DNA of 64,000 bases from Acidobacteria bacterium 13_1_20CM_3_53_8 (lineage in GTDB: Bacteria; Acidobacteriota; Blastocatellia; Pyrinomonadales; Pyrinomonadaceae). The position numbers and the translations under genes are program-made. Position 1 is the stretch's first letter; each line of letters begins with the position of its first letter. The stretch lies in contig MNJR01000028.1 in the NCBI GenBank assembly GCA_001920415.1, positions 1 to 64,000 on the forward strand, written 5' to 3'. This document shows positions 1 to 64,000 of this stretch, piece by piece. The notes beneath the pieces were generated by a model, which was not told where the DNA came from, made no database searches, and was given only the letters and a program-made list of their open reading frames with translations.

Positions 1-2
1 AG

Positions 3-230
3 AAGTACAAAGGCAAGGATGGTCGCGTCTACCTCAACGAAGTTTACGAGGTCTCGTGGAACGCAGGCCGTGAAAAACGCGGGCGTACTTCAGTTTCAAT
101 CGCCAAGTACGGCGAGCGCGGCGCGTTCCTGCGCGCTTGCGCAATACGTCGAGAGAAAGAGCAGCAAATGTATGGCAAGGCCGTCGTAAGCAAGTGGGCT
201 GATGCAATTAGCAAAGTCTGCGTGGCATAA
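3..230 (+). CDS. C-terminal part of an AP2-like DNA-binding protein (5' end outside window)
   Basis: The reading frame is open from the window edge to a TAA and gives about 75 residues. A stretch reading VYEVSWNAGREKRGRTSVSI followed by AKYGERGAFLRACAIR looks like an AP2/ERF-type DNA-binding fold: strands ending in a KYGE turn, then an amphipathic helix rich in Ala and Arg. In bacteria and phages such domains usually sit at the end of HNH homing endonucleases or integrase-like proteins. The upstream domain is not visible, so the full function cannot be named. Family assignment is from pattern only. Confidence 0.5.
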   Translation, partial: KYKGKDGRVYLNEVYEVSWNAGREKRGRTSVSIAKYGERGAFLRACAIRREKEQQMYGKAVVSKWADAISKVCVA

Positions 231-374
231 CAAATGATTGAAGCGCGACCGCATCAGCCGCGCTTCTGTTGTTGATTACACAGCAGCATTAGTTCTAGAA
301 TTCGGTGACTGAAGTTCTGAGTTTGAATCATAACGCATGACAGCTTCGCCATTTCGCGATGCAGAATCCTTCGC

Positions 375-1067
375 ATGGTTCGGGCACGATTGATTTCAAG
401 AAGTAAGGCGGCGAAAGTGGAATCTGTAAAGGAACGACTCTCCGTTGAAGAGATAGCCAACGTCGTTACGCACGGCGTAGGACTCGCATTGAGCGTCGTG
501 GGTCTCGTCGCACTTATCATACTCGCATGTCTGTACGGCGGGACGTGGCAAATCGTGAGCGGCAGCATCTACGGCGCGTCGCTTGTGACTCTCTATCTGG
601 CTTCAACGCTATATCATGGTACACGCACGGGTCGAGCTAAAAATCTGCTGCGCGTTCTAGATCACTGCTGCATTTACCTGTTGATTGCGGGCACGTACAC
701 GCCGTTTACCCTCGTCACGTTGCGTGGCGGATGGGGGTGGACTCTGTTCGGACTGGTCTGGGGACTGTCGCTCGTAGGGATTTTAGGGCGAGTTCTATTA
801 GGCCAAAAATTCAGAGTCGCTTCCGTTCTCTCCTACATATTCCTGGGCTGGCTCTGCGTCATAGCCATCAAGCCCATACTGCACGTTGTTCCACTTGGCG
901 CAATCGCGTGGATAGTCGCCGGTGGCCTGGCTTACACTGCCGGAACAATCTTCTTCGCCTGTGATCGCATCCCGCACAATCATGCCATATGGCACCTGTT
1001 CGTCTTAGGCGGAAGCATCTGCCATTTTCTGGCCGTAGCGCTGTACGTCATGCCCTCGAAATCTTAA
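375..1067 (+). CDS. Hemolysin III / PAQR-family integral membrane protein
   Basis: A seven-helix membrane protein of the hemolysin III (YqfA/PAQR-like) family. Visible family marks are TLYHGTRTG (His81), the DHCCIYLLIAGTYTPF segment around Asp96-His97, and a last helix with His203, His207 and His217, which together form the presumed metal site seen in this superfamily. Despite the name, cytolysis is not established for most members; PAQR relatives are thought to act as hydrolases. The ATG at 375 has a poor ribosome site. A GTG at 417, ten bases after an AAGG, would give 216 residues, closer to the usual length, and may be the true start. No partner gene is apparent. Confidence 0.88.
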   Translation: MVRARLISRSKAAKVESVKERLSVEEIANVVTHGVGLALSVVGLVALIILACLYGGTWQIVSGSIYGASLVTLYLASTLYHGTRTGRAKNLLRVLDHCCIYLLIAGTYTPFTLVTLRGGWGWTLFGLVWGLSLVGILGRVLLGQKFRVASVLSYIFLGWLCVIAIKPILHVVPLGAIAWIVAGGLAYTAGTIFFACDRIPHNHAIWHLFVLGGSICHFLAVALYVMPSKS

Positions 1068-1153
1068 GATCAATTTCGCAACTGCAAAAAAGGTCAGCCG
1101 CGCTCGTTCCATAGTTGCTCGTCCGAATCTTCTGAATGTAGCGAGGCGCGTCC

Positions 1154-1705
1154 GTGATAAAAATTCTCGTTGCCGCTCTCTTCGTCCTTAATATTTTTCT
1201 TACGTGCCCGGCGCAGACAAGAGAGTCCGTTTGCTTAGAACAGCAACCAGCCGCAGACGCTTCAGACCCTGTAGTTCTGAACATCTGTAATCACACACAT
1301 GGGATGGCAGCCACCCCGCAGCCGCGACTCTATTTCCGTCTTCACCAGAGCGGGCTTGTGGAGTACGAAGTAAACCCCGGATATAGAGAAGGGGCGGGTG
1401 ACGCTAACTTTGTCCTCTTGAAAAAAAAGATTAAAGTCAGAGCGGAAGATGTGGCAGAGGTCATACGGCTGTGCGAGCAGCAGGATTTTCAAGGAGCAAG
1501 GAACGAATATCCTGCATTTCAGATTTGGACTGACTCGTCGCTTCAGACTACTATCGTCTTCACGCATAACGGGCGCGAGAAGAAGATAGTCGTGAACAAC
1601 TACAGCGAGACCGACCAGCGTAACAGTTCATACTACCCTGCTTCATTGATAGCGTTGCTGAAAAAGATCGAAGAGCTAAGAAAATCTATGCTTGAATACA
1701 ATTAG
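1154..1705 (+). CDS. Secreted protein of unknown function
   Basis: GTG start followed by a clear signal peptide (hydrophobic core ILVAALFVLNIFLT, cleavage near CPAQ). The mature part of about 160 residues reads YFRLHQSGLVEYEVNPG and later KKIKVRAEDVAEVIRLCEQ. This is the pattern of small Acidobacteria/Bacteroidetes secreted proteins with a beta-rich N-terminal half and a short helical segment. No catalytic motif is visible. The C-terminal NNYSETDQRNSSYYPASLIALLKKIEELR looks like the end of a compact domain. I do not recognise the family. It lies alone, about 90 bp after the hemolysin III gene and 40 bp before the DinB-like gene, so co-transcription is possible but not shown. Confidence 0.6.
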   Translation: MIKILVAALFVLNIFLTCPAQTRESVCLEQQPAADASDPVVLNICNHTHGMAATPQPRLYFRLHQSGLVEYEVNPGYREGAGDANFVLLKKKIKVRAEDVAEVIRLCEQQDFQGARNEYPAFQIWTDSSLQTTIVFTHNGREKKIVVNNYSETDQRNSSYYPASLIALLKKIEELRKSMLEYN

Positions 1706-1744
1706 TGACGTTAAAGCCTGAAATCATTATTGAGGTGAGAATAG

Positions 1745-2269
1745 ATGGTTCATCGAACGCCCTGGGTCGAGCGCAAGTTCAATTTCGATTTTCCCGCAGG
1801 GATTTTCCCTGACATAGTAGAACGATTGCGCGGCACGCCTGCAAGATTGGAAGACCGATTGATGTCATTGCCCGCACAGATTCTGACGCGACGCGACGGC
1901 GAGCGATGGTCAATGCAGGAGCACGCGGGTCATCTGCTGGATTTGGAAGCTCTGGGGCTGGGGCGACTTGATGATTTCGAGCGCGGGCTTGAAACCTTGC
2001 GCGCTGCCGACATGCAGAATCGTAAGACCTACGATGCGAATCATAACGCCAATTCAATCGAAAACATTTTAAGTGCATTTAGCACAGAGCGCGCCGAGTT
2101 CGTGCGTCGTTTGGACGCTTATGACGACCAGTTCATACAGCGCACGGCCATTCATCCTAGACTGAACAAGCCCATGCGCGTCGTTGACCACGCCTTCTTC
2201 ATAGCCGAGCACGATGACCATCACATGGCTAGCATCACAGAACTGATTCAATTGTTCGGCGCTCAGTAG
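1745..2269 (+). CDS. DinB/YfiT-superfamily protein
   Basis: A 174-residue protein with the four-helix DinB-like fold. The first ligand helix is WSMQEHAGHLLDLEALG (His60, His63) and the last is VDHAFFIAEHDDHHMASITE, giving the three-histidine metal site (probably nickel or zinc) of the family. DinB-like proteins include thiol transferases that use bacillithiol or mycothiol and many uncharacterised stress proteins; the substrate here cannot be told. A GAGGTGAG sequence lies close before the ATG. The gene stands alone, followed by a 300-bp gap with a regulated promoter. Confidence 0.85.
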   Translation: MVHRTPWVERKFNFDFPAGIFPDIVERLRGTPARLEDRLMSLPAQILTRRDGERWSMQEHAGHLLDLEALGLGRLDDFERGLETLRAADMQNRKTYDANHNANSIENILSAFSTERAEFVRRLDAYDDQFIQRTAIHPRLNKPMRVVDHAFFIAEHDDHHMASITELIQLFGAQ

Positions 2270-2345
2270 TAAGACTGCCTTCATGATTTAGGTTCATCTC
2301 GTGCTGCGATCCATTCTCAAAAATTGAAGCCTACATTTCTCAGTC

Positions 2346-2373
2346 TTGACTTTACGTAAAATTTACGTATTAT
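2346..2373 (+). promoter_or_regulatory. Promoter overlapped by tandem palindromic operator
   Basis: A sigma70-like promoter can be read as TTGACT (2346-2351), 16 bp, TATTAT (2368-2373). The spacer contains the perfect palindrome TTTACGTAAA (2351-2360) directly followed by a near copy ATTTACGTAT (2361-2370). The two TTTACGTA cores start 11 bp apart, one helical turn. Tandem short palindromes covering a core promoter are typical binding sites of ribbon-helix-helix dimers, and the first gene downstream encodes one, so autorepression is the natural inference. Confidence 0.6.
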
Positions 2374-2388
2374 TTCCTTGAGTCTAAT

Positions 2389-2550
2389 GCTTGTTCTGGG
2401 AGCACCGGCGCTTAAAGGCTTGAGCGTACCCAACAGAACAGGCGTTGGCACGACTAGGAATAAGTTCCTTCAACTAGAACTTGCTATGCGGGGCAAGTTC
2501 GGCTGCCAAGCCGGGGAACCAATGTTCTAAGGTCTAACCTAACTAGTCGT
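2389..2550 (+). ncRNA. Structured 5' leader RNA of unknown class
   Basis: About 200 nt separate the promoter from the first gene and fold well by eye. Stem 1 pairs 2389-2398 with 2434-2443 (10 bp, one G-U) and carries an inner hairpin 2408-2415/2420-2427 closing on loop AGGC. A second domain is closed by ACGACTAG (2450-2457) with CTAGTCGT (2543-2550), a perfect 8-bp pairing. It contains AAGTTC/GAACTT (2462-2467/2477-2482) and CGGCT/AGCCG (2500-2504/2509-2513). I see no match to the TPP, cobalamin, SAM or c-di-GMP riboswitch consensus. It may be a riboswitch-like leader or a processed small RNA. Confidence 0.45.
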
Positions 2551-2576
2551 CAATCTTTCTAAGGAGACGATGAACT

Positions 2577-2834
2577 GTGAATCAAGCCAGAAAACCCTCA
2601 GCTAGAGGGTCACCAAAACTTGAAAAGGAGAAAGTTCGTTTAAGCCTCGACATTTCTCCAGAGATGAATTCGCTTCTTGAAGAACTCGCCGCTAAAACGG
2701 GGGGGACGAAGAGCGATGTTCTCCGAAAGGCTATAGCCTTGATGGAGGTTGCGGTTGATGCCAAACGGCGCGGCCTCAAATTAGGTCTCGCTGATAGGGA
2801 TCAGCAGCTCACGACGGAGATTATCGGGCTTTAA
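2577..2834 (+). CDS. Ribbon-helix-helix (CopG/Arc-type) DNA-binding protein
   Basis: An 85-residue regulator. A basic N-terminal tail of about 18 residues precedes the DNA-contacting strand EKVRLSLDI (18-26), helix 1 (PEMNSLLEELAAKTG) and helix 2 beginning at the turn GGTKSDVLRKAIALMEV, the classic RHH arrangement. The start is the GTG ten bases after AAGGAG (2561-2566); an ATG at 2570 lies out of frame and opens only an 11-codon ORF. The tandem palindromes in the promoter are the likely operator. It is followed after 20 bp by a small membrane-protein gene. RHH proteins are common antitoxins, but no known toxin is adjacent. Confidence 0.82.
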   Translation: MNQARKPSARGSPKLEKEKVRLSLDISPEMNSLLEELAAKTGGTKSDVLRKAIALMEVAVDAKRRGLKLGLADRDQQLTTEIIGL

Positions 2835-2856
2835 TCGGACTAAAGCCTACTCCGAT
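2834..2856 (+). promoter_or_regulatory. Hairpin masking the start codon of the membrane-protein gene
   Basis: ATCGGA (2834-2839) pairs with TCCGAT (2851-2856) around an 11-nt loop. The 3' arm contains the first two bases of the ATG at 2855, and no Shine-Dalgarno sequence is visible before it. Ribosomes ending the regulator gene at 2834 would melt the stem, which suggests translational coupling. This is inference from sequence. Confidence 0.4.
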
Positions 2857-3169
2857 GAAAGATGGAAAGATTAATCTCAATGACTTAGCGAATAGACCAG
2901 ACCATCAACTTTCAATTGTGCCGCGCGAGGAACCCGCTGAGAGGGAGGCGCGCCTCGAAATTGATAAAGCAGATGCCGCTCACAAGCGACGCATAGACTT
3001 TGCTCTGCACATCGCTGCGTTCATTGTGGTCGGTGTTGCGCTTTGTCTCTGTGTCTGGGCAATCGTCAGAGAAGGATCAACCGCTGAAGATAAACGGTGG
3101 GCGACCACGTTAATCACAGCAATCGTGACGGGCTTCGTCGGCTACGTTACCGGCAGGTCAACAAAGTGA
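2855..3169 (+). CDS. Small membrane protein with two predicted transmembrane helices
   Basis: A 104-residue protein. A charged cytoplasmic-looking N-terminal half (residues 1-46, with REEPAEREARLEIDKADAAHKRR) precedes a first membrane helix (about 48-68, ALHIAAFIVVGVALCLCVWA), a short charged loop, and a second helix (about 82-99, TLITAIVTGFVGYVTG). No enzyme motif is present and I do not recognise the family. It forms an operon with the RHH regulator, with its start codon in a hairpin. The pair could be a stress-regulated membrane cassette or an atypical toxin-antitoxin module; neither is shown. Confidence 0.65.
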   Translation: MKDGKINLNDLANRPDHQLSIVPREEPAEREARLEIDKADAAHKRRIDFALHIAAFIVVGVALCLCVWAIVREGSTAEDKRWATTLITAIVTGFVGYVTGRSTK

Positions 3170-3334
3170 GAGATTGATAGCTGCATGCTTTATCTGGACG
3201 CACTTGCTGTCTCATGCAAAGCGGCATGCGAACCGCATTACTCTCTTATTGCTTCAACCGCTCTCGCCAAACGCGGTGTTTGAGTTGTATTATTCTCTCA
3301 CCTCTCAAATTCTATTATCACAGGAGTTCTGGCT

Positions 3335-6328
3335 ATGAACAGTAGACGTTTTCGGCTGCTCGCGTGGGCGCTTCCCGCGCTCGCTGCTTTACTCTCTTTA
3401 CCGTTGATTGAAACGACTCATGCCAACACAGAAGGAGGAACAGCTTTGCAGGAGCAACTGCCTACAGGCGTGACGTTCGTTACCGAGTCAGGGGGAACGC
3501 GCGAGTACAGACTCGCAAACGGGATGAAGGTCTTGCTGGTAGAGAATCGGGTTGCGCCCGTTGCGACCATGCTGGTTGTTTACAAGGTCGGCTCGCGCAA
3601 CGAGGCCGTTGGCTACACGGGTTCCACGCACCTTCTTGAACACATGATGTTCAAGGGCACGCCGACTTTCAATAAGGCTAACAACACGCAGATAGCCGCG
3701 ACTTTGCAGAAGATAGGCGCAAATTTTAACGCGAACACATGGTACGACCGCACAATGTATTTCGAGACGGTGCCGTCGGATCAGATTGAGCTTGCTATAA
3801 AGCTCGAAGCAGACCGCATGCGCAACTCTTTGATCGCCGATGCTGATCGTCAATCAGAGATGACTGTGGTTCGCAACGAGTTGGAGCGCGGACAAAACGA
3901 GCCTTCAGAAGTTCTGGACGAAGCCGTTTACTCGCTTGCGTTCCGCGAACATCCTTATCATCACCCGACTATAGGCTGGCGCACAGACGTTGAAGGCGTG
4001 CCGACCACAAGGCTTAAAACTTTCTACGATACGTTCTACCAGCCGAACAACTCCACGGCGATTTTAGTCGGCGACTTCGACCGTGGAGGCGCGCTCTCGC
4101 TCATCAGCAAATATTTTGGCGTCTATCAGGCTCCGGCTCAGCCCATCCCGCAGGTTTACACGGAAGAGCCGCCGCAACAGGGCGAGCGTCGCGTTACCAT
4201 TCGCCGCGCTGGCGAAGTGCCGCTCGTTGAGATTGCGTTTCACACGCCGGGCACGCTGGGCCAAGGCAATGTTCTCTCTAATGAAGATTTGGCGAAGAGA
4301 GCTTTGAACCCGCCCGCGCAGAACGATACCTACCCGCTCGCAGTGCTTTCGACCATCTTGTCGCAGGGCGTGACCAGCAGGCTCTATCAAGCGCTCGTTG
4401 AAAAGCAGCTTACAATCAACGTCTTCTCGAATGCGGATCAACACCGCGACCCAGGTCTTTTCGAGGTTGCAGCCACGCTACGCCCCGGCGTTGAACCGAG
4501 ACAGGTGGAGGATGTGATTCTCGCAGAGTTGAAGCGCGTAGTGGATTCCGGCGTGACACAGGCCGAGATTGATAAGGCCAAGCAGCAGATTCTGGCGCAG
4601 GAGGCTTTCAACCGCGACGGCACTTTCAACATCGCCGCGCAGATGGCAGAGACTGAAGCAATCGCCGACTGGCATTTTTTCCAGGATTACAGCGCCAACA
4701 TCTCCAAAGTAACTGCCGCCGATGTGCAGCGCGTTGCCACGACCTATTTTACGGAAGATAACCGCACGGTCGGTTATTTCATTCCAAAGCAGGCAGCGGG
4801 TGGTAATCAACGCGGCGGCGCGCGTCCGAGCGGGTTGCAAGAATCTGACTCCAATTCACTGTTTCAGCGCGGCGTTCAGTTCTATCGCACGCCGGGCGAT
4901 GACATGAGTTCGGACAACTCAACTCAGCAGAGCAGTAGGAACGATTCGTCCGCTTCGCACGCTCAGACTCAGCGCACACAGCAAAGACGCAACGCTGCTT
5001 CTTCAAGTACGACTACCGCGAGCGCGCAAAGTGGTTCGACTTTCGCTTCGCGTGTCACGCGCTCGCAGCTTCAGAACGGCTCGACGCTCCTTGTGCTTGA
5101 AAACCACGCTACGCCGACCGTAGCGCTTCGCGGCTCGTTCCGCGCAGGCTCTTACTTCGAGCCGCAGACGAAGCCCGGACTTGCGCGCATCACAGCAGAC
5201 ATGCTTGAGCGCGGCACACAGCATCGCACCAAGCTTCAATTAGCTTCAGACTTGGAATCCGTAGGCGCGGAGATTAATTACGGGGCGGATCAATTTGCCG
5301 TGAACATGGTGGCGCGTTCGCTCTCGCGCGACCTGCCTCTGGTGATGCGAACTCTAGCGGAAGAACTGCGCGAGCCTTCTTTCCCTGCTGATGAACTGGA
5401 GAAATTGAAGCAGCAGACCATAGGCGCTATACGCGAGGATCAGGCGCGCACAAGCTCTCGCGCCTATGAGCGGTTCAGCGAGTTGGTCTTCGATCCCGCG
5501 AACCCTTTTTATCAGCGTCCGGGCGAAGAGTTGATACGCAGCATACAGTCAATCACGGTTGACGACGTGCGCAACTTTTACAACGAGCATTACGGCGGGC
5601 GCTCTTTGATACTCACGGTTGTGGGCGACGTGAACGCGGCTGATGTTCGTCGTCAATTCGAGCAATCGTTCGGCCAGTTCGCAGGCCCGCGCAGCATTGA
5701 CATCAACGTCACAGACCCACAGCAACAAACGGCTGCTCGCCGCGAAGTGTTGACCTTGCGCGAGAGGGCGAACGTTGACATAGTGCTTGGCTCTGCTGCC
5801 CCTTTGCGCCGCAACGCGCGCGATTATTACGCGGCCATCTTAGCGAACCGCGCGCTGGGACAATCAACGCTCTCGTCGCGTCTGGGTCTTCAGGTACGCG
5901 ACCGCGAAGGCTTGACCTACGGCATAAACTCGCGCTTCCGCGCGCCCAGCATTGCGGCAGGCCCCTGGTACATAGGCGTCTCTGTTAATCCTAAGAACGT
6001 TGATCGCGCAATAGCATCTACGATGAGCGTGTTGCGCGACTATGTGCAGAACGGAATCAAGCCGGAAGAGTTGGCCGCCGAGAAATCTTCGGCCATAGGC
6101 TCGTTCAAAGTCTCGCTTGCTACGAACGCCGGCATAGCTGCCGCGCTCTGGAACGCGGAGTTCTACAATCTGGGCGTGGACTACATTGACCGCTACCCGC
6201 AGATCATCAACTCCGTCACGCTCGAAGAGGCCAACGCGGCGATAAAGAAATATTTCAGGCCAGATCAAATGACCATAGTAATCGCTGGCGATTACGAAGC
6301 GACGCCGCCAAACACGCCAACACCTTAA
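3335..6328 (+). CDS. M16-family zinc metallopeptidase, fused double-domain form, exported
   Basis: A 997-residue pitrilysin-family protease. A signal peptide (LLAWALPALAALLSLPLIE) leads into an active M16 unit with the inverted zinc motif HLLEH (His99, Glu102, His103) and the third ligand near Glu182 in NELERGQNEPSE. A Gln/Ser-rich linker (about 490-570) joins a second M16 unit. There the zinc motif is absent; the matching segment reads GLARITADMLERGT, so this half is the catalytically inactive partner. Fusing active and inactive units reproduces the heterodimer of mitochondrial processing peptidase-like proteins. The likely role is degradation of peptides in the periplasm. It is transcribed alone. 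Confidence 0.93.
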   Translation: MNSRRFRLLAWALPALAALLSLPLIETTHANTEGGTALQEQLPTGVTFVTESGGTREYRLANGMKVLLVENRVAPVATMLVVYKVGSRNEAVGYTGSTHLLEHMMFKGTPTFNKANNTQIAATLQKIGANFNANTWYDRTMYFETVPSDQIELAIKLEADRMRNSLIADADRQSEMTVVRNELERGQNEPSEVLDEAVYSLAFREHPYHHPTIGWRTDVEGVPTTRLKTFYDTFYQPNNSTAILVGDFDRGGALSLISKYFGVYQAPAQPIPQVYTEEPPQQGERRVTIRRAGEVPLVEIAFHTPGTLGQGNVLSNEDLAKRALNPPAQNDTYPLAVLSTILSQGVTSRLYQALVEKQLTINVFSNADQHRDPGLFEVAATLRPGVEPRQVEDVILAELKRVVDSGVTQAEIDKAKQQILAQEAFNRDGTFNIAAQMAETEAIADWHFFQDYSANISKVTAADVQRVATTYFTEDNRTVGYFIPKQAAGGNQRGGARPSGLQESDSNSLFQRGVQFYRTPGDDMSSDNSTQQSSRNDSSASHAQTQRTQQRRNAASSSTTTASAQSGSTFASRVTRSQLQNGSTLLVLENHATPTVALRGSFRAGSYFEPQTKPGLARITADMLERGTQHRTKLQLASDLESVGAEINYGADQFAVNMVARSLSRDLPLVMRTLAEELREPSFPADELEKLKQQTIGAIREDQARTSSRAYERFSELVFDPANPFYQRPGEELIRSIQSITVDDVRNFYNEHYGGRSLILTVVGDVNAADVRRQFEQSFGQFAGPRSIDINVTDPQQQTAARREVLTLRERANVDIVLGSAAPLRRNARDYYAAILANRALGQSTLSSRLGLQVRDREGLTYGINSRFRAPSIAAGPWYIGVSVNPKNVDRAIASTMSVLRDYVQNGIKPEELAAEKSSAIGSFKVSLATNAGIAAALWNAEFYNLGVDYIDRYPQIINSVTLEEANAAIKKYFRPDQMTIVIAGDYEATPPNTPTP

Positions 6329-6338
6329 AAAGGCAGCA

Positions 6339-6426
6339 CGAGGGGGAAAAGGGGAAGAGGGTAAAAGGGAAAAAGGAGAAGGCAGTTCAGTATTCTCCTT
6401 TTCCCCTCTTACCCTCTTCCCCCTCG
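6339..6426. repeat. Low-complexity palindrome (AGGGGAAAAGGGGAAGAGG type)
   Basis: Two arms of about 36 nt, one of G/A-rich words and its inverted C/T copy, surround a short centre (GGCAGTTCAGTA). It fills the gap between the convergent M16 and isocitrate dehydrogenase genes, where it could work as a two-way terminator. Confidence 0.75.
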
Positions 6427-6429
6427 CTC

Positions 6430-7452
6430 TTACGCTGTCGCCCTCTGCTCTTCTTGCATTGCGGCAATGATAGCCTCTGCGAACTCCATAGTTTTGGCTG
6501 TGCCGCCTATGTCGCGCGTGCGCACACGCCCGTCTTCAAAAACTTTGAGCATGGCGCTTTCAATGCGTTGCGCTGCGTCGCGCTCGCCCAAGTGGCGTAG
6601 CATGAGTATGCCGGATTGAAGGAGCGCTGTGGGGTTGGCTATTCCTTGGCCTGCTATGTCCGGGGCTGAACCGTGCACGGCCTCGAAGACTGCGCCTTGC
6701 TCGCCAATGTTCGCGCCGGGCACGAGTCCTAAACCGCCTATTAACCCTGCGCACAAATCGGAAACGATGTCGCCGTAGAGATTTTCCAGAAGCATTATAT
6801 CGAACTGTTCGGGGCGCATCACGAGTTGCATGCAGGCGTTGTCAACTATCTTGTCATCAGCTTGAATCTCAGGATAATTCTCGGCGACGCGGCGGAAGCA
6901 ATCAAGGAAAAGTCCGTCCGACAGCTTCATGATGTTGGCCTTGTGGACGGCTGTCACTTTTTTCCGCCCTTCGCGCCGCGCGTACTCGAAAGCGAAGAGT
7001 GAGACGCGCGTAGAAGCTTTCTCGGTGATTATCTTTATACTTTCTACGACGCCCGGCACGACGATGTGCTCTATGCCTGAGTAGAGGTCTTCCGTATTCT
7101 CGCGCACGACTACAAGATCAAGCTCAGGGTAGCGCGACGGCACGTTCGGCAGAGCGCGCACGGGACGCAAATTGGCATAAAGGTCTAGCGCTTTGCGCAA
7201 GCCTACGTTGACGGAAGTGAAGCCTTTGCCGATCGGAGTGGTTATAGGCCCTTTTAGTGCAACCCGGTTTCGTTTGATTGATTCAAGAAGGTCATCGGGC
7301 AAGGTGTTGCCGAATTTTTCTAGCGCCTGCGCGCCCGCGTAATGCGTCTCCCATTCAACCTCTACGCCCGAAGCCTCTATGATTCGCACCACGGCTGAAG
7401 TGACTTCAGGCCCGATGCCGTCGCCAGGTATGAGTGTGATAGTATGCTTCAT
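6430..7452 (-). CDS. NAD-dependent isocitrate dehydrogenase (isocitrate/isopropylmalate dehydrogenase family)
   Basis: A 340-residue beta-decarboxylating dehydrogenase, converting isocitrate to 2-oxoglutarate in the TCA cycle. It begins with the family signature [12 protein letters not shown]. The substrate helix [20 protein letters not shown] has the Ser-Asn-Leu-Arg-Lys pattern of isocitrate rather than isopropylmalate enzymes. Catalytic Tyr ([12 protein letters not shown]) and Lys ([11 protein letters not shown]) are present, as are the metal aspartates in [15 protein letters not shown] and the nucleotide loop [18 protein letters not shown], which favours NAD. Length is usual for the short monocistronic type. 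Homoisocitrate or tartrate dehydrogenase activity cannot be fully excluded. Confidence 0.9.
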
Positions 7453-7456
7453 AAGA

Positions 7457-7527
7457 ACAGTTTTCAGTTTTCAGTTTTTAGTTTTCAGAAAAAGCTTTTC
7501 ACTTAAAACTGAAAACTGAAAACTGTT
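7457..7527. repeat. Low-complexity palindrome (CAGTTTTCAGTTTTTAG type)
   Basis: Near-tandem TTTTCAGTTTT words are followed by the centre AAAAAGCTTTTCACTTA and the inverted copy AAAACTGAAAACTG. It occupies the gap between the divergent isocitrate dehydrogenase and ThiO genes and touches the ThiO start region. Confidence 0.75.
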
Positions 7528-7557
7528 TTGGTGCATAATACCAGCAACCTCTTTTCA

Positions 7558-8709
7558 ATGGGAAATCAAGAAGTGAAAGCGGCGGAGGCGGTTGTCATAG
7601 GCGGAGGCGTCGTTGGATTGTGCGTTGCCCGCTCGCTCGCGCTGAGGAAGATGAAAGTCTTGCTGTTGGAGCGTGGCGAGAATCCGGGAATGGAAGCGTC
7701 TTCGGCTGCCGGAGGAATGCTAGCGCCGCAGTGTGAAGCTGACAGGGCAGACGAGTTTTTCGAGTTGGCCTGCGCGGGGCGCGATCTTTATACGCCATTC
7801 GCTGATGCGCTTCGTGAAGAGACAGGGATTGACATCGAGCTTGATAGGACGGGCACGCTCTATCTTGCTTTCACCGAAGAGGATGAAGCGGAGATAACAG
7901 ATCGCTACGAGTGGCAGCGTCGCGCTAATCTTTCCGTAGAGAAGTTGAACGCAAATGAAGCAAGAGAATTGGAATCGTGGATTTCGCCGCGTGTTCGTGC
8001 CGCGCTACGTTTCCCGCTAGATGTGCAGGTTGAGAACCGCAGGCTTGTACGCGCTTTGGCCGAAAGTGTGAAGCGGCACGGCGTTCAGGTTCGGACTAAC
8101 GCGGAAGCTATTCGCCTGATAATTGACCGCGAGCGCGTCGTCGCCGTAGAGACTTCCGTCGGCGTGATTCACACGAGCGTGGTTGTGATGGCTTGCGGCG
8201 CGTGGAGTTCTTTTCTCACTTCGTCCGGCAGCAGATTTCCGGGCGTTCGCATCGAACCGGTGCGCGGGCAGATGCTCTGTTTCGCTTTGCCAAGCCCGCG
8301 CCCCGTGCGCCACGTCATATACAGTCCGCGTGGCTACATTGTGCCGCGACGCGACGGAAGAGTTCTGGCAGGTTCGACTACGGAGCACGTAGGATTTGAA
8401 GCTCGCGTGACCGCCGAAGGGTTGCGAAAGATTTCGACCGCAGCGACCGAGATTGCGCCGCAGGTCGGCGGGCTTGCTCTGACAGATTACTGGGCTGGAT
8501 TCCGTCCGCGCGCCGAAGATGATTTGCCCGTGCTGGGCGCGTGCTCGGAAGTCGCGGGACTTTTTTACGCGACCGGACACTACCGCAACGGAATATTGCT
8601 CGCACCTGTTACCGGGGAATTGATTGCAGAGCAGATCGTGAATAACGAGACGCCCGCTTTGCTCAACCGTTTCAGCCCTGACCGTTTCACCCCTGTCGGC
8701 ATGTTCTAG
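7558..8709 (+). CDS. thiO: Glycine oxidase ThiO
   Basis: A 383-residue FAD-dependent oxidase of the DAO family. The dinucleotide motif AVVIGGGVVGLCVARSLA is near the N-terminus, followed by the acidic ribose-binding end LLLERGENPG and SSAAGGMLAP, typical of ThiO. The C-terminal FAD-contacting segment YWAGFRPRAEDDLPVLG then GLFYATGHYRNGILLAPVTG is highly characteristic. ThiO makes the imine of glycine for the thiazole ring of thiamine. No other thi genes are in the window. I chose the ATG at 7558; in-frame TTG 7528 and GTG 7531 would add ten residues but begin inside the upstream palindrome. Confidence 0.9.
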   Translation: MGNQEVKAAEAVVIGGGVVGLCVARSLALRKMKVLLLERGENPGMEASSAAGGMLAPQCEADRADEFFELACAGRDLYTPFADALREETGIDIELDRTGTLYLAFTEEDEAEITDRYEWQRRANLSVEKLNANEARELESWISPRVRAALRFPLDVQVENRRLVRALAESVKRHGVQVRTNAEAIRLIIDRERVVAVETSVGVIHTSVVVMACGAWSSFLTSSGSRFPGVRIEPVRGQMLCFALPSPRPVRHVIYSPRGYIVPRRDGRVLAGSTTEHVGFEARVTAEGLRKISTAATEIAPQVGGLALTDYWAGFRPRAEDDLPVLGACSEVAGLFYATGHYRNGILLAPVTGELIAEQIVNNETPALLNRFSPDRFTPVGMF

Positions 8710-8732
8710 ATTGGCCTGGTCAGTAGCTTCGC

Positions 8733-8848
8733 AAAGGCAAAAGTAAAAAGGTAAAAGGAAAAGTAAGGATGAAAACCTTTTTCAAATTTTTAATTAAAAT
8801 GCTTTTAGCCTTATCCCTTTTGCCTTTTACCTTTTTACTTTTGCCTTT
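8733..8848. repeat. Low-complexity palindrome spanning a gene start
   Basis: A 26-nt arm (8733-8758, GGCAAAAGTAAAAAGG and neighbours) has its exact inverted copy at 8823-8848. The left arm lies in the intergenic gap; the right arm lies inside the following coding sequence and encodes the core of its signal peptide. Confidence 0.85.
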
Positions 8849-10196
8849 TTTTACTATCTCGGCGCAGTCGAACCGTCATACTGCTTCGCAGCAGAAGCCT
8901 GCTCAACCCGCTCAATCGCCTGCGACCGAGAGCCAGCAAGCTGCTCAAGCGCCTTCCTCGACGCCGGACACACGTACGGCGGAAGCGCTTTACCAGGAGG
9001 CCAGAACTTATGCCGTAAAAAAGTTCAACGAGTTCGTGCGCACGCACGTTGCTTACAATCCGCAGCTTGAGCAGCAAGTCTATCAAGAGCAGCGCGAGAT
9101 GGCCGCACACCATGCAGCGCTTCTGGCCGCGCGTGGGAATTTGAAGGGTGAAGATTTTTACTTTCTTGGCTTGCTCTACAGTCTTGCGAACCGTGACGAT
9201 GAAACCCTAGTTGCCTTCCAGCGATTTTTGGCTGAGCATCCTGCCAGTCCGAACGAGCACGCGCAAGAAGCGCGCATGATTGTTACTTCGCTCCTTAGCA
9301 AACGCAGTCGGCTTGAGGAGGCCGAGAAGGTTCTGGCCGAATACCTTGCGAGCGAGCCGCGCCGAATGGGTCAACTCTTCCGAATGCAGTCCGAGATGGC
9401 TGACGCCTACATGAGCGCGAAGAATATGAATCGTGCTCTTGAGTTAGGGCAGGAAGCTTTTGATTCAATTAAAAAGTTTGAGCCGAAGACGGCGGACGAG
9501 CGGCGCGTCCTGAACGACGGGTTAGACTCTGCGGCAGCTTTTCTAATTGACACCTTCCTCGCGCTGAATCGCCGGGATGACGCCATCAAAGTTCTGCAAG
9601 AAATAAGCGGGATAGCGTTGGCGCTTCCCTCTGCGGACATCTATAAGAAGGCCACGCGTGCGCTAAGAGGTTTGGGCCAATCCGTTGATAACATCAAAGC
9701 CGTGAGTATCCCTGCTGTGCACAGCGCGACTGCGCCTGAGATCATTGCTGTAAAATGGATAGACCAGAGGCCAGTGAAACTATCAGACCTGCGCGGCCAA
9801 GTCGTATTGCTGGACTTCTGGGCGCCCTGGTGCGGCCCGTGCGTTCGCACCTTCCCGCAACTGAAGGCTTGGCATACGAAATACAAATCGAAGGGGCTGG
9901 TCATACTCGGCCTGACTCACTTTCAGGATGCAAGTGAAGCAGCCGGGCACGCGATGACAAACGACGAGAGCCTTAGTTTTCTGCAACAGTTCAAGCGACA
10001 ATATAGTCTGCCCTACGGCATAGCCATCGCTGACGGTGGAGCGAACGACGAGACATACGGCGTCTCTTCGATTCCAAGCACGTTCCTGATTGATCGTCGC
10101 GGCCAGATTCGCTACATCGCCATAGGAACGAGCGAAGCGGAGAACGCGCGCCTCACGAAATTGATCGAGCAACTTCTGGCAGAGCAGGCGCAGTAG
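8769..10196 (+). CDS. Exported TlpA-like thiol-disulfide oxidoreductase with a helical repeat region
   Basis: A 475-residue protein. The signal peptide includes LLALSLLPFTFLLLPFF, largely encoded by a repeat arm, and is followed by a Gln/Ala/Pro-rich linker (about 35-75). A helical TPR-like region (about 80-310) includes YFLGLLYSLANRDDETLVAFQRF. The C-terminal thioredoxin fold (about 325-475) carries WAPWCGPC with Cys355 and Cys358 and the cis-Pro loop GVSSIPSTFLID. It likely reduces disulfides in periplasmic proteins, perhaps in cytochrome c maturation, since a CcdA-TlpA fusion lies downstream. Helical repeats probably bind a partner protein. Membrane or lipid attachment is not evident. Confidence 0.85.
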   Translation: MKTFFKFLIKMLLALSLLPFTFLLLPFFTISAQSNRHTASQQKPAQPAQSPATESQQAAQAPSSTPDTRTAEALYQEARTYAVKKFNEFVRTHVAYNPQLEQQVYQEQREMAAHHAALLAARGNLKGEDFYFLGLLYSLANRDDETLVAFQRFLAEHPASPNEHAQEARMIVTSLLSKRSRLEEAEKVLAEYLASEPRRMGQLFRMQSEMADAYMSAKNMNRALELGQEAFDSIKKFEPKTADERRVLNDGLDSAAAFLIDTFLALNRRDDAIKVLQEISGIALALPSADIYKKATRALRGLGQSVDNIKAVSIPAVHSATAPEIIAVKWIDQRPVKLSDLRGQVVLLDFWAPWCGPCVRTFPQLKAWHTKYKSKGLVILGLTHFQDASEAAGHAMTNDESLSFLQQFKRQYSLPYGIAIADGGANDETYGVSSIPSTFLIDRRGQIRYIAIGTSEAENARLTKLIEQLLAEQAQ

Positions 10197-10248
10197 TTGA
10201 TTAAAGCGTGCTCACAAAGTGAGCCGCGCTAGCGGCGCGATGAATTTA

Positions 10249-10311
10249 GCCCGGCGTTTCAACGCCGGGAATAAAGGCCAAAATCACACCGCGTCGCGTC
10301 AGCGATGCTTG
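10249..10311. repeat. Left REP-like hairpins of the IS200-like element
   Basis: Holds the 9-bp stem CCCGGCGTT/AACGCCGGG and the GTCGCGTCAGCGATGCTTG arm whose inverse lies just after the transposase stop. Confidence 0.75.
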
Positions 10312-10333
10312 AGAATGTTGTGAGAACATTGTT

Positions 10334-10786
10334 ATGGCGAATACCTACACAGCCTTGTTTTATCACCTTATCTTCAGCACAAAGAACTGCTCGGCGTACA
10401 TTAGACCCGAAATTGAGAATAGAGTCTGGGCTTACATAGGCGGCGTTGCTCGCAAACACACTATGACGGCGTTGCAAGTCGGCGGCATTGAAGATCACAT
10501 TCACGCGCTGATCATGGCTCAGCCTTCAATTGCACCAAGCAATATTGCTAAATTCCTAAAAGGCGACTCTTCAAAATGGATAAAGGAAGAGTTTTCAGAC
10601 TTACGCGAGTTTGCATGGCAGGATGGCTATGGCGCTTTCACTGTCAGCAAATCGAATATTTCATCAGTCATTAGTTACATTCAAAACCAGCGCGAGCACC
10701 ATAAAAAGAGGACTTTTCAAGAGGAGTATCTGGAGTTTTTGCAAAAGAACGGGATTGAATATGATGAGCGATATGTTTGGGGATGA
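10334..10786 (+). CDS. IS200/IS605-family TnpA-like transposase (Y1 HUH)
   Basis: A 150-residue single-strand transposase. The HUH motif is GIEDHIHALI (His55, His57), and the catalytic Tyr is probably Tyr115 in SVISYIQNQREHHKKRTF; the family's C-terminal ending EEYLEFLQKNGIEYDERYVW is complete. The enzyme cuts and joins one DNA strand through a 5'-phosphotyrosine at hairpin ends. Full length and intact motifs suggest it may be active. It lies between the first TlpA-like gene and the CcdA-TlpA gene and probably separated an older redox operon. No TnpB or IscB accompanies it. Confidence 0.92.
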   Translation: MANTYTALFYHLIFSTKNCSAYIRPEIENRVWAYIGGVARKHTMTALQVGGIEDHIHALIMAQPSIAPSNIAKFLKGDSSKWIKEEFSDLREFAWQDGYGAFTVSKSNISSVISYIQNQREHHKKRTFQEEYLEFLQKNGIEYDERYVWG

Positions 10787-10787
10787 A

Positions 10788-10885
10788 CAAGCGTCGCTGA
10801 CGCGACGCCGATTAATTGTACTATGCGCATTCCCGGCTTTGAAAAGCCGGGCTAAATTCAATTGCCGCTACGCGGCTAAACTCAC
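10788..10885. repeat. Right REP-like hairpins of the IS200-like element
   Basis: Contains CAAGCGTCGCTGACGCGAC (10788-10806), stem CCCGGCTTT/AAAGCCGGG (10832-10851) and GCCGC-TAC-GCGGC (10864-10876), each an inverted counterpart of the left side. Confidence 0.75.
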
Positions 10886-11051
10886 TCCAACACTAGCACG
10901 GTTTTTTGTGAACTTGCTTCACCTGATTTTTCGGCTTCATGCTACCACCTTGACGCGCCCAAGCTAGAAGACTCACAATTGGGATTCTTCAAGGGGGAGG
11001 CGGCAACGCGCTTGCTATGCGCAGGCATCAGAAAGCATCTCAAGTCAAGAC

Positions 11052-12275
11052 ATGAACGATTCGAACATCACAATCCCCATAGCCTTTCTAGCTGGCCTGC
11101 TCTCGTTCCTTAGCCCGTGCGTGCTGCCGCTTGTGCCCGGCTACGTTTCGCTGATTTCTGGCGTGAGCATTGACCGCTTGAAAGGCGAGGGCGGCACACG
11201 CGCGTCCGCGCTTCGCGCAGTGATAGCAAACTCGCTCGCATTCAACGCGGGGCTTTCAATCATCTTCGTTGGCTTCGGCGCGACCGCCGGATTCCTGGGG
11301 ACATATTTTTTCAACAACGTCTGGGTTCGCATGATAGGCGGCTTGGTCATAGTCCTCTTCGGCCTGCAATTGATAGGCATTCTTAAGGTCGGCGCGCTCT
11401 ATAAAGACACACGGTTCTTTTCGCAACAGAAACCGCGCGGGATGTTGGGGTCGCTCACCTTGGGCATGGCTTTCGCCGCAGGGTGGACGCCGTGCATTGG
11501 CCCAATCCTGGGCGGCATCATCGGGTTGGCCGCGACGAGCGGCGGATGGCGAAGCGGCGTGATTCTTTCGGCATTTTACGCGGCTGGACTGGCCGTCCCG
11601 TTCCTGCTAACGGGTTTGAGCATCAATCAGTTTCTAGGCTTCTACGCTAAATTCCGAAAGCACCTGCACAAAGTTGAAGTCGTCTCAGGCTGCATACTGA
11701 TTCTGATTGGCCTTGCGGTCGCATTCAATTACACATCAAGAATGTCCAGCGTTCTAGCGTGGCTGCCCAATGCGGAAGCGCTGCTCAAAGGCCGTACTCC
11801 TTCTGTCGCCACAGCTACGCAGAACGCTGCGAGCAAACAGACGAATTACGAAATGGCTCCCGACGTTGAGTTGCAGACGCTCGACGGGCGCACGGTTCGC
11901 TTGAGCGAGATGCGCGGCCAGATAGTGCTCTTGAACTTCTGGGCTACTTGGTGCGGGCCTTGTCGCGCTGAGATTCCTGAGTTCAACGCCATGCAGCGCG
12001 AACACGGCGCGCAAGGTCTGAAGATCGTCGGCGTATCGTCGAGCGACACGCCCGACGACGTGAAAAAATTTCAGAACGAGATTAAGCAGGAGTATACAAT
12101 CACGCTCGCCTCCACAGATGTGCCCACGAAGTTCGGTAATGGGCCGGGACTGCCCATCACCATCGTCATTGACCGCGAAGGTCGCATACGCCAGCGAATC
12201 GTCGGCGGCACTGTGCGCGACGCGCTGGAAGCCGTCATCAAACCTTTACTGGAAGAACCAAGTAACAGTGACTAG
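11052..12275 (+). CDS. CcdA-type electron-transfer membrane protein fused to a TlpA thioredoxin domain
   Basis: A 407-residue protein. The N-terminal half is a six-helix CcdA/DsbD-beta-like domain with the redox Cys motif FLSPCVLPLVPGY (Cys23) and its partner in AAGWTPCIGPILGG. A short linker leads to a C-terminal thioredoxin fold with WATWCGPC (Cys301, Cys304) and GPGLPITIVID holding the cis-Pro. CcdA carries electrons from cytoplasmic thioredoxin across the membrane; the fused TlpA domain would receive them outside, as in DsbD but simpler. The usual target is apocytochrome c or disulfide isomerases. The gene is intact and next to two other TlpA-like genes. Confidence 0.93.
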   Translation: MNDSNITIPIAFLAGLLSFLSPCVLPLVPGYVSLISGVSIDRLKGEGGTRASALRAVIANSLAFNAGLSIIFVGFGATAGFLGTYFFNNVWVRMIGGLVIVLFGLQLIGILKVGALYKDTRFFSQQKPRGMLGSLTLGMAFAAGWTPCIGPILGGIIGLAATSGGWRSGVILSAFYAAGLAVPFLLTGLSINQFLGFYAKFRKHLHKVEVVSGCILILIGLAVAFNYTSRMSSVLAWLPNAEALLKGRTPSVATATQNAASKQTNYEMAPDVELQTLDGRTVRLSEMRGQIVLLNFWATWCGPCRAEIPEFNAMQREHGAQGLKIVGVSSSDTPDDVKKFQNEIKQEYTITLASTDVPTKFGNGPGLPITIVIDREGRIRQRIVGGTVRDALEAVIKPLLEEPSNSD

Positions 12276-12280
12276 ATGTT

Positions 12281-12390
12281 AGTCTGGAGCCAGAAGAATT
12301 TTAGATTTTGGATTTTCGATTTAAAAGCTCTCCGCTTCTTCCAATCGAAAATCGCAAATCTAAAATCGAAAATCAGTCTGACTCCAGACT
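12281..12390. repeat. Low-complexity palindrome (GATTTTCGATTTTAGATT type)
   Basis: The outer arms are AGTCTGGAG and CTCCAGACT. Inner arms of TTTTAGATTTTGGATTTTCG words surround the centre AAAAGCTCTCCGCTTCTTCC. The reverse complement of this centre recurs almost exactly in the palindrome at 49989-50127, so the two are copies of one element. Confidence 0.78.
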
Positions 12391-12407
12391 GTTTTGGAGT
12401 TTTGATT

Positions 12408-13052
12408 ATGAAAAAAATTTTAGTTCTCTTTACGCTCGTCCTTGCGCTTGCGCCCGTCGAGCGTCTTGCGCTTGCGCAGGACGGGCATGAGTACGCGCCG
12501 CTTCAGCAGAAGACCATCAACTACCGCGATTGGACTTATAAAAACTTGAGCGACGATTCAGACGTGAATCTTCGTAAGCTGGCCGGGCAGCACGGGACGA
12601 AGCTTCTGCTCGTTGTCTATTTCGCGCCCTGGTGCGGCAACTGGCGCAACGAGTTTCCTGTTGCGTCCGCTCTTTATCAGAAATACAGAGCGAACGGATT
12701 GAGCGTCGTAGGCGTTAGCGAGTACGGCACGCGCGACGAGGTGCGCACATTCTTCGGCCCACAGGGGCCGCCCTTCACCGTCGTCACAGAATCCGAAGAC
12801 CGCGCCGCGCGCGACCAGACGCCGCACTACGGCTATCGCCATCAAACGGGCGACACGCGCAAGTGGGGTTCGCCCTACAACATCTTTTTAGACCCTAAGA
12901 AGATAAAGAAGACTGGCGACGTGGTTGCGGAAGAAGCATGGGTCGTCAACGGCGAACTCATTGAAGCCGACGCGGAGAATCTCATACGCAAGCAACTAGG
13001 TCTTCCGCCGCTTCCTGCGCAACCGACTCCGACGGCTTCCCCGCAGCAATGA
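12408..13052 (+). CDS. Secreted TlpA/thioredoxin-like protein with a single-Cys site
   Basis: A 214-residue protein starting at the ATG preceded by GGAG; an upstream in-frame extension is only repeat sequence. Signal peptide ILVLFTLVLALAPVERLALAQ. The thioredoxin-like fold shows LLVVYFAPWCGNWRNEFPVA, where the usual CxxC is Cys76-Gly-Asn-Trp79: the second Cys is missing. Later parts read VVGVSEYGTRDEVRTFF and WGSPYNIFLDPKK (Pro loop). Lacking a resolving Cys, it could form only mixed disulfides or act as a binding protein. It closes a thiol-redox cluster with the CcdA-TlpA gene. Confidence 0.82.
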   Translation: MKKILVLFTLVLALAPVERLALAQDGHEYAPLQQKTINYRDWTYKNLSDDSDVNLRKLAGQHGTKLLLVVYFAPWCGNWRNEFPVASALYQKYRANGLSVVGVSEYGTRDEVRTFFGPQGPPFTVVTESEDRAARDQTPHYGYRHQTGDTRKWGSPYNIFLDPKKIKKTGDVVAEEAWVVNGELIEADAENLIRKQLGLPPLPAQPTPTASPQQ

Positions 13053-13089
13053 ATGAGCATGCCGAGACAGAGATTTGAGTCTTCGAGAG

Positions 13090-13124
13090 AGAATAGCCCG
13101 GCTTCATCACCGGGCTATTCTTAT
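13090..13124 (+). terminator. Rho-independent-like terminator after the TlpA-like gene
   Basis: AGAATAGCCCGG (13090-13101) pairs perfectly with CCGGGCTATTCT (13110-13121) around an 8-nt loop. The following T-tract is interrupted by a family A element that begins right behind the stem. Confidence 0.65.
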
Positions 13125-13409
13125 ATCAAGATGCAATGAAAAGAGATGAAGAGACAATCCACTATAGCGGTTCTCACTTGAATGCGACTGTTGCAGCCAA
13201 GCGTTCAGGTCAGTACCGCCTGCGGTAGCGGGCGGGTGATCGCGCGGCTTGAGACCCGCCCGCTACCGCAGGCGGTACTGACAGGAGTCGCACTCAACTG
13301 AGAACTGCTATAATTCACACTAAACGACACGAAACGGATTCTATCTTAGTGTGGCTTCGTGTGATTTAGCGGACAGCATGACCTCTCTTATTATTGCAAC
13401 TCGGTATTA
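13121..13409. mobile_element. Family A MITE-like element, copy 1, carrying a nested element
   Basis: The element runs from TATCAAGATGCAATG (13124) to TTGCAACTCGGTA (13406) between TTA duplications (13121-13123, 13407-13409). Inside, the arms typical of this family (ATCCAC, then CACACTAAACGACACG and GTGTGATTTAGC) are split by a family B insert. No coding capacity. The 480-bp gap in which it sits holds no gene I can support. Confidence 0.8.
13163..13312. mobile_element. Family B MITE-like element nested in family A
   Basis: Terminal inverted repeats TAGCGGTTCTCACTTGA and TCAACTGAGAACTGCTA are flanked by TA on both sides (13163-13164, 13311-13312). Removing the insert and one TA restores TCCACTAATTCACAC, which matches the uninterrupted arm of other family A copies. 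The core is a GC-rich palindrome (13209-13237 against 13254-13282). TA duplication points to an IS630/Tc1-mariner-type transposase acting in trans; this is inference. Confidence 0.78.
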
Positions 13410-13532
13410 TTACAACCTTGAATTGTTCTGTTTTCGTATGAATGCTTTCGTTTCTGGTAAAGCTCGCATGATTGCTGCTAAGATGCCTCACTCTACGATA
13501 AATTATAATCTGTTGAAATCATCTCTATTTTC

Positions 13533-14492
13533 ATGAACCTTCGCGTACTCTATCACGGCCATTGTTTTGACGGCGTGGCCTCTGCTGCGGTCTTCACACG
13601 CTTCTATCGCGGGCGCTTCCACGCGGAAGCGGACGTTTCGTATACGAGCCTGATGCACCGCCCCGGCGCGCTCTTCGACGAAGAGATGTTCGACGGCGAC
13701 GAGAACGCTATAGTTGATTTCAAGTATTCCAGGTCTGATCGTTTGACATGGTGGTTCGACCATCATCAATCAGCCTTTCTAACTCCTGAAGACGAAGAGC
13801 ATTTCCGGCACGACACTTCCGGGAGAAAATTCTTAGACTCTGAGAGCAAATCCTGCACAGAGTTTATTGCGAAGATAGCGCGCGAGCGTTTTCAATTTGA
13901 AGACTCGTCGCTCGAATCGCTCATACGATGGGCGCACGTCATTGATGGCGCGCTTTATGAATCTGCTGCACAGTGCGTAGAGCTTCGCGCGCCCGCGCTT
14001 CAACTTATGCAGGTGATAGAGAGCGTGCCCGACGTTAATTTTATTGAAAGTATCATTCGTGATTTGACCACGCGCACGCTGGACGAAGTAGTAATGAGCG
14101 ACCGCGTGCAGCAGCATTTCCGTCCAATCCTCGCGCAGCATCTAGAAACGCTTGAGATAATGCGCCGCAAAGGCCGCTACTCGAACGGCGTCGTCCAGTT
14201 CGATCTTGTTGATGATGGCATCGAAGGCTTCAATAAATTCATCCCTTATTATCTCTACCCGCAGACGACCTATTCGGTTGCGCTCACGCGCGGAAGCTAT
14301 CGCACGAAAATCTCCGTAGGCTCGAACCCCTGGGCACCACGCCCGCGCGCGCACAACATAGCAACAATCTGCGAGCGTTATGGCGGCGGCGGGCATGCCG
14401 TCGTCGGCGCTATTTCATTCAAGCCCGACGAAGTTGAGAAGGGACGCGAGGCCATGCGCGAGATCGTTGCTGAACTTTCGGGCGAGAGCTAA
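13533..14492 (+). CDS. DHH-superfamily phosphoesterase
   Basis: A 319-residue protein with the DHH phosphoesterase layout. Motif I is YHGHCFDGVASAAV (with Asp13), an acidic motif lies in ENAIVDFKYSR, and the name motif WWFDHHQ is present. The C-terminal DHHA1 part ends in ICERYGGGGHAVVGAISF, the glycine-rich substrate loop. Relatives include RecJ nuclease, nanoRNases and cyclic dinucleotide phosphodiesterases. The short form without extra domains resembles NrnA-like oligoribonuclease or phosphodiesterase proteins, but the first motif (HGHCFDG in place of HxxPDxD) is of the divergent group, so the substrate remains open. It is followed closely by an OmpA-like gene. Confidence 0.85.
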   Translation: MNLRVLYHGHCFDGVASAAVFTRFYRGRFHAEADVSYTSLMHRPGALFDEEMFDGDENAIVDFKYSRSDRLTWWFDHHQSAFLTPEDEEHFRHDTSGRKFLDSESKSCTEFIAKIARERFQFEDSSLESLIRWAHVIDGALYESAAQCVELRAPALQLMQVIESVPDVNFIESIIRDLTTRTLDEVVMSDRVQQHFRPILAQHLETLEIMRRKGRYSNGVVQFDLVDDGIEGFNKFIPYYLYPQTTYSVALTRGSYRTKISVGSNPWAPRPRAHNIATICERYGGGGHAVVGAISFKPDEVEKGREAMREIVAELSGES

Positions 14493-14514
14493 AGTAATTG
14501 ATGAAGAAGCAGCT

Positions 14515-15198
14515 ATGCGCCTCATGCTTTATTTTCTTACAGCCAGCCTCATTCAGTTTTGTTTCATTAACGAGAGATACTCTCCGCCTTTTTCACGAAA
14601 ATGCCCGACCATCCTCATCGAATGTCCGACCACTATTCCTCGAATAGGCGAGTTGCAGAAAGTCTCTGTTAAGGTCAGCGACGTTGAGCCTGATGCTCAT
14701 TTAACTTTTCACTGGACAGTTTCAGGCGGAGGAAGAATTGTCAGCGGTCAGGGCACGGATACTATCATGATTGACTTAACCGGAGCGGGAGACCAATCGT
14801 ACACGGCAGCAGTTGATATTCAGGGATTACCTTCGGGGTGCGATCATACTCGCTCTTGCTCTTCAGTTGTTGACCATGTGCCTATGGCCCGTAGGTTTGA
14901 TGAGTACAGCCTTATCTCTTTCAGAGTAGAGAAAGCGCGCCTCGCACTCTTCGCGGATCAGTTGAAAAGTGAGCCGGGAACAATGGGGTTTATAGTCACT
15001 TACGGCAGACGAAATACACGCGCTGATATAACCAGACGTGCTGAACGTGCGAAAAATTATCTGGTGAAGAAATATGGAATTGAGCCGAGGCGCATAGAGA
15101 TAGTTTTTGGCGGCTATCGTGAAAGACAGACGACCGAACTCTGGATAGCCCCAACGGGCGCGCCTCGTCCACCGTATAACCATCTCACCGCGCCATAA
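14515..15198 (+). CDS. Secreted protein with a C-terminal OmpA-like domain
   Basis: A 227-residue protein beginning with a short hydrophobic signal (LMLYFLTASLIQFCFI). A middle region with paired cysteines (KCPTILIECPTTI) reads like a PKD/Ig-like beta domain: VSVKVSDVEPDAHLTFHWTVSGGG. The C-terminal part, GFIVTYGRRNTRADITRRAERAKNYLV then IEPRRIEIVFGGYRERQ, is an OmpA-family peptidoglycan-binding fold. It probably sits in the envelope bound to cell wall. It starts 22 bp after the DHH gene and overlaps the convergent aminopeptidase gene tail to tail by 14 bp. Confidence 0.75.
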   Translation: MRLMLYFLTASLIQFCFINERYSPPFSRKCPTILIECPTTIPRIGELQKVSVKVSDVEPDAHLTFHWTVSGGGRIVSGQGTDTIMIDLTGAGDQSYTAAVDIQGLPSGCDHTRSCSSVVDHVPMARRFDEYSLISFRVEKARLALFADQLKSEPGTMGFIVTYGRRNTRADITRRAERAKNYLVKKYGIEPRRIEIVFGGYRERQTTELWIAPTGAPRPPYNHLTAP

Positions 15199-16480
15199 GC
15201 TGTTCAATCTCTTCCGGCTCTTTCGGGACTTTGTTTGTCAGCACGCGGTTGCCGTCTTCTGTGATGAGCACGTCGTCTTCAATGCGAACGCCTATGCCCA
15301 GATATTTTTCGGGAATCTCTTTGGTGTCGGCGGTTATGTAGACTCCCGGCTCGACCGTGATGACCATGCCGGGTTCTAGGCGGCGCGATTCACCTTCGTT
15401 GTAATAGCGGCCTACGTCGTGAACGTCAATGCCTAGAAAATGGCCCAGGCCGTGCATGTAGAACTGTTTGTACTTCTCTTCTTCAATCAGCTTCGCAGTG
15501 TCGCCCTGCAGCAAACCCAGACGCACCATGCCTTCTGTGAGCATCTCAATCGAGTGAGCTTTCAGTTCGTCCATGCTCACACCGGGACGCGCCATGCGTA
15601 TGCAATCTAGCTGAGCCGAGAGCACAAGGTCATAGATGTCGCGTTGCGCTCGCGTGAAGGAGGCGTTTACGGGAAAAGTGCGCGTGATGTCCGAAGCGTA
15701 GCCGCGATATTCAGCGCCCGCGTCAATCAGTAGAAGGTCGCCGTCTTTGAGTTCAGCGTCGTTGTTGATGTAGTGCAGGATGGTTGCGTTCACGCCGCTA
15801 CCAACGATTGATGAATAAGCGGGAGCAGCCGCGCCGCTTCTGCGGAAGATGTATTCGATGAGAGCTTCAATCTCATACTCTTTCATGCCGGGACGCGCCG
15901 TCTTCATGGCTTCGACGTGAGCCTCTGCCGCAATGTCTGCGGCGCGTTGCATGAGCGCTATCTCGTCGTCGGACTTTATAAGGCGCATTTCATGAAGAAT
16001 CGTGCCGGGGTCAACGATGGCCTGCGGCGGTGCTATGCCTTTACGCCCAAGCGAGCGCATTCGCGCGATCTCCTTGATGATGATGTTATCAACGCGCGGG
16101 TTGCCGTCGCCCACACGATAGTAAAGATTTCGCGCGTTGTTGATTAAGTCGCCAAGTTTTTCTGAAAATTCAGAAACGGGAAAAGCTTCTTCCGCGCCGA
16201 AGTCGCGCACGGCACCTTCTATGCCCGCTCGCCGCCCATCCCAAATCTCTTTTTCGGGGTCGCGCGAGCGCACGAACAGAGTGAACTTCTTCTCCTGCTT
16301 CGGCGCGATGACGGCGATTGACTCAGGCTCCTCGAACCCTGTCAGGTAGTAAAGGTCAGAGTTCTGGCGAAAGCGATACTGCGTGTCGTTTGAGCGCGTG
16401 GCCTCTGGCGCGCTCGCTATGATTGCGACTGAGTCCTGATCCATGCGCTTGATGAACTCTTCTAGCTGCGGTCTATGCAT
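15185..16480 (-). CDS. pepP: Xaa-Pro aminopeptidase (M24B)
   Basis: A 431-residue metallopeptidase removing N-terminal residues in front of proline. The N-terminal creatinase-like domain includes NSDLYYLTGFEEP. The pita-bread catalytic domain holds the dimetal ligands: two Asp in LLLIDAGAEYRGYASDITRTF, His in HGLGHFLGIDVHD, Glu in TVEPGVYI and Glu in GVRIEDDVLIT. Length matches E. coli PepP. I chose the ATG at 16480 because AAGGAG lies 10 bp upstream; a TTG seven codons earlier overlaps that ribosome site. Cytoplasmic, no signal peptide. Confidence 0.94.
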   Translation of the reverse strand: MHRPQLEEFIKRMDQDSVAIIASAPEATRSNDTQYRFRQNSDLYYLTGFEEPESIAVIAPKQEKKFTLFVRSRDPEKEIWDGRRAGIEGAVRDFGAEEAFPVSEFSEKLGDLINNARNLYYRVGDGNPRVDNIIIKEIARMRSLGRKGIAPPQAIVDPGTILHEMRLIKSDDEIALMQRAADIAAEAHVEAMKTARPGMKEYEIEALIEYIFRRSGAAAPAYSSIVGSGVNATILHYINNDAELKDGDLLLIDAGAEYRGYASDITRTFPVNASFTRAQRDIYDLVLSAQLDCIRMARPGVSMDELKAHSIEMLTEGMVRLGLLQGDTAKLIEEEKYKQFYMHGLGHFLGIDVHDVGRYYNEGESRRLEPGMVITVEPGVYITADTKEIPEKYLGIGVRIEDDVLITEDGNRVLTNKVPKEPEEIEQLMAR

Positions 16481-16572
16481 CTCGTACTTTCTCCTTCTCA
16501 AATCGTTTGCTACTTAGAAAATAATTGCCGGATACATTTTAACCTGCGTTTGGTGAGAGTGGGAAATCAGAT

Positions 16573-16687
16573 AAAGGCAAAAGTAAAAAGGTAAAAGGCA
16601 AAAGTGAAGACACGCCTAAAGACGTGAATTAGAAATTCAGAATGGTTTCCGCCTTACTTTTGCCTTTTACCTTTTTACTTTTGCCTT
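16573..16687. repeat. Low-complexity palindrome (AAAGTAAAAAGGTAAAAGGC type)
   Basis: The arms read AAAGGCAAAAGTAAAAAGG and the inverse CCTTTTTACTTTTGCCTT, around a 45-nt centre. It lies between the divergent pepP and aldehyde dehydrogenase genes. Confidence 0.8.
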
Positions 16688-16738
16688 ATTTATGCTGGCA
16701 TAGAAACTATCTTTAGGAGATAATCTGGCGCAAAGACG

Positions 16739-18319
16739 ATGGAAGTAAGAACATTAACAGCCGAAGAGGCCAGAGACGATATAGTTTCGCGCGACCCTGC
16801 GACGGGGCGCGAGATCGGGCGTGTTCCGGTCGCATCTTCGGAAGAAGTTGCGCGGGCGCTTTCTGATGCGCGCACGGCGCAAAATGGTTGGGCTAAGCTC
16901 TCTTTCCGCGAGCGAGGGCGAGTGGTGATGCGAGCACGCGCGATTGTGCTAGATGAAATAGAAGAGATAGCCGCTCTAATCTCGGAAGAATCGGGCAAGC
17001 CTGCTGACGAAGCAATCGCAATGGAGATAGTGCCGACGCTTGACCTTATGCAGTTCTTCGCGCGAAAGAGCGCAAAGCTTCTAAAACCCGAAAAGATTGA
17101 TATAGGCCAGTACGGTTTGATGGGTCGTTCATCGCGCATAGTCTATAAGCCCTTGGGCACGGTCGGCATCATCTCGCCCTGGAACTTTCCCTGGGCTATT
17201 CCGCTGGGCGAAGTCGTTATGGCGTTGATGGCCGGAAACGCCGTAGTGCTCAAGCCGTCGGAATTGACGCCTATGGTCGGCGTGAAGATTGGCGAAGTGT
17301 TCAAGCGCGCGGGACTCAACGATGACTTGCTGCAAGTTGTGACGGGCGATGGGCGCACGGGTGCTGCGCTGGTTGAAGCACGGCCAGACAAGATAATGTT
17401 CACGGGAAGCGTCGCCACAGGCAAGCGTGTTGCGGAAACAGCCGCGCGAAATTTGACGCCCGTCGTTCTGGAGCTTGGCGGCAAAGACCCCATGATTGTG
17501 CTTGAGGACGCGGATGTTGAGATGGCTGCACAGGCTGCGGTGTGGGGCGCACTCGCAAACGCTGGACAGGCGTGCGCGTCGGTCGAGCGATGCTACGTGC
17601 ACGAAAGCATTTCTGAAAAATTCATAGCCCGCGCAGTCGAATTAGTTAAATCTCTTCGACTGGACGTGGGCACACGCGAGGCCACAGACATAGGCGCAAT
17701 GTCCAGCGAGCGGCAGCTTAATACAGTTGAAGAGCATATTGATGATGCAGTCGCGCGCGGCGCTCGCATCCTCACAGGCGGGCGTAGGAATGAAACGCTC
17801 GCAGGCTCTTTTTACGAGCCGACCGTGTTGACCGATGTAGATCACACTATGCTGGTGATGCGCGATGAGACCTTCGGGCCTGTGCTTCCCATCATGACTT
17901 TTAAGACGGAAGACGAGGCTATAGGATTAGCGAACGACAGCCCCTTCGGATTGACGGCAAGCGTGTGGACTAAAGACATTGCGCGTGGCCGCCGCATAGC
18001 AGAACAGATTGAGGCGGGCACTGTGATGGTCAACGAAGTGCTCTACACTCACGGCATAGCGCAGACGCCCTGGGGCGGCGTGAAGCAGAGCGGGCTTGGA
18101 AGAACTCATGGGCGATTGGGTCTTCTAGAACTCGTCACGCCGCAGCACATCCACGTCAACCGCTTCTCGTTCATACCTGACTTCTGGTGGTTCAGCTACA
18201 CGCCGCGCGCCTCGAAACTTTTCCGAGGCTTCGCACAACGCTTCGCCACAGGCAACCCTCTGCAAACCTCTCTGCTTCTGCCACAGATGATTCGTCGCTT
18301 CTTTGAACGCAGACCGTAG
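16739..18319 (+). CDS. NAD(P)-dependent aldehyde dehydrogenase
   Basis: A 526-residue member of the ALDH superfamily, oxidising an aldehyde to the acid. Catalytic elements: PWNFPWAIPLGEV, the cofactor loop FTGSVATGKRVAETA, general base Glu in LELGGKDPMIVLEDAD, nucleophile Cys in NAGQACASVERCYV, and ETFGPVLPIMTF. It resembles succinate-semialdehyde and long-chain aldehyde dehydrogenases. The C-terminal 45 residues (SFIPDFWWFSYTPRASKLFRGFAQRF then LLPQMIRRFFERRP) form a hydrophobic/basic tail that may bind membrane, as in fatty aldehyde dehydrogenases. The substrate is not certain. It ends near a family A element and a strong terminator. Confidence 0.9.
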   Translation: MEVRTLTAEEARDDIVSRDPATGREIGRVPVASSEEVARALSDARTAQNGWAKLSFRERGRVVMRARAIVLDEIEEIAALISEESGKPADEAIAMEIVPTLDLMQFFARKSAKLLKPEKIDIGQYGLMGRSSRIVYKPLGTVGIISPWNFPWAIPLGEVVMALMAGNAVVLKPSELTPMVGVKIGEVFKRAGLNDDLLQVVTGDGRTGAALVEARPDKIMFTGSVATGKRVAETAARNLTPVVLELGGKDPMIVLEDADVEMAAQAAVWGALANAGQACASVERCYVHESISEKFIARAVELVKSLRLDVGTREATDIGAMSSERQLNTVEEHIDDAVARGARILTGGRRNETLAGSFYEPTVLTDVDHTMLVMRDETFGPVLPIMTFKTEDEAIGLANDSPFGLTASVWTKDIARGRRIAEQIEAGTVMVNEVLYTHGIAQTPWGGVKQSGLGRTHGRLGLLELVTPQHIHVNRFSFIPDFWWFSYTPRASKLFRGFAQRFATGNPLQTSLLLPQMIRRFFERRP

Positions 18320-18366
18320 AAGAGTTTCAAGTTTCAGGTTTCAAGTTTCAAGTTCATCAAGATTCC

Positions 18367-18510
18367 TAATACCAAGTTGCAATAGAAAAAGAGATCGTGG
18401 GGTCACGCAGTCAGTACCGCCTGCGGTAGCGGGCGGGTGATGGATGCAATGACTACCCGCCCGCTACCGCAGGCGGTACTGACCTCTCTTTCTACTGCAA
18501 CTTGGTATAA
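18367..18510. mobile_element. Family A MITE-like element, copy 2
   Basis: The element TACCAAGTTGCAATAG...ACTGCAACTTGGTA (18370-18507) lies between TAA duplications. Its core is not the usual ATCCACGAATCC arm pair but the GC-rich palindrome also found in family B (TCAGTACCGCCTGCGGTAGC at 18411 and its inverse ending at 18482). Confidence 0.85.
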
Positions 18511-18517
18511 CTTGAAA

Positions 18518-18552
18518 CGAAAGGGCTTGCTCAGCACGAGCAAGCCCTTTCG
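18518..18552. terminator. Two-way rho-independent terminator
   Basis: A perfect 15-bp stem, CGAAAGGGCTTGCTC with GAGCAAGCCCTTTCG, has a 5-nt loop and T-rich sequence on both sides. It separates the convergent aldehyde dehydrogenase and serine protease genes. Confidence 0.85.
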
Positions 18553-18585
18553 TTTGTAAAGCACAGTCGCTCGCTTATGAATTTG

Positions 18586-19689
18586 TCAGCGAGCAACGAA
18601 GGTGTCTGTTTCGACGCGCTTGACGCGCACGCCGTCAATCGAGCGCGGCAGTTGTGGGCTGGCGCCTGTCGTGCGGTCAACGTAGATTACAATCACGGCT
18701 TCGCCGGGGTTTGTGTCCGATGCGCCTACGCCTACGCCTATCACGGACGGGCGTGACATCAAATCATCTAGCCGTCCTTGCATGACGTTCGTCGCGTGCT
18801 CAATTGCCTCTTGCGGTAGTTCAGGCATCTGTCCCTCCAAAGTGCTGAGCGCACCTGTCTGCACCGCCGCAGCCGACGCCGTGCCGCATGTGGCGCCGAC
18901 AAAGCTCACGCTGCTTCCGAGCGCGCCGCTAACTTTGCTGAGCACTTCCCCTATGGGGTTGCCAATGGTTGTAGTGCTGCTGCCAGCGAAGAGAAGCGCG
19001 ACCGGCTGATGACATGCATCGTTGGTCACAATCAGCGAGCCGGAGTCTCCGCCAGCGCTGAAGGTGCTGCTGTTGATAACGACCTGGTTCGTGTAAGAGA
19101 CTGTGAACTTCTTGCCCTGATTGCAGCCCTTCTGGTACTGCACGCTGACGCTCGTGTTGACTGACGAGACGCTGCCCGTAGTAGACCCTGTGGTGCGCCC
19201 GCTCTTGGCGACGGCCAGCCCCACGCTTGCATTCTTCACGACGTTGCTAGGGATACCTATGTCCTCTATAGTCCCTGCCGTGTTCATCGCGCCAGTGCGT
19301 AGTTGAGCGATTGCCGCGTCAACGTTTGAGCCAAGCGTGACGGCGACTGTAAAGTCCGCGACAATCGGCGGGATACGGCAGCCGTTATCAATTAGCCCTG
19401 GCTGCGAGATGTCCTCACCGATAGCAGCCTGATCTGCTCGGGCAAGAACGTGGTTGTTGCTGAGGATGTAATTAGTGCCAGAGCTATCTCTGACAAGAGA
19501 GCCGAGCGTGCCGCTGCAACAGAATGACCTGCTTGCGTCGTTAACGTTGCCGCCCGAAACTCCGTAGTTATTGTTGGCGCGTTGATGGTTCGCTCCGCCA
19601 TCGGCCTTGCTAGAGTTAATTAAAAAGGGTGAGCCGACTAGCATGACTAAGGCGATTACAAAAATCACCACGTACTTGAATCTTCTCAT
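18586..19689 (-). CDS. Secreted trypsin-like (Nal1-type) serine protease
   Basis: A 367-residue exported protein. Signal peptide YVVIFVIALVMLVGSPFLI. The chymotrypsin fold shows the catalytic triad as His80 in YILSNNHVLAR, Asp124 in GSNVDAAIAQL and Ser216 in AGGDSGSLI, in the right order and spacing. The C-terminal 70 residues form a separate small domain (DDLMSRPSVIGVGVGASDTNPGEAVIVIYVD) of the type often paired with such proteases in Acidobacteria and Actinobacteria. The CCSGTLG motif at Cys57-Cys58 and other Cys suggest disulfides. The likely role is extracellular proteolysis; the target is unknown. It is transcribed toward a strong terminator. Confidence 0.8.
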   Translation of the reverse strand: MRRFKYVVIFVIALVMLVGSPFLINSSKADGGANHQRANNNYGVSGGNVNDASRSFCCSGTLGSLVRDSSGTNYILSNNHVLARADQAAIGEDISQPGLIDNGCRIPPIVADFTVAVTLGSNVDAAIAQLRTGAMNTAGTIEDIGIPSNVVKNASVGLAVAKSGRTTGSTTGSVSSVNTSVSVQYQKGCNQGKKFTVSYTNQVVINSSTFSAGGDSGSLIVTNDACHQPVALLFAGSSTTTIGNPIGEVLSKVSGALGSSVSFVGATCGTASAAAVQTGALSTLEGQMPELPQEAIEHATNVMQGRLDDLMSRPSVIGVGVGASDTNPGEAVIVIYVDRTTGASPQLPRSIDGVRVKRVETDTFVAR

Positions 19690-20251
19690 TGAAATACCTT
19701 TCTCTTCACGGGCAGATTTAGGGTTTCACGATAATACGAGGGAGGTGTTTAGAACCCGCGCAGCTTTTCTCCCCATGTTGAGATGACGAGGAAAGAACGG
19801 CTGCCCGGTCGTCTTACGAAACGTGACCGATTGCTTTTACGTTAATCAAAAGGCAAAGTCAATGATTTCCTGACCAAAATCCGCCCACTTGCGAGTTAGA
19901 TGGCTAAGAAGTTTCAGATGGAGAGGACAGAGAAGAGGTTCGTGTTAAACCTTGCGCTCTAATAAAACTTGTGTCTATACTGCTTCACCCTTACTCCTCA
20001 GGGTGTAACCGGCAAACGCTCTTACATAATTCATAAAACGGAAGGTTGAAGCAGCTCTTCCCTCGCACTTGTAGGGGAATTGTGTGCTTCTCGACGCTTG
20101 TTCTCTTACCTCGTACAGGCGACATTACGTGCAAAGGGCAATATTCATTCACCGGCATCATTCTTATGCAAAGAGAGGCGTGCCCGCGCGGGCCGTCCCC
20201 CCCATCTCTCTTCTCACCAACAACCACACAAACCCTTGGAGGATAAATTAG
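19690..20251. other. 560-bp gap between divergent genes
   Basis: No supported gene. It should hold the promoters of the serine protease and the EXORDIUM-like gene. A weak promoter-like TTGCGC, 18 bp, TATACT is seen near 19955-19985, and GGAGG lies just before the ATG at 20252. Short ORFs here have no family features. Confidence 0.4.
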
Positions 20252-21271
20252 ATGAAAAAGGTTTTGGTTCTTACCCTCTCAATCGCTCTGCTGGCCTTCT
20301 GCGGCCTGTTCAGCGCGTCTAATACAATTAACACTGCTCACGCTCAATCTCAGGGACAAGTTCCTGTCGAAGCCGGAGGAGGAGCGCCGGAGATTATCAG
20401 ATACCGCACCAATCCACATGGCGCGGATAACGTCACAGCCGGTTCGACCAGCGTCCAAACTCCTGTGATTACTTATCACGGCGGCCCACTCTTACAGACG
20501 CCGACCGCATACGTAATATGGTACGGGAATTGGAATCAAACGAATGGAACGGATAATGCGGGCGGCCAGCAGATTGCCGAAGACTTTTTGAGCAATCTGG
20601 GCAACTCGGGCTACTTCAATATAAACCAGAGCTATTCAACCAACGGCTTCACCATTACGGGCGGAGTCAACTTCACGCGGGGCATCTACAATCCCAGCAC
20701 CAACCCGAACGGATGCGAAACTACTGACGCATACTCGCAAGGGTCGAGGCTGAGAGACGCGACCGTGCAGAAGGTTGTGAACAACGCCATCTCTTCAGGC
20801 AAACTGCCCGGCGATGCTAATGGCGTTTACTTCGTGCTCACTTCATCTGATGTAACAGAAAACTCTGGCTTCTGCACTCAGTATTGCGGCTGGCACACGG
20901 GTACTTCGTCCACACTAACGCCAAACGGTCGCCTGCGCTACGCATTCGTAGGCAACGCCGCGCGCTGCATCAACGCCTGCGCAGCGCAGAGCATAGGCCC
21001 GAATGGCAACGCCGGTGTTGACGGAATGATCTCAGTGGTTGCTCATGAACTTGAAGAAGCCACAACAGACCCCGATCCGCGTTCGGGCTGGGCCGACAGT
21101 GGCGGTGCGGAGAACGCAGACAAGTGCGCGTGGACGTTCGGCCAGAGCCAGACGACATTACCTAGCGGTGCGGTTTACAACATGACGCTCGGCACAAGGA
21201 ACTTCCTGATTCAGCGTAACTTGAGCGCCACGGACAGCAAGTGCTATGTGAACGCCAGCGGCGCGCAATAA
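20252..21271 (+). CDS. Secreted EXORDIUM (phosphate-induced protein 1)-like protein
   Basis: A 339-residue protein with signal peptide VLVLTLSIALLAFCGLFSA. The body follows the plant EXORDIUM/PHI-1 pattern: VITYHGGPLLQTPTAYVIWYGNW near the start, then GVYFVLTSSDVTENSGFCTQYCGWH, RYAFVGNAARC and NGNAGVDGMISVVAHELEEATTDP. The HELEE at His265 together with DSGGAENADKCAW could form a metal site, as in HExxE-type peptidase-like folds, but peptidase activity is unproven. In plants the family promotes cell expansion; bacterial members are of unknown role. A strong terminator follows. The Shine-Dalgarno GGAGG is 10 bp before the ATG. Confidence 0.8.
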   Translation: MKKVLVLTLSIALLAFCGLFSASNTINTAHAQSQGQVPVEAGGGAPEIIRYRTNPHGADNVTAGSTSVQTPVITYHGGPLLQTPTAYVIWYGNWNQTNGTDNAGGQQIAEDFLSNLGNSGYFNINQSYSTNGFTITGGVNFTRGIYNPSTNPNGCETTDAYSQGSRLRDATVQKVVNNAISSGKLPGDANGVYFVLTSSDVTENSGFCTQYCGWHTGTSSTLTPNGRLRYAFVGNAARCINACAAQSIGPNGNAGVDGMISVVAHELEEATTDPDPRSGWADSGGAENADKCAWTFGQSQTTLPSGAVYNMTLGTRNFLIQRNLSATDSKCYVNASGAQ

Positions 21272-21351
21272 ATCGCGGTTCATAGAGGAATCGCTTCGAG
21301 TTGTTCGCACAGCGTTGAATTCGCGGCAACGTCTTTCTATGCCTCGAAACT

Positions 21352-21391
21352 AAAAGGCCATCGGTGAGTATCAATTCACCGGTGGCCTTTT
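21352..21391 (+). terminator. Rho-independent terminator of the EXORDIUM-like gene
   Basis: AAAAGGCCATCGGTGA pairs with TCACCGGTGGCCTTTT (one G-T pair) around an 8-nt loop, ending in TTTTAA. Confidence 0.85.
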
Positions 21392-21488
21392 AACTATCAT
21401 TAAAAAATTAAGGTTATACTGTTGCTTCGAATAAACTTCACAGGGTTCAGGCCGCGCGCTAGTGCATGTACGTTTGGAAAGAATAATG

Positions 21489-22154
21489 ATGAAAAATGAA
21501 AAGTTTATTGATTTGAGCCACACGGTCGAGCACGGGCTGACGACTTACAGAGGCTTGCCCGCGCCCGTCATCTCAGATTTTCTGAGCCGCGAAGAATCGC
21601 GCAGAACTTACGCGCCGGGCACGGAGTTTCACATTGGCCGCATAGAGATGGTTGCGAACACTGGGACTTATCTTGATTCGCCGTTCCACAGATACCCGCA
21701 CGGCGCAGACCTTGCGCAACTGCCGCTCTCTTCGCTCGCAGATTTAGAAGGCATTGTGATTCGGGCACAAGATTTCGACGGGCGCGGCATGAGCGTCGAA
21801 GCTTTTCGCGGAATTGATTTGAAAGAGAAAGCAGTGCTGGTTCACACGGGCTGGGACAAATACTGGGCGAGCGAGAAATATTTTGAAGGTCACCCGTTTC
21901 TGACCGAAGAGGTCGCGCGTCATCTAATCGAAGCGGAAGTGAAACTCATCGGCATTGATTCACTGAACATTGACGACACGCGCGATCTAGCTCGCCCAGT
22001 TCATTCGCTTCTACTCAAAGCGCAGATTCCCATCGTAGAGCATCTTTGCAATCTTGGCAGCTTGCCAGACAGGGGCTTTCGCTTCTTCGCCGTGCCCGTC
22101 AAAGTCAAAAACTTCGGCACGTTTCCCGTTCGCGCTTTCGCCATAATCGAATGA
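21489..22154 (+). CDS. Cyclase-family (KynB-like) hydrolase with altered metal motif
   Basis: A 221-residue protein of the putative cyclase/kynurenine formamidase fold. It starts with FIDLSHTVEHGLTTY, typical of the family, and has VLVHTGWDKYW, LIGIDSLNID and PIVEHLCNL in the proper order. The family metal motif HxGTHxDxPxH appears as NTGTYLDSPFH (57-67): Asp63 and His67 remain while the first two His are Asn57 and Tyr61, so zinc binding of the classic kind is doubtful. I chose the ATG at 21489, seven bases after GGAAAG; another ATG lies one codon upstream. A small membrane-protein gene overlaps its stop by ATGA. Confidence 0.82.
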   Translation: MKNEKFIDLSHTVEHGLTTYRGLPAPVISDFLSREESRRTYAPGTEFHIGRIEMVANTGTYLDSPFHRYPHGADLAQLPLSSLADLEGIVIRAQDFDGRGMSVEAFRGIDLKEKAVLVHTGWDKYWASEKYFEGHPFLTEEVARHLIEAEVKLIGIDSLNIDDTRDLARPVHSLLLKAQIPIVEHLCNLGSLPDRGFRFFAVPVKVKNFGTFPVRAFAIIE

Positions 22155-22252
22155 GCGTGGCCGCGCCAGTCGCGCTTTCAACACCCTTTCTGTTTTTACT
22201 TTTCCCCGCAATTTATTTAGGATTGTACTTCGCCCGCAAGGCTAATTTTTAG
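22151..22252 (+). CDS. Small single-helix membrane protein (33 aa)
   Basis: The ATG overlaps the cyclase stop codon as ATGA, a usual sign of translational coupling. The product has a short polar start, a hydrophobic stretch STPFLFLLFPAIYLGLYFA and a positive end (RKANF), the layout of a one-pass small membrane protein with the C-terminus inside. Too short for family recognition. The next gene begins 16 bp after its stop, with GTGAGG between, so all three may form an operon. It could be a chance frame. Confidence 0.4.
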   Translation: MSVAAPVALSTPFLFLLFPAIYLGLYFARKANF

Positions 22253-22267
22253 TGAGGCCATAATCTT

Positions 22268-23287
22268 TTGCTCGGACGTATTATTCGCGCGCGCGAGATT
22301 CATCATTCGCAACGCGATAAAAACAGAATCATTCGCCCTTTCGAGTGGGGCACATCTTTCGTCACAGACCACTTGAACGGCGACGACCCGCGCCATGTTC
22401 TGCAAACCCACGCGCGCGAAGCTTTGAATCAAAGCGAAGAGTTTTTCGCGCTTGCACCTATAAACGATTACGAGTTGAACGGTCAGGTTCTGACATGGAC
22501 TAGCGCCGTCCACACACCTTCACATGAAAACAATCTGGCGCGTGCGCGATTCTTTCCTGCGCGCGAAATGAAGGGAGAGCGGCGTCGCGCGGTCGTGCTG
22601 CTGCCACAATGGAACGCGCAACCCGAGAGCCACATTAACCTCAGCAAGATTCTTAGCAGGCTGGGCATAGCCGCCCTGCGCTTAACGATGCCTTATCATG
22701 AAGAGCGCAAACCGCCGGAACTGGAGCGCGCGGATTTTCTGGTCAGCTCGAACATAGGCCGCACGATTCAATCTGTCCGTCAGGCAGTGTTGGATACTCG
22801 CGCCGCAGTGAGATGGTTAGTCACAGAAGGCTACGACCGCATAGGCATCATGGGCACAAGCATAGGCTCGTGCACTGCTTTCCTCGCTTTCTCGCACGAC
22901 GCGCGCATTGACGTTGGCGTCTTCAATCATGTGTCTGGCTACTTCGCAGACGTTGTATGGCGCGGCATCTCAACACAACACGTGCGCGCAGGCTTTGGCG
23001 ATCAAGTCACGCTAGAAGAACTGCGCGAGTTCTGGCTGCCCATAAGCCCGCTGCCTTTCATCAATCGTCTTAAGGGGATGCGCCAGCGCCCAATGCGCTT
23101 CATAGCCGCGCGCCACGACCTGACATTCCCCGCCGATCTTTCGGAAAACGTCATCATGGAAACGAAACGGCTAGGCATACCTCTGGACGTTGCTTGGCTT
23201 CCTTGCGGACATTACACGAGCGGCGAGCGTCCCTGGATTTATCTTGACGGGTGGAAGATCGTTACGTTCTTAAGAAAACATCTTTGA
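22268..23287 (+). CDS. Alpha/beta-hydrolase (ABHD18-like)
   Basis: A 339-residue protein without signal peptide. It shows the alpha/beta-hydrolase core: oxyanion-side segment RRAVVLLPQWNAQPESH, then LGIAALRLTMPYHEERKPP, nucleophile elbow RIGIMGTSIGSCTAFLAFSHD (Ser in GTSIGS), a likely acid in FIAARHDLTFP and the His in PCGHYTSGERPW. The pattern fits the poorly known ABHD18 family. The start appears to be TTG at 22268, ten bases after GTGAGG; no good ATG lies near. Substrate unknown. It seems co-transcribed with the cyclase-family gene. Confidence 0.75.
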   Translation: MLGRIIRAREIHHSQRDKNRIIRPFEWGTSFVTDHLNGDDPRHVLQTHAREALNQSEEFFALAPINDYELNGQVLTWTSAVHTPSHENNLARARFFPAREMKGERRRAVVLLPQWNAQPESHINLSKILSRLGIAALRLTMPYHEERKPPELERADFLVSSNIGRTIQSVRQAVLDTRAAVRWLVTEGYDRIGIMGTSIGSCTAFLAFSHDARIDVGVFNHVSGYFADVVWRGISTQHVRAGFGDQVTLEELREFWLPISPLPFINRLKGMRQRPMRFIAARHDLTFPADLSENVIMETKRLGIPLDVAWLPCGHYTSGERPWIYLDGWKIVTFLRKHL

Positions 23288-23415
23288 TGGTGGAAGAATA
23301 GTTGTTGACGATTATCGCCGTGAACTCTTCCGAGTGGGAACTTTTCTGTGCTCCGGCGTGTCTAATCTTCCGGCGCCCAACCTCTGGCACCGAGGCGAAA
23401 GAGAGGTGCAGACAG

Positions 23416-23691
23416 ATGCAAACGAAGACCGTCAAGATTCTTTTCACCGTATCGCTGTTTATGCTGGCCGGGTCGGGCGTCAGCTTCTTTATAGGACACC
23501 AGCGTGCGCTCAAAGTGGCTCAGGTTGAGGCTTCGGCTATAGATATGTTCGCAAGTCAGCCGGGTGATAACTGGAAATATCTGGGAGCCATTCTGTTGCT
23601 CGTCGCTCTGGCGAGCGCGTTCGCTGCAATCAGGATTTGGTTTCAGGAGCGCAAAGATGCGGAACAGGTCACGCACATAGTAATCAATTAA
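23416..23691 (+). CDS. Small two-helix membrane protein
   Basis: A 91-residue protein. The ATG at 23416 follows GAGAGG by about ten bases; longer in-frame readings add only unstructured sequence. Two hydrophobic segments, VKILFTVSLFMLAGSGVSFFIG and YLGAILLLVALASAFAAIRIWF, flank a 30-residue loop. No motif known to me. Its stop codon TAA lies where the family C hairpin begins. Confidence 0.6.
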   Translation: MQTKTVKILFTVSLFMLAGSGVSFFIGHQRALKVAQVEASAIDMFASQPGDNWKYLGAILLLVALASAFAAIRIWFQERKDAEQVTHIVIN

Positions 23692-24035
23692 TAACTGATG
23701 TAACGAAGAAAAATGTTTGAATAACAGCGACAACAAGTCTGCGCAAGCAGACGGCGAGAGTAAAGCCCCTGACGAAGCGTGAGCGGAGTCTGGGGTCAGC
23801 AATCGAATATATCAATGGAGTCTGCGCGAGCAGACGATAGATGTTCTCTGTTCCCCGCACACGTCTGTCATCATCTTGCATCTGCCGTCTGCTTGCGCAG
23901 ACTCCGACCTCTGCTCTCGTCCTTTACCCCAGACTACGCCTTCGGCTTCGTCAGGGGCTTTACTCTCGCCGTCTGCTTGCGCAGACTCTGTTGTCGCTAT
24001 TTCTCAAACATCATTCTGCGTTACATCAATTAATA
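23687..24035. repeat. Family C long hairpin element (about 350 bp)
   Basis: Left arm 23687-23778 and right arm 23945-24035 are inverted copies of about 90 nt at roughly 85-90 percent identity. The ends are near ATTAATAACTGATGTAACG and CGTTACATCAATTAAT. Four copies of the palindrome GTCTGCGCAAGCAGAC or close variants lie at 23737, 23820, 23887 and 23971. Short ORFs through it are by-products. It fills the gap between a plus-strand and a minus-strand gene that converge here. It could be a MITE or a long structured transcript. Confidence 0.8.
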
Positions 24036-24079
24036 TCTTTGAGAGCGCGTTCTCAACTCCTTTGAGTTGGCTGATGGAT

Positions 24080-25615
24080 TCATTCGATTGAATCCATCAA
24101 TAAAGCTTCGACGCGCGTGGCTATTTCTCTGGCTCGTTCGAGCAGGTCATCTGCGCGCGAACTATGCTCGCCATTAAACTCTTCGTCTTCTATCAACGCG
24201 ATATTGACGAGCACGTTGTAGCGCGCGGCGGCTACGGCGGCGAGAGCGAGTTGCGCGCCTGTCGCTGCGTCCGCGAGAGCGTTGGGGTTTCCGATCTCTG
24301 CGAGCGTTTCCAGAAGCTCAAGCACCTGCACGGCCAGCCCAGCGATTTCGAGCGGCACTGTCGCCGCTCCTTTCAGAGCAGCTTCGATTGCGCCTGCGCG
24401 TGCACGATTGTTTTCTTCGGTCGTCTCCAACATCCGTCGCGCTTCCATCACACGCTTGAAACTCGCGGCGTCATCGCTCGCGGCCTGTTGCAATCGCGCG
24501 CGCAGTTCCGTCAACTCCGCTAGGGATTCACTTACCTCGCGCGCAACGTCTGCGAACCGTTCACGCCCTTCTGTAAGATGAGCGATCATCTCGCCTAGAG
24601 CCGCGCCTAAGCTCGCCGCGTGAGCAGCCGCAACGCCGCCGCCGGGCACAGGCTTCCCGCTCGCAACCTCTTCAACAAAATCGCGTACAGTCTCGCGCTC
24701 ACCCTTAGCGGCGAATGCCATCTCTATGCGATTCTCTAAAACAAGATCGCGCGAGAAATTTTCTATACGCAAGAAATATTCAGCCGCGCGGTCTAGCGCG
24801 TCCTGCGGGACTAGGCCTACGATCTCGCTGCCCAAGACCTGCACGCCGTAGCGCGTGGCCTCGCGTCTTACCGCCTCGAACGCATGATGAATCGAAGTCT
24901 TCTCGTAATCTACAAGGTTCATAGAAACCTGCGCTATCCTGCGCGATTTCAATTCAAATCCCAGCGCTTTCAAGTAACGAAGGCCGCCATCGCGCCCGCG
25001 CACCGCGCGAGCAATCTTTTTTGCGATTGTCACGTCTTCCGTATTAAGGTTTATGTTGTATGCGATGAGGAAAGGACGAGCGCCCACGACGATTGCGCCA
25101 GCGCTTTCGTGCACGCGTCGGTCGCCAATGTCTGGCGCGCGAGCATCTATGATTTCAATCTCGTCGCGCAGTTCCTCGAACCCTTTGCGGCGCACGTCCT
25201 CAAGATTCACACGGTCCGGGCGTCTGGCCGCGCGTTCATAGAAATAGACAGGAATTTGAAGCTCGCGCGCAATCCTCTCGCCCGCCGCGTGGGCCAACCC
25301 TATGCAGTCCTCCATAGTCACGCCGCGCACGGGAACGAAGGGGAGCACATCCATAGCGCCAACGCGCGGATGCTCGCCCGTATGGCTTCTGAGATCAATC
25401 AACTCTGCGGCTAACGCTGCTGCGCGCACAGAAGCTTCTACGACCGTCTCGGCGCCAGCGACGAAGGTAATCACGGAACGGTTGTGATCCGCATCCATGT
25501 GAGTATCCAGCACGACCGCGCCCTTGACCGATTCAATTACATCAACCAGGCGTGCGATTGTCTCCTCTGTTCGCCCCTCGCTAAAGTTCGGGACACACTC
25601 GACAAGGCGATTCAT
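24080..25615 (-). CDS. ftcD: Glutamate formimidoyltransferase fused to formimidoyl-THF cyclodeaminase
   Basis: A 511-residue bifunctional enzyme of histidine degradation. The N-terminal 300 residues are formiminotransferase (LVECVPNFSEGRTEETIARL, the His-containing LRSHTGEHPRVGAMDVLPFVP, NINLNTEDVTIAKKIARAVR). The C-terminal 190 residues are the helical cyclodeaminase (SGKPVPGGGVAAAHAASLGAALGEMI). It transfers the formimino group from formiminoglutamate to tetrahydrofolate and releases ammonia to give 5,10-methenyl-THF. The fused order is as in mammals and many bacteria. I chose the ATG at 25615; a GTG two codons earlier is possible. Other hut genes are not in the window. Confidence 0.95.
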   Translation of the reverse strand: MNRLVECVPNFSEGRTEETIARLVDVIESVKGAVVLDTHMDADHNRSVITFVAGAETVVEASVRAAALAAELIDLRSHTGEHPRVGAMDVLPFVPVRGVTMEDCIGLAHAAGERIARELQIPVYFYERAARRPDRVNLEDVRRKGFEELRDEIEIIDARAPDIGDRRVHESAGAIVVGARPFLIAYNINLNTEDVTIAKKIARAVRGRDGGLRYLKALGFELKSRRIAQVSMNLVDYEKTSIHHAFEAVRREATRYGVQVLGSEIVGLVPQDALDRAAEYFLRIENFSRDLVLENRIEMAFAAKGERETVRDFVEEVASGKPVPGGGVAAAHAASLGAALGEMIAHLTEGRERFADVAREVSESLAELTELRARLQQAASDDAASFKRVMEARRMLETTEENNRARAGAIEAALKGAATVPLEIAGLAVQVLELLETLAEIGNPNALADAATGAQLALAAVAAARYNVLVNIALIEDEEFNGEHSSRADDLLERAREIATRVEALLMDSIE

Positions 25616-25805
25616 ACTCACTCTCTTTATCTACAACCGAATGTTTCCATCAACCGCTTAATGCGTTAAGCATAATGCCAAACGGCTTCAATATAACACG
25701 TCCCGCGCATCTTTTGATTGAGTCTTAACTGTGCTAGATTGCGGCCTGAAACAGTCTTCCCACTTAATCACATGAAAAATCGTTGCGCGAGCGGGGTGAC
25801 CGAAT

Positions 25806-26753
25806 ATGAAGAAATTAAGAACTCATTTCAAGACCTGTAGCAGTAGCTCAACTTTTTGCGCTCTTCTTAGCGCCTTTGCGACTTGGCGTGAGATAGATTT
25901 TCACGCAAAGACGCAAGGACGCAAAGGGGTTTTGAATCGCTCTCTAAGCACCTGCGGTCTGATCTTTAATCTAATTTTTCTCGTCGGCTATTTATGTCCG
26001 ACCATAGCTTTAAGCCAGGATGTTTCCTCTCATGCACGCACGCGAGTAGCGTCGGCAGATAATTACGTTGATATGGGTAATCCCGAAGACGAGCGGCTTC
26101 ACAACGCGCAAGGATGGGGCGCGATTAATTCTGGGCTGCTGCCGCAAACCAATGCGGAGGATCGCACGTCGCGCTACCAGACGTTGCGCGGCTCAAGCTC
26201 TGTAGAGTTGTTCGTCCCGCAAGTGGGCGTAGCTTACACGCTTCTATTCAGAACAGAAGACGGCGCAGCCGACGACAGCTTTGACGTTTACGTTAACGAC
26301 CAGGGGCCTGTCTATAAGTACAGGCACGGTGCGTCTGGACAGGATTATCCTCTGCATCAAGTTAATATAGAGGCTTCGCTAATCACAGATAGCAGAGTGA
26401 AAGTGAGATTCAAAAACAGGGCGCACGACGAATGGGGGCGAGCGGCTGTCTATTTCATAGCACTCAAGGGCGCGGCGGAACAGATAGCAGAGCTTGTTGA
26501 TGGAATGCAGCGCACACGCCTTGCGCCGGAAGTTGTGGCGCGTTTGGCTGCCGAGCTACAGAGCGTTCATAACGCAATTGATGGCGGGAACGCGGCGAAC
26601 GTTTGCCGCGAGTTAAGCGCGATCATAGGCGAGATAGAAGCAATGTCGGGCGGCGAGTTTCCTCTGGAAGAGGCTATAGGGATGATGAGCGATTTGATGA
26701 GAGTGAAAGCTCTGGTTGGATGTCATTCAATCAGGGCAGAGCATTCGAGGTAG
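25806..26753 (+). CDS. Exported protein of unknown function with a repeat-derived N-terminal insert
   Basis: A 315-residue protein. The membrane-crossing signal CGLIFNLIFLVGYLCPTIALS lies unusually far in (about 50-70), because residues 17-40 are encoded by a palindromic repeat (25859-25927). The mature part contains a beta-rich domain (SSVELFVPQVGVAYTLLFRTEDGAADDSFDVYVND) similar to carbohydrate-binding or C2-like folds, then a helical C-terminal region (AEQIAELVDGMQRTRLAPEVVARLAAELQ) with Cys pairs. Not recognised further. It is followed 4 bp later by a zinc-ribbon membrane protein, so the two likely form an operon. Confidence 0.65.
   Translation: MKKLRTHFKTCSSSSTFCALLSAFATWREIDFHAKTQGRKGVLNRSLSTCGLIFNLIFLVGYLCPTIALSQDVSSHARTRVASADNYVDMGNPEDERLHNAQGWGAINSGLLPQTNAEDRTSRYQTLRGSSSVELFVPQVGVAYTLLFRTEDGAADDSFDVYVNDQGPVYKYRHGASGQDYPLHQVNIEASLITDSRVKVRFKNRAHDEWGRAAVYFIALKGAAEQIAELVDGMQRTRLAPEVVARLAAELQSVHNAIDGGNAANVCRELSAIIGEIEAMSGGEFPLEEAIGMMSDLMRVKALVGCHSIRAEHSR
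25859..25927. repeat. Palindrome of CGCAAAGACGCAAGG words inside a coding sequence
   Basis: The left arm (TTAGCGCCTTTGCGACTTGG and following) and the right arm (TCACGCAAAGACGCAAGGAC and following) are imperfect inverted copies around AGATAGATTT. The element stays in frame and encodes about 23 residues ahead of the signal helix. Confidence 0.75.
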
Positions 26754-26757
26754 AACT

Positions 26758-27261
26758 ATGTTTTGCCAGAATTGCGGAACAGCCGATCAAGCGGTTGACT
26801 CTTACTGCAAGCGATGCGGCGAGTGGTTGCCAGACCCCAAACAGGTTGGGAGACGTCGCGGCGGGATGCGCGCTCGCACGCCCGAAGAGCGAAACCGTAA
26901 GATGCGCGTCTTGGAGGCGCTGAGTGCTCTCTTCTCACTCGGCACTTTTCTGATAATCATGGGCGTGGTCACAGGCCAGCTAGAGAAACCTGTTCTGGTT
27001 GTGGCCGCAGACTTCTGCATAGTGATTCTGGTTTTTCAGATAGTAAACTTCCTGATAGGCCGTAGCCTTCAAACCAGATTGAAGCGCGGGCGCGCAGAAG
27101 AGTTTCGGACAAAAAATCTTATCAAGCCGGAAGAGGATGTCCCTCAACTCAACCCTGCCGATTATAGTTCGTTCGTGCCGCCTGCGAGTGTGACAGAGAA
27201 CACTACGGAACTTTTAGAATCCGTGCCAAGCGCTCAAGATAAGCGACAGGGCGCAAAGTGA
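26758..27261 (+). CDS. Zinc-ribbon membrane protein
   Basis: A 167-residue protein opening with a zinc ribbon MFCQNCGTADQAVDSYCKRCG (four Cys in two CxxC pairs), then a basic stretch and two membrane helices (LFSLGTFLIIMGVVTGQL and VLVVAADFCIVILVFQIVNFLIG), with a polar C-terminal tail. Such double-zinc-ribbon/TM proteins are common and uncharacterised. The ATG at 26758, four bases after the upstream stop, fixes the ribbon as N-terminal; longer in-frame readings overlap the previous gene. Confidence 0.8.
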   Translation: MFCQNCGTADQAVDSYCKRCGEWLPDPKQVGRRRGGMRARTPEERNRKMRVLEALSALFSLGTFLIIMGVVTGQLEKPVLVVAADFCIVILVFQIVNFLIGRSLQTRLKRGRAEEFRTKNLIKPEEDVPQLNPADYSSFVPPASVTENTTELLESVPSAQDKRQGAK

Positions 27262-27329
27262 TAGTCGCATACACACGCCGCCAACGCCTCTGCGAGCGAG
27301 CGCTCCTTTCATCATCAAAAAATTCGCGC

Positions 27330-28187
27330 TCACCTTCGATTGGAATTCGAGGCTGCGTTTCCTACCTTAGGCTTGTTCGGGCCTAGCGGGTTATCGTCCC
27401 TATCGTTCGGTATGCCGTCGCCGTCAGCGTCCACCTGCGGATTGTACCTGCTCGTGGGCGATTGCTTGTACCTGCCCCAGACCGTGCAGCACACCTTTGG
27501 CGCGTCCAGATTCTCTCTTCTCCAACACTCGCCGCCATTCGAGTCAACGAACTTCACTCTTTCGATAATCGTCCCGCACACATTGATCCACATGCGACAG
27601 CGCGTTCTCTGCTGTCCGCCCTCGCTCGTGTCTATTGTCCCGTCTACGAAGACATAAGGCTGCTGTATGAAGTCGCATCCGTCGGTATTGAACCAGGGCA
27701 TTGTGTCCGTGCCGCCGGAAGAGTTTTGTCCAGACTGGTTGCTGTTATCTGTGTTGCCGCCCGCAGGAGTGCTGCCAGGAGAAGGAGAGGGCGAAGGTGC
27801 TGGTGAAGCAGATGGAGAAGTAGATGGAGAAGGCGAAGGCCGTGGGTTGGCTGTGAGAGTGTGTCCCGCGTCTGCGAAACGTATGAGCGCGACCTCGTCC
27901 CGCTTCAATTCATTACCGCTCTGTATAACGGACTGGTCAGTGACAAAGCTGACGTGGCCTGTGGAGCGCCGATTGTCGCGCATCACTACCAAGTCTGTTT
28001 CTGCTTGCTCGTCAGGCGCATCGTTCGTGGCTCCGCCCAGACGTATGAGTTTTACGCGCGAGCGCTCAACGGCCATCTCACTTCCATCGCGCAAAGTTAC
28101 TCTGTCCTGAGTGCTCTCCTGCGCAAGCAACGACAAACAGAGCGCGCATAGCGCCATCAGGCAGAGCGAAATTTTTATGATCCTCAA
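27330..28187 (-). CDS. Secreted protein with Pro/Ser linker and calcium-binding-like tail
   Basis: A 285-residue exported protein. Signal peptide ISLCLMALCALCLSLLAQ. The N-terminal domain (about 22-110) contains VTLRDGSEMAVERSRVKLIRLGG, resembling repeated beta units that sense a reference threshold. A low-complexity Pro/Ser linker (about 113-140) follows. A Cys-rich domain (about 160-240) has at least six Cys in CDF, TRCRMWINVCG, GECWRR and KVCCTVWG. The end VDADGDGIPNDRDDNPLG is a thrombospondin type 3-like calcium loop. Probably extracellular and multi-disulfide; no enzyme motif. Transcribed alone. Confidence 0.65.
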   Translation of the reverse strand: MRIIKISLCLMALCALCLSLLAQESTQDRVTLRDGSEMAVERSRVKLIRLGGATNDAPDEQAETDLVVMRDNRRSTGHVSFVTDQSVIQSGNELKRDEVALIRFADAGHTLTANPRPSPSPSTSPSASPAPSPSPSPGSTPAGGNTDNSNQSGQNSSGGTDTMPWFNTDGCDFIQQPYVFVDGTIDTSEGGQQRTRCRMWINVCGTIIERVKFVDSNGGECWRRENLDAPKVCCTVWGRYKQSPTSRYNPQVDADGDGIPNDRDDNPLGPNKPKVGNAASNSNRR

Positions 28188-28435
28188 AATCGTTCCTCCG
28201 CAACAGTCTCGAATTTCAGAATGGTCAGCTAACGGCTTTTACCCTGAACTCGCCCGCCAGTCAATAGATATAGACCTGTACCTTACATCTTATATCAATC
28301 GTTGGTTTATGCTACAAAATGAGTTAGATTGTTGAGGGCAGGGGCAGCGCACCGCCGCGACGAAGCTTGAAAAATTTCCGACGCTGAACACAACTGCTTT
28401 TCACTGACATGCAGCATCTGACATTTAATACCAAG

Positions 28436-28568
28436 TCGCAATCAAATAAGAGGAAGGAGGCGATCCACGAATCCACACTAATCTACAGGAAACCACAGGC
28501 TCTTTCGTGTAGTTTCGTGTGGATTCGTGGATTATCTTTTCCTCTCTTTTCATTGCATCTTGGTATAA
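28436..28568. mobile_element. Family A MITE-like element, copy 3
   Basis: TACCAAGTCGCAATCAAATA to ATTGCATCTTGGTA (28439-28565) between TAA duplications. The arms carry ATCCACGAATCCACAC and its inverse GTGTGGATTCGTGGAT. It lies in the 390-bp gap before the SpoIIM-like gene; the rest of the gap holds no supported gene. Confidence 0.87.
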
Positions 28569-28580
28569 TCTCTGATTTTT

Positions 28581-29549
28581 ATGTCCTCAAACCGATTCAT
28601 CACAGAGCGCAAGAACGCATGGCAGCGGCTGGAAGATTTGTTGGTGCTGCTTGATCGTTCCAGTTTGCGCCGCCTGCACCGCGAGGAGGTGCGAGAGCTT
28701 GGGCGCATCTATCGTCGCACAGCTTCTGACCTTGCGATTGCGCGCGCAGAGAGCCGAGACCCGCGACTCGTAAATTATCTGAACAGCCTTGTGATTCGCG
28801 CGCACGGGCGCATCTATCAAGCAGACGCGCAGGGCGGCCAACGCCTTCGCAACTTCTTCGCGCGCGAATTTCCACGCACATTCCGGCGCTCTTGGCGCTA
28901 CATAGCCGTCTCTTTCTCCTTCTTTCTTGTCTTCGGACTCATTGGATTTCTGGGCACATGGCGCGATGCGGAATTTTCCGAAATAGCTGGCGTGTCGCCC
29001 ATCATGCGCTACGCCATAAACGAGCGCGTACACTGGTGGGAAGACTTGAACGACGCGAATCAGGTCGGCTCAAGCTTCATCATGACGAACAACATACAGG
29101 TCATGTTCTACGCTTTCGCGCTTGGCGCAATGCTTGGACTGGGCACGCTCTACATCATGGCCTTCAACGGTGTGAACTTCGGCGCAGTGCTGGCGCTCGT
29201 CTATCGCGCAGGCTACGGCAACGATCTGGTCTCTTTCGTCATAGGGCACGGCGTCATAGAGCTTTCCTGCATCTTCATAGCGGGCGGGGCTGGATTGTTA
29301 GTTGGAAGCGCAATACTCGCGCCCGGAAATCTCTCGCGCGCCGACGCACTGAAATCGCGCGGCATAGAAGCAATAAAGTTGATAATGGGTTGCGTCCCTC
29401 TGTTGGTGATTGCAGGAACAATCGAAGGCTTCATCTCGCCTACTCCAATCCCGCCCGTGATTAAATTCAGCATCGGCACGCTGACGGGAATAGCTCTTTA
29501 CTCATATCTCTTATTCGCCGGGCGTGAAGAAGACCGGCAGAAGGCGTGA
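28581..29549 (+). CDS. Stage II sporulation protein M family membrane protein (SpoIIM/DUF95)
   Basis: A 322-residue protein. A soluble helical N-terminal region (WQRLEDLLVLLDRSSLRRLHREEVRELGRIYRRTASDLAIAR) precedes five to six membrane helices with the family signature FIMTNNIQVMFYAFALGAMLGLGTLYIMAFNGVNFG and HGVIELSCIFIAGGAGLLVG. In Bacillus SpoIIM acts with SpoIID/P in peptidoglycan remodelling, but in non-sporulating bacteria this gene sits with MoxR, DUF58, DUF4129 and RDD genes, as seen here on the opposite strand. The start is 14 bp after a family A copy. The exact role here is unknown. Confidence 0.9.
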   Translation: MSSNRFITERKNAWQRLEDLLVLLDRSSLRRLHREEVRELGRIYRRTASDLAIARAESRDPRLVNYLNSLVIRAHGRIYQADAQGGQRLRNFFAREFPRTFRRSWRYIAVSFSFFLVFGLIGFLGTWRDAEFSEIAGVSPIMRYAINERVHWWEDLNDANQVGSSFIMTNNIQVMFYAFALGAMLGLGTLYIMAFNGVNFGAVLALVYRAGYGNDLVSFVIGHGVIELSCIFIAGGAGLLVGSAILAPGNLSRADALKSRGIEAIKLIMGCVPLLVIAGTIEGFISPTPIPPVIKFSIGTLTGIALYSYLLFAGREEDRQKA

Positions 29550-29572
29550 AGCAAGGCGAAGAGTGAAGCTTG

Positions 29573-29716
29573 TTATACCAAGATGCAATGAAAAGAGAGG
29601 AAAAGATAATCCACGAATCCACACGAAACTACACGAAGAGAAGAATTCGTTTAGTGTCGTTTCGTGTGGATTCGTGGATCGCCTCCTTCCTCTTATTTGA
29701 TTGCAACTTGGTATTA
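29573..29716. mobile_element. Family A MITE-like element, copy 4
   Basis: TACCAAGATGCAATGAAAAG to TTGATTGCAACTTGGTA (29576-29713) between TTA duplications, with the same arm words as copy 3 (ATCCACGAATCCACACGAAA and its inverse). It sits just after the SpoIIM-like gene, so copies 3 and 4 bracket that gene in inverted orientation. Confidence 0.9.
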
Positions 29717-29773
29717 CTTCAAACTCTGTTTTCAGAATCTAAAATTTCAAATTTGAAATCTCAAATCTGAGAT

Positions 29774-31093
29774 CTAAAGCAAGCCTCTTTCTTTCACTCT
29801 CAAATAAGTTTCTAAAAGCATCGGCGCAAGAGATGCGGCGGTTACGTCCAATGCCAACCCGCCTTGCGCTTCGACCAATCGTAGGGCGGCTTCGCGCTGG
29901 TGCATGATCTCTTCAGCGACCGATTGTGTGAAAAGATTCTGAGCGGTGGCGGGCGCGTCGCTAACGGCTGCGCGCAAGTCGCGGTCGCCTATGGTGACTA
30001 CGAGCGGGAGATGGCGCGGGCGCATCAGACGCAGCGAAGTGAGAAGCTCGCGCGAGCCTTCTTCGTCCACAAGGTCTGTGAGCACTACTACGAGCGCGCG
30101 GCGTTTGCAGTTCGCGGCTATGAACTCGAAAGCGCGCGCGTAAGACGGCTCGATCATCTCAGGCTCAATCGAATGCAGCGCTTCGAGCGCTGCATCCATG
30201 TGCTCTGTGCCGCGCTTGGGCGCAAGATATGTCTTCACGCGGCGACCGAAGACCAGAAGGCCGCAGTTGTCGCCACCGCGCGCCGCCGCAGACATCAACG
30301 CCAGCGCAGCGTGCACGGCAGAATCCAGCTTCGTCTCGTTCTCAATGCGCGCCGTCATCAATCGGCCTGCATCGAGCGCAATCAAAATCGTCTGGTCGCG
30401 CTCAATCTGATACTGACGCGTCGTCAATTTTCCGCGCCGCGCCGTAGCAGTCCAGGAGACGTGACGAAGTTCGTCGCCGCGCACATAATCGCGCATTGAT
30501 TCAAACTCGCGCCCCTCGCCACGCCACGAACTCTTTCTGTGCGACGCGACGAGCGAGCGAGCGCCAATCGCTTTCAACTCGGCTTCGCGTGCTCGCCGCA
30601 TGTTCGGATAGACCTTCACAGCGACGGGTTCACCAACGCGCGTCTGACACCAGACCAACCCTATGCGCGACAAGTAGCGAACAGCAATCTGTCCGAACTC
30701 GAACCGCCCGCGCTTCGGCGGTCTCAATTCATAAATGAGCGTCGCAGAAGTTTGCGCCCTCACGCGCATGCGCGCCTCACGCTCTCCTATCAACTTCATC
30801 TGCGGCGGATATTCATCCTTAACTTTTACGCTCAACGGGCGCGGCCTGTTATTCACTATAGTCACGCGCACCTCAGTCTCTGCGCCCACAGCGAACCTTC
30901 CGCCGAACTCCCGCGTGAAAATCACACCTTCAGGCAGAGGGCTAGTTCGCGCATCAATGATTGCTACTATGAGAAGCGCAACATCGTATGCGAGCGCAGC
31001 CCACGCTAGCTGAGGCCGCCCCCACGCGAGCGAGAGCGGGACAAAGCCTATGGCGAGCAGAACGTAGAAGAGCTTGCTAAATATGAAACGCAT
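29774..31093 (-). CDS. DUF58 protein (MoxR partner with VWA-like domain)
   Basis: A 439-residue protein. Two N-terminal membrane helices (LFYVLLAIGFVPLSLAW, LAYDVALLIVAII) are followed by an extracytoplasmic-like beta region and the DUF58 signature REFESMRDYVRGDELRHVSWTATARRGKLTTRQYQIE. A von Willebrand A-like core follows (DQTILIALDAGRLM... then ALVVVLTDLVDEEGS). These proteins work with MoxR ATPases as chaperone-like modules for envelope complexes. The gene follows moxR by 43 bp in the same operon. Function in this organism is inferred from the cluster type. Confidence 0.9.
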   Translation of the reverse strand: MRFIFSKLFYVLLAIGFVPLSLAWGRPQLAWAALAYDVALLIVAIIDARTSPLPEGVIFTREFGGRFAVGAETEVRVTIVNNRPRPLSVKVKDEYPPQMKLIGEREARMRVRAQTSATLIYELRPPKRGRFEFGQIAVRYLSRIGLVWCQTRVGEPVAVKVYPNMRRAREAELKAIGARSLVASHRKSSWRGEGREFESMRDYVRGDELRHVSWTATARRGKLTTRQYQIERDQTILIALDAGRLMTARIENETKLDSAVHAALALMSAAARGGDNCGLLVFGRRVKTYLAPKRGTEHMDAALEALHSIEPEMIEPSYARAFEFIAANCKRRALVVVLTDLVDEEGSRELLTSLRLMRPRHLPLVVTIGDRDLRAAVSDAPATAQNLFTQSVAEEIMHQREAALRLVEAQGGLALDVTAASLAPMLLETYLRVKERGLL

Positions 31094-31136
31094 GAGAATA
31101 AGTGTCGAGTATTGGAAAGCAAACGAATTTGAATAC

Positions 31137-32090
31137 CTATCTCGGAACTTGAACAGTCTTCAGAATGTCCGTGATTACGGCGTCCGCTGTTGCGCCGTCA
31201 AGTTCAGCTTCAGCCCGAAGGCTTAAACGATGGCGCAAGACCGGGCGCGCAATGTCGCGCACATCGTCGGGCGTTGAGAATTCGCGCCCGCGCAGTGCTG
31301 CGAGAGCTTTCGCGCAGAGAAGAAGAGCGACGGCAGCGCGCGGGCTTGCGCCGTAGAGTATGGAAGGATGCGTGCGCGTTCGACGAACTATGTCAACGAC
31401 GTAGCGCTGCACGCCCGGCTCCATCCTAGCGGCGCGCACCTCCATGCGGCAGCGCGAGATTGCATCGGCTTCCGGCAGCGGGCGTATGTCAACCTGTTCG
31501 AGTCTGCGCGAGTTAAACCCTGCGTCCCAGTTCGCAACGACCTGACGCTCTGCCTCTTCCGCCGGATAGTCAACCAGAATTTTAAGAAGGAAGCGGTCAA
31601 GCTGAGCCTCCGGCAGCGGGTACGTGCCCTCATACTCAATAGGGTTCTCCGTTGCGAAGACAGTGAAGAGCGGCGAGAGCGGATGCGGGTCGCCGTCAAT
31701 CGTCACCTGCCGCTCTTCCATAGCTTCCAATAGCGCGGCCTGCGTCTTTGGCGGCGTTCGATTAATTTCGTCCGCCAGAAGCAGGTCTGTAAATATTGGC
31801 CCCTGACGCAACGTGAAAGTAGAGGTGGAGATATTGAAGACGTTCGTGCCTGTGATGTCCGACGGCATAAGGTCTGGCGTGAACTGTATGCGACTGAAAC
31901 CAGCGCCGACAATGCGCGCGAGCGTCTTAACAGTCAGCGTTTTCGCCGTACCCGGAACGCCTTCAATCAGCGCGTGGCCTTCCGCCAGCAACGCAACCAG
32001 GATTTGCTCTATAGCCTCGTCCTGGCCCACCACAATTTTTCTGAGTTCCGTCAGGACGTGTTCGACGGTCGAGGAGACGTATTCAAGCAT
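31137..32090 (-). CDS. MoxR-family AAA+ ATPase
   Basis: A 317-residue AAA+ protein. Walker A is [18 protein letters not shown] (the Gly-Thr-Ala-Lys-Thr form usual in MoxR), Walker [24 protein letters not shown], sensor 1 [25 protein letters not shown], and sensor 2 [19 protein letters not shown]. MoxR proteins remodel or insert protein complexes together with DUF58/VWA partners. The start codon uses the last A of an inverted-repeat arm, and the upstream four-helix-bundle gene overlaps it by 8 bp, so its natural leader has been replaced by a cassette. Confidence 0.94.
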
Positions 32091-32475
32091 TTTGGATTTT
32101 AGATTTTAGATTTTGGATTGGTTGTTTGTGAGAGCGAATCGTTTTAATCGAAGCGACTGTCATCGCAACGATCTCATTTATTTCGCTCAGTAAATTTGTC
32201 AGCTTAGGTTCCGGCACTGATCCTGATTCGATAAGTAATTCCATCCAGTAGATACTTTCGTCTGCTTCTTCCTCTACAATGCAAAGCTTATTTATCACAT
32301 CGGCGGAAGATTTACCTCGACAGGTTGCGCGATAATTTGCGCCGACGGATGTGGCGGAACGAAGCAACTGCTTACCTATAATTTCTGACGTAATGCCTTT
32401 CGGCAAAGATTCGACGAGTTTGATAGTTCTTAGAGCCAACTTCTTCGTTCGATTTTTGAATTCCCTTTCGTCCAT
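32083..32475 (-). CDS. Four-helix-bundle protein (S23/IVS-type, Avd-like fold)
   Basis: A 130-residue protein of the 23S rRNA intervening-sequence family. The hallmarks are [66 protein letters not shown] and the final helix [19 protein letters not shown]. The fold forms pentamers, and relatives include Avd of diversity-generating retroelements; no reverse transcriptase is near. The last ten residues ([10 protein letters not shown]) are encoded by an inverted-repeat arm. It interrupts a MoxR operon. ATG 32475 was chosen; a TTG seven codons upstream is possible. Confidence 0.85.
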
Positions 32476-32561
32476 ACTTTGGTTAATAGTCGGCAATCTT
32501 TATCTGGCTTATACAGAGTCGGCAAAAGCTTAATCCAAAATCGAAAATCCAAAATCCAAAA
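32090..32561. mobile_element. Inverted-repeat-bounded cassette carrying the four-helix-bundle gene
   Basis: The left arm 32090-32119 (TTTTGGATTTTAGATTTTAG and on) and the right arm 32532-32561 are inverted copies matching at 28 of 30 positions. Between them lies only the four-helix-bundle gene. The arms run into its stop region, into the start codon of moxR and into the last codons of the TauE gene. No target duplication is obvious. The arm words equal those of gene-less palindromes at 12281 and 49989. That it moves is inference. Confidence 0.6.
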
Positions 32562-33414
32562 TCATCTTGAGCGCTAGCGCAAGGACGGTTGCGATAAAGA
32601 TTCTTCGCAACCAGATGTTGTTCAATTTCAGGGCGACGCGAGCGCCTACGAACGCGCCTGCGAACATTGCCAGGCCTAGTATGATGCCGAGTTTGTAATC
32701 AACCAGCCCGCGCGCCATGAAGATAATGGTGGCGACGAGCGATGAAAACACGTTGACTATCTTCGTGGTCGAGACCGCCTCGACGAACGTCATGCGAAAG
32801 AGCGCTACGAACAGCGCCGTCAACATAGTCACGTAGCCGCCACTGAAGAATCCGCCGTAAACACCAAGCGCGAAAGTGAGCGCGTAAGCCACGCATGTAG
32901 TTGCCCGCGTGGGTTGCGTATCGGGCGGAATGACGCCTCTGTTTCTTCTTAGAAGAGTGAACGCCGCAACCGCAATCATGGCGAACGAGATGATGAGCGG
33001 CATCGCGCGGCTGGGCACAACGAGCACGAGCAGCGCGCCCAAAACTGATCCTGCGAGCGTTACAGTGATGAGCAGCGGCAGACGCTTGCGGTCAATCATT
33101 CCCCTTCCAAGGAAAGGTAGCGTGCCACCTACGGCCATGAAGGTCAAGCCGAACATGTTCGTAGCGACCGCCACACGCGCGTCAATCCCGAACTGAAACA
33201 TCGCGGGCACGGTTATCAAAGAATTGCTCCCCGTCACCACGCCCACTACGCTCGTTATGAAAAAGAGCAGCGTCAGAAAGATTAAAGGGAACAGGGGGGA
33301 AAAGGGGAAAAGGGGAAGAGGGGAAAAGGAAGAAAAGCTTTTGAGCGCAAGCGACAATTCGACTAGCCCGCACCCTTTTCCCCTTTTATCCTCTTCCCCT
33401 TTTCCCCCCTTCAC
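32530..33414 (-). CDS. TauE/SafE-family permease
   Basis: A 294-residue membrane protein (eight helices) of the sulfite/organosulfonate exporter family: FITSVVGVVTGSNSLITVPAMFQFGIDARVAVATNMFGL near the start and the second-half repeat FALGVYGGFFSGGYVTMLTALFVALFRMTFVEAVSTTKIVNVFSS. Both ends look altered. About 45 N-terminal residues (MKGGKGEEDKRGKG, LPLFPFSPLFP) come from a G/A-rich palindrome, and the end ILDFGFSILD from an inverted-repeat arm. The true start could be a non-ATG codon nearer LIFLTLLFF. It is not part of usual MoxR clusters, so it is probably an insertion. Confidence 0.82.
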   Translation of the reverse strand: MKGGKGEEDKRGKGCGLVELSLALKSFSSFSPLPLFPFSPLFPLIFLTLLFFITSVVGVVTGSNSLITVPAMFQFGIDARVAVATNMFGLTFMAVGGTLPFLGRGMIDRKRLPLLITVTLAGSVLGALLVLVVPSRAMPLIISFAMIAVAAFTLLRRNRGVIPPDTQPTRATTCVAYALTFALGVYGGFFSGGYVTMLTALFVALFRMTFVEAVSTTKIVNVFSSLVATIIFMARGLVDYKLGIILGLAMFAGAFVGARVALKLNNIWLRRIFIATVLALALKMILDFGFSILD

Positions 33415-33455
33415 TTCTTCACCTTTCCCTTTTCACCTTTTCCCCATTTCCCCTC
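33283..33455. repeat. Low-complexity palindrome (GGGGAAAAGGGGAAGAGG type) overlapping a gene start
   Basis: The left arm (33283-33335) and a longer right arm (33372-33455), made of A/G words and their inverse, surround AGAAAAGCTTTTGAGCGC. It covers the N-terminal codons of the TauE-like gene and the gap to the DUF4350 gene. Confidence 0.75.
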
Positions 33456-33462
33456 AAAGTTT

Positions 33463-34863
33463 TTATGCTTCTTTCGCCTGTTTAAGTTCGCGTTGGCGCA
33501 TGCGCAAGCCCAGACGACGCTCAAGCCTACGCAGACGCGCGACCAGATCGACTGCGCGGCGAGCATCAATCGGCGCTCCGTTGATTGCATCCTCGCAATC
33601 ATGCATCAATGTCTCTATGCGCTGGCGATCAATGCCGGAACGCTCGGCCACGCGCGCCGCTATCTCAGAGCGTGTGGTGTTGTACTCGACGCCAGCATAA
33701 CGCATGAGCACCCGGCGCGTACGTGTGTAAACGTTCTCGACCGCTAGATCGTAGGCGCGTGCGCGCTCCTGCAACTCTGCCATTGAAGCGACGTACTCAA
33801 GACTCGAACGACGATCAACAACGGGCAGCGGCAAGGCTCTTCCGAACCTGCGACCGCTCGTCCATAGAACGGCGAGCACTATGAGCGCAAGTTGCCCGAC
33901 CATAGCAATCACAGGCGTGCCTTTGAAATATGCTATGACGTAGTTCTGCGTTGCGCCTCGCCCCTGGTGATATTCGTCGAACGCTATCAGCCCGCCCGCG
34001 CCCACAATTGCATTGACGGCGAGTTGAAGATTGTCCGCTTGGCTGATGCCGCCGTTTGCGACTATGAAAGGATCGCTCAACAAGATGATGCGTCCGCGAC
34101 CGTGCGGGTAATCAATCATGAGCGCGCCGCGCGAATCTGCTAGTTGAACGACGGGCGCTGGCGAGAGAACATTTTCTGGAAGGATAGGCGGCTGAGCTTC
34201 TTCAACTCCGCCGCTTGGCCCAACTCCGCGCGGCGGCTCTTCGACAATGATAGGCGACTGGCCGCGACGTGGTGGACGAGGCTCTTCATCGTCAGTCGTC
34301 GTGTCTTCGTTCGCAGGGTTCGCCCCTTGCTTTTGCCCCTCGCCGCCCTGATCTGCTTCACCGGATTCAAAAACTTTTATGAGCGCGGCGAAGCGCGACG
34401 GCGACACAGATTCAACGTCGCGCGTTTGCACATCAGGCGCGGGGTAATTGACCAGCGCGGTCGTGACGCGCCAGTTGTCGGATGCTGGCAGCAGGTGAAC
34501 GTCTGGCCTGCGATCAATGAGCACAAGCCGACCGCCAGCATTGACCCATTTCAAAAGATTCTCGGCGTCCGTACGCTCGAACGGCACTTGCGTCTCGCCT
34601 ATGACGACGAAAGTCTGCGGGCGCGTCCTTCCACTCAATAGCGACGCGGTGGACTCGCGCCAGCGCACGACCTTGTTGCCCGTCTCGCCCAGATAGTCGA
34701 ACAACGCGCGCGTGCCCGTCGCACCAGAATTATAGGTAGAGCGGTCTGGCGCGTACTCGGAATCGCGCGCACGCTCCTGCTGCATGTACGACGCGGCGTT
34801 GAGCACGATCAATAGACCGAGCACCAGCGCGATTGTAAGAATAACTGCGAAACGTTGACGCAT
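33463..34863 (-). CDS. DUF4350-domain membrane protein
   Basis: A 466-residue protein. N-terminal membrane helix (FAVILTIALVLGLLIVLNAASYM), then the DUF4350 region: YNSGATGTRALFDYLGETGNKVVRWRE, LLKWVNAGGRLVLIDRRPDVHLLP and RGRIILLSDPFIVANGGISQADN. A Pro/Gly/Glu-rich insert (about 165-215) follows. A second membrane helix (VIAMVGQLALIVLAVLW) and a C-terminal helical region with many Arg close the protein. It is a standard member of MoxR/DUF58/DUF4129 clusters, function unknown; the N-terminal part resembles a glutamine-amidotransferase-like sensing fold. About 70 bp with a palindrome separate it from the DUF4129 gene. Confidence 0.88.
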   Translation of the reverse strand: MRQRFAVILTIALVLGLLIVLNAASYMQQERARDSEYAPDRSTYNSGATGTRALFDYLGETGNKVVRWRESTASLLSGRTRPQTFVVIGETQVPFERTDAENLLKWVNAGGRLVLIDRRPDVHLLPASDNWRVTTALVNYPAPDVQTRDVESVSPSRFAALIKVFESGEADQGGEGQKQGANPANEDTTTDDEEPRPPRRGQSPIIVEEPPRGVGPSGGVEEAQPPILPENVLSPAPVVQLADSRGALMIDYPHGRGRIILLSDPFIVANGGISQADNLQLAVNAIVGAGGLIAFDEYHQGRGATQNYVIAYFKGTPVIAMVGQLALIVLAVLWTSGRRFGRALPLPVVDRRSSLEYVASMAELQERARAYDLAVENVYTRTRRVLMRYAGVEYNTTRSEIAARVAERSGIDRQRIETLMHDCEDAINGAPIDARRAVDLVARLRRLERRLGLRMRQRELKQAKEA

Positions 34864-34867
34864 AAGA

Positions 34868-34944
34868 GCAGTTTTCAGTTTTTAGTTTTCAGAAGAAGCG
34901 TCATGCGCCTTTCTTAAAACTGAAAACTGAAAACTAAAAACTGT
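34868..34944. repeat. Low-complexity palindrome (CAGTTTTCAGTTTTTAG type)
   Basis: Arms of TTTTCAGTTTTTAGTTTTC words and the inverse around GAAGAAGCGTCATGCGCC. It fills the gap between the DUF4350 and DUF4129 genes and covers the last codons of the latter. Confidence 0.78.
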
Positions 34945-35995
34945 TTCTTGTCACTGCTTTCTGATAGTTTCCTCGAAATTCCGTCCAGTCGTTTTCATCT
35001 GCGGGCGCGAGGCCGTACCAATGCTGTTCGAAGATGTTCGTCAGATTGCGCATGGGTTGATAGAGTGCGGGGCGCTGTTGGACTGCGCGCAGATAGTCGC
35101 GGTTCGTCTTGTGTTGCGCGAGTCCTATGACTTTGCGGTCGCCCAAGTCGCAGAGCAGCGCTATGTAGCCTTTGCGTATTGCCGCGCGCAAATCTCCTGA
35201 GCGCGCAAACTGTTCGGCCTGAGACCATAGATCAGCGGCGGATTGATTCGCCTCGACACGCTCGCCCAACACTACGCGCGCGCCCTTCTTTTCATCAACG
35301 TATTTCTTACGATCACGGAAGAAGCGAGGCGCAAATTTCCATGCGAGGAACGCTATGCCTGCGAGAGAGAGAGCTATGATTATCATAGAGGATAAGAATG
35401 AGAGGCCGCGCGCGGCTGCGGGCGTGCCCTGCGGCAGCGGCTTGCTTTCCGGGAAAAGTTCGCGCAGCCATTTCAGAAAGCGCTGCCAGAGTTTGCCCAG
35501 AGCGCTCTGCTGCTGACTCTGTTCCTGATACTCGTCGCGGCGCAATATGCTCGCAAGTTTCGCTTTCGCCTCCTCTTTTGTCTTTGCTCCGCCAACGGTC
35601 TGTTGGCCCAATATTTCAGAGACGTGCTCTTCAATTGCGCGCAGACGCTCCGTGATGCGCGCGGCCTCTTCCTCGCGGCGCGGGTCGCTGGCCGAAAGTT
35701 TTGCGTAATTCTTCAGAGCCTCGTCCAGCCACGAATTATCAACGCTCATTAAAGCTGAGTTCCATTCCACCGTCTCAGTCGCTGGAAGAAGAAGGCGCAC
35801 GTTTTGAATCGTGCGAGCGCCGCGCCTTTCATAACTCGCACGGCTCTCTCCTTCTTCAGTCATCGCCAGCGTCTCAATAGCGTTAGCAGCCTCGCGCAAA
35901 CTCTCGCGGTAGTTAGCAAGCGACGTGGCGGCGCGCACGTTTAAGCACGCGAGCAGTATTAAGAAGAGGAGGAATGCTATGCGATGAGCGTTCAT
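34934..35995 (-). CDS. DUF4129-domain protein
   Basis: A 353-residue exported or membrane protein. Signal helix IAFLLFLILLACLNVRA, helical extracytoplasmic part, a membrane helix (FLSSMIIIALSLAGIAFLAWKF) and the C-terminal DUF4129 domain: LWSQAEQFARSGDLRAAIRKGYIALLCDLGDRKVIGLAQHKTNRDYLRAV followed by TNIFEQHWYGLAPAD. Some relatives are fused to transglutaminases. I chose the ATG at 35995, the closest to the signal helix; a reading 24 codons longer has no signal features. Part of the MoxR cluster. Confidence 0.88.
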   Translation of the reverse strand: MNAHRIAFLLFLILLACLNVRAATSLANYRESLREAANAIETLAMTEEGESRASYERRGARTIQNVRLLLPATETVEWNSALMSVDNSWLDEALKNYAKLSASDPRREEEAARITERLRAIEEHVSEILGQQTVGGAKTKEEAKAKLASILRRDEYQEQSQQQSALGKLWQRFLKWLRELFPESKPLPQGTPAAARGLSFLSSMIIIALSLAGIAFLAWKFAPRFFRDRKKYVDEKKGARVVLGERVEANQSAADLWSQAEQFARSGDLRAAIRKGYIALLCDLGDRKVIGLAQHKTNRDYLRAVQQRPALYQPMRNLTNIFEQHWYGLAPADENDWTEFRGNYQKAVTRNSF

Positions 35996-36087
35996 TAAAA
36001 TTCCAGGGCGCGCTTCATCCGAACGCCGCGTTGCATGATTTAAATATTTGAGGAAGATGAGACGCACTTTCCCTGAAATCTCTTTCT

Positions 36088-37203
36088 TCAGCGCAGGCCG
36101 AGCGTTGAGCCGGGAGACCAGTTGCTGCCCGGTGTGCGCCTCTGCGTTGGAGGCTGCGACGCAGGGTTTACAATCGCAGGAGTGTATGGCCCCATCTGCT
36201 GTCCTCCGGCGCGCGGGCGCGTGGGTTGCGGCATTGGCCCCAATTGTCTGGCCGCCATCAATTCTATATCGTAGCCCTCGTGACGCACGCGCTCGTCAAC
36301 GTAAAGCAGCGAGAGTCCCAGCATCCACACGGGCAGCAGCAGTATTGAGCTTGCTTCGCCCAGCACCTGATAGCCCACTGCGAACCACGCGGGCGCTCGC
36401 TCCATGTTCCAAGGCGACGGGTCAATGCCGTGCAGATAGCCATACCATCCAAGCGGGATTATCAGAATCATCAGAGCCGAGTAGGCCGCAAACGTAGTGA
36501 AGATGGTCATAGCCATAAGGCGTCGCACGTTCCCACGCGCGAGTGAAAAGCTTCTACCCAGCGCGTCAAAAACTCCTTTGCCTTCGACCAGCATCACCTG
36601 CGGCACGTAAGCCACGCGCCCGGCAAGGAAGAAGAAGAGAAACATAGCGGCAACGATTCCTATGATAGTTCCGATGACGCCTATGGTCGCAGAAAGCCAC
36701 GCGGGCGCAACCTGCGCGAAAGCCACAGCGCCCAGGACAAGAATGATCGTTGCGAAGTACCAGGCGATGATTGAAATGAAGGCAGTGAAAGTAATCCAGA
36801 CGCCGACCAGCAGGCTTGCGCCTAATAGTCCCCAGAAGCGAGAGCGCACGTTGCGATATGTCGCGCGCGCCGTCACAGGCTCGTTCCACAATAGATGTGT
36901 AACCAGATTGCGCGTCGCTCCGCCCATCACTATCAACGTGAGCAGCGTTCCGCCTGCTCTCAGCATAACGCCCACGAAGATGAGCGCGCCGTAGATAGCA
37001 AGCGACATTTCGTCCGGCGTCTGCCCGACCTCGCGCATGCCTATCGTCATCACCACAGTACCAATGACCGAGACAACGACGGGCGGAGTAGAGATGCGTA
37101 TGAGCGTCAGGAAGTGGCGGCGATAGAGCCGAACGGCGCGGTCTATCAGGTCGCCCGCGCCGAGCGGGGCAAGCGATAACTTGTTGACGGCAAGCGTCGC
37201 CAT
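36088..37203 (-). CDS. Membrane protein with glycerophosphoryl diester phosphodiesterase-type membrane domain
   Basis: A 371-residue polytopic protein with about six to seven membrane helices (for example FLTLIRISTPPVVVSVIGTVVMTIG, LLGASLLVGVWITFTAFISIIAWYFATIILVLG, VIGTIIGIVAAMFLFFFLAGRVAYV). The start LGAGDLIDRAVRLYRRHFLTL is typical of the membrane domain found in GlpQ-related and many stand-alone proteins. There is no phosphodiesterase catalytic domain. The C-terminal tail (about 60 residues) is Pro/Gln-rich and disordered. It is the first gene of the MoxR-type operon, preceded by a palindrome. The role is unknown. Confidence 0.8.
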   Translation of the reverse strand: MATLAVNKLSLAPLGAGDLIDRAVRLYRRHFLTLIRISTPPVVVSVIGTVVMTIGMREVGQTPDEMSLAIYGALIFVGVMLRAGGTLLTLIVMGGATRNLVTHLLWNEPVTARATYRNVRSRFWGLLGASLLVGVWITFTAFISIIAWYFATIILVLGAVAFAQVAPAWLSATIGVIGTIIGIVAAMFLFFFLAGRVAYVPQVMLVEGKGVFDALGRSFSLARGNVRRLMAMTIFTTFAAYSALMILIIPLGWYGYLHGIDPSPWNMERAPAWFAVGYQVLGEASSILLLPVWMLGLSLLYVDERVRHEGYDIELMAARQLGPMPQPTRPRAGGQQMGPYTPAIVNPASQPPTQRRTPGSNWSPGSTLGLR

Positions 37204-37241
37204 AGGCTGAGATTCTATCCGAAGATCAAACCATACACAAA

Positions 37242-37365
37242 AGGGATGAGGGCGGAGGGATGAGGGATGAAAAGGAATTGATAGATTGATTCATTGATTC
37301 AATGAACCAATGAGCCAATGAATCAATTCTTCTTATTCATCCCTCATCCCTCCGCCCTCATCCCT
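37242..37365. repeat. Low-complexity palindrome (AGGGATGAGGGCGGAGGG type)
   Basis: Perfect 30-nt arms (37242-37271 and 37336-37365) around a second set of ATTGATTCATTGATTCA words. It lies in the 236-bp gap between the TonB receptor gene's terminator and the membrane-protein gene start. Confidence 0.85.
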
Positions 37366-37404
37366 AAAAAATCGGGCGTTGCTCCTTTATGGGAAGCAAC
37401 GCCC
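37366..37404 (-). terminator. Rho-independent terminator of the first Oar-like receptor gene
   Basis: On the minus strand GGGCGTTGCT pairs with AGCAACGCCC and is followed by GATTTTTT. Confidence 0.85.
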
Positions 37405-37439
37405 TGTAGGTTTAAAGACCGAGTTCGGTCAAGCGAAGT

Positions 37440-40400
37440 TTAGAATTCGAGGCGAATTGCGAACTGCAAACGACGTGGTGAATCAAAACCGTTGGCCTGT
37501 TCGGAGCGGCTCGCTGGGAGCTGACCGAAGGTCTGGCTGCTGATGTCAATCGTCAAAGGCAGTAAGTAGTTGTTGTGGTTCAGGACGTTGAACGCCTCAC
37601 CACGCAACTCGAGTAGCTTCGACTCGGTTAGGTGTATCTTCTTCACGATTCCGAAGTCCATGCCGAATTGATGCGGGCCATTGGTGATAGCGCGCGGCAT
37701 GTTGCCAACCGCTCCCGGGGGCACGTTGAAGAACGCCTGACCACTAAAGGTCGGCTGTCCCACCCCTCGCGAAGCGACGCTGGTCTGGCTTCCATCCGCG
37801 TTAACCGTGATGAGAAGCACAGCAGGATTAATGAAGTAGTTAACACCCTGGTTAGTGAATCTGCCAAACAGTTTCTTGATCTGGCTGCTGGTCAGAATTG
37901 TGTTGGCTGTTTGACGTCCAGCGCGGGCTGTACGGTTTAGCGTGCCGCGCACGTCCGTGATGGTGATGGGACGACCGCTGCCATAACGCAGGATTGTCGT
38001 CATCTGCCATCCACCAATTATCCTGTCAGCGATGCCGCCACTGTTGAAGAAACGCTTGCCTTTACCGAATGGCAATTCGTAAATCGCATTAAAGTTAAAG
38101 GCATGCGGCTGATCGTAATCCGCGCGAGTGTACTCAAGCTCAGGGTGCGCCAGATCAAGCAGCGTATCAACTAGCGCCTGACTGGTGCCTAGAGCGTCGG
38201 TCAACACTTTCGAGAAAGTGTAGTTGGCCTGGAAAGAGACACCTTGCGAGAAACGGCGGCGGAACTCAACCTGTAAAGCGTTGTAGTTGAATCTAGCACT
38301 GTTACTGAACAGGTCAGCGACACCCGTGTTCGGGTTAGCCAACAACGGAAATTGGCCGGGGCCGCCGGGGTTTGTGTTTATGTCAACATTGGCCTGTAGA
38401 ATTGAAAGCGCCAGATCGGCTGGTGTTCCAGCCGTCAGGTTATTGGTGAACGTAGCCAAGGCAAGTCCACCAGTGGCGGGCGCAATTCTAATACGTGAAG
38501 TATTCGAAGTGCCAAAGATCGTCAGAGTCTGGCAACCAGTCGTCGTGCAGAATGGATTTCCCGTAAGGGCGTTATTCGCCTGCGCTCTCAGGAAGTCTGC
38601 TAGGAAGCCGTTGTTCAGAATCTGAACCTGATTATAGTCGGCAGAGCGAATCAAGTTCTTGCTGTAAGCGCCGACATAGCGGACTTCGAGTGCGGTCTGG
38701 TATCCGAACTCTCGTTGAATACCAAAGTTGAACTCATTCGTCCTTTCGGTTTGCAGGTTCGGGTCAACAGCGAAGACCGTTCCGAAATTGCTGAACGCAG
38801 CGCCATTGTTAGAAGCAAACGACTTCGGCAGTATCAGCGATGTCGTTGGCGGCGGGATGGCCGGAATCGTCGCGGGCTGATCCAGTCGCAGGTTAAGCGA
38901 GGCCGAACCGTTGACAAACTGGTCGGGCGAGTAGCTCATTCTGTAGCCACCGCGAATCACCGTTCGCCCCTCACCGGGGAAAATGTCCCCAAGGAATTTG
39001 TTCTTGAAATTCGGCGCCCAGGCGAAGCTCAGGACGGGCGCGAAGTTGTTTAGATCATCGCGATAGAAACGGAAGTGGCTCTTCGTGCCGGCGTTGCCAC
39101 CGACGACCTGATACCCGCCATTGGGATCGAGGATAGCCGTGATGGGATCAACACCCTCCGGGATAATCGGCTCAAGAGCGATGCCGTTTGTTATCCTCAG
39201 CGCGGTATCAGCCTCGTAGCGTAGACCTATGTTGACAGTGAAATTCGGGCTGACACGCCACTGGTCGGTTATGTACGTCGCATAGTTCTCGAAAGCGTAG
39301 TGTTGTACTAGGCGTTGCGCGACGGCTGGACTGCTCGGTCCAGGGGGGTTAAAGGTCTGCTGACCGGCACCGAGAATGCCTCCCAAAAGCGCATACAGTC
39401 TGTTAGCAACAGCCAGGTTGCCCGAACTGATGGGGCCGACGCCAGCGAAGCTGGTCGTCGTCAACTGCGGCGAGTTAGTACTGGTGTTGAGAGTGAAGGT
39501 CGGATATATCCCTGCGTCATTATAGGGATTGATCCTGAAATACTGCGCCAGCCCGCCGAAGCGAACCGTGTGATTGCCATGAGTCCACGAGACGTTGTCC
39601 TGCCAGTTGTAGTTATGCTGGAAGCGTCCCTGATCTACGAACGTGGTGTCCGGCAGGTTTACCCAGGAAGCGCCACTGACGGTCGGAACATTCAACAGGA
39701 AATCCGGTATCGGAGTAAACCTGTCAAAGTCCGCACGAGGGAAGCTGAAGCCTCCGCGCATTTCATTGCTGATGTGGCTATTCGGCGTGAATACCCATCC
39801 GAGCGACAGGAACTTGTTGATGCCCGGCTGTGTGACCGGAGGAATCGTGGTGAAAGAGTCTAGCGTAATGTCGGGACGTTGCAGGTCTTCACGCTTGAAC
39901 GTGTAGATGCCGTTGACACTGTTACGCGAATTGAAGTCCCAATCAATGCGCGAAGTGTAATACTTGTAGTCGTCGTTGAATCCCTGGTTGAGGGCAAACG
40001 CCCCGGTAACGGCATTGCCGCCCGCAGTATTGGGAAGCGGCATTCCAGACAGTATGCGTGCCGAGACCGCAGGATTGATTCCTGTCGGCGGTGCAGCGCC
40101 AACGCCTGCCGCAGCAGGCAAAGTGAACAGGTTCACGCTGCGCGAGACGCCGCCTGTATCAACGTAATTGAAGATGCCCTGGCGCGCCGCAGATGTCAGC
40201 ACCGAGCTGACGTTGGTCTGCGACTGGCGCAGCCACTGTCTCTCGTAATCGAAGAAGAAGAAACCGTGCCTTCTAGTTCCCGGGATTCTGCCGCTAATCT
40301 TTCCGCCCAACTGGTTGCGGTTCAGAAACGAGCGTGGCAGTCCTGCTGCATTACCGTTGAAAGTGTTGGCAGCGAAACGCGAGTTGCGGTTGTATTCGTA

Positions 40401-41135
40401 GAGGGCGCCGTGATACGAGGTCTGACCGCGCGGCGTCACCAACAGAATCTGCGCTGCGCCGTAGCCCTGATCCGCTCCGGCGTTCTGCGTGCTGATTGTG
40501 AATTCGCCCGTGTCGTCGCTAGACGCTCTCTCTGGAGAGAAGTCGGTTGCGTTCGCGCGGATGAAGTTGTCGTTGACGTTAACGCCGTCACGCGTGATGT
40601 TGGTGAACGATGTACGCTGACCGTTAATGTATGTCACAGAGTTGGGTGCTGCTTTCGCCGTGCCCGCCTGCAAGGGGATCAGGCTTAAGGGGCTGCGACC
40701 GTCTAGCGGTAGCTCCTGAATCTGCTGCGGGCTGACCGAGTTGCTCAACTCGCCGTTCGATGAGTTGATAACGTCAGCGCCTGCGACAATCGTAACCTGC
40801 TCGTTCACGCCGCCCACTTCGAGCGTCGGGTTGAGCGTGTAGTCGCTGTTAGCGTCTATCTTTACATTCGTAGCTGTAAATGTTTTGAACCCAGTTGCCT
40901 TAATCGTGACAGTGTACGTGCCAGGCTCTAGCTGCGTGACGGAGAAAGCACCATCGCCACTCGTCGTTACTGTCTTCTCCTTCTGGGTTTGAGTGTCCGT
41001 GACCGTTACGGTCGCGCCGGGAAGAACGCCGTCGGGGGTAGAAACAGTTCCGACGAGGCGCCCGGTAGTGGTTTGAGCCAGCGCTGCTACTGTAAACAAG
41101 CAGAGCGCCAGCGTCGCCGTTAAGAATTTCTTCAT
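37440..41135 (-). CDS. Oar-like TonB-dependent receptor with carboxypeptidase-regulatory domain
   Basis: A 1231-residue outer-membrane protein. Signal peptide KKFLTATLALCLFTVAALAQ, then a carboxypeptidase-regulatory-like domain (GRLVGTVSTPDGVLPGATVTVTDTQTQ... GTYTVTIKATGFKTF), a plug domain (QELPLDGRSPLSLIPLQ and INGQRTSFTNITRDGVNVND) and a long 22-strand-like barrel ending in aromatic FAIRLEF. A short TonB box is not clear, as usual for this Acidobacteria group. Substrate is probably an oligosaccharide, peptide or siderophore. The ATG at 41135 sits 7 bases after AAGGAG. Confidence 0.93.
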   Translation of the reverse strand: MKKFLTATLALCLFTVAALAQTTTGRLVGTVSTPDGVLPGATVTVTDTQTQKEKTVTTSGDGAFSVTQLEPGTYTVTIKATGFKTFTATNVKIDANSDYTLNPTLEVGGVNEQVTIVAGADVINSSNGELSNSVSPQQIQELPLDGRSPLSLIPLQAGTAKAAPNSVTYINGQRTSFTNITRDGVNVNDNFIRANATDFSPERASSDDTGEFTISTQNAGADQGYGAAQILLVTPRGQTSYHGALYEYNRNSRFAANTFNGNAAGLPRSFLNRNQLGGKISGRIPGTRRHGFFFFDYERQWLRQSQTNVSSVLTSAARQGIFNYVDTGGVSRSVNLFTLPAAAGVGAAPPTGINPAVSARILSGMPLPNTAGGNAVTGAFALNQGFNDDYKYYTSRIDWDFNSRNSVNGIYTFKREDLQRPDITLDSFTTIPPVTQPGINKFLSLGWVFTPNSHISNEMRGGFSFPRADFDRFTPIPDFLLNVPTVSGASWVNLPDTTFVDQGRFQHNYNWQDNVSWTHGNHTVRFGGLAQYFRINPYNDAGIYPTFTLNTSTNSPQLTTTSFAGVGPISSGNLAVANRLYALLGGILGAGQQTFNPPGPSSPAVAQRLVQHYAFENYATYITDQWRVSPNFTVNIGLRYEADTALRITNGIALEPIIPEGVDPITAILDPNGGYQVVGGNAGTKSHFRFYRDDLNNFAPVLSFAWAPNFKNKFLGDIFPGEGRTVIRGGYRMSYSPDQFVNGSASLNLRLDQPATIPAIPPPTTSLILPKSFASNNGAAFSNFGTVFAVDPNLQTERTNEFNFGIQREFGYQTALEVRYVGAYSKNLIRSADYNQVQILNNGFLADFLRAQANNALTGNPFCTTTGCQTLTIFGTSNTSRIRIAPATGGLALATFTNNLTAGTPADLALSILQANVDINTNPGGPGQFPLLANPNTGVADLFSNSARFNYNALQVEFRRRFSQGVSFQANYTFSKVLTDALGTSQALVDTLLDLAHPELEYTRADYDQPHAFNFNAIYELPFGKGKRFFNSGGIADRIIGGWQMTTILRYGSGRPITITDVRGTLNRTARAGRQTANTILTSSQIKKLFGRFTNQGVNYFINPAVLLITVNADGSQTSVASRGVGQPTFSGQAFFNVPPGAVGNMPRAITNGPHQFGMDFGIVKKIHLTESKLLELRGEAFNVLNHNNYLLPLTIDISSQTFGQLPASRSEQANGFDSPRRLQFAIRLEF

Positions 41136-41788
41136 GGTAGGCTCCTTGCGCAAGTAAACTCCTATTTCGAATTAGTTGTGTGCACTGTTACTGCAGGAAC
41201 AGCACACCCGATTGAAACCCTCTGAATGTTGTCTGTAGATTGCTAAAGACGAGGGAAGCGGCAAACATGAATTTGCTCGGTGTGCGCTAACGGCAAAAAC
41301 CGTGCCGCTAGGATGCGGCAACAGCAACCTAAATGCTTATCATCACTTAACTTAACTTGCGCGGGCGTTAAGAGACGGAAATCTTGATAAATTTGGATTT
41401 CTTTACAAATCCATGAATGGGGAAAACGGCGAGCGCCGACCGTGGCGCCATAAGGTGATAAGCCGGGCAGCACGAGCGCAGATTGTGTGAGTCTCTTCAG
41501 TTATTGAATTAGCGGCTAATATCAAGTTGCAGTAATAAAAGAGGTCATGCTATCCACGCGCATCACACGAAGCGACACGAAACTGATTGAAGCTCCCTTC
41601 GTCTCCTTTCGTGTGATTTAGTGGATAATCTCTTCCTCTCTTTTGATTACAACTTGGTATAAGGTAAACGTCTGGCGCAAAAGCTACAAAGTTTTCAATC
41701 AATTTTTTTTGATTGACACGAGTTCTTTATATGAGCCGAATTCAGTTAATGAGGTCTTGGTCGCGCCTAGCATCTGCGGTTTTCGTCT
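41136..41788. other. 650-bp gap upstream of the Oar-like receptor
   Basis: Contains the leader and promoter region of the receptor (minus strand) and a family A element near its far end. A short ORF around 41243-41473 has no supporting features. Nothing else recognised. Confidence 0.4.
41517..41662. mobile_element. Family A MITE-like element, copy 5
   Basis: TATCAAGTTGCAGTAATAAA to TTGATTACAACTTGGTA (41520-41659) between TAA duplications; arms ATCCACGCGCATCACACGAA and TTTCGTGTGATTTAGTGGAT are imperfect inverted copies. Confidence 0.87.
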
Positions 41789-42862
41789 TTAACTTCTACT
41801 CGCGCTCATCTTGTTGCGAAGTTCTTTTATGATCTGTCGAATCTGATCCGCATCTCTGGTATTGGGCACGAGTTTCAGATAAGTCTCAAGCTCTTCGATT
41901 GCACGCGCATAGTTTCCCTGCTCGTTATAGATGCCGCCCAGGAATCTATGCGCTTCGTTTATGTCTGGGCTTCCGCCCAGCGCGACTGCGCGCAGGAACT
42001 CTTTCTCTGCCTTTGCGAAATCGTTTAGCCGTATGAAGGTGCGCCCCAGGAAGAGGTGCGCACGCGCGCTCGTTTCATTTATCTCAAGAGCGCGCGTGAG
42101 TTGAGCGTCCGCATCCTGATACTGCTTTTTATAGAAGAGCACCACGCCGCAGTTGAGCCTGGGGCTGAAAGCGTTCGGATCAATCTTGATAGCTTGGCGC
42201 AAAGCATCTATGGCATTATCGAGTTGGCCCATTCGGAAATACTGAACACCCATCTCGTTGTATGCGAGCGTGAACTGCGGGTGAATATTAATCGCCTGCT
42301 TCAATAATTCTATGGCCTTCTTATTATCACCCGTCTCCGCAGATTTAAGCGCTTTCTGATATAGATCAAGAGCAGGTTGCGGCACACCTGCGAACGCGAC
42401 GTTGAGCACACCGCCTCCGCCTCCGTTCGTCGGCCTCAACTGAAGCTGGATTTGTACCATGTAGGTCTGACCGCTATTCGAGTTTCTTGCGCTCTGCTCA
42501 ATAACGCTCACGGTCTCGTTTACGGGAAGGTAATCGTTCCCCGGCTCAGCCGTGATGTAGTATGTCCCGCCCGGCAGACGACGAAAGTTGAATGAACCGT
42601 TCTCGTCCGACATTGTAGAGTAATCAAGACCTCGTATGCTACTAATCCTGATTTGAATCCTCCTGTCCAAACGGCGACCCGAAGGGTAGAAGATATTTCC
42701 TTGAATAGTATTGGCAGCGCCCCTTATACCGGAATCGCCCAGACCTGCTCCTTCTCCAATCTGAGCGTAAGCGGTGGCGGTAAGCATCGGGATAAACAGC
42801 AGGGCAGCTAAGAAGAGGCTTGCGCGCCCTATGCGAACCGATTGAAGCGTAAGCGTAAGCAT
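41789..42862 (-). CDS. Exported TPR protein with carboxypeptidase-regulatory-like domain
   Basis: A 357-residue protein. N-terminal signal (IGRASLFLAALLFIPMLTATAYA), a beta-sandwich regulatory domain (about 50-135, IQGNIFYPSGRRLDRRIQIRISS and GSFNFRRLPGGTYYITAEPG), a Gly-rich joint and at least five TPR units (about 155-350; for example AIELLKQAINIHPQFTLAYNEMGVQYFRMGQLDNAIDALRQAIKIDP). It likely assembles envelope or periplasmic complexes. It stands between the first receptor and the exported methyltransferase-like gene, in the same direction as both, about 120 bp after the latter. Confidence 0.85.
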   Translation of the reverse strand: MLTLTLQSVRIGRASLFLAALLFIPMLTATAYAQIGEGAGLGDSGIRGAANTIQGNIFYPSGRRLDRRIQIRISSIRGLDYSTMSDENGSFNFRRLPGGTYYITAEPGNDYLPVNETVSVIEQSARNSNSGQTYMVQIQLQLRPTNGGGGGVLNVAFAGVPQPALDLYQKALKSAETGDNKKAIELLKQAINIHPQFTLAYNEMGVQYFRMGQLDNAIDALRQAIKIDPNAFSPRLNCGVVLFYKKQYQDADAQLTRALEINETSARAHLFLGRTFIRLNDFAKAEKEFLRAVALGGSPDINEAHRFLGGIYNEQGNYARAIEELETYLKLVPNTRDADQIRQIIKELRNKMSASRS

Positions 42863-42979
42863 GGTGCAACTCCTTCGGACGAGCGGGGGATGTTGGTAAA
42901 CTAATGAGAGAATTTCGGCCTGAGATTATAACGCAAGTATGAGAGATAGTACATACTATCCTCATCATGCGCGGAACAT

Positions 42980-44482
42980 TTAATCAGCCGCACGCTGATA
43001 CCAGACTATATGATCGCCGTCACCCGGACGATCGGAATAGACCACAGTCGAATAGTCCACAGAATGAAGGCGCGAGAACGGCAGTTCAAGCAGCGCATTG
43101 TTCGAGAGCAGAAACCCGCCGGGTCGCAGCATTCTCTCTATATTAGCCATAGCAAGGCTTTGTTCGAAGGTATCGTAGTAAACCAGAATGTTTGTGGCGA
43201 TGATCAAATCGAATCGCTCTGACTGAGGCGCATCCAGTCTTTGCAGCACTATGTTCAAATCCATAGGCGTAATCATAGAAGCTATGGCCGGGCGGACTCG
43301 CACGGCGCGCACTTTTAAAGCGGTAACGCCAGAAGGAGTTGCTATAGGAGCCAAGGGGCTTCCGATTCTGTCACCAAATCGCTCCCAGTAATGCACAGCG
43401 TCCGTCTTCCACTGCGCCTGCGTGTCGTAAGGCAGTTGAAGCACATACGCTTGCCCGCGCTGCGCACGCTGTCTTGCTCTCTGAAGATGATCGTTCACGC
43501 GAGGGCTTAGATCAAATGTAGTGACTCGCATAGCATCGGCGCGCGCAAGCCCCAATCGCGCCAATGAATCAATGATGGCGAAAGGCTGTATGCTCTGCTG
43601 CGGGTAAAAATCGTATCCTTCCTGTTTATCTGTAAAGTCCAGACCAGGCCCTATGATAGCCACGCGACGGACGCTGCCTGCGGTTAGCAATCCCCGACTT
43701 TGTATGGCCTTGAGCGCTTCTTCAAGAGCGTAATTCGGAAGCAGTGAAGTGTCTGACGAAAGACCGCGTGTGCGAAATAAACTTGAGCGCTGTATAAACT
43801 CTTCGCTAGCCCCTTCGACTCGCGCAGCCTCAAGAATCCTAGCGTAATTATTGAACTCGCCCAGCACACGAACGACGCTCGCAATCAGATAAGCTTTCGC
43901 CTTCTCACGACCTTCCGTTGTATCCAGTCGAAACCCTTTTTGCTCGACCAGCAGCCGACGCGCGAAAAGCAGGCGATCATTATTTCCGGGCGCGGCCATC
44001 GCTCGTATCAGATCATCGGCGCGCGATTGAAGACTGCTGGCTAGATTAGCCAGCGCAGGATTGTTAGCCGCTACGGCGCCGTTCTGCTGCTGACCTATTT
44101 GCTGTATCTGCTTCTGTGTGATACGCGGCTGGCGCGTGTAAGACATTCCGAACAGGAGGAAGTTGACGAGAGTGTCTTCATCGCCTTGCGCAAGGCGCGC
44201 GCGAATCTCCGCATCGTGGCGCGCGACCCACTTGGGCCAATCCAGCGCAAGCTCTGAAGGGCTTCTGCCCTTTAACTCCTGCGGCAAGATTTCCGCCTCT
44301 GCTTCTAGAATCGGCTTTGCGTCTTCGTAAGAGAGATAAACGACTCTGCCGTGAGGACTGGTCTGAGCCAAAAGCGCGCCCGCCGCCATAAGCAGGAGCA
44401 GAAACGTGACAAGGGCTTTTCGTTTGTGGATAAAACGTAATCTCATACCAGAACTTTTTCGCTCGCGGAAAATCTTCGTCAT
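42980..44482 (-). CDS. Exported protein with a C-terminal SAM-methyltransferase-like domain
   Basis: A 500-residue protein. An N-terminal hydrophobic signal (ALVTFLLLLMAAGALLAQ) sits behind a basic stretch of about 22 residues. The middle is helical. The C-terminal third is Rossmann-like: VRRVAIIGPGLDFTDKQEGYD at the glycine-rich site, MRVTTFDLSP acidic strand, then FDLIIATNILVYYDTFEQSLAMANIERMLRPGGFLLSNN, the characteristic late strands of class I methyltransferases (CheR-like). A periplasmic methyltransferase would lack SAM, so the signal may be an anchor instead. The ATG overlaps the stop of the upstream gene (ATGA). Confidence 0.7.
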   Translation of the reverse strand: MTKIFRERKSSGMRLRFIHKRKALVTFLLLLMAAGALLAQTSPHGRVVYLSYEDAKPILEAEAEILPQELKGRSPSELALDWPKWVARHDAEIRARLAQGDEDTLVNFLLFGMSYTRQPRITQKQIQQIGQQQNGAVAANNPALANLASSLQSRADDLIRAMAAPGNNDRLLFARRLLVEQKGFRLDTTEGREKAKAYLIASVVRVLGEFNNYARILEAARVEGASEEFIQRSSLFRTRGLSSDTSLLPNYALEEALKAIQSRGLLTAGSVRRVAIIGPGLDFTDKQEGYDFYPQQSIQPFAIIDSLARLGLARADAMRVTTFDLSPRVNDHLQRARQRAQRGQAYVLQLPYDTQAQWKTDAVHYWERFGDRIGSPLAPIATPSGVTALKVRAVRVRPAIASMITPMDLNIVLQRLDAPQSERFDLIIATNILVYYDTFEQSLAMANIERMLRPGGFLLSNNALLELPFSRLHSVDYSTVVYSDRPGDGDHIVWYQRAAD

Positions 44483-45174
44483 CTTAAATCGTCCGTAGAA
44501 GAATTTATTGTTGAAGGCAAGCTTAAGTCGAAAGCTTGAAATACGCGGTCGGCGGCATCGCTCCCGGCGACTTTTATACGATACTCATAGGGAAGATGCG
44601 CAGGCTCGCGCGGAGGTAAAGGATTACCTCTCGGAGCGACACAAAGGTTCGGCGCGTAGCCGCGCTGGTAAACTCTGCCCTGAGCCTTAACCTTCGCCGT
44701 CTGCGGAGAATAGACCGTGTAGCTTACAAGCAGGCAACCCGGATTGATGGGAGCGCCCGCAGCAGCTATCTCCGTATCGACTGTGTCAACCTCCACGCGC
44801 AGCCAGACAACATAAGCGCTCTCTTCACTCTTCGCGCGATCAATCGCCTGCTTACGCGTCATATCAGTCTGCACAGGGACTACTTCTACGGCGGAAGAAT
44901 CGCTCAAACGTTTTACGAAGCCGTTAAAAGCGAATAAAGTTTCCGCCGACACATTAGGACTCTGAATGTACCTTGCGACTATGAAAGAAATTTTTTGATG
45001 AGGCGTGGCGCTTGAAGAACTTCGAGGCGGCGCAGGGGTTGAGTCGCTTGCGGGCGCGCTCGTGGGATTCCTGCGCCCTGCGTTACGCCCGGACTGCGCT
45101 TGAGTGGCGACGAGGCAAACCAGCATCAACAGGGAAACGAATAGAGGCGAAAGGGCTGATGATGAATTTTTCAT
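44479..45174 (-). CDS. Secreted protein of unknown function
   Basis: A 231-residue protein with signal peptide SPLFVSLLMLVCLVATQAQ. A Pro/Ser-rich stretch (TSAPASDSTPAPPRSSSSATP) links to a domain with FIVARYIQSPNVSAETLFAFNGFVKRLSD and DRAKSEESAYVVWLRVEVDTVD, an alpha/beta arrangement seen in uncharacterised Acidobacteria proteins. I chose the ATG at 45174, nearest the signal core, after AAGAAG; the longer frame adds 21 basic residues. Translationally coupled to the methyltransferase-like gene by ATGA. Function not known. Confidence 0.65.
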   Translation of the reverse strand: MKNSSSALSPLFVSLLMLVCLVATQAQSGRNAGRRNPTSAPASDSTPAPPRSSSSATPHQKISFIVARYIQSPNVSAETLFAFNGFVKRLSDSSAVEVVPVQTDMTRKQAIDRAKSEESAYVVWLRVEVDTVDTEIAAAGAPINPGCLLVSYTVYSPQTAKVKAQGRVYQRGYAPNLCVAPRGNPLPPREPAHLPYEYRIKVAGSDAADRVFQAFDLSLPSTINSSTDDLR

Positions 45175-45483
45175 ACTACTTCTTTGCCGCCTGATAGCGA
45201 TTGGCATAGGTCTTCTCCACCTGAAAGTTCTTATCATCCGACCGAACTTATATCAAATTTCGGAGTTAAGCATTAACCCTGACAAGAGCGACTTCACCAC
45301 AGCAGGATTAAGAGAGATTGGACAAGCGCAAGCGTGTTGAGTGATCTCTAATCCTCTGTTAACTCTCTCTTGGTGCGCAACTCGCGCGGTGAAGTTTTCA
45401 AATCGTATTCGCTTCGGGCAAGAGCGATAAGATTCAGTTACATCCCCTTTATGTTGCATACGGTCATAAAAATCAACTCTCCC
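45175..45483. other. Gap of about 310 bp without a gene
   Basis: Between the terminator of the second Oar-like receptor and the start of the secreted protein gene. It should contain the promoter of the latter two-gene operon. No ORF or repeat supported. Confidence 0.4.
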
Positions 45484-45516
45484 GCAAAAAAATTGGGGGA
45501 GCCAGAAGGCTCCCCC
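45484..45516 (-). terminator. Rho-independent terminator of the second Oar-like receptor gene
   Basis: Minus-strand GGGGGAGCC, TTCT loop, GGCTCCCCC followed by AATTTTTTT. Confidence 0.88.
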
Positions 45517-45544
45517 GGAGAACTATAGCTGTTCTCCTTCAAAG

Positions 45545-48500
45545 TTAGAAGATGAACTTCGCAGCCAATTGTACGTTGCGACGCCCATTGCGGTAACCGA
45601 GTACGTCACCGCTGCTGACATCCGGGCTGCCGTAATCAACGAACAGGTTTGCGTGGTTGAAGATATTAAAGAGTTCACCACGGAGCTGTAGGCTCATCCT
45701 TTCGGTGAAACGAATCCTCTTGTAGATTCCAGCGTCCACGTTCCAGAAGCCGGGGCCACGGAATGCATTACGCTTGGTCATCTGCACGGGGAAAGGACCG
45801 AAGTTGTAGTTGCCTGTGAACGCGTTACCCGGAACCGGAGTGATTACGTTTCCGTTCGCATCTCGCTGATTGCTCAGATTAACGATTGTGAACGAATTAG
45901 CCGATCCAGCGTCCGGCGGATTGCTGTTGTTGATGACAATCGGCGCCGACGGAATTATGCGGGCGCAGGTTGCATTCGCAAACGTGCAATCGTAGATAGT
46001 GAACGGATAACCGGAGTTGACCGTAACGATGCTGTTCAAACTCCAGCCGCCCAGCAGGTGCTTGGCAATACCATTCCCACTGAACGGGACTTCATAGTTC
46101 ATGCTGCCGGAGAACCGGTGACGAACGTCAAAGTCCGCGTAACCGTAATCCACATTAGGCTCGAACGTATCGGTGAAGCCGAGGAAGAAGGTCTGCCCCG
46201 TCTCAGCGAACGTCGTGCTAAGGTTATCTCTAGTATATGAGTAGGTGTACCTTGCGGTGAACGTCAAGCCCTTGTTGCGGAAGTTATTGCTATCGAGCGA
46301 GAGGATCATCGCATTGTAGTTTGAGTACCCGTCGTTACGGCGCGAATTGGCGGCTGTAGCAAACGGGTTGAGCCTGCTGGTCGTAGCACCGATGGCATTC
46401 GGTATAGTGCCGAGGCCAAAGGCCAATCCGCCACCAGTACGGTTAATGTCGGAAATCGAGTAGAGCTTTCTACCCGCCGAGCCAGTGTACTGAACAGAGG
46501 CCACCGTGTTGCTGGCAAGCTGGTGCTCCAACGATAAGCTCCAGAAGTGCGCGTAAGCGTTCTTGATGTTCTGGTCAACGGCTCGCGCCGACACGGGAGC
46601 GAACGGCTTGGACACGCCAGTTCCAGATAACGGTCCATAGTTGGATATGGCTACGGCAATCGAAGGAACGTCTCCAGCAGTTAACCCGCTGCCCGGAGTG
46701 CATGGCGACGCAGTACAACTATTGGCGGCAATAGCGATGACACCGTAGTTCGGCGGATTGAAGAGCACGTTGAACGTGACGTTGCCGAAGTTACGTTCAT
46801 AGGCCATGCCGTAACCGCCGCGCAGAGACGTTCTGCCATCACCCATCAAATCCCACGCGAAGCCTATGCGCGGGGCGAAGTTATTCCTGTCAGGCGCCCA
46901 CAGCCCTCCAACAGGGCTATTAGGAGTAGTCAGGAATCGCCCATTACGAATGCGCTGCTGGAAGGTAGCGCCCGTACCGTAAAAGAAGTTCGCGTCGAAG
47001 TTTGGGTCTTGAGCGTTGTGCTGAACGCCGTAATACTCGTAGCGCAGACCGAAGTTAAAGGTCAAACGCGGAGTGTAGCGTATAGAATCGTTAGCATAGA
47101 CAGCCCATTCCCAGTATCTGTTGCTACGTGAGAACGAGGGCGGGCCAACCGGAGTCGCTAATGTTCCGCCGGGGAACTGACCCTTCGGATCAATCGCCAC
47201 GCTGAACGAAGCGAGGTTGCCGGTAATGAAGTTGCTGAGCGATTCACCGTTCGTGTTACCGAGCGCCTCAACCGCGTACGAGTACGCGCCAAAGGTCTTG
47301 TTGTCTCGGATGTGCACGATCTGACCGCCCAATTTCCAAGTGTGATTACCAGCCGTGTAGCTTATGTCATGGTTAAGCTGGTAAACGTTCTGCGCGCCGC
47401 TAAACGGAATAGCGTTGCCAGGCGAGTTTGGCAGATAGCCCGGGAAGTAGATCGGGACTCCCTGTAGATTCACCGATCTGCCGCCGTTCATGTAGAGCGT
47501 AGGCACTATGGGTTGATCGCCGAGCGGCTGTCCACCGTTCAGACGGTTGAAAGCAAGCTTAGTTTGTGACACGAACCTGGACGAGAACGTATGCGTCCCG
47601 TTAAGGATGAAGTTCTGGTTGAAGGCTGTAGTGCCTGTATTGAATCCCTGATACGGGCTGAAAGCGTTCGTGCCTATAGCGAACGCCTGATTTTGCAGAG
47701 CGTAGCGACCGTAAATCTGCGTCTTGGAGCTTGCATACCAGTCAATGCGCTCAACAGTCTGGTATTCGTTCTCAGGAAAGCCGCCGCCCACGTCTCGCGG
47801 TACGGAGGTGGTCACCTGCTGGAAAACCGGAGTGTTAGGATTAGCCGTTGCGAACGCTAAGAATGCGTTGGTCGCAGCGTTGGGCGTCTGCTTGAAATTC
47901 GCCGCGCCGAAAGCCGTAACCACTGACGAGGCGGAAATCGTTGGGCCGAGTGTTCCTGCTACCGTGTATGGAGCAAAGAAGGCACGCGTCGCCGGAGCAG
48001 CCGCATTGATGAACGCCGCTGTCGGAACCCACGAGATTATCGTGCCGCCGCTGCGAACACGAATCCATTCCGTGTTGCTGAAGAAGAAGAGTGAATTCCT
48101 CTTAATCGGGCCACCTACAGAGTAGCCAAACTGGTTGCGCGTGAACACCTGTTTCGGGACGCCGAACGCGTTATTGTTGAAGCTGTTCGAGGCCAGCCGC
48201 GATACGCGGTTGAACTCGTAAACAGTGCCGTGGAAATCGTTCGTGCCCGCGATGGTTGCAACGTTGACGATACCGCCAGAGGCGCGACCATACTCGGCAG
48301 AGAAGTTGCTCGTGATGACGCGGAACTCCTGAACGGAATCGAGCGGCACCTGCTGGCCGACCGACGCTGTAAAGTTGTCAACGTTCTCGGCACCGTCGAG
48401 AAGGATGCTCGTGCTAGCCGAACGCTGGCCGTTGATATTGTAGCCAGTGCCGCGTGCGAAGAGACCCGATGATTGATTTTCCGAATTGACGTTGCCCGAG

Positions 48501-49003
48501 AGACCGACCAGATCATACGCGTTGCGCGTCAGGGTCGGTAGCTCGCGCACCTGCTTATTGTTAACGACGTTGGACAACTGCTGGTCAGTCGTGTTGACTT
48601 CAACACCGCCGCCGCCGACGACCGTAACGCTCGCAGTCCCGCCGGTAACAGTGAGCGGAAAGTCAACTGTAAGTTTTCCAGCTACTGTCACCTGCGCGTG
48701 CTGTGTGGAAGGAGCGAAGCCCGTCGCAGTGACGGTGACATCATAAATTCCGGGCTGCAAGTTAGGAACAAGGTAATCGCCGCTCGACCCTGTAGTCGTA
48801 CTGCGCTCAGCCCCGGTAGTCGTTGACTTCACAGTCACTGTCGCTCCGGGAACTACTGCGCCGTTGGGGTCAGTAACTGTTCCACTTATCTGGCCGGATT
48901 CTCCCTGTGCCATGGCGGCACCTGTGAACATGACCAGTACAAACAAGGCCATCACGGCGATTGAAACGCCGCTCCTGACCAAGCGTTGTAATTGGAATGA
49001 CAT
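45545..49003 (-). CDS. Oar-like TonB-dependent receptor with carboxypeptidase-regulatory domain
   Basis: A 1152-residue outer-membrane protein of the same family as the receptor at 37440 but clearly divergent. Signal peptide GVSIAVMALFVLVMFTGAAMAQ; regulatory beta domain (GQISGTVTDPNGAVVPGATVTVKST, LQPGIYDVTVTATGFAP); plug (KQVRELPTLTRNAYDLVGLSG and GYNINGQRSASTSILLDGAENVD); long barrel ending QLAAKFIF. Motifs RVSRLASNSFNNNAFGVPK and SQTKLAFNRLNGGQ are common in this clade. Probably imports a polymer-derived substrate. A strong terminator follows, and a 390-bp upstream gap holds its promoter. Confidence 0.93.
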   Translation of the reverse strand: MSFQLQRLVRSGVSIAVMALFVLVMFTGAAMAQGESGQISGTVTDPNGAVVPGATVTVKSTTTGAERSTTTGSSGDYLVPNLQPGIYDVTVTATGFAPSTQHAQVTVAGKLTVDFPLTVTGGTASVTVVGGGGVEVNTTDQQLSNVVNNKQVRELPTLTRNAYDLVGLSGNVNSENQSSGLFARGTGYNINGQRSASTSILLDGAENVDNFTASVGQQVPLDSVQEFRVITSNFSAEYGRASGGIVNVATIAGTNDFHGTVYEFNRVSRLASNSFNNNAFGVPKQVFTRNQFGYSVGGPIKRNSLFFFSNTEWIRVRSGGTIISWVPTAAFINAAAPATRAFFAPYTVAGTLGPTISASSVVTAFGAANFKQTPNAATNAFLAFATANPNTPVFQQVTTSVPRDVGGGFPENEYQTVERIDWYASSKTQIYGRYALQNQAFAIGTNAFSPYQGFNTGTTAFNQNFILNGTHTFSSRFVSQTKLAFNRLNGGQPLGDQPIVPTLYMNGGRSVNLQGVPIYFPGYLPNSPGNAIPFSGAQNVYQLNHDISYTAGNHTWKLGGQIVHIRDNKTFGAYSYAVEALGNTNGESLSNFITGNLASFSVAIDPKGQFPGGTLATPVGPPSFSRSNRYWEWAVYANDSIRYTPRLTFNFGLRYEYYGVQHNAQDPNFDANFFYGTGATFQQRIRNGRFLTTPNSPVGGLWAPDRNNFAPRIGFAWDLMGDGRTSLRGGYGMAYERNFGNVTFNVLFNPPNYGVIAIAANSCTASPCTPGSGLTAGDVPSIAVAISNYGPLSGTGVSKPFAPVSARAVDQNIKNAYAHFWSLSLEHQLASNTVASVQYTGSAGRKLYSISDINRTGGGLAFGLGTIPNAIGATTSRLNPFATAANSRRNDGYSNYNAMILSLDSNNFRNKGLTFTARYTYSYTRDNLSTTFAETGQTFFLGFTDTFEPNVDYGYADFDVRHRFSGSMNYEVPFSGNGIAKHLLGGWSLNSIVTVNSGYPFTIYDCTFANATCARIIPSAPIVINNSNPPDAGSANSFTIVNLSNQRDANGNVITPVPGNAFTGNYNFGPFPVQMTKRNAFRGPGFWNVDAGIYKRIRFTERMSLQLRGELFNIFNHANLFVDYGSPDVSSGDVLGYRNGRRNVQLAAKFIF

Positions 49004-49396
49004 TTAGAACCTCCTAGGTTACTGTTATGCTTGAATTAAAATTTTTGGGAGACGCGAAAGCCTGCGTTGGCTTTAGTGCTCAGAACTCGCGCGAGAACGC
49101 CCCCGATTCTCCTAGTCAAAAGCCCATGATTGCGAACTATCTCTGGCCTTGATCCTTAATGAATCGGGTCGTTCCCATCTGGTTCTCATATCTTTACTAA
49201 AGGCTTACAGCAAAGCGTCGCTTTCCAAGCGGCAAAGATTATGCCAACCGCGTGTTAACTTTTTTCGAGATGGTAAACGATTGCAGGCCAATTGTTTATC
49301 CTAGATGGAGGAATTTCCCGGCGGCACGGGCGGCGCCTCTACTATCTAGTTTTTTGGATTTTCTCTGATTTTTTGAAGTGAAGACTTAGGGGTGGC
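49004..49396. other. 390-bp gap upstream of the second Oar-like receptor
   Basis: Presumed promoter region of the receptor (minus strand). It holds no supported ORF, repeat or hairpin of note. Confidence 0.4.
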
Positions 49397-49984
49397 CTAC
49401 TTCAAGACCTCGAACTCGAAGTGCAACTCTTTGCCCCGGATAATGTTGCAGAGATAGAACTCCCAGAATTTTCGTGTGAAACGAAACATAGGCCAGCGCT
49501 CGTCCAGATTCGTTATGAACTCAAGGCCTAGCGCGCGCCACAGGTTGGCAAGGCTTACGTGAACATGAACAGGCCGTAGGCGCACGTCCGTGTAGAAGGG
49601 AAAGTTTATCTGCCCTTCAACGAAGCAGTTGAATGAATAGCTGCTCAGGTGATTGCGGTGCGTAAGGTCAGTAGCCCAATCTGGATTCGAGTAATGCGGC
49701 GCAACGAGCTTAATCCTTCCGCCTGCTCGCGTGATGCGATGAAGTTCCGTGACGAAGCCCATAGGGTCGGGCACATGCTCAAGCACGTGACGGCTTATCA
49801 CTTCATCGAATTCGTTATCATCGAACGGGTAAGGAAAAACGCCAAGATCGTGTATGACATCGGCTGCTGTGCGCGGGTTGTTGTCCATGCCAACCGCGCC
49901 CGGATACTTGTTTGCGCCGCAGCCCACATCAAGAATCTTTCTGCCCTGAAGCGGCGCATTCGTTGTCTGGCTGGATTGAACCAT
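49397..49984 (-). CDS. Class I SAM-dependent methyltransferase
   Basis: A 195-residue cytoplasmic enzyme. Motif I is KILDVGCGANKYPGAVGMDNNP, followed by ADVIHDLGVFPYPFDDNEFDEVISRHVLEHVPDP (post-I and motif II region) and LHRITRAGGRIKLVAPHYSN, the layout of the Methyltransf_11 group, often found in glycan or lipid biosynthesis clusters. The acceptor cannot be told. The gene is preceded by an AT-rich palindrome and by the DUF512 gene in the same direction, so they may be co-transcribed. Confidence 0.88.
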   Translation of the reverse strand: MVQSSQTTNAPLQGRKILDVGCGANKYPGAVGMDNNPRTAADVIHDLGVFPYPFDDNEFDEVISRHVLEHVPDPMGFVTELHRITRAGGRIKLVAPHYSNPDWATDLTHRNHLSSYSFNCFVEGQINFPFYTDVRLRPVHVHVSLANLWRALGLEFITNLDERWPMFRFTRKFWEFYLCNIIRGKELHFEFEVLK

Positions 49985-49988
49985 AAAA

Positions 49989-50127
49989 GAAGAAGAAGTC
50001 TGAAGCCAGATTGATTTTCGATTTTAGATTTTCGATTTTAGATTGGAAGAAGCGGAAAGCTTTTAAATCGAAAATCGCAAATCTAAAATCGAAAATTCTT
50101 CCGGCTCTAGACTCTAGACTCCAGACT
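49989..50127. repeat. Low-complexity palindrome (GATTTTCGATTTTAGATT type)
   Basis: Arms of GATTTTCGATTTTAGATTTTC words and their inverse around GGAAGAAGCGGAAAGCTTTTA, the reverse of the centre seen at 12281-12390. The outer ends carry AGTCTGAAGCCAGA and TCTAGACTCCAGACT, also shared with that copy. Confidence 0.8.
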
Positions 50128-51456
50128 TTTTTCAACGCCTTTAAGATCGAGAGCGTGAATGGGAAGACCTAGTTGCTCTTGAAGTTCATGAAGCGTCATT
50201 CCGTCCAGCATCACTGAGTCTCCGCTTTTAATCGCGCTCGAAGGGATGATGAGAAAATCGCCGCGCAGGCTGTCGCGCGCAGACAGAAAATCCCCACCCG
50301 TCAACAACCCTGCAACCGACACGTCGCCGCCGAAGTAGTTGTTCTCCACGCTGACCACATGAAGACGGGTTCCGAAGCGACGGTTCAATCTGTCGAGCGC
50401 GCGTTTCAAGACGGGCGCGAAGAGCGTTCCCGTCATCACCGTGCCGGAAAGCTGCGGCAGAAAGTTCTTCTCCGCTCTTCTTTCAAGACGACGCAGCAAC
50501 GCATCAAACTCATTATTAAAGGAGCGCACCATGCCTATGCCGTCTTCAATCTGCGGATAGTCGCCGTAATGCTTTCTATCAGGCACAGCGCGCCCTGCGC
50601 GAAGATAAATCTCATCGCCCAGAAAAGCGAAGGTCGTGCCCATGCGCGCGCTCAATGCGCGTTGCGCTGTCTCTATTTTCGCAATAGTGCGCCGACAGAA
50701 TTCGGGCGTAACCGGAGTTAATCTTTCGTCCGTGTTGTATCGCGTCAATCCAAGCGGCACAATGGCAACGCTCTTTACGCGCGGATAAAATCCGGCCATG
50801 TCATCAATCGTGCGCAGCAGAATCTCGCCGTCATTGATTCCGGGACAGAGCACTACCTGCGCGTGAATCTCTATGCCAGCATCCAGCATGCGCGCCATCT
50901 TTTCTGAAATGTCAGCGCGCTTTTTATCAACCCCTAGAAGAAAGGCGCGCACATCCAGATCGGTTGCGTGAACCGAGACGTACTGCGGCGACAATCGCTG
51001 CTCGATGATGCGCCGCATCTCGTCTTCCGTTATAGAGGTGAGCGTGGTGTAGTTGCCGTAGAGAAAAGAGAGACGAATGTCTTCGTCGCGTATGAAGAGC
51101 GATGGTCTGGCCGTTTCCGGGTTGCCTTTGCAGAAGCAGAAGATGCACTCGTTGGCGCATTGGCGTGGAACAATCTGCTCGAACATAAGGCCAAAGTCTT
51201 CGCCCTCGTCGCGCTCTATGTCCAACTCCCAGTCTTCGCCGCTTCGCTTGCGGACTTCCAGTATGATTTCAGTTTCGCCGCCCGTCTGAAAACGAAAATC
51301 AAGATAATCGCGCACGACGCGACCGTTGACCTTGATGACGCGGTCGCCAGCCTCAAGCTCAAGCTCATGGGCAAGACTTCCGCGCGCGACTTCTGTTATT
51401 TCCACCCCGCGCCGTCTTATCTGCGTGACGGCTGGAGCGACTGCAAACTCGTACAT
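50107..51456 (-). CDS. DUF512-family radical-SAM protein with N-terminal PDZ domain
   Basis: A 449-residue protein. The N-terminal PDZ-like domain (VEITEVARGSLAHELELEAGDRVIKVNGR) leads into a radical-SAM-like TIM barrel with a cysteine cluster in PRQCANECIFCFCKG (Cys100, Cys104, Cys107; the usual CxxxCxxC), then VSVHATDLDVRAFLLG, IHAQVVLCPGINDG and the DUF512 C-terminal half with FLGDEIYLRAGRAVP. Members are common in Firmicutes, Cyanobacteria and Acidobacteria and often lie beside der; here there is none. The reaction is unknown. The last codons lie in a palindrome (end EKSLESRV). Confidence 0.9.
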   Translation of the reverse strand: MYEFAVAPAVTQIRRRGVEITEVARGSLAHELELEAGDRVIKVNGRVVRDYLDFRFQTGGETEIILEVRKRSGEDWELDIERDEGEDFGLMFEQIVPRQCANECIFCFCKGNPETARPSLFIRDEDIRLSFLYGNYTTLTSITEDEMRRIIEQRLSPQYVSVHATDLDVRAFLLGVDKKRADISEKMARMLDAGIEIHAQVVLCPGINDGEILLRTIDDMAGFYPRVKSVAIVPLGLTRYNTDERLTPVTPEFCRRTIAKIETAQRALSARMGTTFAFLGDEIYLRAGRAVPDRKHYGDYPQIEDGIGMVRSFNNEFDALLRRLERRAEKNFLPQLSGTVMTGTLFAPVLKRALDRLNRRFGTRLHVVSVENNYFGGDVSVAGLLTGGDFLSARDSLRGDFLIIPSSAIKSGDSVMLDGMTLHELQEQLGLPIHALDLKGVEKSLESRV

Positions 51457-51614
51457 CGAAAACTTCTTCTACTGGAAACGCGCCTTGGAACGTTAAGACT
51501 AGCAAGACGCACGTAAATTAATTGTCAGCTTCGTATAGTGACCGCCCGGCCTTTTCTCAACCGACGGACGAAAATTTTAGTATAACAAATCGCCTCGTTA
51601 TTGTCGCAGACTAA

Positions 51615-51709
51615 AGAAGGCAAAAGTAAAAAGGTAAAAGTGAAGAAGGTTGAATCCCTTCCTTACTTTTGCCTTTTTACTTTTACCTTTTGACTTCCCT
51701 TTGCCTTCT
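51615..51709. repeat. Low-complexity palindrome (AAAGTAAAAAGGTAAAAG type)
   Basis: Arms AGAAGGCAAAAGTAAAAAGG and inverse CCTTTTGACTTCCCTTTGCC around GTGAAGAAGGTTGAATCCC. The centre is identical to that of the palindrome at 54462-54535. Confidence 0.82.
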
Positions 51710-51840
51710 TGTGGGCTTAACCTTCTGCGAGAATCATGTATAATCCGTCAGCCTGAAAATGCAAGACGCCTCGGCGCACGCCGTTTCTCTTCAAAACCAA
51801 CTCTGCGTCGCCACGAAAAGTTTTCCGAAGGTAATTTGTT

Positions 51841-52146
51841 ATGAAAAGATTTTTATTCGCCGCCATCATATTTGTTCTGTCTGTAGCGTACATCTCCGGC
51901 GCGCAGTCGCAAGGAAGCAGTCAAGCTCAGAGGAATAGCAATCAGTCAGCAAAACCGAAGAAACCAAAGACGTACGGAGCGCGCATCAAACACAACAACA
52001 ACTCATCAGGTGCTGCTGCTGCGCCTTCACCGACTGCTACGCACTCCGCTTCGACCGCAAGCAACACACAACAGCGAACGAACGGCGCTGCCGCGTCGTC
52101 AGCGCCGCAAGCGAACACTTCATCAAACGGCGCGGAGATGCCGTAG
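51841..52146 (+). pseudogene. N-terminal fragment of a frameshifted TPR/SLBB export protein
   Basis: Signal peptide FLFAAIIFVLSVAYISGAQS and a Ser/Asn/Ala-rich low-complexity stretch, ending ANTSSNGAEMP. The next gene's TPR frame is open upstream of its ATG and reads GDAVEAYKKAINLKPDD; restoring one G in the GG at 52134-52135 joins the two as NGAGDAVEAYKK. I therefore read this as the 5' part of one gene broken by a one-base loss, or an assembly error. No slippery site for programmed frameshifting is present. Confidence 0.65.
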
Positions 52147-52208
52147 AGGCTTACAAGAAAGCCATCAACCTGAAACCGGATGACGCGCAGACGCATTACG
52201 AGCTTGGC

Positions 52209-53510
52209 ATGGCTTACTACAGCCTGAACCTTTACGGCGACGCGGCGGCGGAATACAAACAGGCCACCCGTCTTAATCCTAAATCGGCGGACGCGCATTT
52301 TCGTCTGGGCTGGATGAATTACGTGCTTGGCAAGAAGCACGCGGCTACAGAAGAGTACGAGACGTTGAAACAGCTTGACCCACAGATGGCTCAGAAGCTC
52401 TATAGAATCATCAACGAGCAGAGTGGAAACGCTACAGCAGAGCATACCAATGCTTCACCTCAAACGAGTGCTGCGAACGAGCAATCAACTCAAACAGCAG
52501 CGACGCAGCCTGAGCCGACCGTAACAACCGTGCTCAGACCTCCGTCCGACTCTGCGCCAACTGTGACTGCCTCGCCCGCTAACAACTCGACTGCAACGCT
52601 GAACAACCACACTCCATCTTCAACGGCGGCGACTTCGACCGCGCCACCTTCAGGCGCTTCCGGCAATTCATCGAACAGTGCGAACTCTGCGACAGCACCC
52701 GCCGCTTCAACGCCTAACGAAACTTCTTCGACAGACGCTGCTGCGTTCGCTGCGGCTTCCGTCGCGGCAGCCAATGCGCCGCCGACCGCCATCTACCGCG
52801 TTGGCGTAGGCGATGTGCTGGACGTTCGCGTCGCCAATAGCGCAAGCGGTCGCTCTACGCTTTACACTGTGCTGGATGGAGGAGTGCTGGATTTTCCGTT
52901 AGCGGGCGGGCTAATCAAGATTGCGGGGATGACGACCGAGCAGGTGAGCGCGCGTCTTGCGGGCGAGCTTCGTCGTCGTAACGTGCAGGACGGCACGCAG
53001 GTTCTGGTGAGCGTGCGCGAATTCGCAAGCCACACGATTTTGGTGAGCGGGCTGGTAAACTATCCCGGCTCAAGAGTCTTAAGGCGCGAAGCAGTCCCGC
53101 TCTATGTAGTGCTCGCCGAAGCCCAGCCGCGACCCGATGCTGGACGAGTCCTTATCATGCGCGACGGCGCGCAAATACCGACCGTTGACCTGAGCGACCC
53201 GGCGACGACGAGCGTGCTCGTGCAGCCGGGCGACGTGATAACCGTCTCGGCTCGCCAGCAGCAGTTCTATTACATAGGCGGTCGCGTCAATTCGCCCGGA
53301 CAGAAAATCTTCCAGTCCGGCATCACGCTCACGCAGGCTATCTTAGCGGCGGGGGGACTTACGCGCTCAGGCGAAAACACGGTCGAGGTTTCGCGCGAGG
53401 GCACGGATGGACGACTGACCACCACGCGCTACGTCCTGCGCGACATCAAAACGGGCAAAACTCAAGACCCGCACGTTCAACCGGGCGACCGGATAGAAGT
53501 AGGACACTGA
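52209..53510 (+). CDS. TPR / SLBB polysaccharide-export protein (3' part of a frameshifted gene)
   Basis: A 433-residue product. The start contains TPR units (AYYSLNLYGDAAAEYKQATRLNP, AHFRLGWMNYVLGKKHAATEEY), followed by a Ser/Thr/Asn/Ala-rich region (about 75-190). Next comes a polysaccharide biosynthesis/export domain (AIYRVGVGDVLDVRVANSASGRS... AGMTTEQVSARLAGELRRR) and two SLBB domains (HTILVSGLVNYPGSRVLRREAVPLYVVLAEA and QFYYIGGRVNSPGQKIFQSG). This is the layout of Wza-like outer-membrane auxiliary proteins with extra TPRs. The ATG at 52209 lies within the TPR region, so the true start is probably in the 51841 frame. Confidence 0.82.
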   Translation: MAYYSLNLYGDAAAEYKQATRLNPKSADAHFRLGWMNYVLGKKHAATEEYETLKQLDPQMAQKLYRIINEQSGNATAEHTNASPQTSAANEQSTQTAATQPEPTVTTVLRPPSDSAPTVTASPANNSTATLNNHTPSSTAATSTAPPSGASGNSSNSANSATAPAASTPNETSSTDAAAFAAASVAAANAPPTAIYRVGVGDVLDVRVANSASGRSTLYTVLDGGVLDFPLAGGLIKIAGMTTEQVSARLAGELRRRNVQDGTQVLVSVREFASHTILVSGLVNYPGSRVLRREAVPLYVVLAEAQPRPDAGRVLIMRDGAQIPTVDLSDPATTSVLVQPGDVITVSARQQQFYYIGGRVNSPGQKIFQSGITLTQAILAAGGLTRSGENTVEVSREGTDGRLTTTRYVLRDIKTGKTQDPHVQPGDRIEVGH

Positions 53511-53730
53511 AGAAGGCAAAAGTAAAAAGGTAAAAGGTAAAAGTGAAGAAGGTTCAGTACACTGGAAACTAAATTTTCTGATGTTTCAATCAAAACCTGC
53601 AAGCTGGCAGACCGCCTTGTTCTCGACGATGAGCATTCTTGGGCTAATCTTGAAATGTGAACAAACTTAGTTTCCAGTCTATTCAGTTCCTTCCTTACTT
53701 TTGCCTTTTACCTTTTTACTTTTGCCTTCT
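53511..53730. repeat. Low-complexity palindrome with an inserted second palindrome
   Basis: The outer arms and centre are those of the 51615 and 54462 copies (AAAGTAAAAAGGTAAAAGG and inverse, centre GTGAAGAAGGTT...CCTTCCTTAC). Inside the centre lie 110-120 bp ending in ACTGGAAACTAA (53561-53572) and TTAGTTTCCAGT (53668-53679), an inverted pair, so one element seems to sit in another. The gap to 54035 holds no other gene. Confidence 0.75.
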
Positions 53731-54034
53731 TCTTCCCTTTCGGTCAAACTGAAATCTGTTTGACTTATTTGGTCGCTCAAATTGAAAGTTATTGACAGGG
53801 CGGTTGCTTTGATTTAGTTTAGAAGTTGCCCCACCGTTATTTCCCCTTTCGCTGGCGGTCTCTTATACCTCATTTGATTCAGTTAAAGCAGTTAGCCGCT
53901 TTTCCGTATTGAAGAACATAGGGCAAATCTTGGCGCATCTCTCCAACATAAACCGAGAGGGCACACTGCTTGCAAACCGTATTCGAGGCGCATCTCTCGC
54001 GCGCCGTCTGATTTCATAGGAATCACAGATCAAC

Positions 54035-54463
54035 ATGAACGTCGCAGAAGTTTCAGCAATCGCAACCCAAAGCGCCATCCATTCTTCTCCCTCCATACAA
54101 CAAGCGCGCCCGCGCGTGCTTTTGGTCGAAGACGACGCGGCTGTGCGTCGCTATCTTGAAGTAGTGCTGCTAAGAGCAGGCTATGAGGTTACGACCGCCG
54201 CAGACGGACTCGAAGCGATGAAGGCCGTAATGTCGTCAGGCTTCGATGCAGTAATCACTGATGCAGTCATGCCGCACTTGGGCGGTCACGAGCTTTGCCG
54301 CTTTATACGCCGCCATCCGAAACTTTCCAGCGTGCCCGTCATAATTCTCAGCGCGCTAGAGAACACAAACACAGCGACCGAAGAAGAGGAAGCTAACGCA
54401 CGCTTGCTCAAGCCCGTACGCCCGGACGAACTTTCGGCCTGCATCGCAAAACTGTTGGAATAA
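54035..54463 (+). CDS. Response regulator consisting of a receiver domain only
   Basis: A 142-residue protein. The receiver fold has the acidic pair VLLVEDDAAVRRYLE, phospho-acceptor Asp76 in DAVITDAVMP, switch Ser in VPVIILSALEN and Lys126 in LLKPVRP. There is no output domain, so it resembles CheY-type or stand-alone regulators. No histidine kinase is adjacent. An unstructured N-terminus of about 25 residues precedes the fold. The gene ends inside a palindrome arm and converges with ald. Confidence 0.9.
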   Translation: MNVAEVSAIATQSAIHSSPSIQQARPRVLLVEDDAAVRRYLEVVLLRAGYEVTTAADGLEAMKAVMSSGFDAVITDAVMPHLGGHELCRFIRRHPKLSSVPVIILSALENTNTATEEEEANARLLKPVRPDELSACIAKLLE

Positions 54464-54535
54464 GTAAAAAGGTAAAAGGCAAAAGTGAAGAAGGTTGAAT
54501 CCCTTCCTTACTTTTGCCTTTTACCTTTTTACTTT
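54462..54535. repeat. Low-complexity palindrome (AAAGTAAAAAGGTAAAAGGC type)
   Basis: Arms AAGTAAAAAGGTAAAAGGC and the inverse around AAAAGTGAAGAAGGTTGAATC. It overlaps the stop codon of the response-regulator gene and abuts that of ald, so it may serve as a two-way terminator. Confidence 0.85.
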
Positions 54536-54539
54536 TGAC

Positions 54540-55679
54540 TTATCTTAAGGCTGTCGCGCTGGCCGTTCCTATTACCTCGTCAATCGGAGTGTATTCGATT
54601 CCCTGCGCCGCCGAGACCGCCTCGTAGGTGCAGTGTCCGGCGTATGTGTTGACGCCCTCTTTCAATCCCGGGTCGGATTTGATGGCTTTAGTGAAATCTA
54701 GATTCGCAAGTTTCAGGGCGTAAGGCAGCGTAGCGTTCGTCAGCGCGAACGTTGAGGTGCGCGGCACAGCCCCCGGCATGTTCGCCACGCCGTAATGGAG
54801 CACGCCTTCTTCATAATAAGTCGGCTTCGAGTGTGTCGTTGCATGCGTCGTCTCGAAGCATCCGCCCTGATCCACAGCGACATCAACTACGACCGCTCCG
54901 TTCGGAACATCCTTCAGCATGTTACGCGTGACCAATCTGGGAGCGGCTGCGCCCGGCACCAGCACAGCGCCTATGATTAGGTCGGCCTGCGAGATCACAT
55001 CGTGAATCATGTAGGCAGAGGAAGCCAGCGTAGAAATTTTCGAAAGGAAGATGTCATCCAGTTCGCGCAAGCGGTCAAGGTTCTTATCAATGATTGTCAC
55101 GTACGCGCCCATGCCTACGGCAATCTTCGCTGAGTTCGTGCCGACCACTCCACCGCCAAGTATGACCACGCGAGCGGCTGGCACGCCCGGCACGCCGCCC
55201 AGAAGGATTCCACGACCGCCCGCCATCTTCTCAAGGTAATGAGCGCCGACCTGCACGGCCATGCGCCCCGCCACTTCCGACATAGGAGTGAGCAGAGGAA
55301 GCGTGCCGCGCCTATCCGTAATGGTCTCGTAAGCGACGCCCGTGACTTTTCTTTCGAGCAGTTGTCTTGTCAACTCAGGCTCAGGCGCAAGATGAAGATA
55401 AGTGAATAGCAGTTGGCCTTCGCGCATGCGCGGGTATTCGGGCGCAATCGGCTCTTTCACTTTCACAATCATCTCGCCTTCGGCCCAAACGTCGTCGGCA
55501 GAATCAAGCATGGTCGCGCCCGCACGCTGGTAGAGCGAGTCTTCAAAACCAGAGCCTTCACCCGCGCTTCTTTCGACAACGACCCTGTGCCCCGCGTCCG
55601 TCAACGCGCGCACACCGGCAGGAGTCAGACCAACTCTGTACTCGTTATCCTTAATCTCTTTCGGAAGTCCAACAATCAT
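54540..55679 (-). CDS. ald: Alanine dehydrogenase
   Basis: A 379-residue NAD-dependent enzyme interconverting L-alanine and pyruvate plus ammonia. Start [20 protein letters not shown] is diagnostic, with the catalytic Lys region ([27 protein letters not shown]), His/Asp of the active site ([25 protein letters not shown]), NAD motif [24 protein letters not shown] and C-terminal [19 protein letters not shown]. Length equals other bacterial Ald. Transcribed alone toward the response regulator. Confidence 0.96.
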
Positions 55680-55758
55680 AGCCTCGCTCCGAATTATTTA
55701 GTGTAAGAGCTTGCATACCTTGCAATGGTTTATGAAAGAACATGGCGACGAGAAAGTT

Positions 55759-55980
55759 TTAAGCCTCAACAAGCTCCTCTTCTTTCTCAAACTCGCTCGG
55801 ATGTAATGATAGATACTCGCGTACTTCTAAATTCATGCGGGCAATCTCAGCAAGGAAACCTCCCGCAGAAGCTTTATAGTTAGCAGGATTTGTCTCGGTC
55901 TTGCGCAAATGACCAACTATTCGGTAGAAGTGCTGGATTCGCTCCAATGTTGCTTGTAATTCAAGATCGTTCTTAATCAC
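55759..55980 (-). CDS. Small helical protein, partner of the nucleotidyltransferase
   Basis: A 73-residue, mostly alpha-helical protein (LELQATLERIQHFYRIVGHLRKTETNP then GFLAEIARMNLEVREYLSLHPSEFEKEE). It overlaps the upstream nucleotidyltransferase gene by 8 bp, implying coupling. Small helical proteins of this pattern are frequent next to toxin-like enzymes and are called antitoxin-like in several genomes. No DNA-binding motif is evident. Function not shown. Confidence 0.7.
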   Translation of the reverse strand: MIKNDLELQATLERIQHFYRIVGHLRKTETNPANYKASAGGFLAEIARMNLEVREYLSLHPSEFEKEEELVEA

Positions 55981-56415
55981 GATTTATTACCTCGACAATT
56001 CCGCGCCTTGTCTTACCGCGCTTGGTTTGCCAATGCTCAATTAACTCCTGCTCACTGCCTAGAATTGATAGACGACGCATCCAGAAAATGCTTGCTCCGA
56101 TGTCGTCCTCCGCAGTCAGATGCTCAAAGAGCGTCGCAGTTTCACCTGATGTTCGGCTCTTATCAAATCCATCTTCCATTAGCAGAAAGATGTCAACATC
56201 GTTCGGTGACGGCTTGGCTGTAACGAATGAGCCGTAGATGATAAAGCGTGCAACGTGCCCTGTGCTGTTCGCTAGATAGTAAATGCGTATCAGTCTTTGA
56301 GCAACGATTCGGCGTTGCGTTGTTCCCGACCCAAAATGCTCAATGACATCGGCCAAAATGGCTTGGTGAATTCCAATCGGCAAATCGCCGCGCTCGTCAA
56401 ACTCAGGCCACTGCT

Positions 56416-56419
<4 letters not shown>
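55973..56419 (-). CDS. Nucleotidyltransferase-fold protein (MNT-like)
   Basis: A 148-residue protein of the DNA polymerase beta-like nucleotidyltransferase fold. The active-site signature is [21 protein letters not shown] with Gly63-Ser64 and acidic Asp74 and Asp76; a third acidic residue could lie in [14 protein letters not shown]. It resembles the minimal nucleotidyltransferases of toxin-antitoxin-like modules, which transfer AMP to a partner. Here the partner is a 73-residue helical protein. Its ATG overlaps the stop of the aldehyde dehydrogenase gene (ATGA), a rare connection for a mobile-type module. Confidence 0.75.
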
Positions 56420-57981
<1,562 letters not shown>

Positions 57982-57992
57982 AAGAAGGTGAA

Positions 57993-58062
57993 TAGTAAAT
58001 GGTAAATGGTAAATGGATTAAAGCAGTTCTTTCCATTTACCATTTACCATTCACCATTTACT
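57993..58062. repeat. Low-complexity palindrome (AGTAAATGGTAAATGG type)
   Basis: Left arm AGTAAATGGTAAATGGTAAA and its inverse TTTACCATTTACCATTCACC around ATTAAAGCAGTTCTTT. The stop codon of the DegP-like gene lies in the right arm. Confidence 0.82.
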
Positions 58063-59641
58063 GATATGTGAATTGCACTATGCGTTGTTCCACGCGCTCG
58101 GTCTCGTGGTTCCAGCGCGAGACGTTGAGCACTACGGGGTCGCCCGCTTTCAAGCTGTCAACGACGCGCTGAAACTCTGCGAGCGTGGTGACGGGCACGC
58201 GGTTGATGCGCGTGATTACGTCGCCTTCTCTGACGAGCGGGAATGTGTCCGGGCTTGCGTCCATCAGAATCCCGCTTGGGTCAACGTCTTTGACGAAGAG
58301 ACCGCGAATGCCTACCAAGTGATTCTCGCTAGCCATCTGCGGCGTCAACTCAGCGAGCGTCAGGCCGAGCTTGATGCTGTTGTTGACGGCTTGCGGCTGA
58401 TTCTTCTTCTGCTGATCCGGCGTCTCTTCTTCGTGCGGAGCAAGGCTAGGGGGTCGCTCGCCGACCGTAATGTTCGCAGTGCGCCGCTCCATGTGGTTGT
58501 TAACGTCGCGCAGGTAAGCAACTGCGGCGGTCTGCCCGACGGGCGTTGACGCAACCTTGTTGATTAAGTCCTGCGCGTTCTCTATTGGCTGGCCGTTGAA
58601 TTCAACGATCACGTCGTTGGCTTGAATGCCTGCCTTGGCCGCCGGGCCGTCCTGATCGCGCACGTCCATAACAATTGCGCCGCGCGCATCCTGTAGACCG
58701 TAAACATGCGCATACTCAGACTTCACAGAATCAAGGAAGATGCCAAGGTATCCGCGACGCACACGTCCTTGCGACATGATCTGCTTGTAGACAAACGATG
58801 CTTCGTTGGCGGGAAGAGCGAAACCTATTCCGTTGTAATCTCCTGTAGAGGTCGCAATCTGCGAGTTCACTCCAATGACTTCGCCGCGCATGTTGACGAG
58901 CGGGCCGCCCGAGTTGCCGCGATTGATAGCAGCATCTGTTTGCAGAAATCTCTGAAAACTTGTGAAGTAGCGCGTCTCTCTCTCCTTCTTCGAGATAATT
59001 CCGGCGGTCACGGTCTGGTCTAAGCCGAAAGGCGAACCTATGGCGAGCACCCAGTCTCCTACCTGCACGTCGTCCGAATTGCCCAGCTTCACAACTGGCA
59101 GGTCGTGCGAAGATTCAACCTTGATTACGGCTAGGTCAGTCTCTTCGTCCGTGCCCACGACCTTGCCGCGAAACTGCTCGCCCGATTGAAGGCGAACGTT
59201 GATGCGCGTCGCACCATGAACGACATGCTGGTTCGTCAATATTAGACCCTTAGCATCAACTATGAATCCGCTGCCGACGCCGCGCGCAGGCCGTCGTACC
59301 TGACGGCGCAGTTGGTCAAGCATCGAACGCGAGGCTTGATCCTGACCCTGACCATCCTCGTCGCTGTCGTCTGCGATTTCAGGCGCGGTCGTAACCGTGT
59401 CAATGTTGACGACGGCAGGCTCTACGCGTTTGGCTATCTCTGCGAACGATGCCGAGAGCGCTTCGGGCGCGTGCGCAACCTGCACTTCACTCTGAGCGCG
59501 CGTTGGCTTGCCTGCGAGGAAAGCTCCTATGCCAAGCCCCGCGACTAGACACGCCGCCGCGAGCGCAACTATCCAGACACGCAGTCGCTGCAAGATAGCT
59601 TTTTCCGTGTCCGTCATTTGATTCTTAGGAAGTTCGTACAT
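58058..59641 (-). CDS. DegP/HtrA-like serine protease with two PDZ domains
   Basis: A 527-residue membrane-anchored or secreted protease. One hydrophobic N-terminal helix (VWIVALAAACLVAGLGIGAFLAG), trypsin-like domain with the triad as His in ILTNQHVVHGA, Asp in DEETDLAVIKV and Ser in NRGNSGGPLV, then PDZ 1 (GYLGIFLDSVK... IQANDVIVEFNGQPI) and PDZ 2 (GLFVKDVDPSGILMDASPDTFPLVREGDVITRINRVP). It handles misfolded envelope proteins. The linker between the helix and protease is acidic/Gln-rich. Transcribed alone; a palindrome sits at its end. Confidence 0.94.
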   Translation of the reverse strand: MYELPKNQMTDTEKAILQRLRVWIVALAAACLVAGLGIGAFLAGKPTRAQSEVQVAHAPEALSASFAEIAKRVEPAVVNIDTVTTAPEIADDSDEDGQGQDQASRSMLDQLRRQVRRPARGVGSGFIVDAKGLILTNQHVVHGATRINVRLQSGEQFRGKVVGTDEETDLAVIKVESSHDLPVVKLGNSDDVQVGDWVLAIGSPFGLDQTVTAGIISKKERETRYFTSFQRFLQTDAAINRGNSGGPLVNMRGEVIGVNSQIATSTGDYNGIGFALPANEASFVYKQIMSQGRVRRGYLGIFLDSVKSEYAHVYGLQDARGAIVMDVRDQDGPAAKAGIQANDVIVEFNGQPIENAQDLINKVASTPVGQTAAVAYLRDVNNHMERRTANITVGERPPSLAPHEEETPDQQKKNQPQAVNNSIKLGLTLAELTPQMASENHLVGIRGLFVKDVDPSGILMDASPDTFPLVREGDVITRINRVPVTTLAEFQRVVDSLKAGDPVVLNVSRWNHETERVEQRIVQFTYQ

Positions 59642-59800
59642 AACTCTTAAAACCGCCTTCTCGGAAGAACCGCAATCGTCGTAGAGATTTGAGATGGCCT
59701 ACATCTCCTATTTCGACTCATGTTCGGATGACACGAGGTGAGATTCAAGTATAACGAAACAATGATTAAGCCGCAAAGCAGAAGGAGGAGACGCGGGCGA

Positions 59801-59932
59801 AGAAGTCAAAAGGAAAAAGGTAAAAGGCAAAAGGAAGTCTGAAACCACTTTTAATAAAAAGATTGGCTTCCGCTACACTTTTGCCTTTTTACTTTTACCT
59901 TTTGCCTTCCCTTTGCCTTTTACCTTTCTTTC
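59801..59932. repeat. Low-complexity palindrome (AAAAGGAAAAAGGTAAAAGGC type)
   Basis: Imperfect arms of AAGGTAAAAGGCAAAAGG words and the inverse around a 45-nt centre. It lies between the DegP-like gene and the broken transporter gene, reaching the last codons of the latter. Confidence 0.7.
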
Positions 59933-60877
59933 ACTGCGCCGCCGCATCCTCCGGCAGATCAATGCTGATGTCCGCATCGTCATCTTCAATCATGACGGCT
60001 GCGCCTCTCATACGCCTTCGTTCACTCCATCGAAGCTCTGAGATGATTATGCCAGCGAAGATGAGCGCCGCGCCTATTGTCCCGCGCCCGCCCATCCACT
60101 CGCTCGCCCCGTGCAATGCAACAGCGAAGAGAGTTGCGAAGACAGGCTCAAGGCTGAAGATGATTGCAGCGTGAGTTGCGGACATGCGCCCCTGCCCCCA
60201 TGTCCACAATAGAAACGTGACGACTATGCCTATGAGCGAGAGATAAACGATTTGCAGAACGATTGGCATTGAGAAGACGAGCGGCGCGGATTCGTGCATG
60301 ATGACTTCGGGCAAAGATGACGCGGGCAGCGCACGAGTAGCGAGCCGAAACAGAGTCCAGACAATCAATATCAGAATTGCTGCCGACGAAATCTGCAAGA
60401 CAGTCAACTGCCGCATCTCAACCCGTTTCGCATAGACGCTTAGCAGCGTGATGTGCGTTGCGAACGTATCAGAATCCCGCCCACGCTTGCCAGGACAACG
60501 CCGACCAGATTTTCAAAGCTTGGCCGCACGCGCAAAACCACGAGCGCCACGAACGGCACTAGCGGCGTAGTCAGCCCCGTGATGAAAGCAGACTTCGACG
60601 GCGTAGTGTAAATCTGTCCGATGGCCTGCACAGTGAAACCGCAGACCATCAGCGCGCCGAGGCTAGCTCCCATCTTCCACTCGCGCGCACGCGCCGCTAC
60701 GAACTGTTTTGGAAAGAGCGCGACCAGAGCAAGGCTCGCAATAACGAAGCGCACGCATATATACGCGAGCGGCGGCCAGTGCGCCAGCACCTCCTTCGCC
60801 ATGACGAACGTAGAACCCCATATCAACGTCACCACAACGAGCGCGCCATCAGCAGCGAGATTTGATTTCAGACGCAT
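59931..60877 (-). pseudogene. EamA/DMT-family transporter disrupted by a frameshift
   Basis: The first ORF (60877-60440) gives the N-terminal EamA half (DGALVVVTLIWGSTFVMAKEVLAHWPPL... GLTTPLVPFVALVVLRVRPSFENLVGVVLASVGGIL) and then stops in a wrong frame. The second ORF (60416-59931) gives the C-terminal half (SLIGIVVTFLLWTWGQGRMSATHAAIIFSLEPVFATLFAVALHG). Reading the second frame upstream gives DTFATHITLLSVYAKRVEMRQLTVLQI, the missing helix. About 20 residues of the usual linker and helix start are absent, so it looks like an out-of-frame deletion rather than a single base error. An acidic tail ends the protein. Probably inactive. Confidence 0.75.
60440..60877 (-). pseudogene. N-terminal EamA fragment of the broken transporter
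   Basis: Five membrane helices of the first EamA repeat, intact until GGILIR, followed by seven out-of-frame residues and a stop at 60440. Start ATG at 60877 is after a short AT-rich repeat region. Confidence 0.7.
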
Positions 60878-60904
60878 AAAGACAGTGATAAGTAACGAGC
60901 AAGA

Positions 60905-60996
60905 ATAATTTTTAATTTTTCATTCTAAGTTTTAGGAAAGAAGCGAAAGCTTCCACTTAAACTGAAAACTTAATGCTGAAAATTTAAGATTAAAAA
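60905..60996. repeat. Degenerate low-complexity palindrome
   Basis: Words of TTTTTAATTTTTCATTC and AACTGAAAACTTAATGCTG type, with the centre GGAAAGAAGCGAAAGCTTCC. The arms are imperfect. The centre resembles that of the palindromes at 34868 and 49989. Confidence 0.5.
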
Positions 60997-61012
60997 TGAT
61001 TCCCGTCACTCT

Positions 61013-61969
61013 TCACTGTCTTAAGAGGACTTTCAGCACTCCGCGCTCGGTCGCGCGTTGCATGGCGCGTACGCCTTTCGAGAGCGGATACTGTTCGCTG
61101 ATTAAGCTCTCAACATCAACCGAACTGTTTTTAAGAAGCTCCAGCGCCGGGGCGAAGCGACCGCAGCGCGAGCCAACGACGCTGATCTCGTCAACAACTA
61201 AGCGCGCCGCATCCATTCTGGTCGCGCCGTGAAAAGTTGATTTCAGAACGAGCGTGCCGCGCGGGCGCAGAAGTTTCAGCGCGAGCGCAAAGCCCGACTC
61301 CGCGCCAGAAGCTTCAACGACCAGATCGAACGCTCTGAAACGCTTTTCGGCATCTTCAACCTTTTCAGTCTCTATGCCGCGCTCTCTCACCACGCGCATC
61401 TTCTCTTCATGCTTTCCAACGAGAGTGACGGGCGCACCCGTCAAACAGAGCGCCTGCGCGCACAGCAATCCAAGTTTGCCATCGCCTATGACGGCAACGC
61501 ACGTCTCTTCAGTCAACGTCACGCGCTCTGTGATTCCCCACGCTGCCGCTAACGGCTCTGTGAAGACTGCGCGCTCATTTGTGATTTCATCCGGCACGGG
61601 CAGCAGATTGACAACAGGCAGCCGTAAAAATTCCGCGTGCGCGCCGTCGCGTCCCATTATGCCTAGCACTGTTCGCGTCGCGCAGTGACGCGAATCATTC
61701 TTCATGCACAACTCGCAAGAGGCACAACCAGCATTTATCTCGCCGACAACTCGCTTTCCAACCAGATGCGCAGCATCCGGCGCTTCTTCGACCACACCAA
61801 CGAACTCGTGTCCAATAGTCCCCTCGAATCCCGCGTAGCCGCGCACAATCTCAACATCAGTATTACAAATTCCCGAAAGCAAGACGCGCACAACCGCCTC
61901 TTCACGCGCCGTCGGCCTCTCGACCTCACGCACATTGAGCTTCTTGTTCTCGTAACGAAGTGCAAGCAT
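61013..61969 (-). CDS. Zinc-type alcohol dehydrogenase (MDR superfamily)
   Basis: A 318-residue medium-chain dehydrogenase. Catalytic zinc ligands are in GICNTDVEIVRGY and FEGTIGHEFVGVV; the structural zinc lobe has Cys in INAGCASCELCMKNDSRHC. The NAD(P) domain contains CVAVIGDGKLGLLCAQALCLTG, then FDLVVEASGAESGFALALKLLRPRGTLVLKST. The short length and ERVTLTEETC are as in threonine dehydrogenase or sorbitol dehydrogenase-like members. The substrate cannot be fixed. The start is right after a TTTTCAG-type palindrome. Confidence 0.9.
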   Translation of the reverse strand: MLALRYENKKLNVREVERPTAREEAVVRVLLSGICNTDVEIVRGYAGFEGTIGHEFVGVVEEAPDAAHLVGKRVVGEINAGCASCELCMKNDSRHCATRTVLGIMGRDGAHAEFLRLPVVNLLPVPDEITNERAVFTEPLAAAWGITERVTLTEETCVAVIGDGKLGLLCAQALCLTGAPVTLVGKHEEKMRVVRERGIETEKVEDAEKRFRAFDLVVEASGAESGFALALKLLRPRGTLVLKSTFHGATRMDAARLVVDEISVVGSRCGRFAPALELLKNSSVDVESLISEQYPLSKGVRAMQRATERGVLKVLLRQ

Positions 61970-61972
61970 GAA

Positions 61973-62080
61973 ACAGTTTTCAGTTTTTAGTTTTCAGTTC
62001 TCAGTTCGTAGTTTTCAGTTTTCAGAAGAAGAGCGAGCAGGCTTTTACTTAAAACTGAAAACTGCAAACTAAAAACTGCT
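61973..62080. repeat. Low-complexity palindrome (CAGTTTTCAGTTTTTAG type)
   Basis: Left arm with CAGTTTTCAGTTTTTAG words, centre GAAGAAGAGCGAGCAGGC, right arm ACTGAAAACTGCAAAC. Same words as the palindromes at 7457 and 34868. Confidence 0.8.
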
Positions 62081-62093
62081 CTTATCGCTGCTC

Positions 62094-62642
62094 TTAAAAG
62101 CTTTTCGTAAGCATGTAAGCGTTCTCGCGTGTTAGCTCGACCGTTTGATGTTGGCCTGCGACGTTAACGCGCAAGCGCCATTCTATCTCTTCTTGTTGTG
62201 CGCCGCGCATCGTTGCGTAAATCCACCATGTGCCGGGTGCGACCGTGACGGCAGCCTGCCCGTGCTCATCCAGTTTTGCCACGACGGGCGACTGGCCGTT
62301 CATGCGCTCGGTCAGAAAGTCGTCAAAGCGCACGCCCACGCGGTGCTCCATAAAATATTCGCGGCGCACGGCTGCTATGTCCACAGGGTAGAGTTTTAGG
62401 GGAAGCTCGTTCCCGGCGCGCACATCTTCTGGAGAAGCGCGCAGGGTTATAAGCAGTGCGGTCTGGCTGGGGTTCGCGCGATTGAGATTCGGAAACTCGC
62501 CGCCGGGCAGTTTGCTATAAATAGACCAGCCGACAGCGAACAACATCAGAACAAGAGCGACGCGCAAACCTAGTACGGCCAGATGATAGATCGCGCTTTC
62601 TCTGTTTTTAGGGGGAATCGTTTTGGGTAGCCTCCCTTGCAT
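62094..62642 (-). CDS. Membrane-anchored protein of unknown function
   Basis: A 182-residue protein. A basic start precedes one membrane helix (LAVLGLRVALVLMLFAVGWSIYS) and an outer domain of about 135 residues: SQTALLITLRASPEDVRAGNELPLKLYPVDIAAVRREYF, GVRFDDFLTERMNG, then GQAAVTVAPGTWWIYATMRGAQQEEIEWRLRVNV, likely a beta sandwich. The pattern suggests a carboxypeptidase-regulatory or Ig-like module, but no clear family assignment. The stop codon is at the upstream palindrome. Transcribed with the alcohol dehydrogenase perhaps. Confidence 0.6.
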   Translation of the reverse strand: MQGRLPKTIPPKNRESAIYHLAVLGLRVALVLMLFAVGWSIYSKLPGGEFPNLNRANPSQTALLITLRASPEDVRAGNELPLKLYPVDIAAVRREYFMEHRVGVRFDDFLTERMNGQSPVVAKLDEHGQAAVTVAPGTWWIYATMRGAQQEEIEWRLRVNVAGQHQTVELTRENAYMLTKSF

Positions 62643-62689
62643 GCTCTAAAAAACTTGGCTCGTTTCGAGAATTGGAGTAAACGAAAACT

Positions 62690-62765
62690 ATCCACGCGCG
62701 CCACACGAAATCACACGAATGATGAGCCTGATTTTTATTCGTGTGATTTCGTGTGGCTGCGTTGA
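62690..62765. repeat. Degenerate family A-like palindrome
   Basis: Arms CCACACGAAATCACACGAAT and ATTCGTGTGATTTCGTGTGG are perfect inverted copies with the same words as the family A core. Only a degenerate right end (AAGATGATGAGAGAAAGAGC on the minus strand) hints at the family A TIR, and no duplication is seen. The gap to purF holds nothing else recognised. Confidence 0.6.
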
Positions 62766-62960
62766 TTGCTCTTTCTCTCATCATCTTGCTCTTTCATCAT
62801 TTCATACGTCCTGCAACACCTCTTTGAATATTTGCACACATGATAGCGGAAGACCGTCCGTTTATTAAAACGTGCGTGAGAGCGTTTAAGTCATTCGTTG
62901 TGACTGTTGTAGAATGTCATAGAGCATCGGAAGCATTGAAAGAATTTCGGAGCAAATCAG

Positions 62961-64000
62961 TTGGGTATTCTTCAATCTGAAAAATTTCGTGACGAGTGCG
63001 GCGTCTTCGGCATCTACGGCCACGCGGATGCGGCGCGTCTGACTTACCTTGGCCTCTACGCTCTTCAGCATAGAGGGCAGGAGTCGTGCGGCATTGTGAC
63101 TTCCAACGGTCACGAGCTTCGCTCGGAGCGCGCTATGGGTTTAGTGCCGGACGTGTTCGACGAAGCGCGTCTGAATCGTCTGCCCGGCGAGAGCGCCATA
63201 GGCCACGTGAGATATTCTACAGCCGGAGAAGTTTCCATACGCGAGGCGCAGCCTTTTTTAGTCGCATGTCAACACGGACAGGTAGCGGTCTGCCACAACG
63301 GCAACCTCCCGTTCGCAACCGAAGAGAGAAGAAGGCTGGAACGCGCGGGAGCAATCTTTTCGTCAACTTCGGATACGGAAGTCGTGCTGCATGGCATTGC
63401 GCGCTCCAATGCGGATTCAATCACAGAAGCAATCCCTGAAGTCCTGCGCGAGACGGAAGGCGCGTTCTCCATGCTCTTCCTTACGCCCGAATATTTAATA
63501 GCCGTGCGCGACCCGCGCGGTTTTCGTCCGCTTGCACTGGGAAGACTTGGCGACGCATGGGTTATAGCTTCCGAAACATGCGCGTTCGATTTAATCGAAG
63601 CTCGCTACGAACGCGACGTTGAGCCGGGCGAGGTGATTGTGATTGACCGCAACGGGCTTCATTCGTCTCACCCGTTTCCGCCCCAAAAACATTCCTTCTG
63701 CATCTTCGAGCATGTCTACTTTGCGCGTCCCGATTCTTTGATCTTCGCCTCTTCGGTCAACGAATCGCGCCACAAGATGGGCAAGCGGTTGGCGATTGAG
63801 CAGCCTGCGGACGCAGACATAGTTGTGCCCGTGCCGGATTCCGGCGTCGTTGCGAGCGTGGGTTACGCAGCGCAAAGCGGAATCAGTTTTCGTCACGGGT
63901 TGGTTCGCAACCATTATGTTCATCGCACATTCATAGAGCCTAAGCAATCAATCAGAAGTTTCGGCGTGCGGATAAAATTGAATGCCGTGCGCCACCTTAT
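62961..64000 (+). CDS. purF: Amidophosphoribosyltransferase, 3' end outside window
   Basis: The N-terminal 346 residues of glutamine phosphoribosylpyrophosphate amidotransferase, first committed step of purine synthesis. After a short leader the nucleophile Cys starts CGVFGIYGHADAARLTYLGLYALQHRGQES, followed by GESAIGHVRYSTAG, VCHNGNL, SDTEVVLHGIARS and DPRGFRPLALG. The synthase part begins with YFARPDSLIFASSVNESRHKMGKRLAIE and VPVPDSGVVASVGYA. The first Cys is residue 13, so a 12-residue propeptide is presumably removed. The start is TTG at 62961, eight bases after GGAG; an in-frame TGA lies eight codons upstream of it, with no ATG between. Confidence 0.96.
   Translation, partial: MGILQSEKFRDECGVFGIYGHADAARLTYLGLYALQHRGQESCGIVTSNGHELRSERAMGLVPDVFDEARLNRLPGESAIGHVRYSTAGEVSIREAQPFLVACQHGQVAVCHNGNLPFATEERRRLERAGAIFSSTSDTEVVLHGIARSNADSITEAIPEVLRETEGAFSMLFLTPEYLIAVRDPRGFRPLALGRLGDAWVIASETCAFDLIEARYERDVEPGEVIVIDRNGLHSSHPFPPQKHSFCIFEHVYFARPDSLIFASSVNESRHKMGKRLAIEQPADADIVVPVPDSGVVASVGYAAQSGISFRHGLVRNHYVHRTFIEPKQSIRSFGVRIKLNAVRHL

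Follow-up and report, generated by a model that had tools for sequence, protein, structure and literature searches.

An RHH-2TM operon with a conserved structured leader RNA in Acidobacteriota

Near one end of the window (by which we mean the whole 64,000-nt stretch of acidobacterial DNA that was analysed), a sigma-70-like promoter leads into a long folded leader, a GTG-started gene for a ribbon-helix-helix (RHH) regulator and, beginning 20 nt after it, a gene for a protein with two transmembrane helices (2TM), all on the same strand (Table 1). These parts had been proposed in a preliminary description of the sequence, and the leader of about 200 nt (2381-2576), the RHH gene and the membrane-protein gene are each present at the locus.

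Table 1. Features of the RHH-2TM operon, in window coordinates
Feature	Position	Strand	Basis
Sigma-70-like promoter, TTGACT-16 nt-TATTAT	2346-2373	+	Like arrangements read in L010 and L011
Candidate operator, two TTTACGTA boxes in the promoter spacer	2351-2369	+	Genome-unique; kept in L010 and L011
Structured leader core, P1 and P2	2381-2549	+	Begins at the predicted transcription start; folding, covariation, covariance models
P1, long 5'-terminal hairpin (2384-2397/2435-2448)	2384-2448	+	Two-sided changes at 9 of 16 modelled pairs
P2, multibranched domain	2451-2549	+	Every helix with two-sided changes
P2a	2451-2457/2543-2549		
P2b	2458-2461/2524-2527		
P2c	2464-2468/2515-2519		
P2d	2477-2484/2493-2500		
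P2e	2501-2504/2509-2512		
Weak SD hairpin, AAGGAG (2561-2566) in loop and 3' arm	2553-2572	+	Folding
RHH (CopG-like) regulator, 85 aa, GTG start	2577-2834	+	ORF, profile and homologue comparison, AF2 model
P3, 6-bp hairpin ACCCTC-AGCTA-GAGGGT in the N-terminal coding extension	2594-2610	+	Three loci
2TM protein, 104 aa, N-terminal LNDL motif, C-terminal VGYVTGR	2855-3169	+	Profile search, model

The RHH protein of the window matches Pfam RHH_3 and RHH_1 at E 6e-4, just below the cut-offs (20.1/21.6 and 20.0/20.5 bits). A relative at a Methylococcaceae locus (L013) exceeds both cut-offs and an AF2 model of moderate confidence recovers the helix-helix part, which together place the protein among the CopG-like regulators. 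Searches by fold returned chains of TacA, CopASO and VapB among weak matches without significance. The 2TM protein is modelled as a helical hairpin (H27-71/H77-103; AF2 pLDDT 74, moderate confidence) and has no family above cut-off in Pfam, NCBIfam or PADLOC and no meaningful match in the PDB by sequence or by fold. Weak matches to the holin family phrog_3427 (2.5e-5) and to SLATT (0.02-0.04) were obtained; a holin assignment was rejected, the PHROG match being weak only and the neighbours being housekeeping genes with no lysis genes adjacent. A role as membrane effector is plausible. Both genes are under purifying selection at the acidobacterial loci (dN/dS about 0.06-0.2), and two short motifs are conserved, EIIGL at the C-terminus of RHH proteins with membrane partners and [IV]DLN at the N-terminus of the 2TM proteins.

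The promoter has counterparts at two related acidobacterial loci, L010 in genome G038 (TTGCTT-17-TATTAT) and L011 in genome G026 (TTGAAT-TATAAT). Two copies of TTTACGTA (2351-2358 and 2362-2369), spaced 11 bp start to start, overlap the promoter spacer and the -10 element. They had been described as two palindromes one turn apart; the boxes and their spacing stand, but TTTACGTA is not itself palindromic, whereas its core TACGTA is (TTTACGTAAA in the first box). The pattern TTACGTAnnnnTTACGTA occurs in the 64-kb window here only (0.09 expected with 2 mismatches), and the 6.1-Mb assembly holds no second copy with up to 1 mismatch allowed, so that a regulator reading this pattern most likely governs this operon alone. 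Because the boxes lie inside the promoter spacer and are unique in the genome, repression of the operon by its own RHH product through this putative operator is well supported by inference, in keeping with the transcriptional autocontrol originally suggested, and the boxes are kept at both related loci.

Downstream of the promoter, the sequence 2375-2600 has a folding energy of -76.1 kcal/mol, whereas shuffled versions average -62.1 (z -3.05). The P1 hairpin starts near the predicted transcription start in the window, L010 and L011, and bears at its apex a conserved GGCUUGAG (2417-2424); in L011 the apical stem is not kept and the GGCUUGAG sequence alone remains. In the multibranched domain, P2a closes the structure with P2b and P2c, the P2d and P2e hairpins show most clearly in two copies, and two of the three leaders keep an internal loop (AA/CAAU). 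The SD tract of L010 and L011 likewise falls in short hairpins, which are weak and unrelated in sequence. The last element, P3, lies in the coding region of an N-terminal extension that the RHH proteins of these three loci possess and the other aligned homologues lack. It is perfect and sits +17 nt from the GTG in all three, with two covarying pairs, and a similar 6-bp hairpin arises at that place in about 1% of codon-shuffled sequences for each locus.

Leaders of this kind are carried only by these three loci, all from genome bins (two named metagenome-assembled genomes and, for the window, an incomplete assembly), and the copies have diverged apart from short blocks. Since MAFFT misplaced the L011 copy, we used a manual, N-padded alignment (A6) that was fitted to the structure. 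One fold of 44 pairs fits all three leaders, with 95.1% of 122 scorable cells paired, and two-sided changes are seen at 20 of the 44 pairs, against a shuffled mean of 9.0 and 0-5 when the partners are slid. Because the fold had guided the manual alignment, we ran an independent covariance-model test, with shortened calibration. A model built from the window and L010 alone recovered the L011 leader in exact register (E 0.0027 over 138 kb), whereas the same alignment stripped of its base pairs recovered nothing beyond the two copies it was trained on, with E up to 10 allowed, and the covariance analysis suggested in the preliminary description thus came out in favour of the leader.

Could the fold nevertheless be a product of the alignment, and the unit an ordinary RHH autorepressor operon? 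Such a reading could draw on the small number of sequences, their manual alignment and the unremarkable z-scores of the L010 and L011 leaders taken alone (-1.0 and 0.2), but we regard it as extremely unlikely, given that two copies predict the third in register where sequence alone fails, that the slid controls collapse, and that P3 independently recurs at an identical offset. Judged by sequence comparison, the leader is a real conserved RNA structure that begins close to the start of the transcript and reaches into the coding sequence. A lack of conservation of the pair or the leader is excluded, because the pair and the operator are conserved and the leader held up in the covariation test.

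The full leader model found no further copy in 119 family genomes and, in the 396-genome phylum sample, the window's own copy only; no convincing copy was seen at the loci of other phyla, the leader being absent from non-acidobacterial pairs, no leader DNA was found in plasmids, and Rfam gave no family match up to E 5. The leader RNA of the RHH-2TM operon is previously undescribed and lineage-specific. Two other signals were rejected as homologues. A second match in the window (16589-16706) is a long inverted repeat that has arms of about 40 nt, is rich in GGCAAAAGT / ACTTTTGCC and looks intergenic, and a match at L013 scores weakly and lies on the other strand. Genome G391 has a leader of its own, about 125 nt long and moderately stable (L020:1736-1875, minus strand; z -1.96), which follows a degenerate form of the operator and is unrelated to that of the three loci.

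The leader probably controls translation in cis, and its 3' part brackets the ribosome-binding site and the start codon. Of the RNA-level switch envisaged earlier, the conserved structure and this placement were borne out, and a switching element (alternative form, ligand or attenuator) was not. No alternative pairing is common to all three leaders, and the plus strand of the leader shows no terminator-like site, which makes transcription attenuation unlikely. A leader peptide was discarded, the 50-aa TTG ORF at 2378-2530 having no counterpart in L010. A fold at the 5' end that is both complex and conserved, the apical GGCUUGAG, the internal loop kept in two copies and the termination of the leader at the ribosome-binding site could also be expected of a metabolite- or ion-sensing riboswitch over the operon. 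We nonetheless consider this quite improbable: the conserved-sequence core is small, no expression platform was recognised, the Rfam search was negative, and the RNA, present in three of the 119 family genomes and in the phylum sample represented by the window alone, is confined to this operon, which argues against a general metabolite riboswitch. There is likewise a very small chance that the leader itself, released or antisense-regulated, is the RNA partner of a membrane toxin in a type I- or III-like manner. It travels solely with this module, and type I toxins are typically small membrane proteins whose transcripts have structured 5' leaders (PMC8309996), yet no promoter-like site was found on the minus strand of 2200-3400, modules in other phyla lack the leader, and the first gene encodes the RHH protein and not the presumed toxin.

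The RHH protein is sparsely distributed in the phylum, occurring in 3 of 119 family genomes searched (the window's own included), 4 of 162 genomes searched in the class and 2 of 396 in an even sample of the phylum. The acidobacterial loci differ in their neighbours, with DinB and an M16-like peptidase in the window and, downstream in G038, a gene that reads by eye as presumably ribosomal protein S15; in the latter genome, inverted REP-like repeats (GAAGCCCCGTCAGGGGC) are clustered directly upstream of the module (L010:4490-4700). Beyond the phylum, Nostoc and a Methylococcaceae bacterium encode the protein, as do plasmids of Calothrix, Burkholderia, Massilia, Paracoccus, Klebsiella and E. coli, and the phages searched gave none. 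A 2TM profile built from the window and G038 proteins only, searched against 2051 ORFs, matched the gene on the 3' side of RHH in Burkholderia (1.9e-16), Massilia (3.7e-16), Nostoc (3e-10), the Methylococcaceae bacterium (3.5e-10) and Paracoccus (5e-8). In the order to which the Methylococcaceae bacterium belongs, the RHH protein is encoded in 35 of 251 genomes, and at 24 of the 27 loci inspected its gene is adjoined by the 2TM gene, mostly within 6 nt or overlapping by 4. The pair, which had been recommended for a search in other genomes, is therefore conserved across phyla, in Cyanobacteriota and alpha-, beta- and gammaproteobacteria, is often plasmid-borne, and its two genes usually abut or overlap. 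No curated family corresponds to the pair, and we found no paper describing it, consistent with the initial remark that no named system of this composition was known.

Variants of the module were also observed. RHH homologues without a 2TM neighbour occur at L026, L035 and L036, and two Nostoc loci (L012:5362-5670 and L014:5353-5709) have an extra gene between RHH and 2TM, that of L014 being a weak RHH-profile match. A 4.1-kb ColRNAI plasmid of Klebsiella carries a third small ORF after an RHH and 2TM-like pair (L027:541-810), Cas2/SinR-like by eye and with a weak DUF3884 match only in Pfam. In G391 the 2TM gene beside an intact RHH gene has an in-frame TAG after which the frame continues (L020:1271-1477, minus strand), reflecting either a pseudogene or an assembly error, and truncated copies are also found among the loci of the Methylococcaceae genome's order.

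Two adjacent, co-oriented small genes with an antitoxin-like DNA-binding protein encoded first are the layout of type II toxin-antitoxin (TA) systems, and relatives of the RHH protein strengthen this resemblance. The family is present in 44 of 145 Nostocaceae genomes, where many members have a longer C-terminus and are followed, with a 4-nt overlap, by a gene for a PIN-domain protein; all seven partners tested belong to PF01850 (E 5e-12 to 3e-15; L040, L041, L044, L047, L058, L063 and L032) and the pairs are VapBC-like, a combination of RHH antitoxin and PIN toxin being classed as VapBC. Other Nostocaceae RHH genes pair with a one-TM protein, showing that partners, PIN or membrane protein, are exchanged inside one RHH family. 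The RHH-2TM layout is TA-like because these related proteins precede PIN-domain toxins, and the PIN pairing, plasmid carriage, patchy presence and broken copies together suggest, by analogy, that the 2TM protein occupies the place of the toxin.

A different circuit, somewhat unlikely in our view, would make the 2TM protein an anchor or sensor in the membrane that traps the RHH protein, so that a change in membrane state relieves repression and the protein acts as a membrane-tethered antirepressor, not a toxin. It would make use of a proposed contact between [IV]DLN and EIIGL, both conserved in membrane-partner pairs, and fits a unique operator through which the RHH protein appears to regulate itself alone, as well as the Nostocaceae variants that retain a one-TM partner. 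Plasmid carriage, patchy spread and broken copies, however, better fit a selfish or defence module, and related RHH genes pair with PIN toxins.

We see roughly even chances for a mobile TA-like two-gene module comprising an RHH autorepressor, a 2TM membrane effector and a cis-acting, lineage-specific leader that would either limit or stabilise translation. In this TA-like module, the RHH protein would bind the paired TACGTA boxes in its own promoter and repress the operon, while the 2TM protein would be a small membrane-acting effector whose activity or amount is checked by the RHH protein, by analogy with the RHH-PIN loci. In a Blastocatellia-like lineage of the Acidobacteriota, the transcript would open with the folded leader of approximately 170 nt whose structure is shown by covariation; its 5' stem, multibranched domain, SD hairpin and coding hairpin would most probably affect mRNA stability and the initiation of RHH translation in cis, an effect that would reach the nearby 2TM gene through RHH translation. 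A more specific proposal, which we consider unlikely, is that the leader is a functional RNA part of a membrane TA-like module under three simultaneous restraints: a protein operator, a 5'-terminal fold and an antitoxin-coding hairpin.

The RHH-2TM module, so far without a name, spans at least three phyla and several plasmids; tractable Pseudomonadota carry homologues of it, and the new structured RNA is tied to it alone. If the 2TM protein is toxic, the module would be an RHH-controlled membrane toxin, where an RNase or an acetyltransferase is usual, and the acidobacterial leader would illustrate how a module of this sort gains an RNA control layer.

Several known systems share features with this operon. 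Like candidate cis-regulatory RNAs of Rfam and comparative genomics (PMC2864571), it has a conserved, covarying 5' leader beside a regulator gene, although this one has no Rfam match and is found with one operon in three genomes. Holins and SLATT effectors resemble the 2TM protein in having two TM helices near the C-terminus and in the weak phrog_3427 and SLATT matches, but the SLATT matches are far below curated cut-offs, the PHROG match is weak and lysis genes are not adjacent. The type I toxins Hok, TisB and Ldr are also small membrane proteins from transcripts with structured 5' leaders, whereas here a protein regulator is encoded first, no promoter-like site for an antisense RNA was found in 2200-3400 and the protein has 104 aa and two TM helices. 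In type II systems with RHH antitoxins (VapBC/RHH-PIN, ParDE, TacAT and CopASO), the second gene encodes a soluble enzyme instead of a 2TM membrane protein, which belongs to no known toxin family in Pfam, NCBIfam or PADLOC, and the toxin and antitoxin roles here are putative; the operon nevertheless shares with these systems an RHH gene in first place, an effector gene that follows and often overlaps it, a candidate operator in the promoter, plasmid carriage and a patchy spread.
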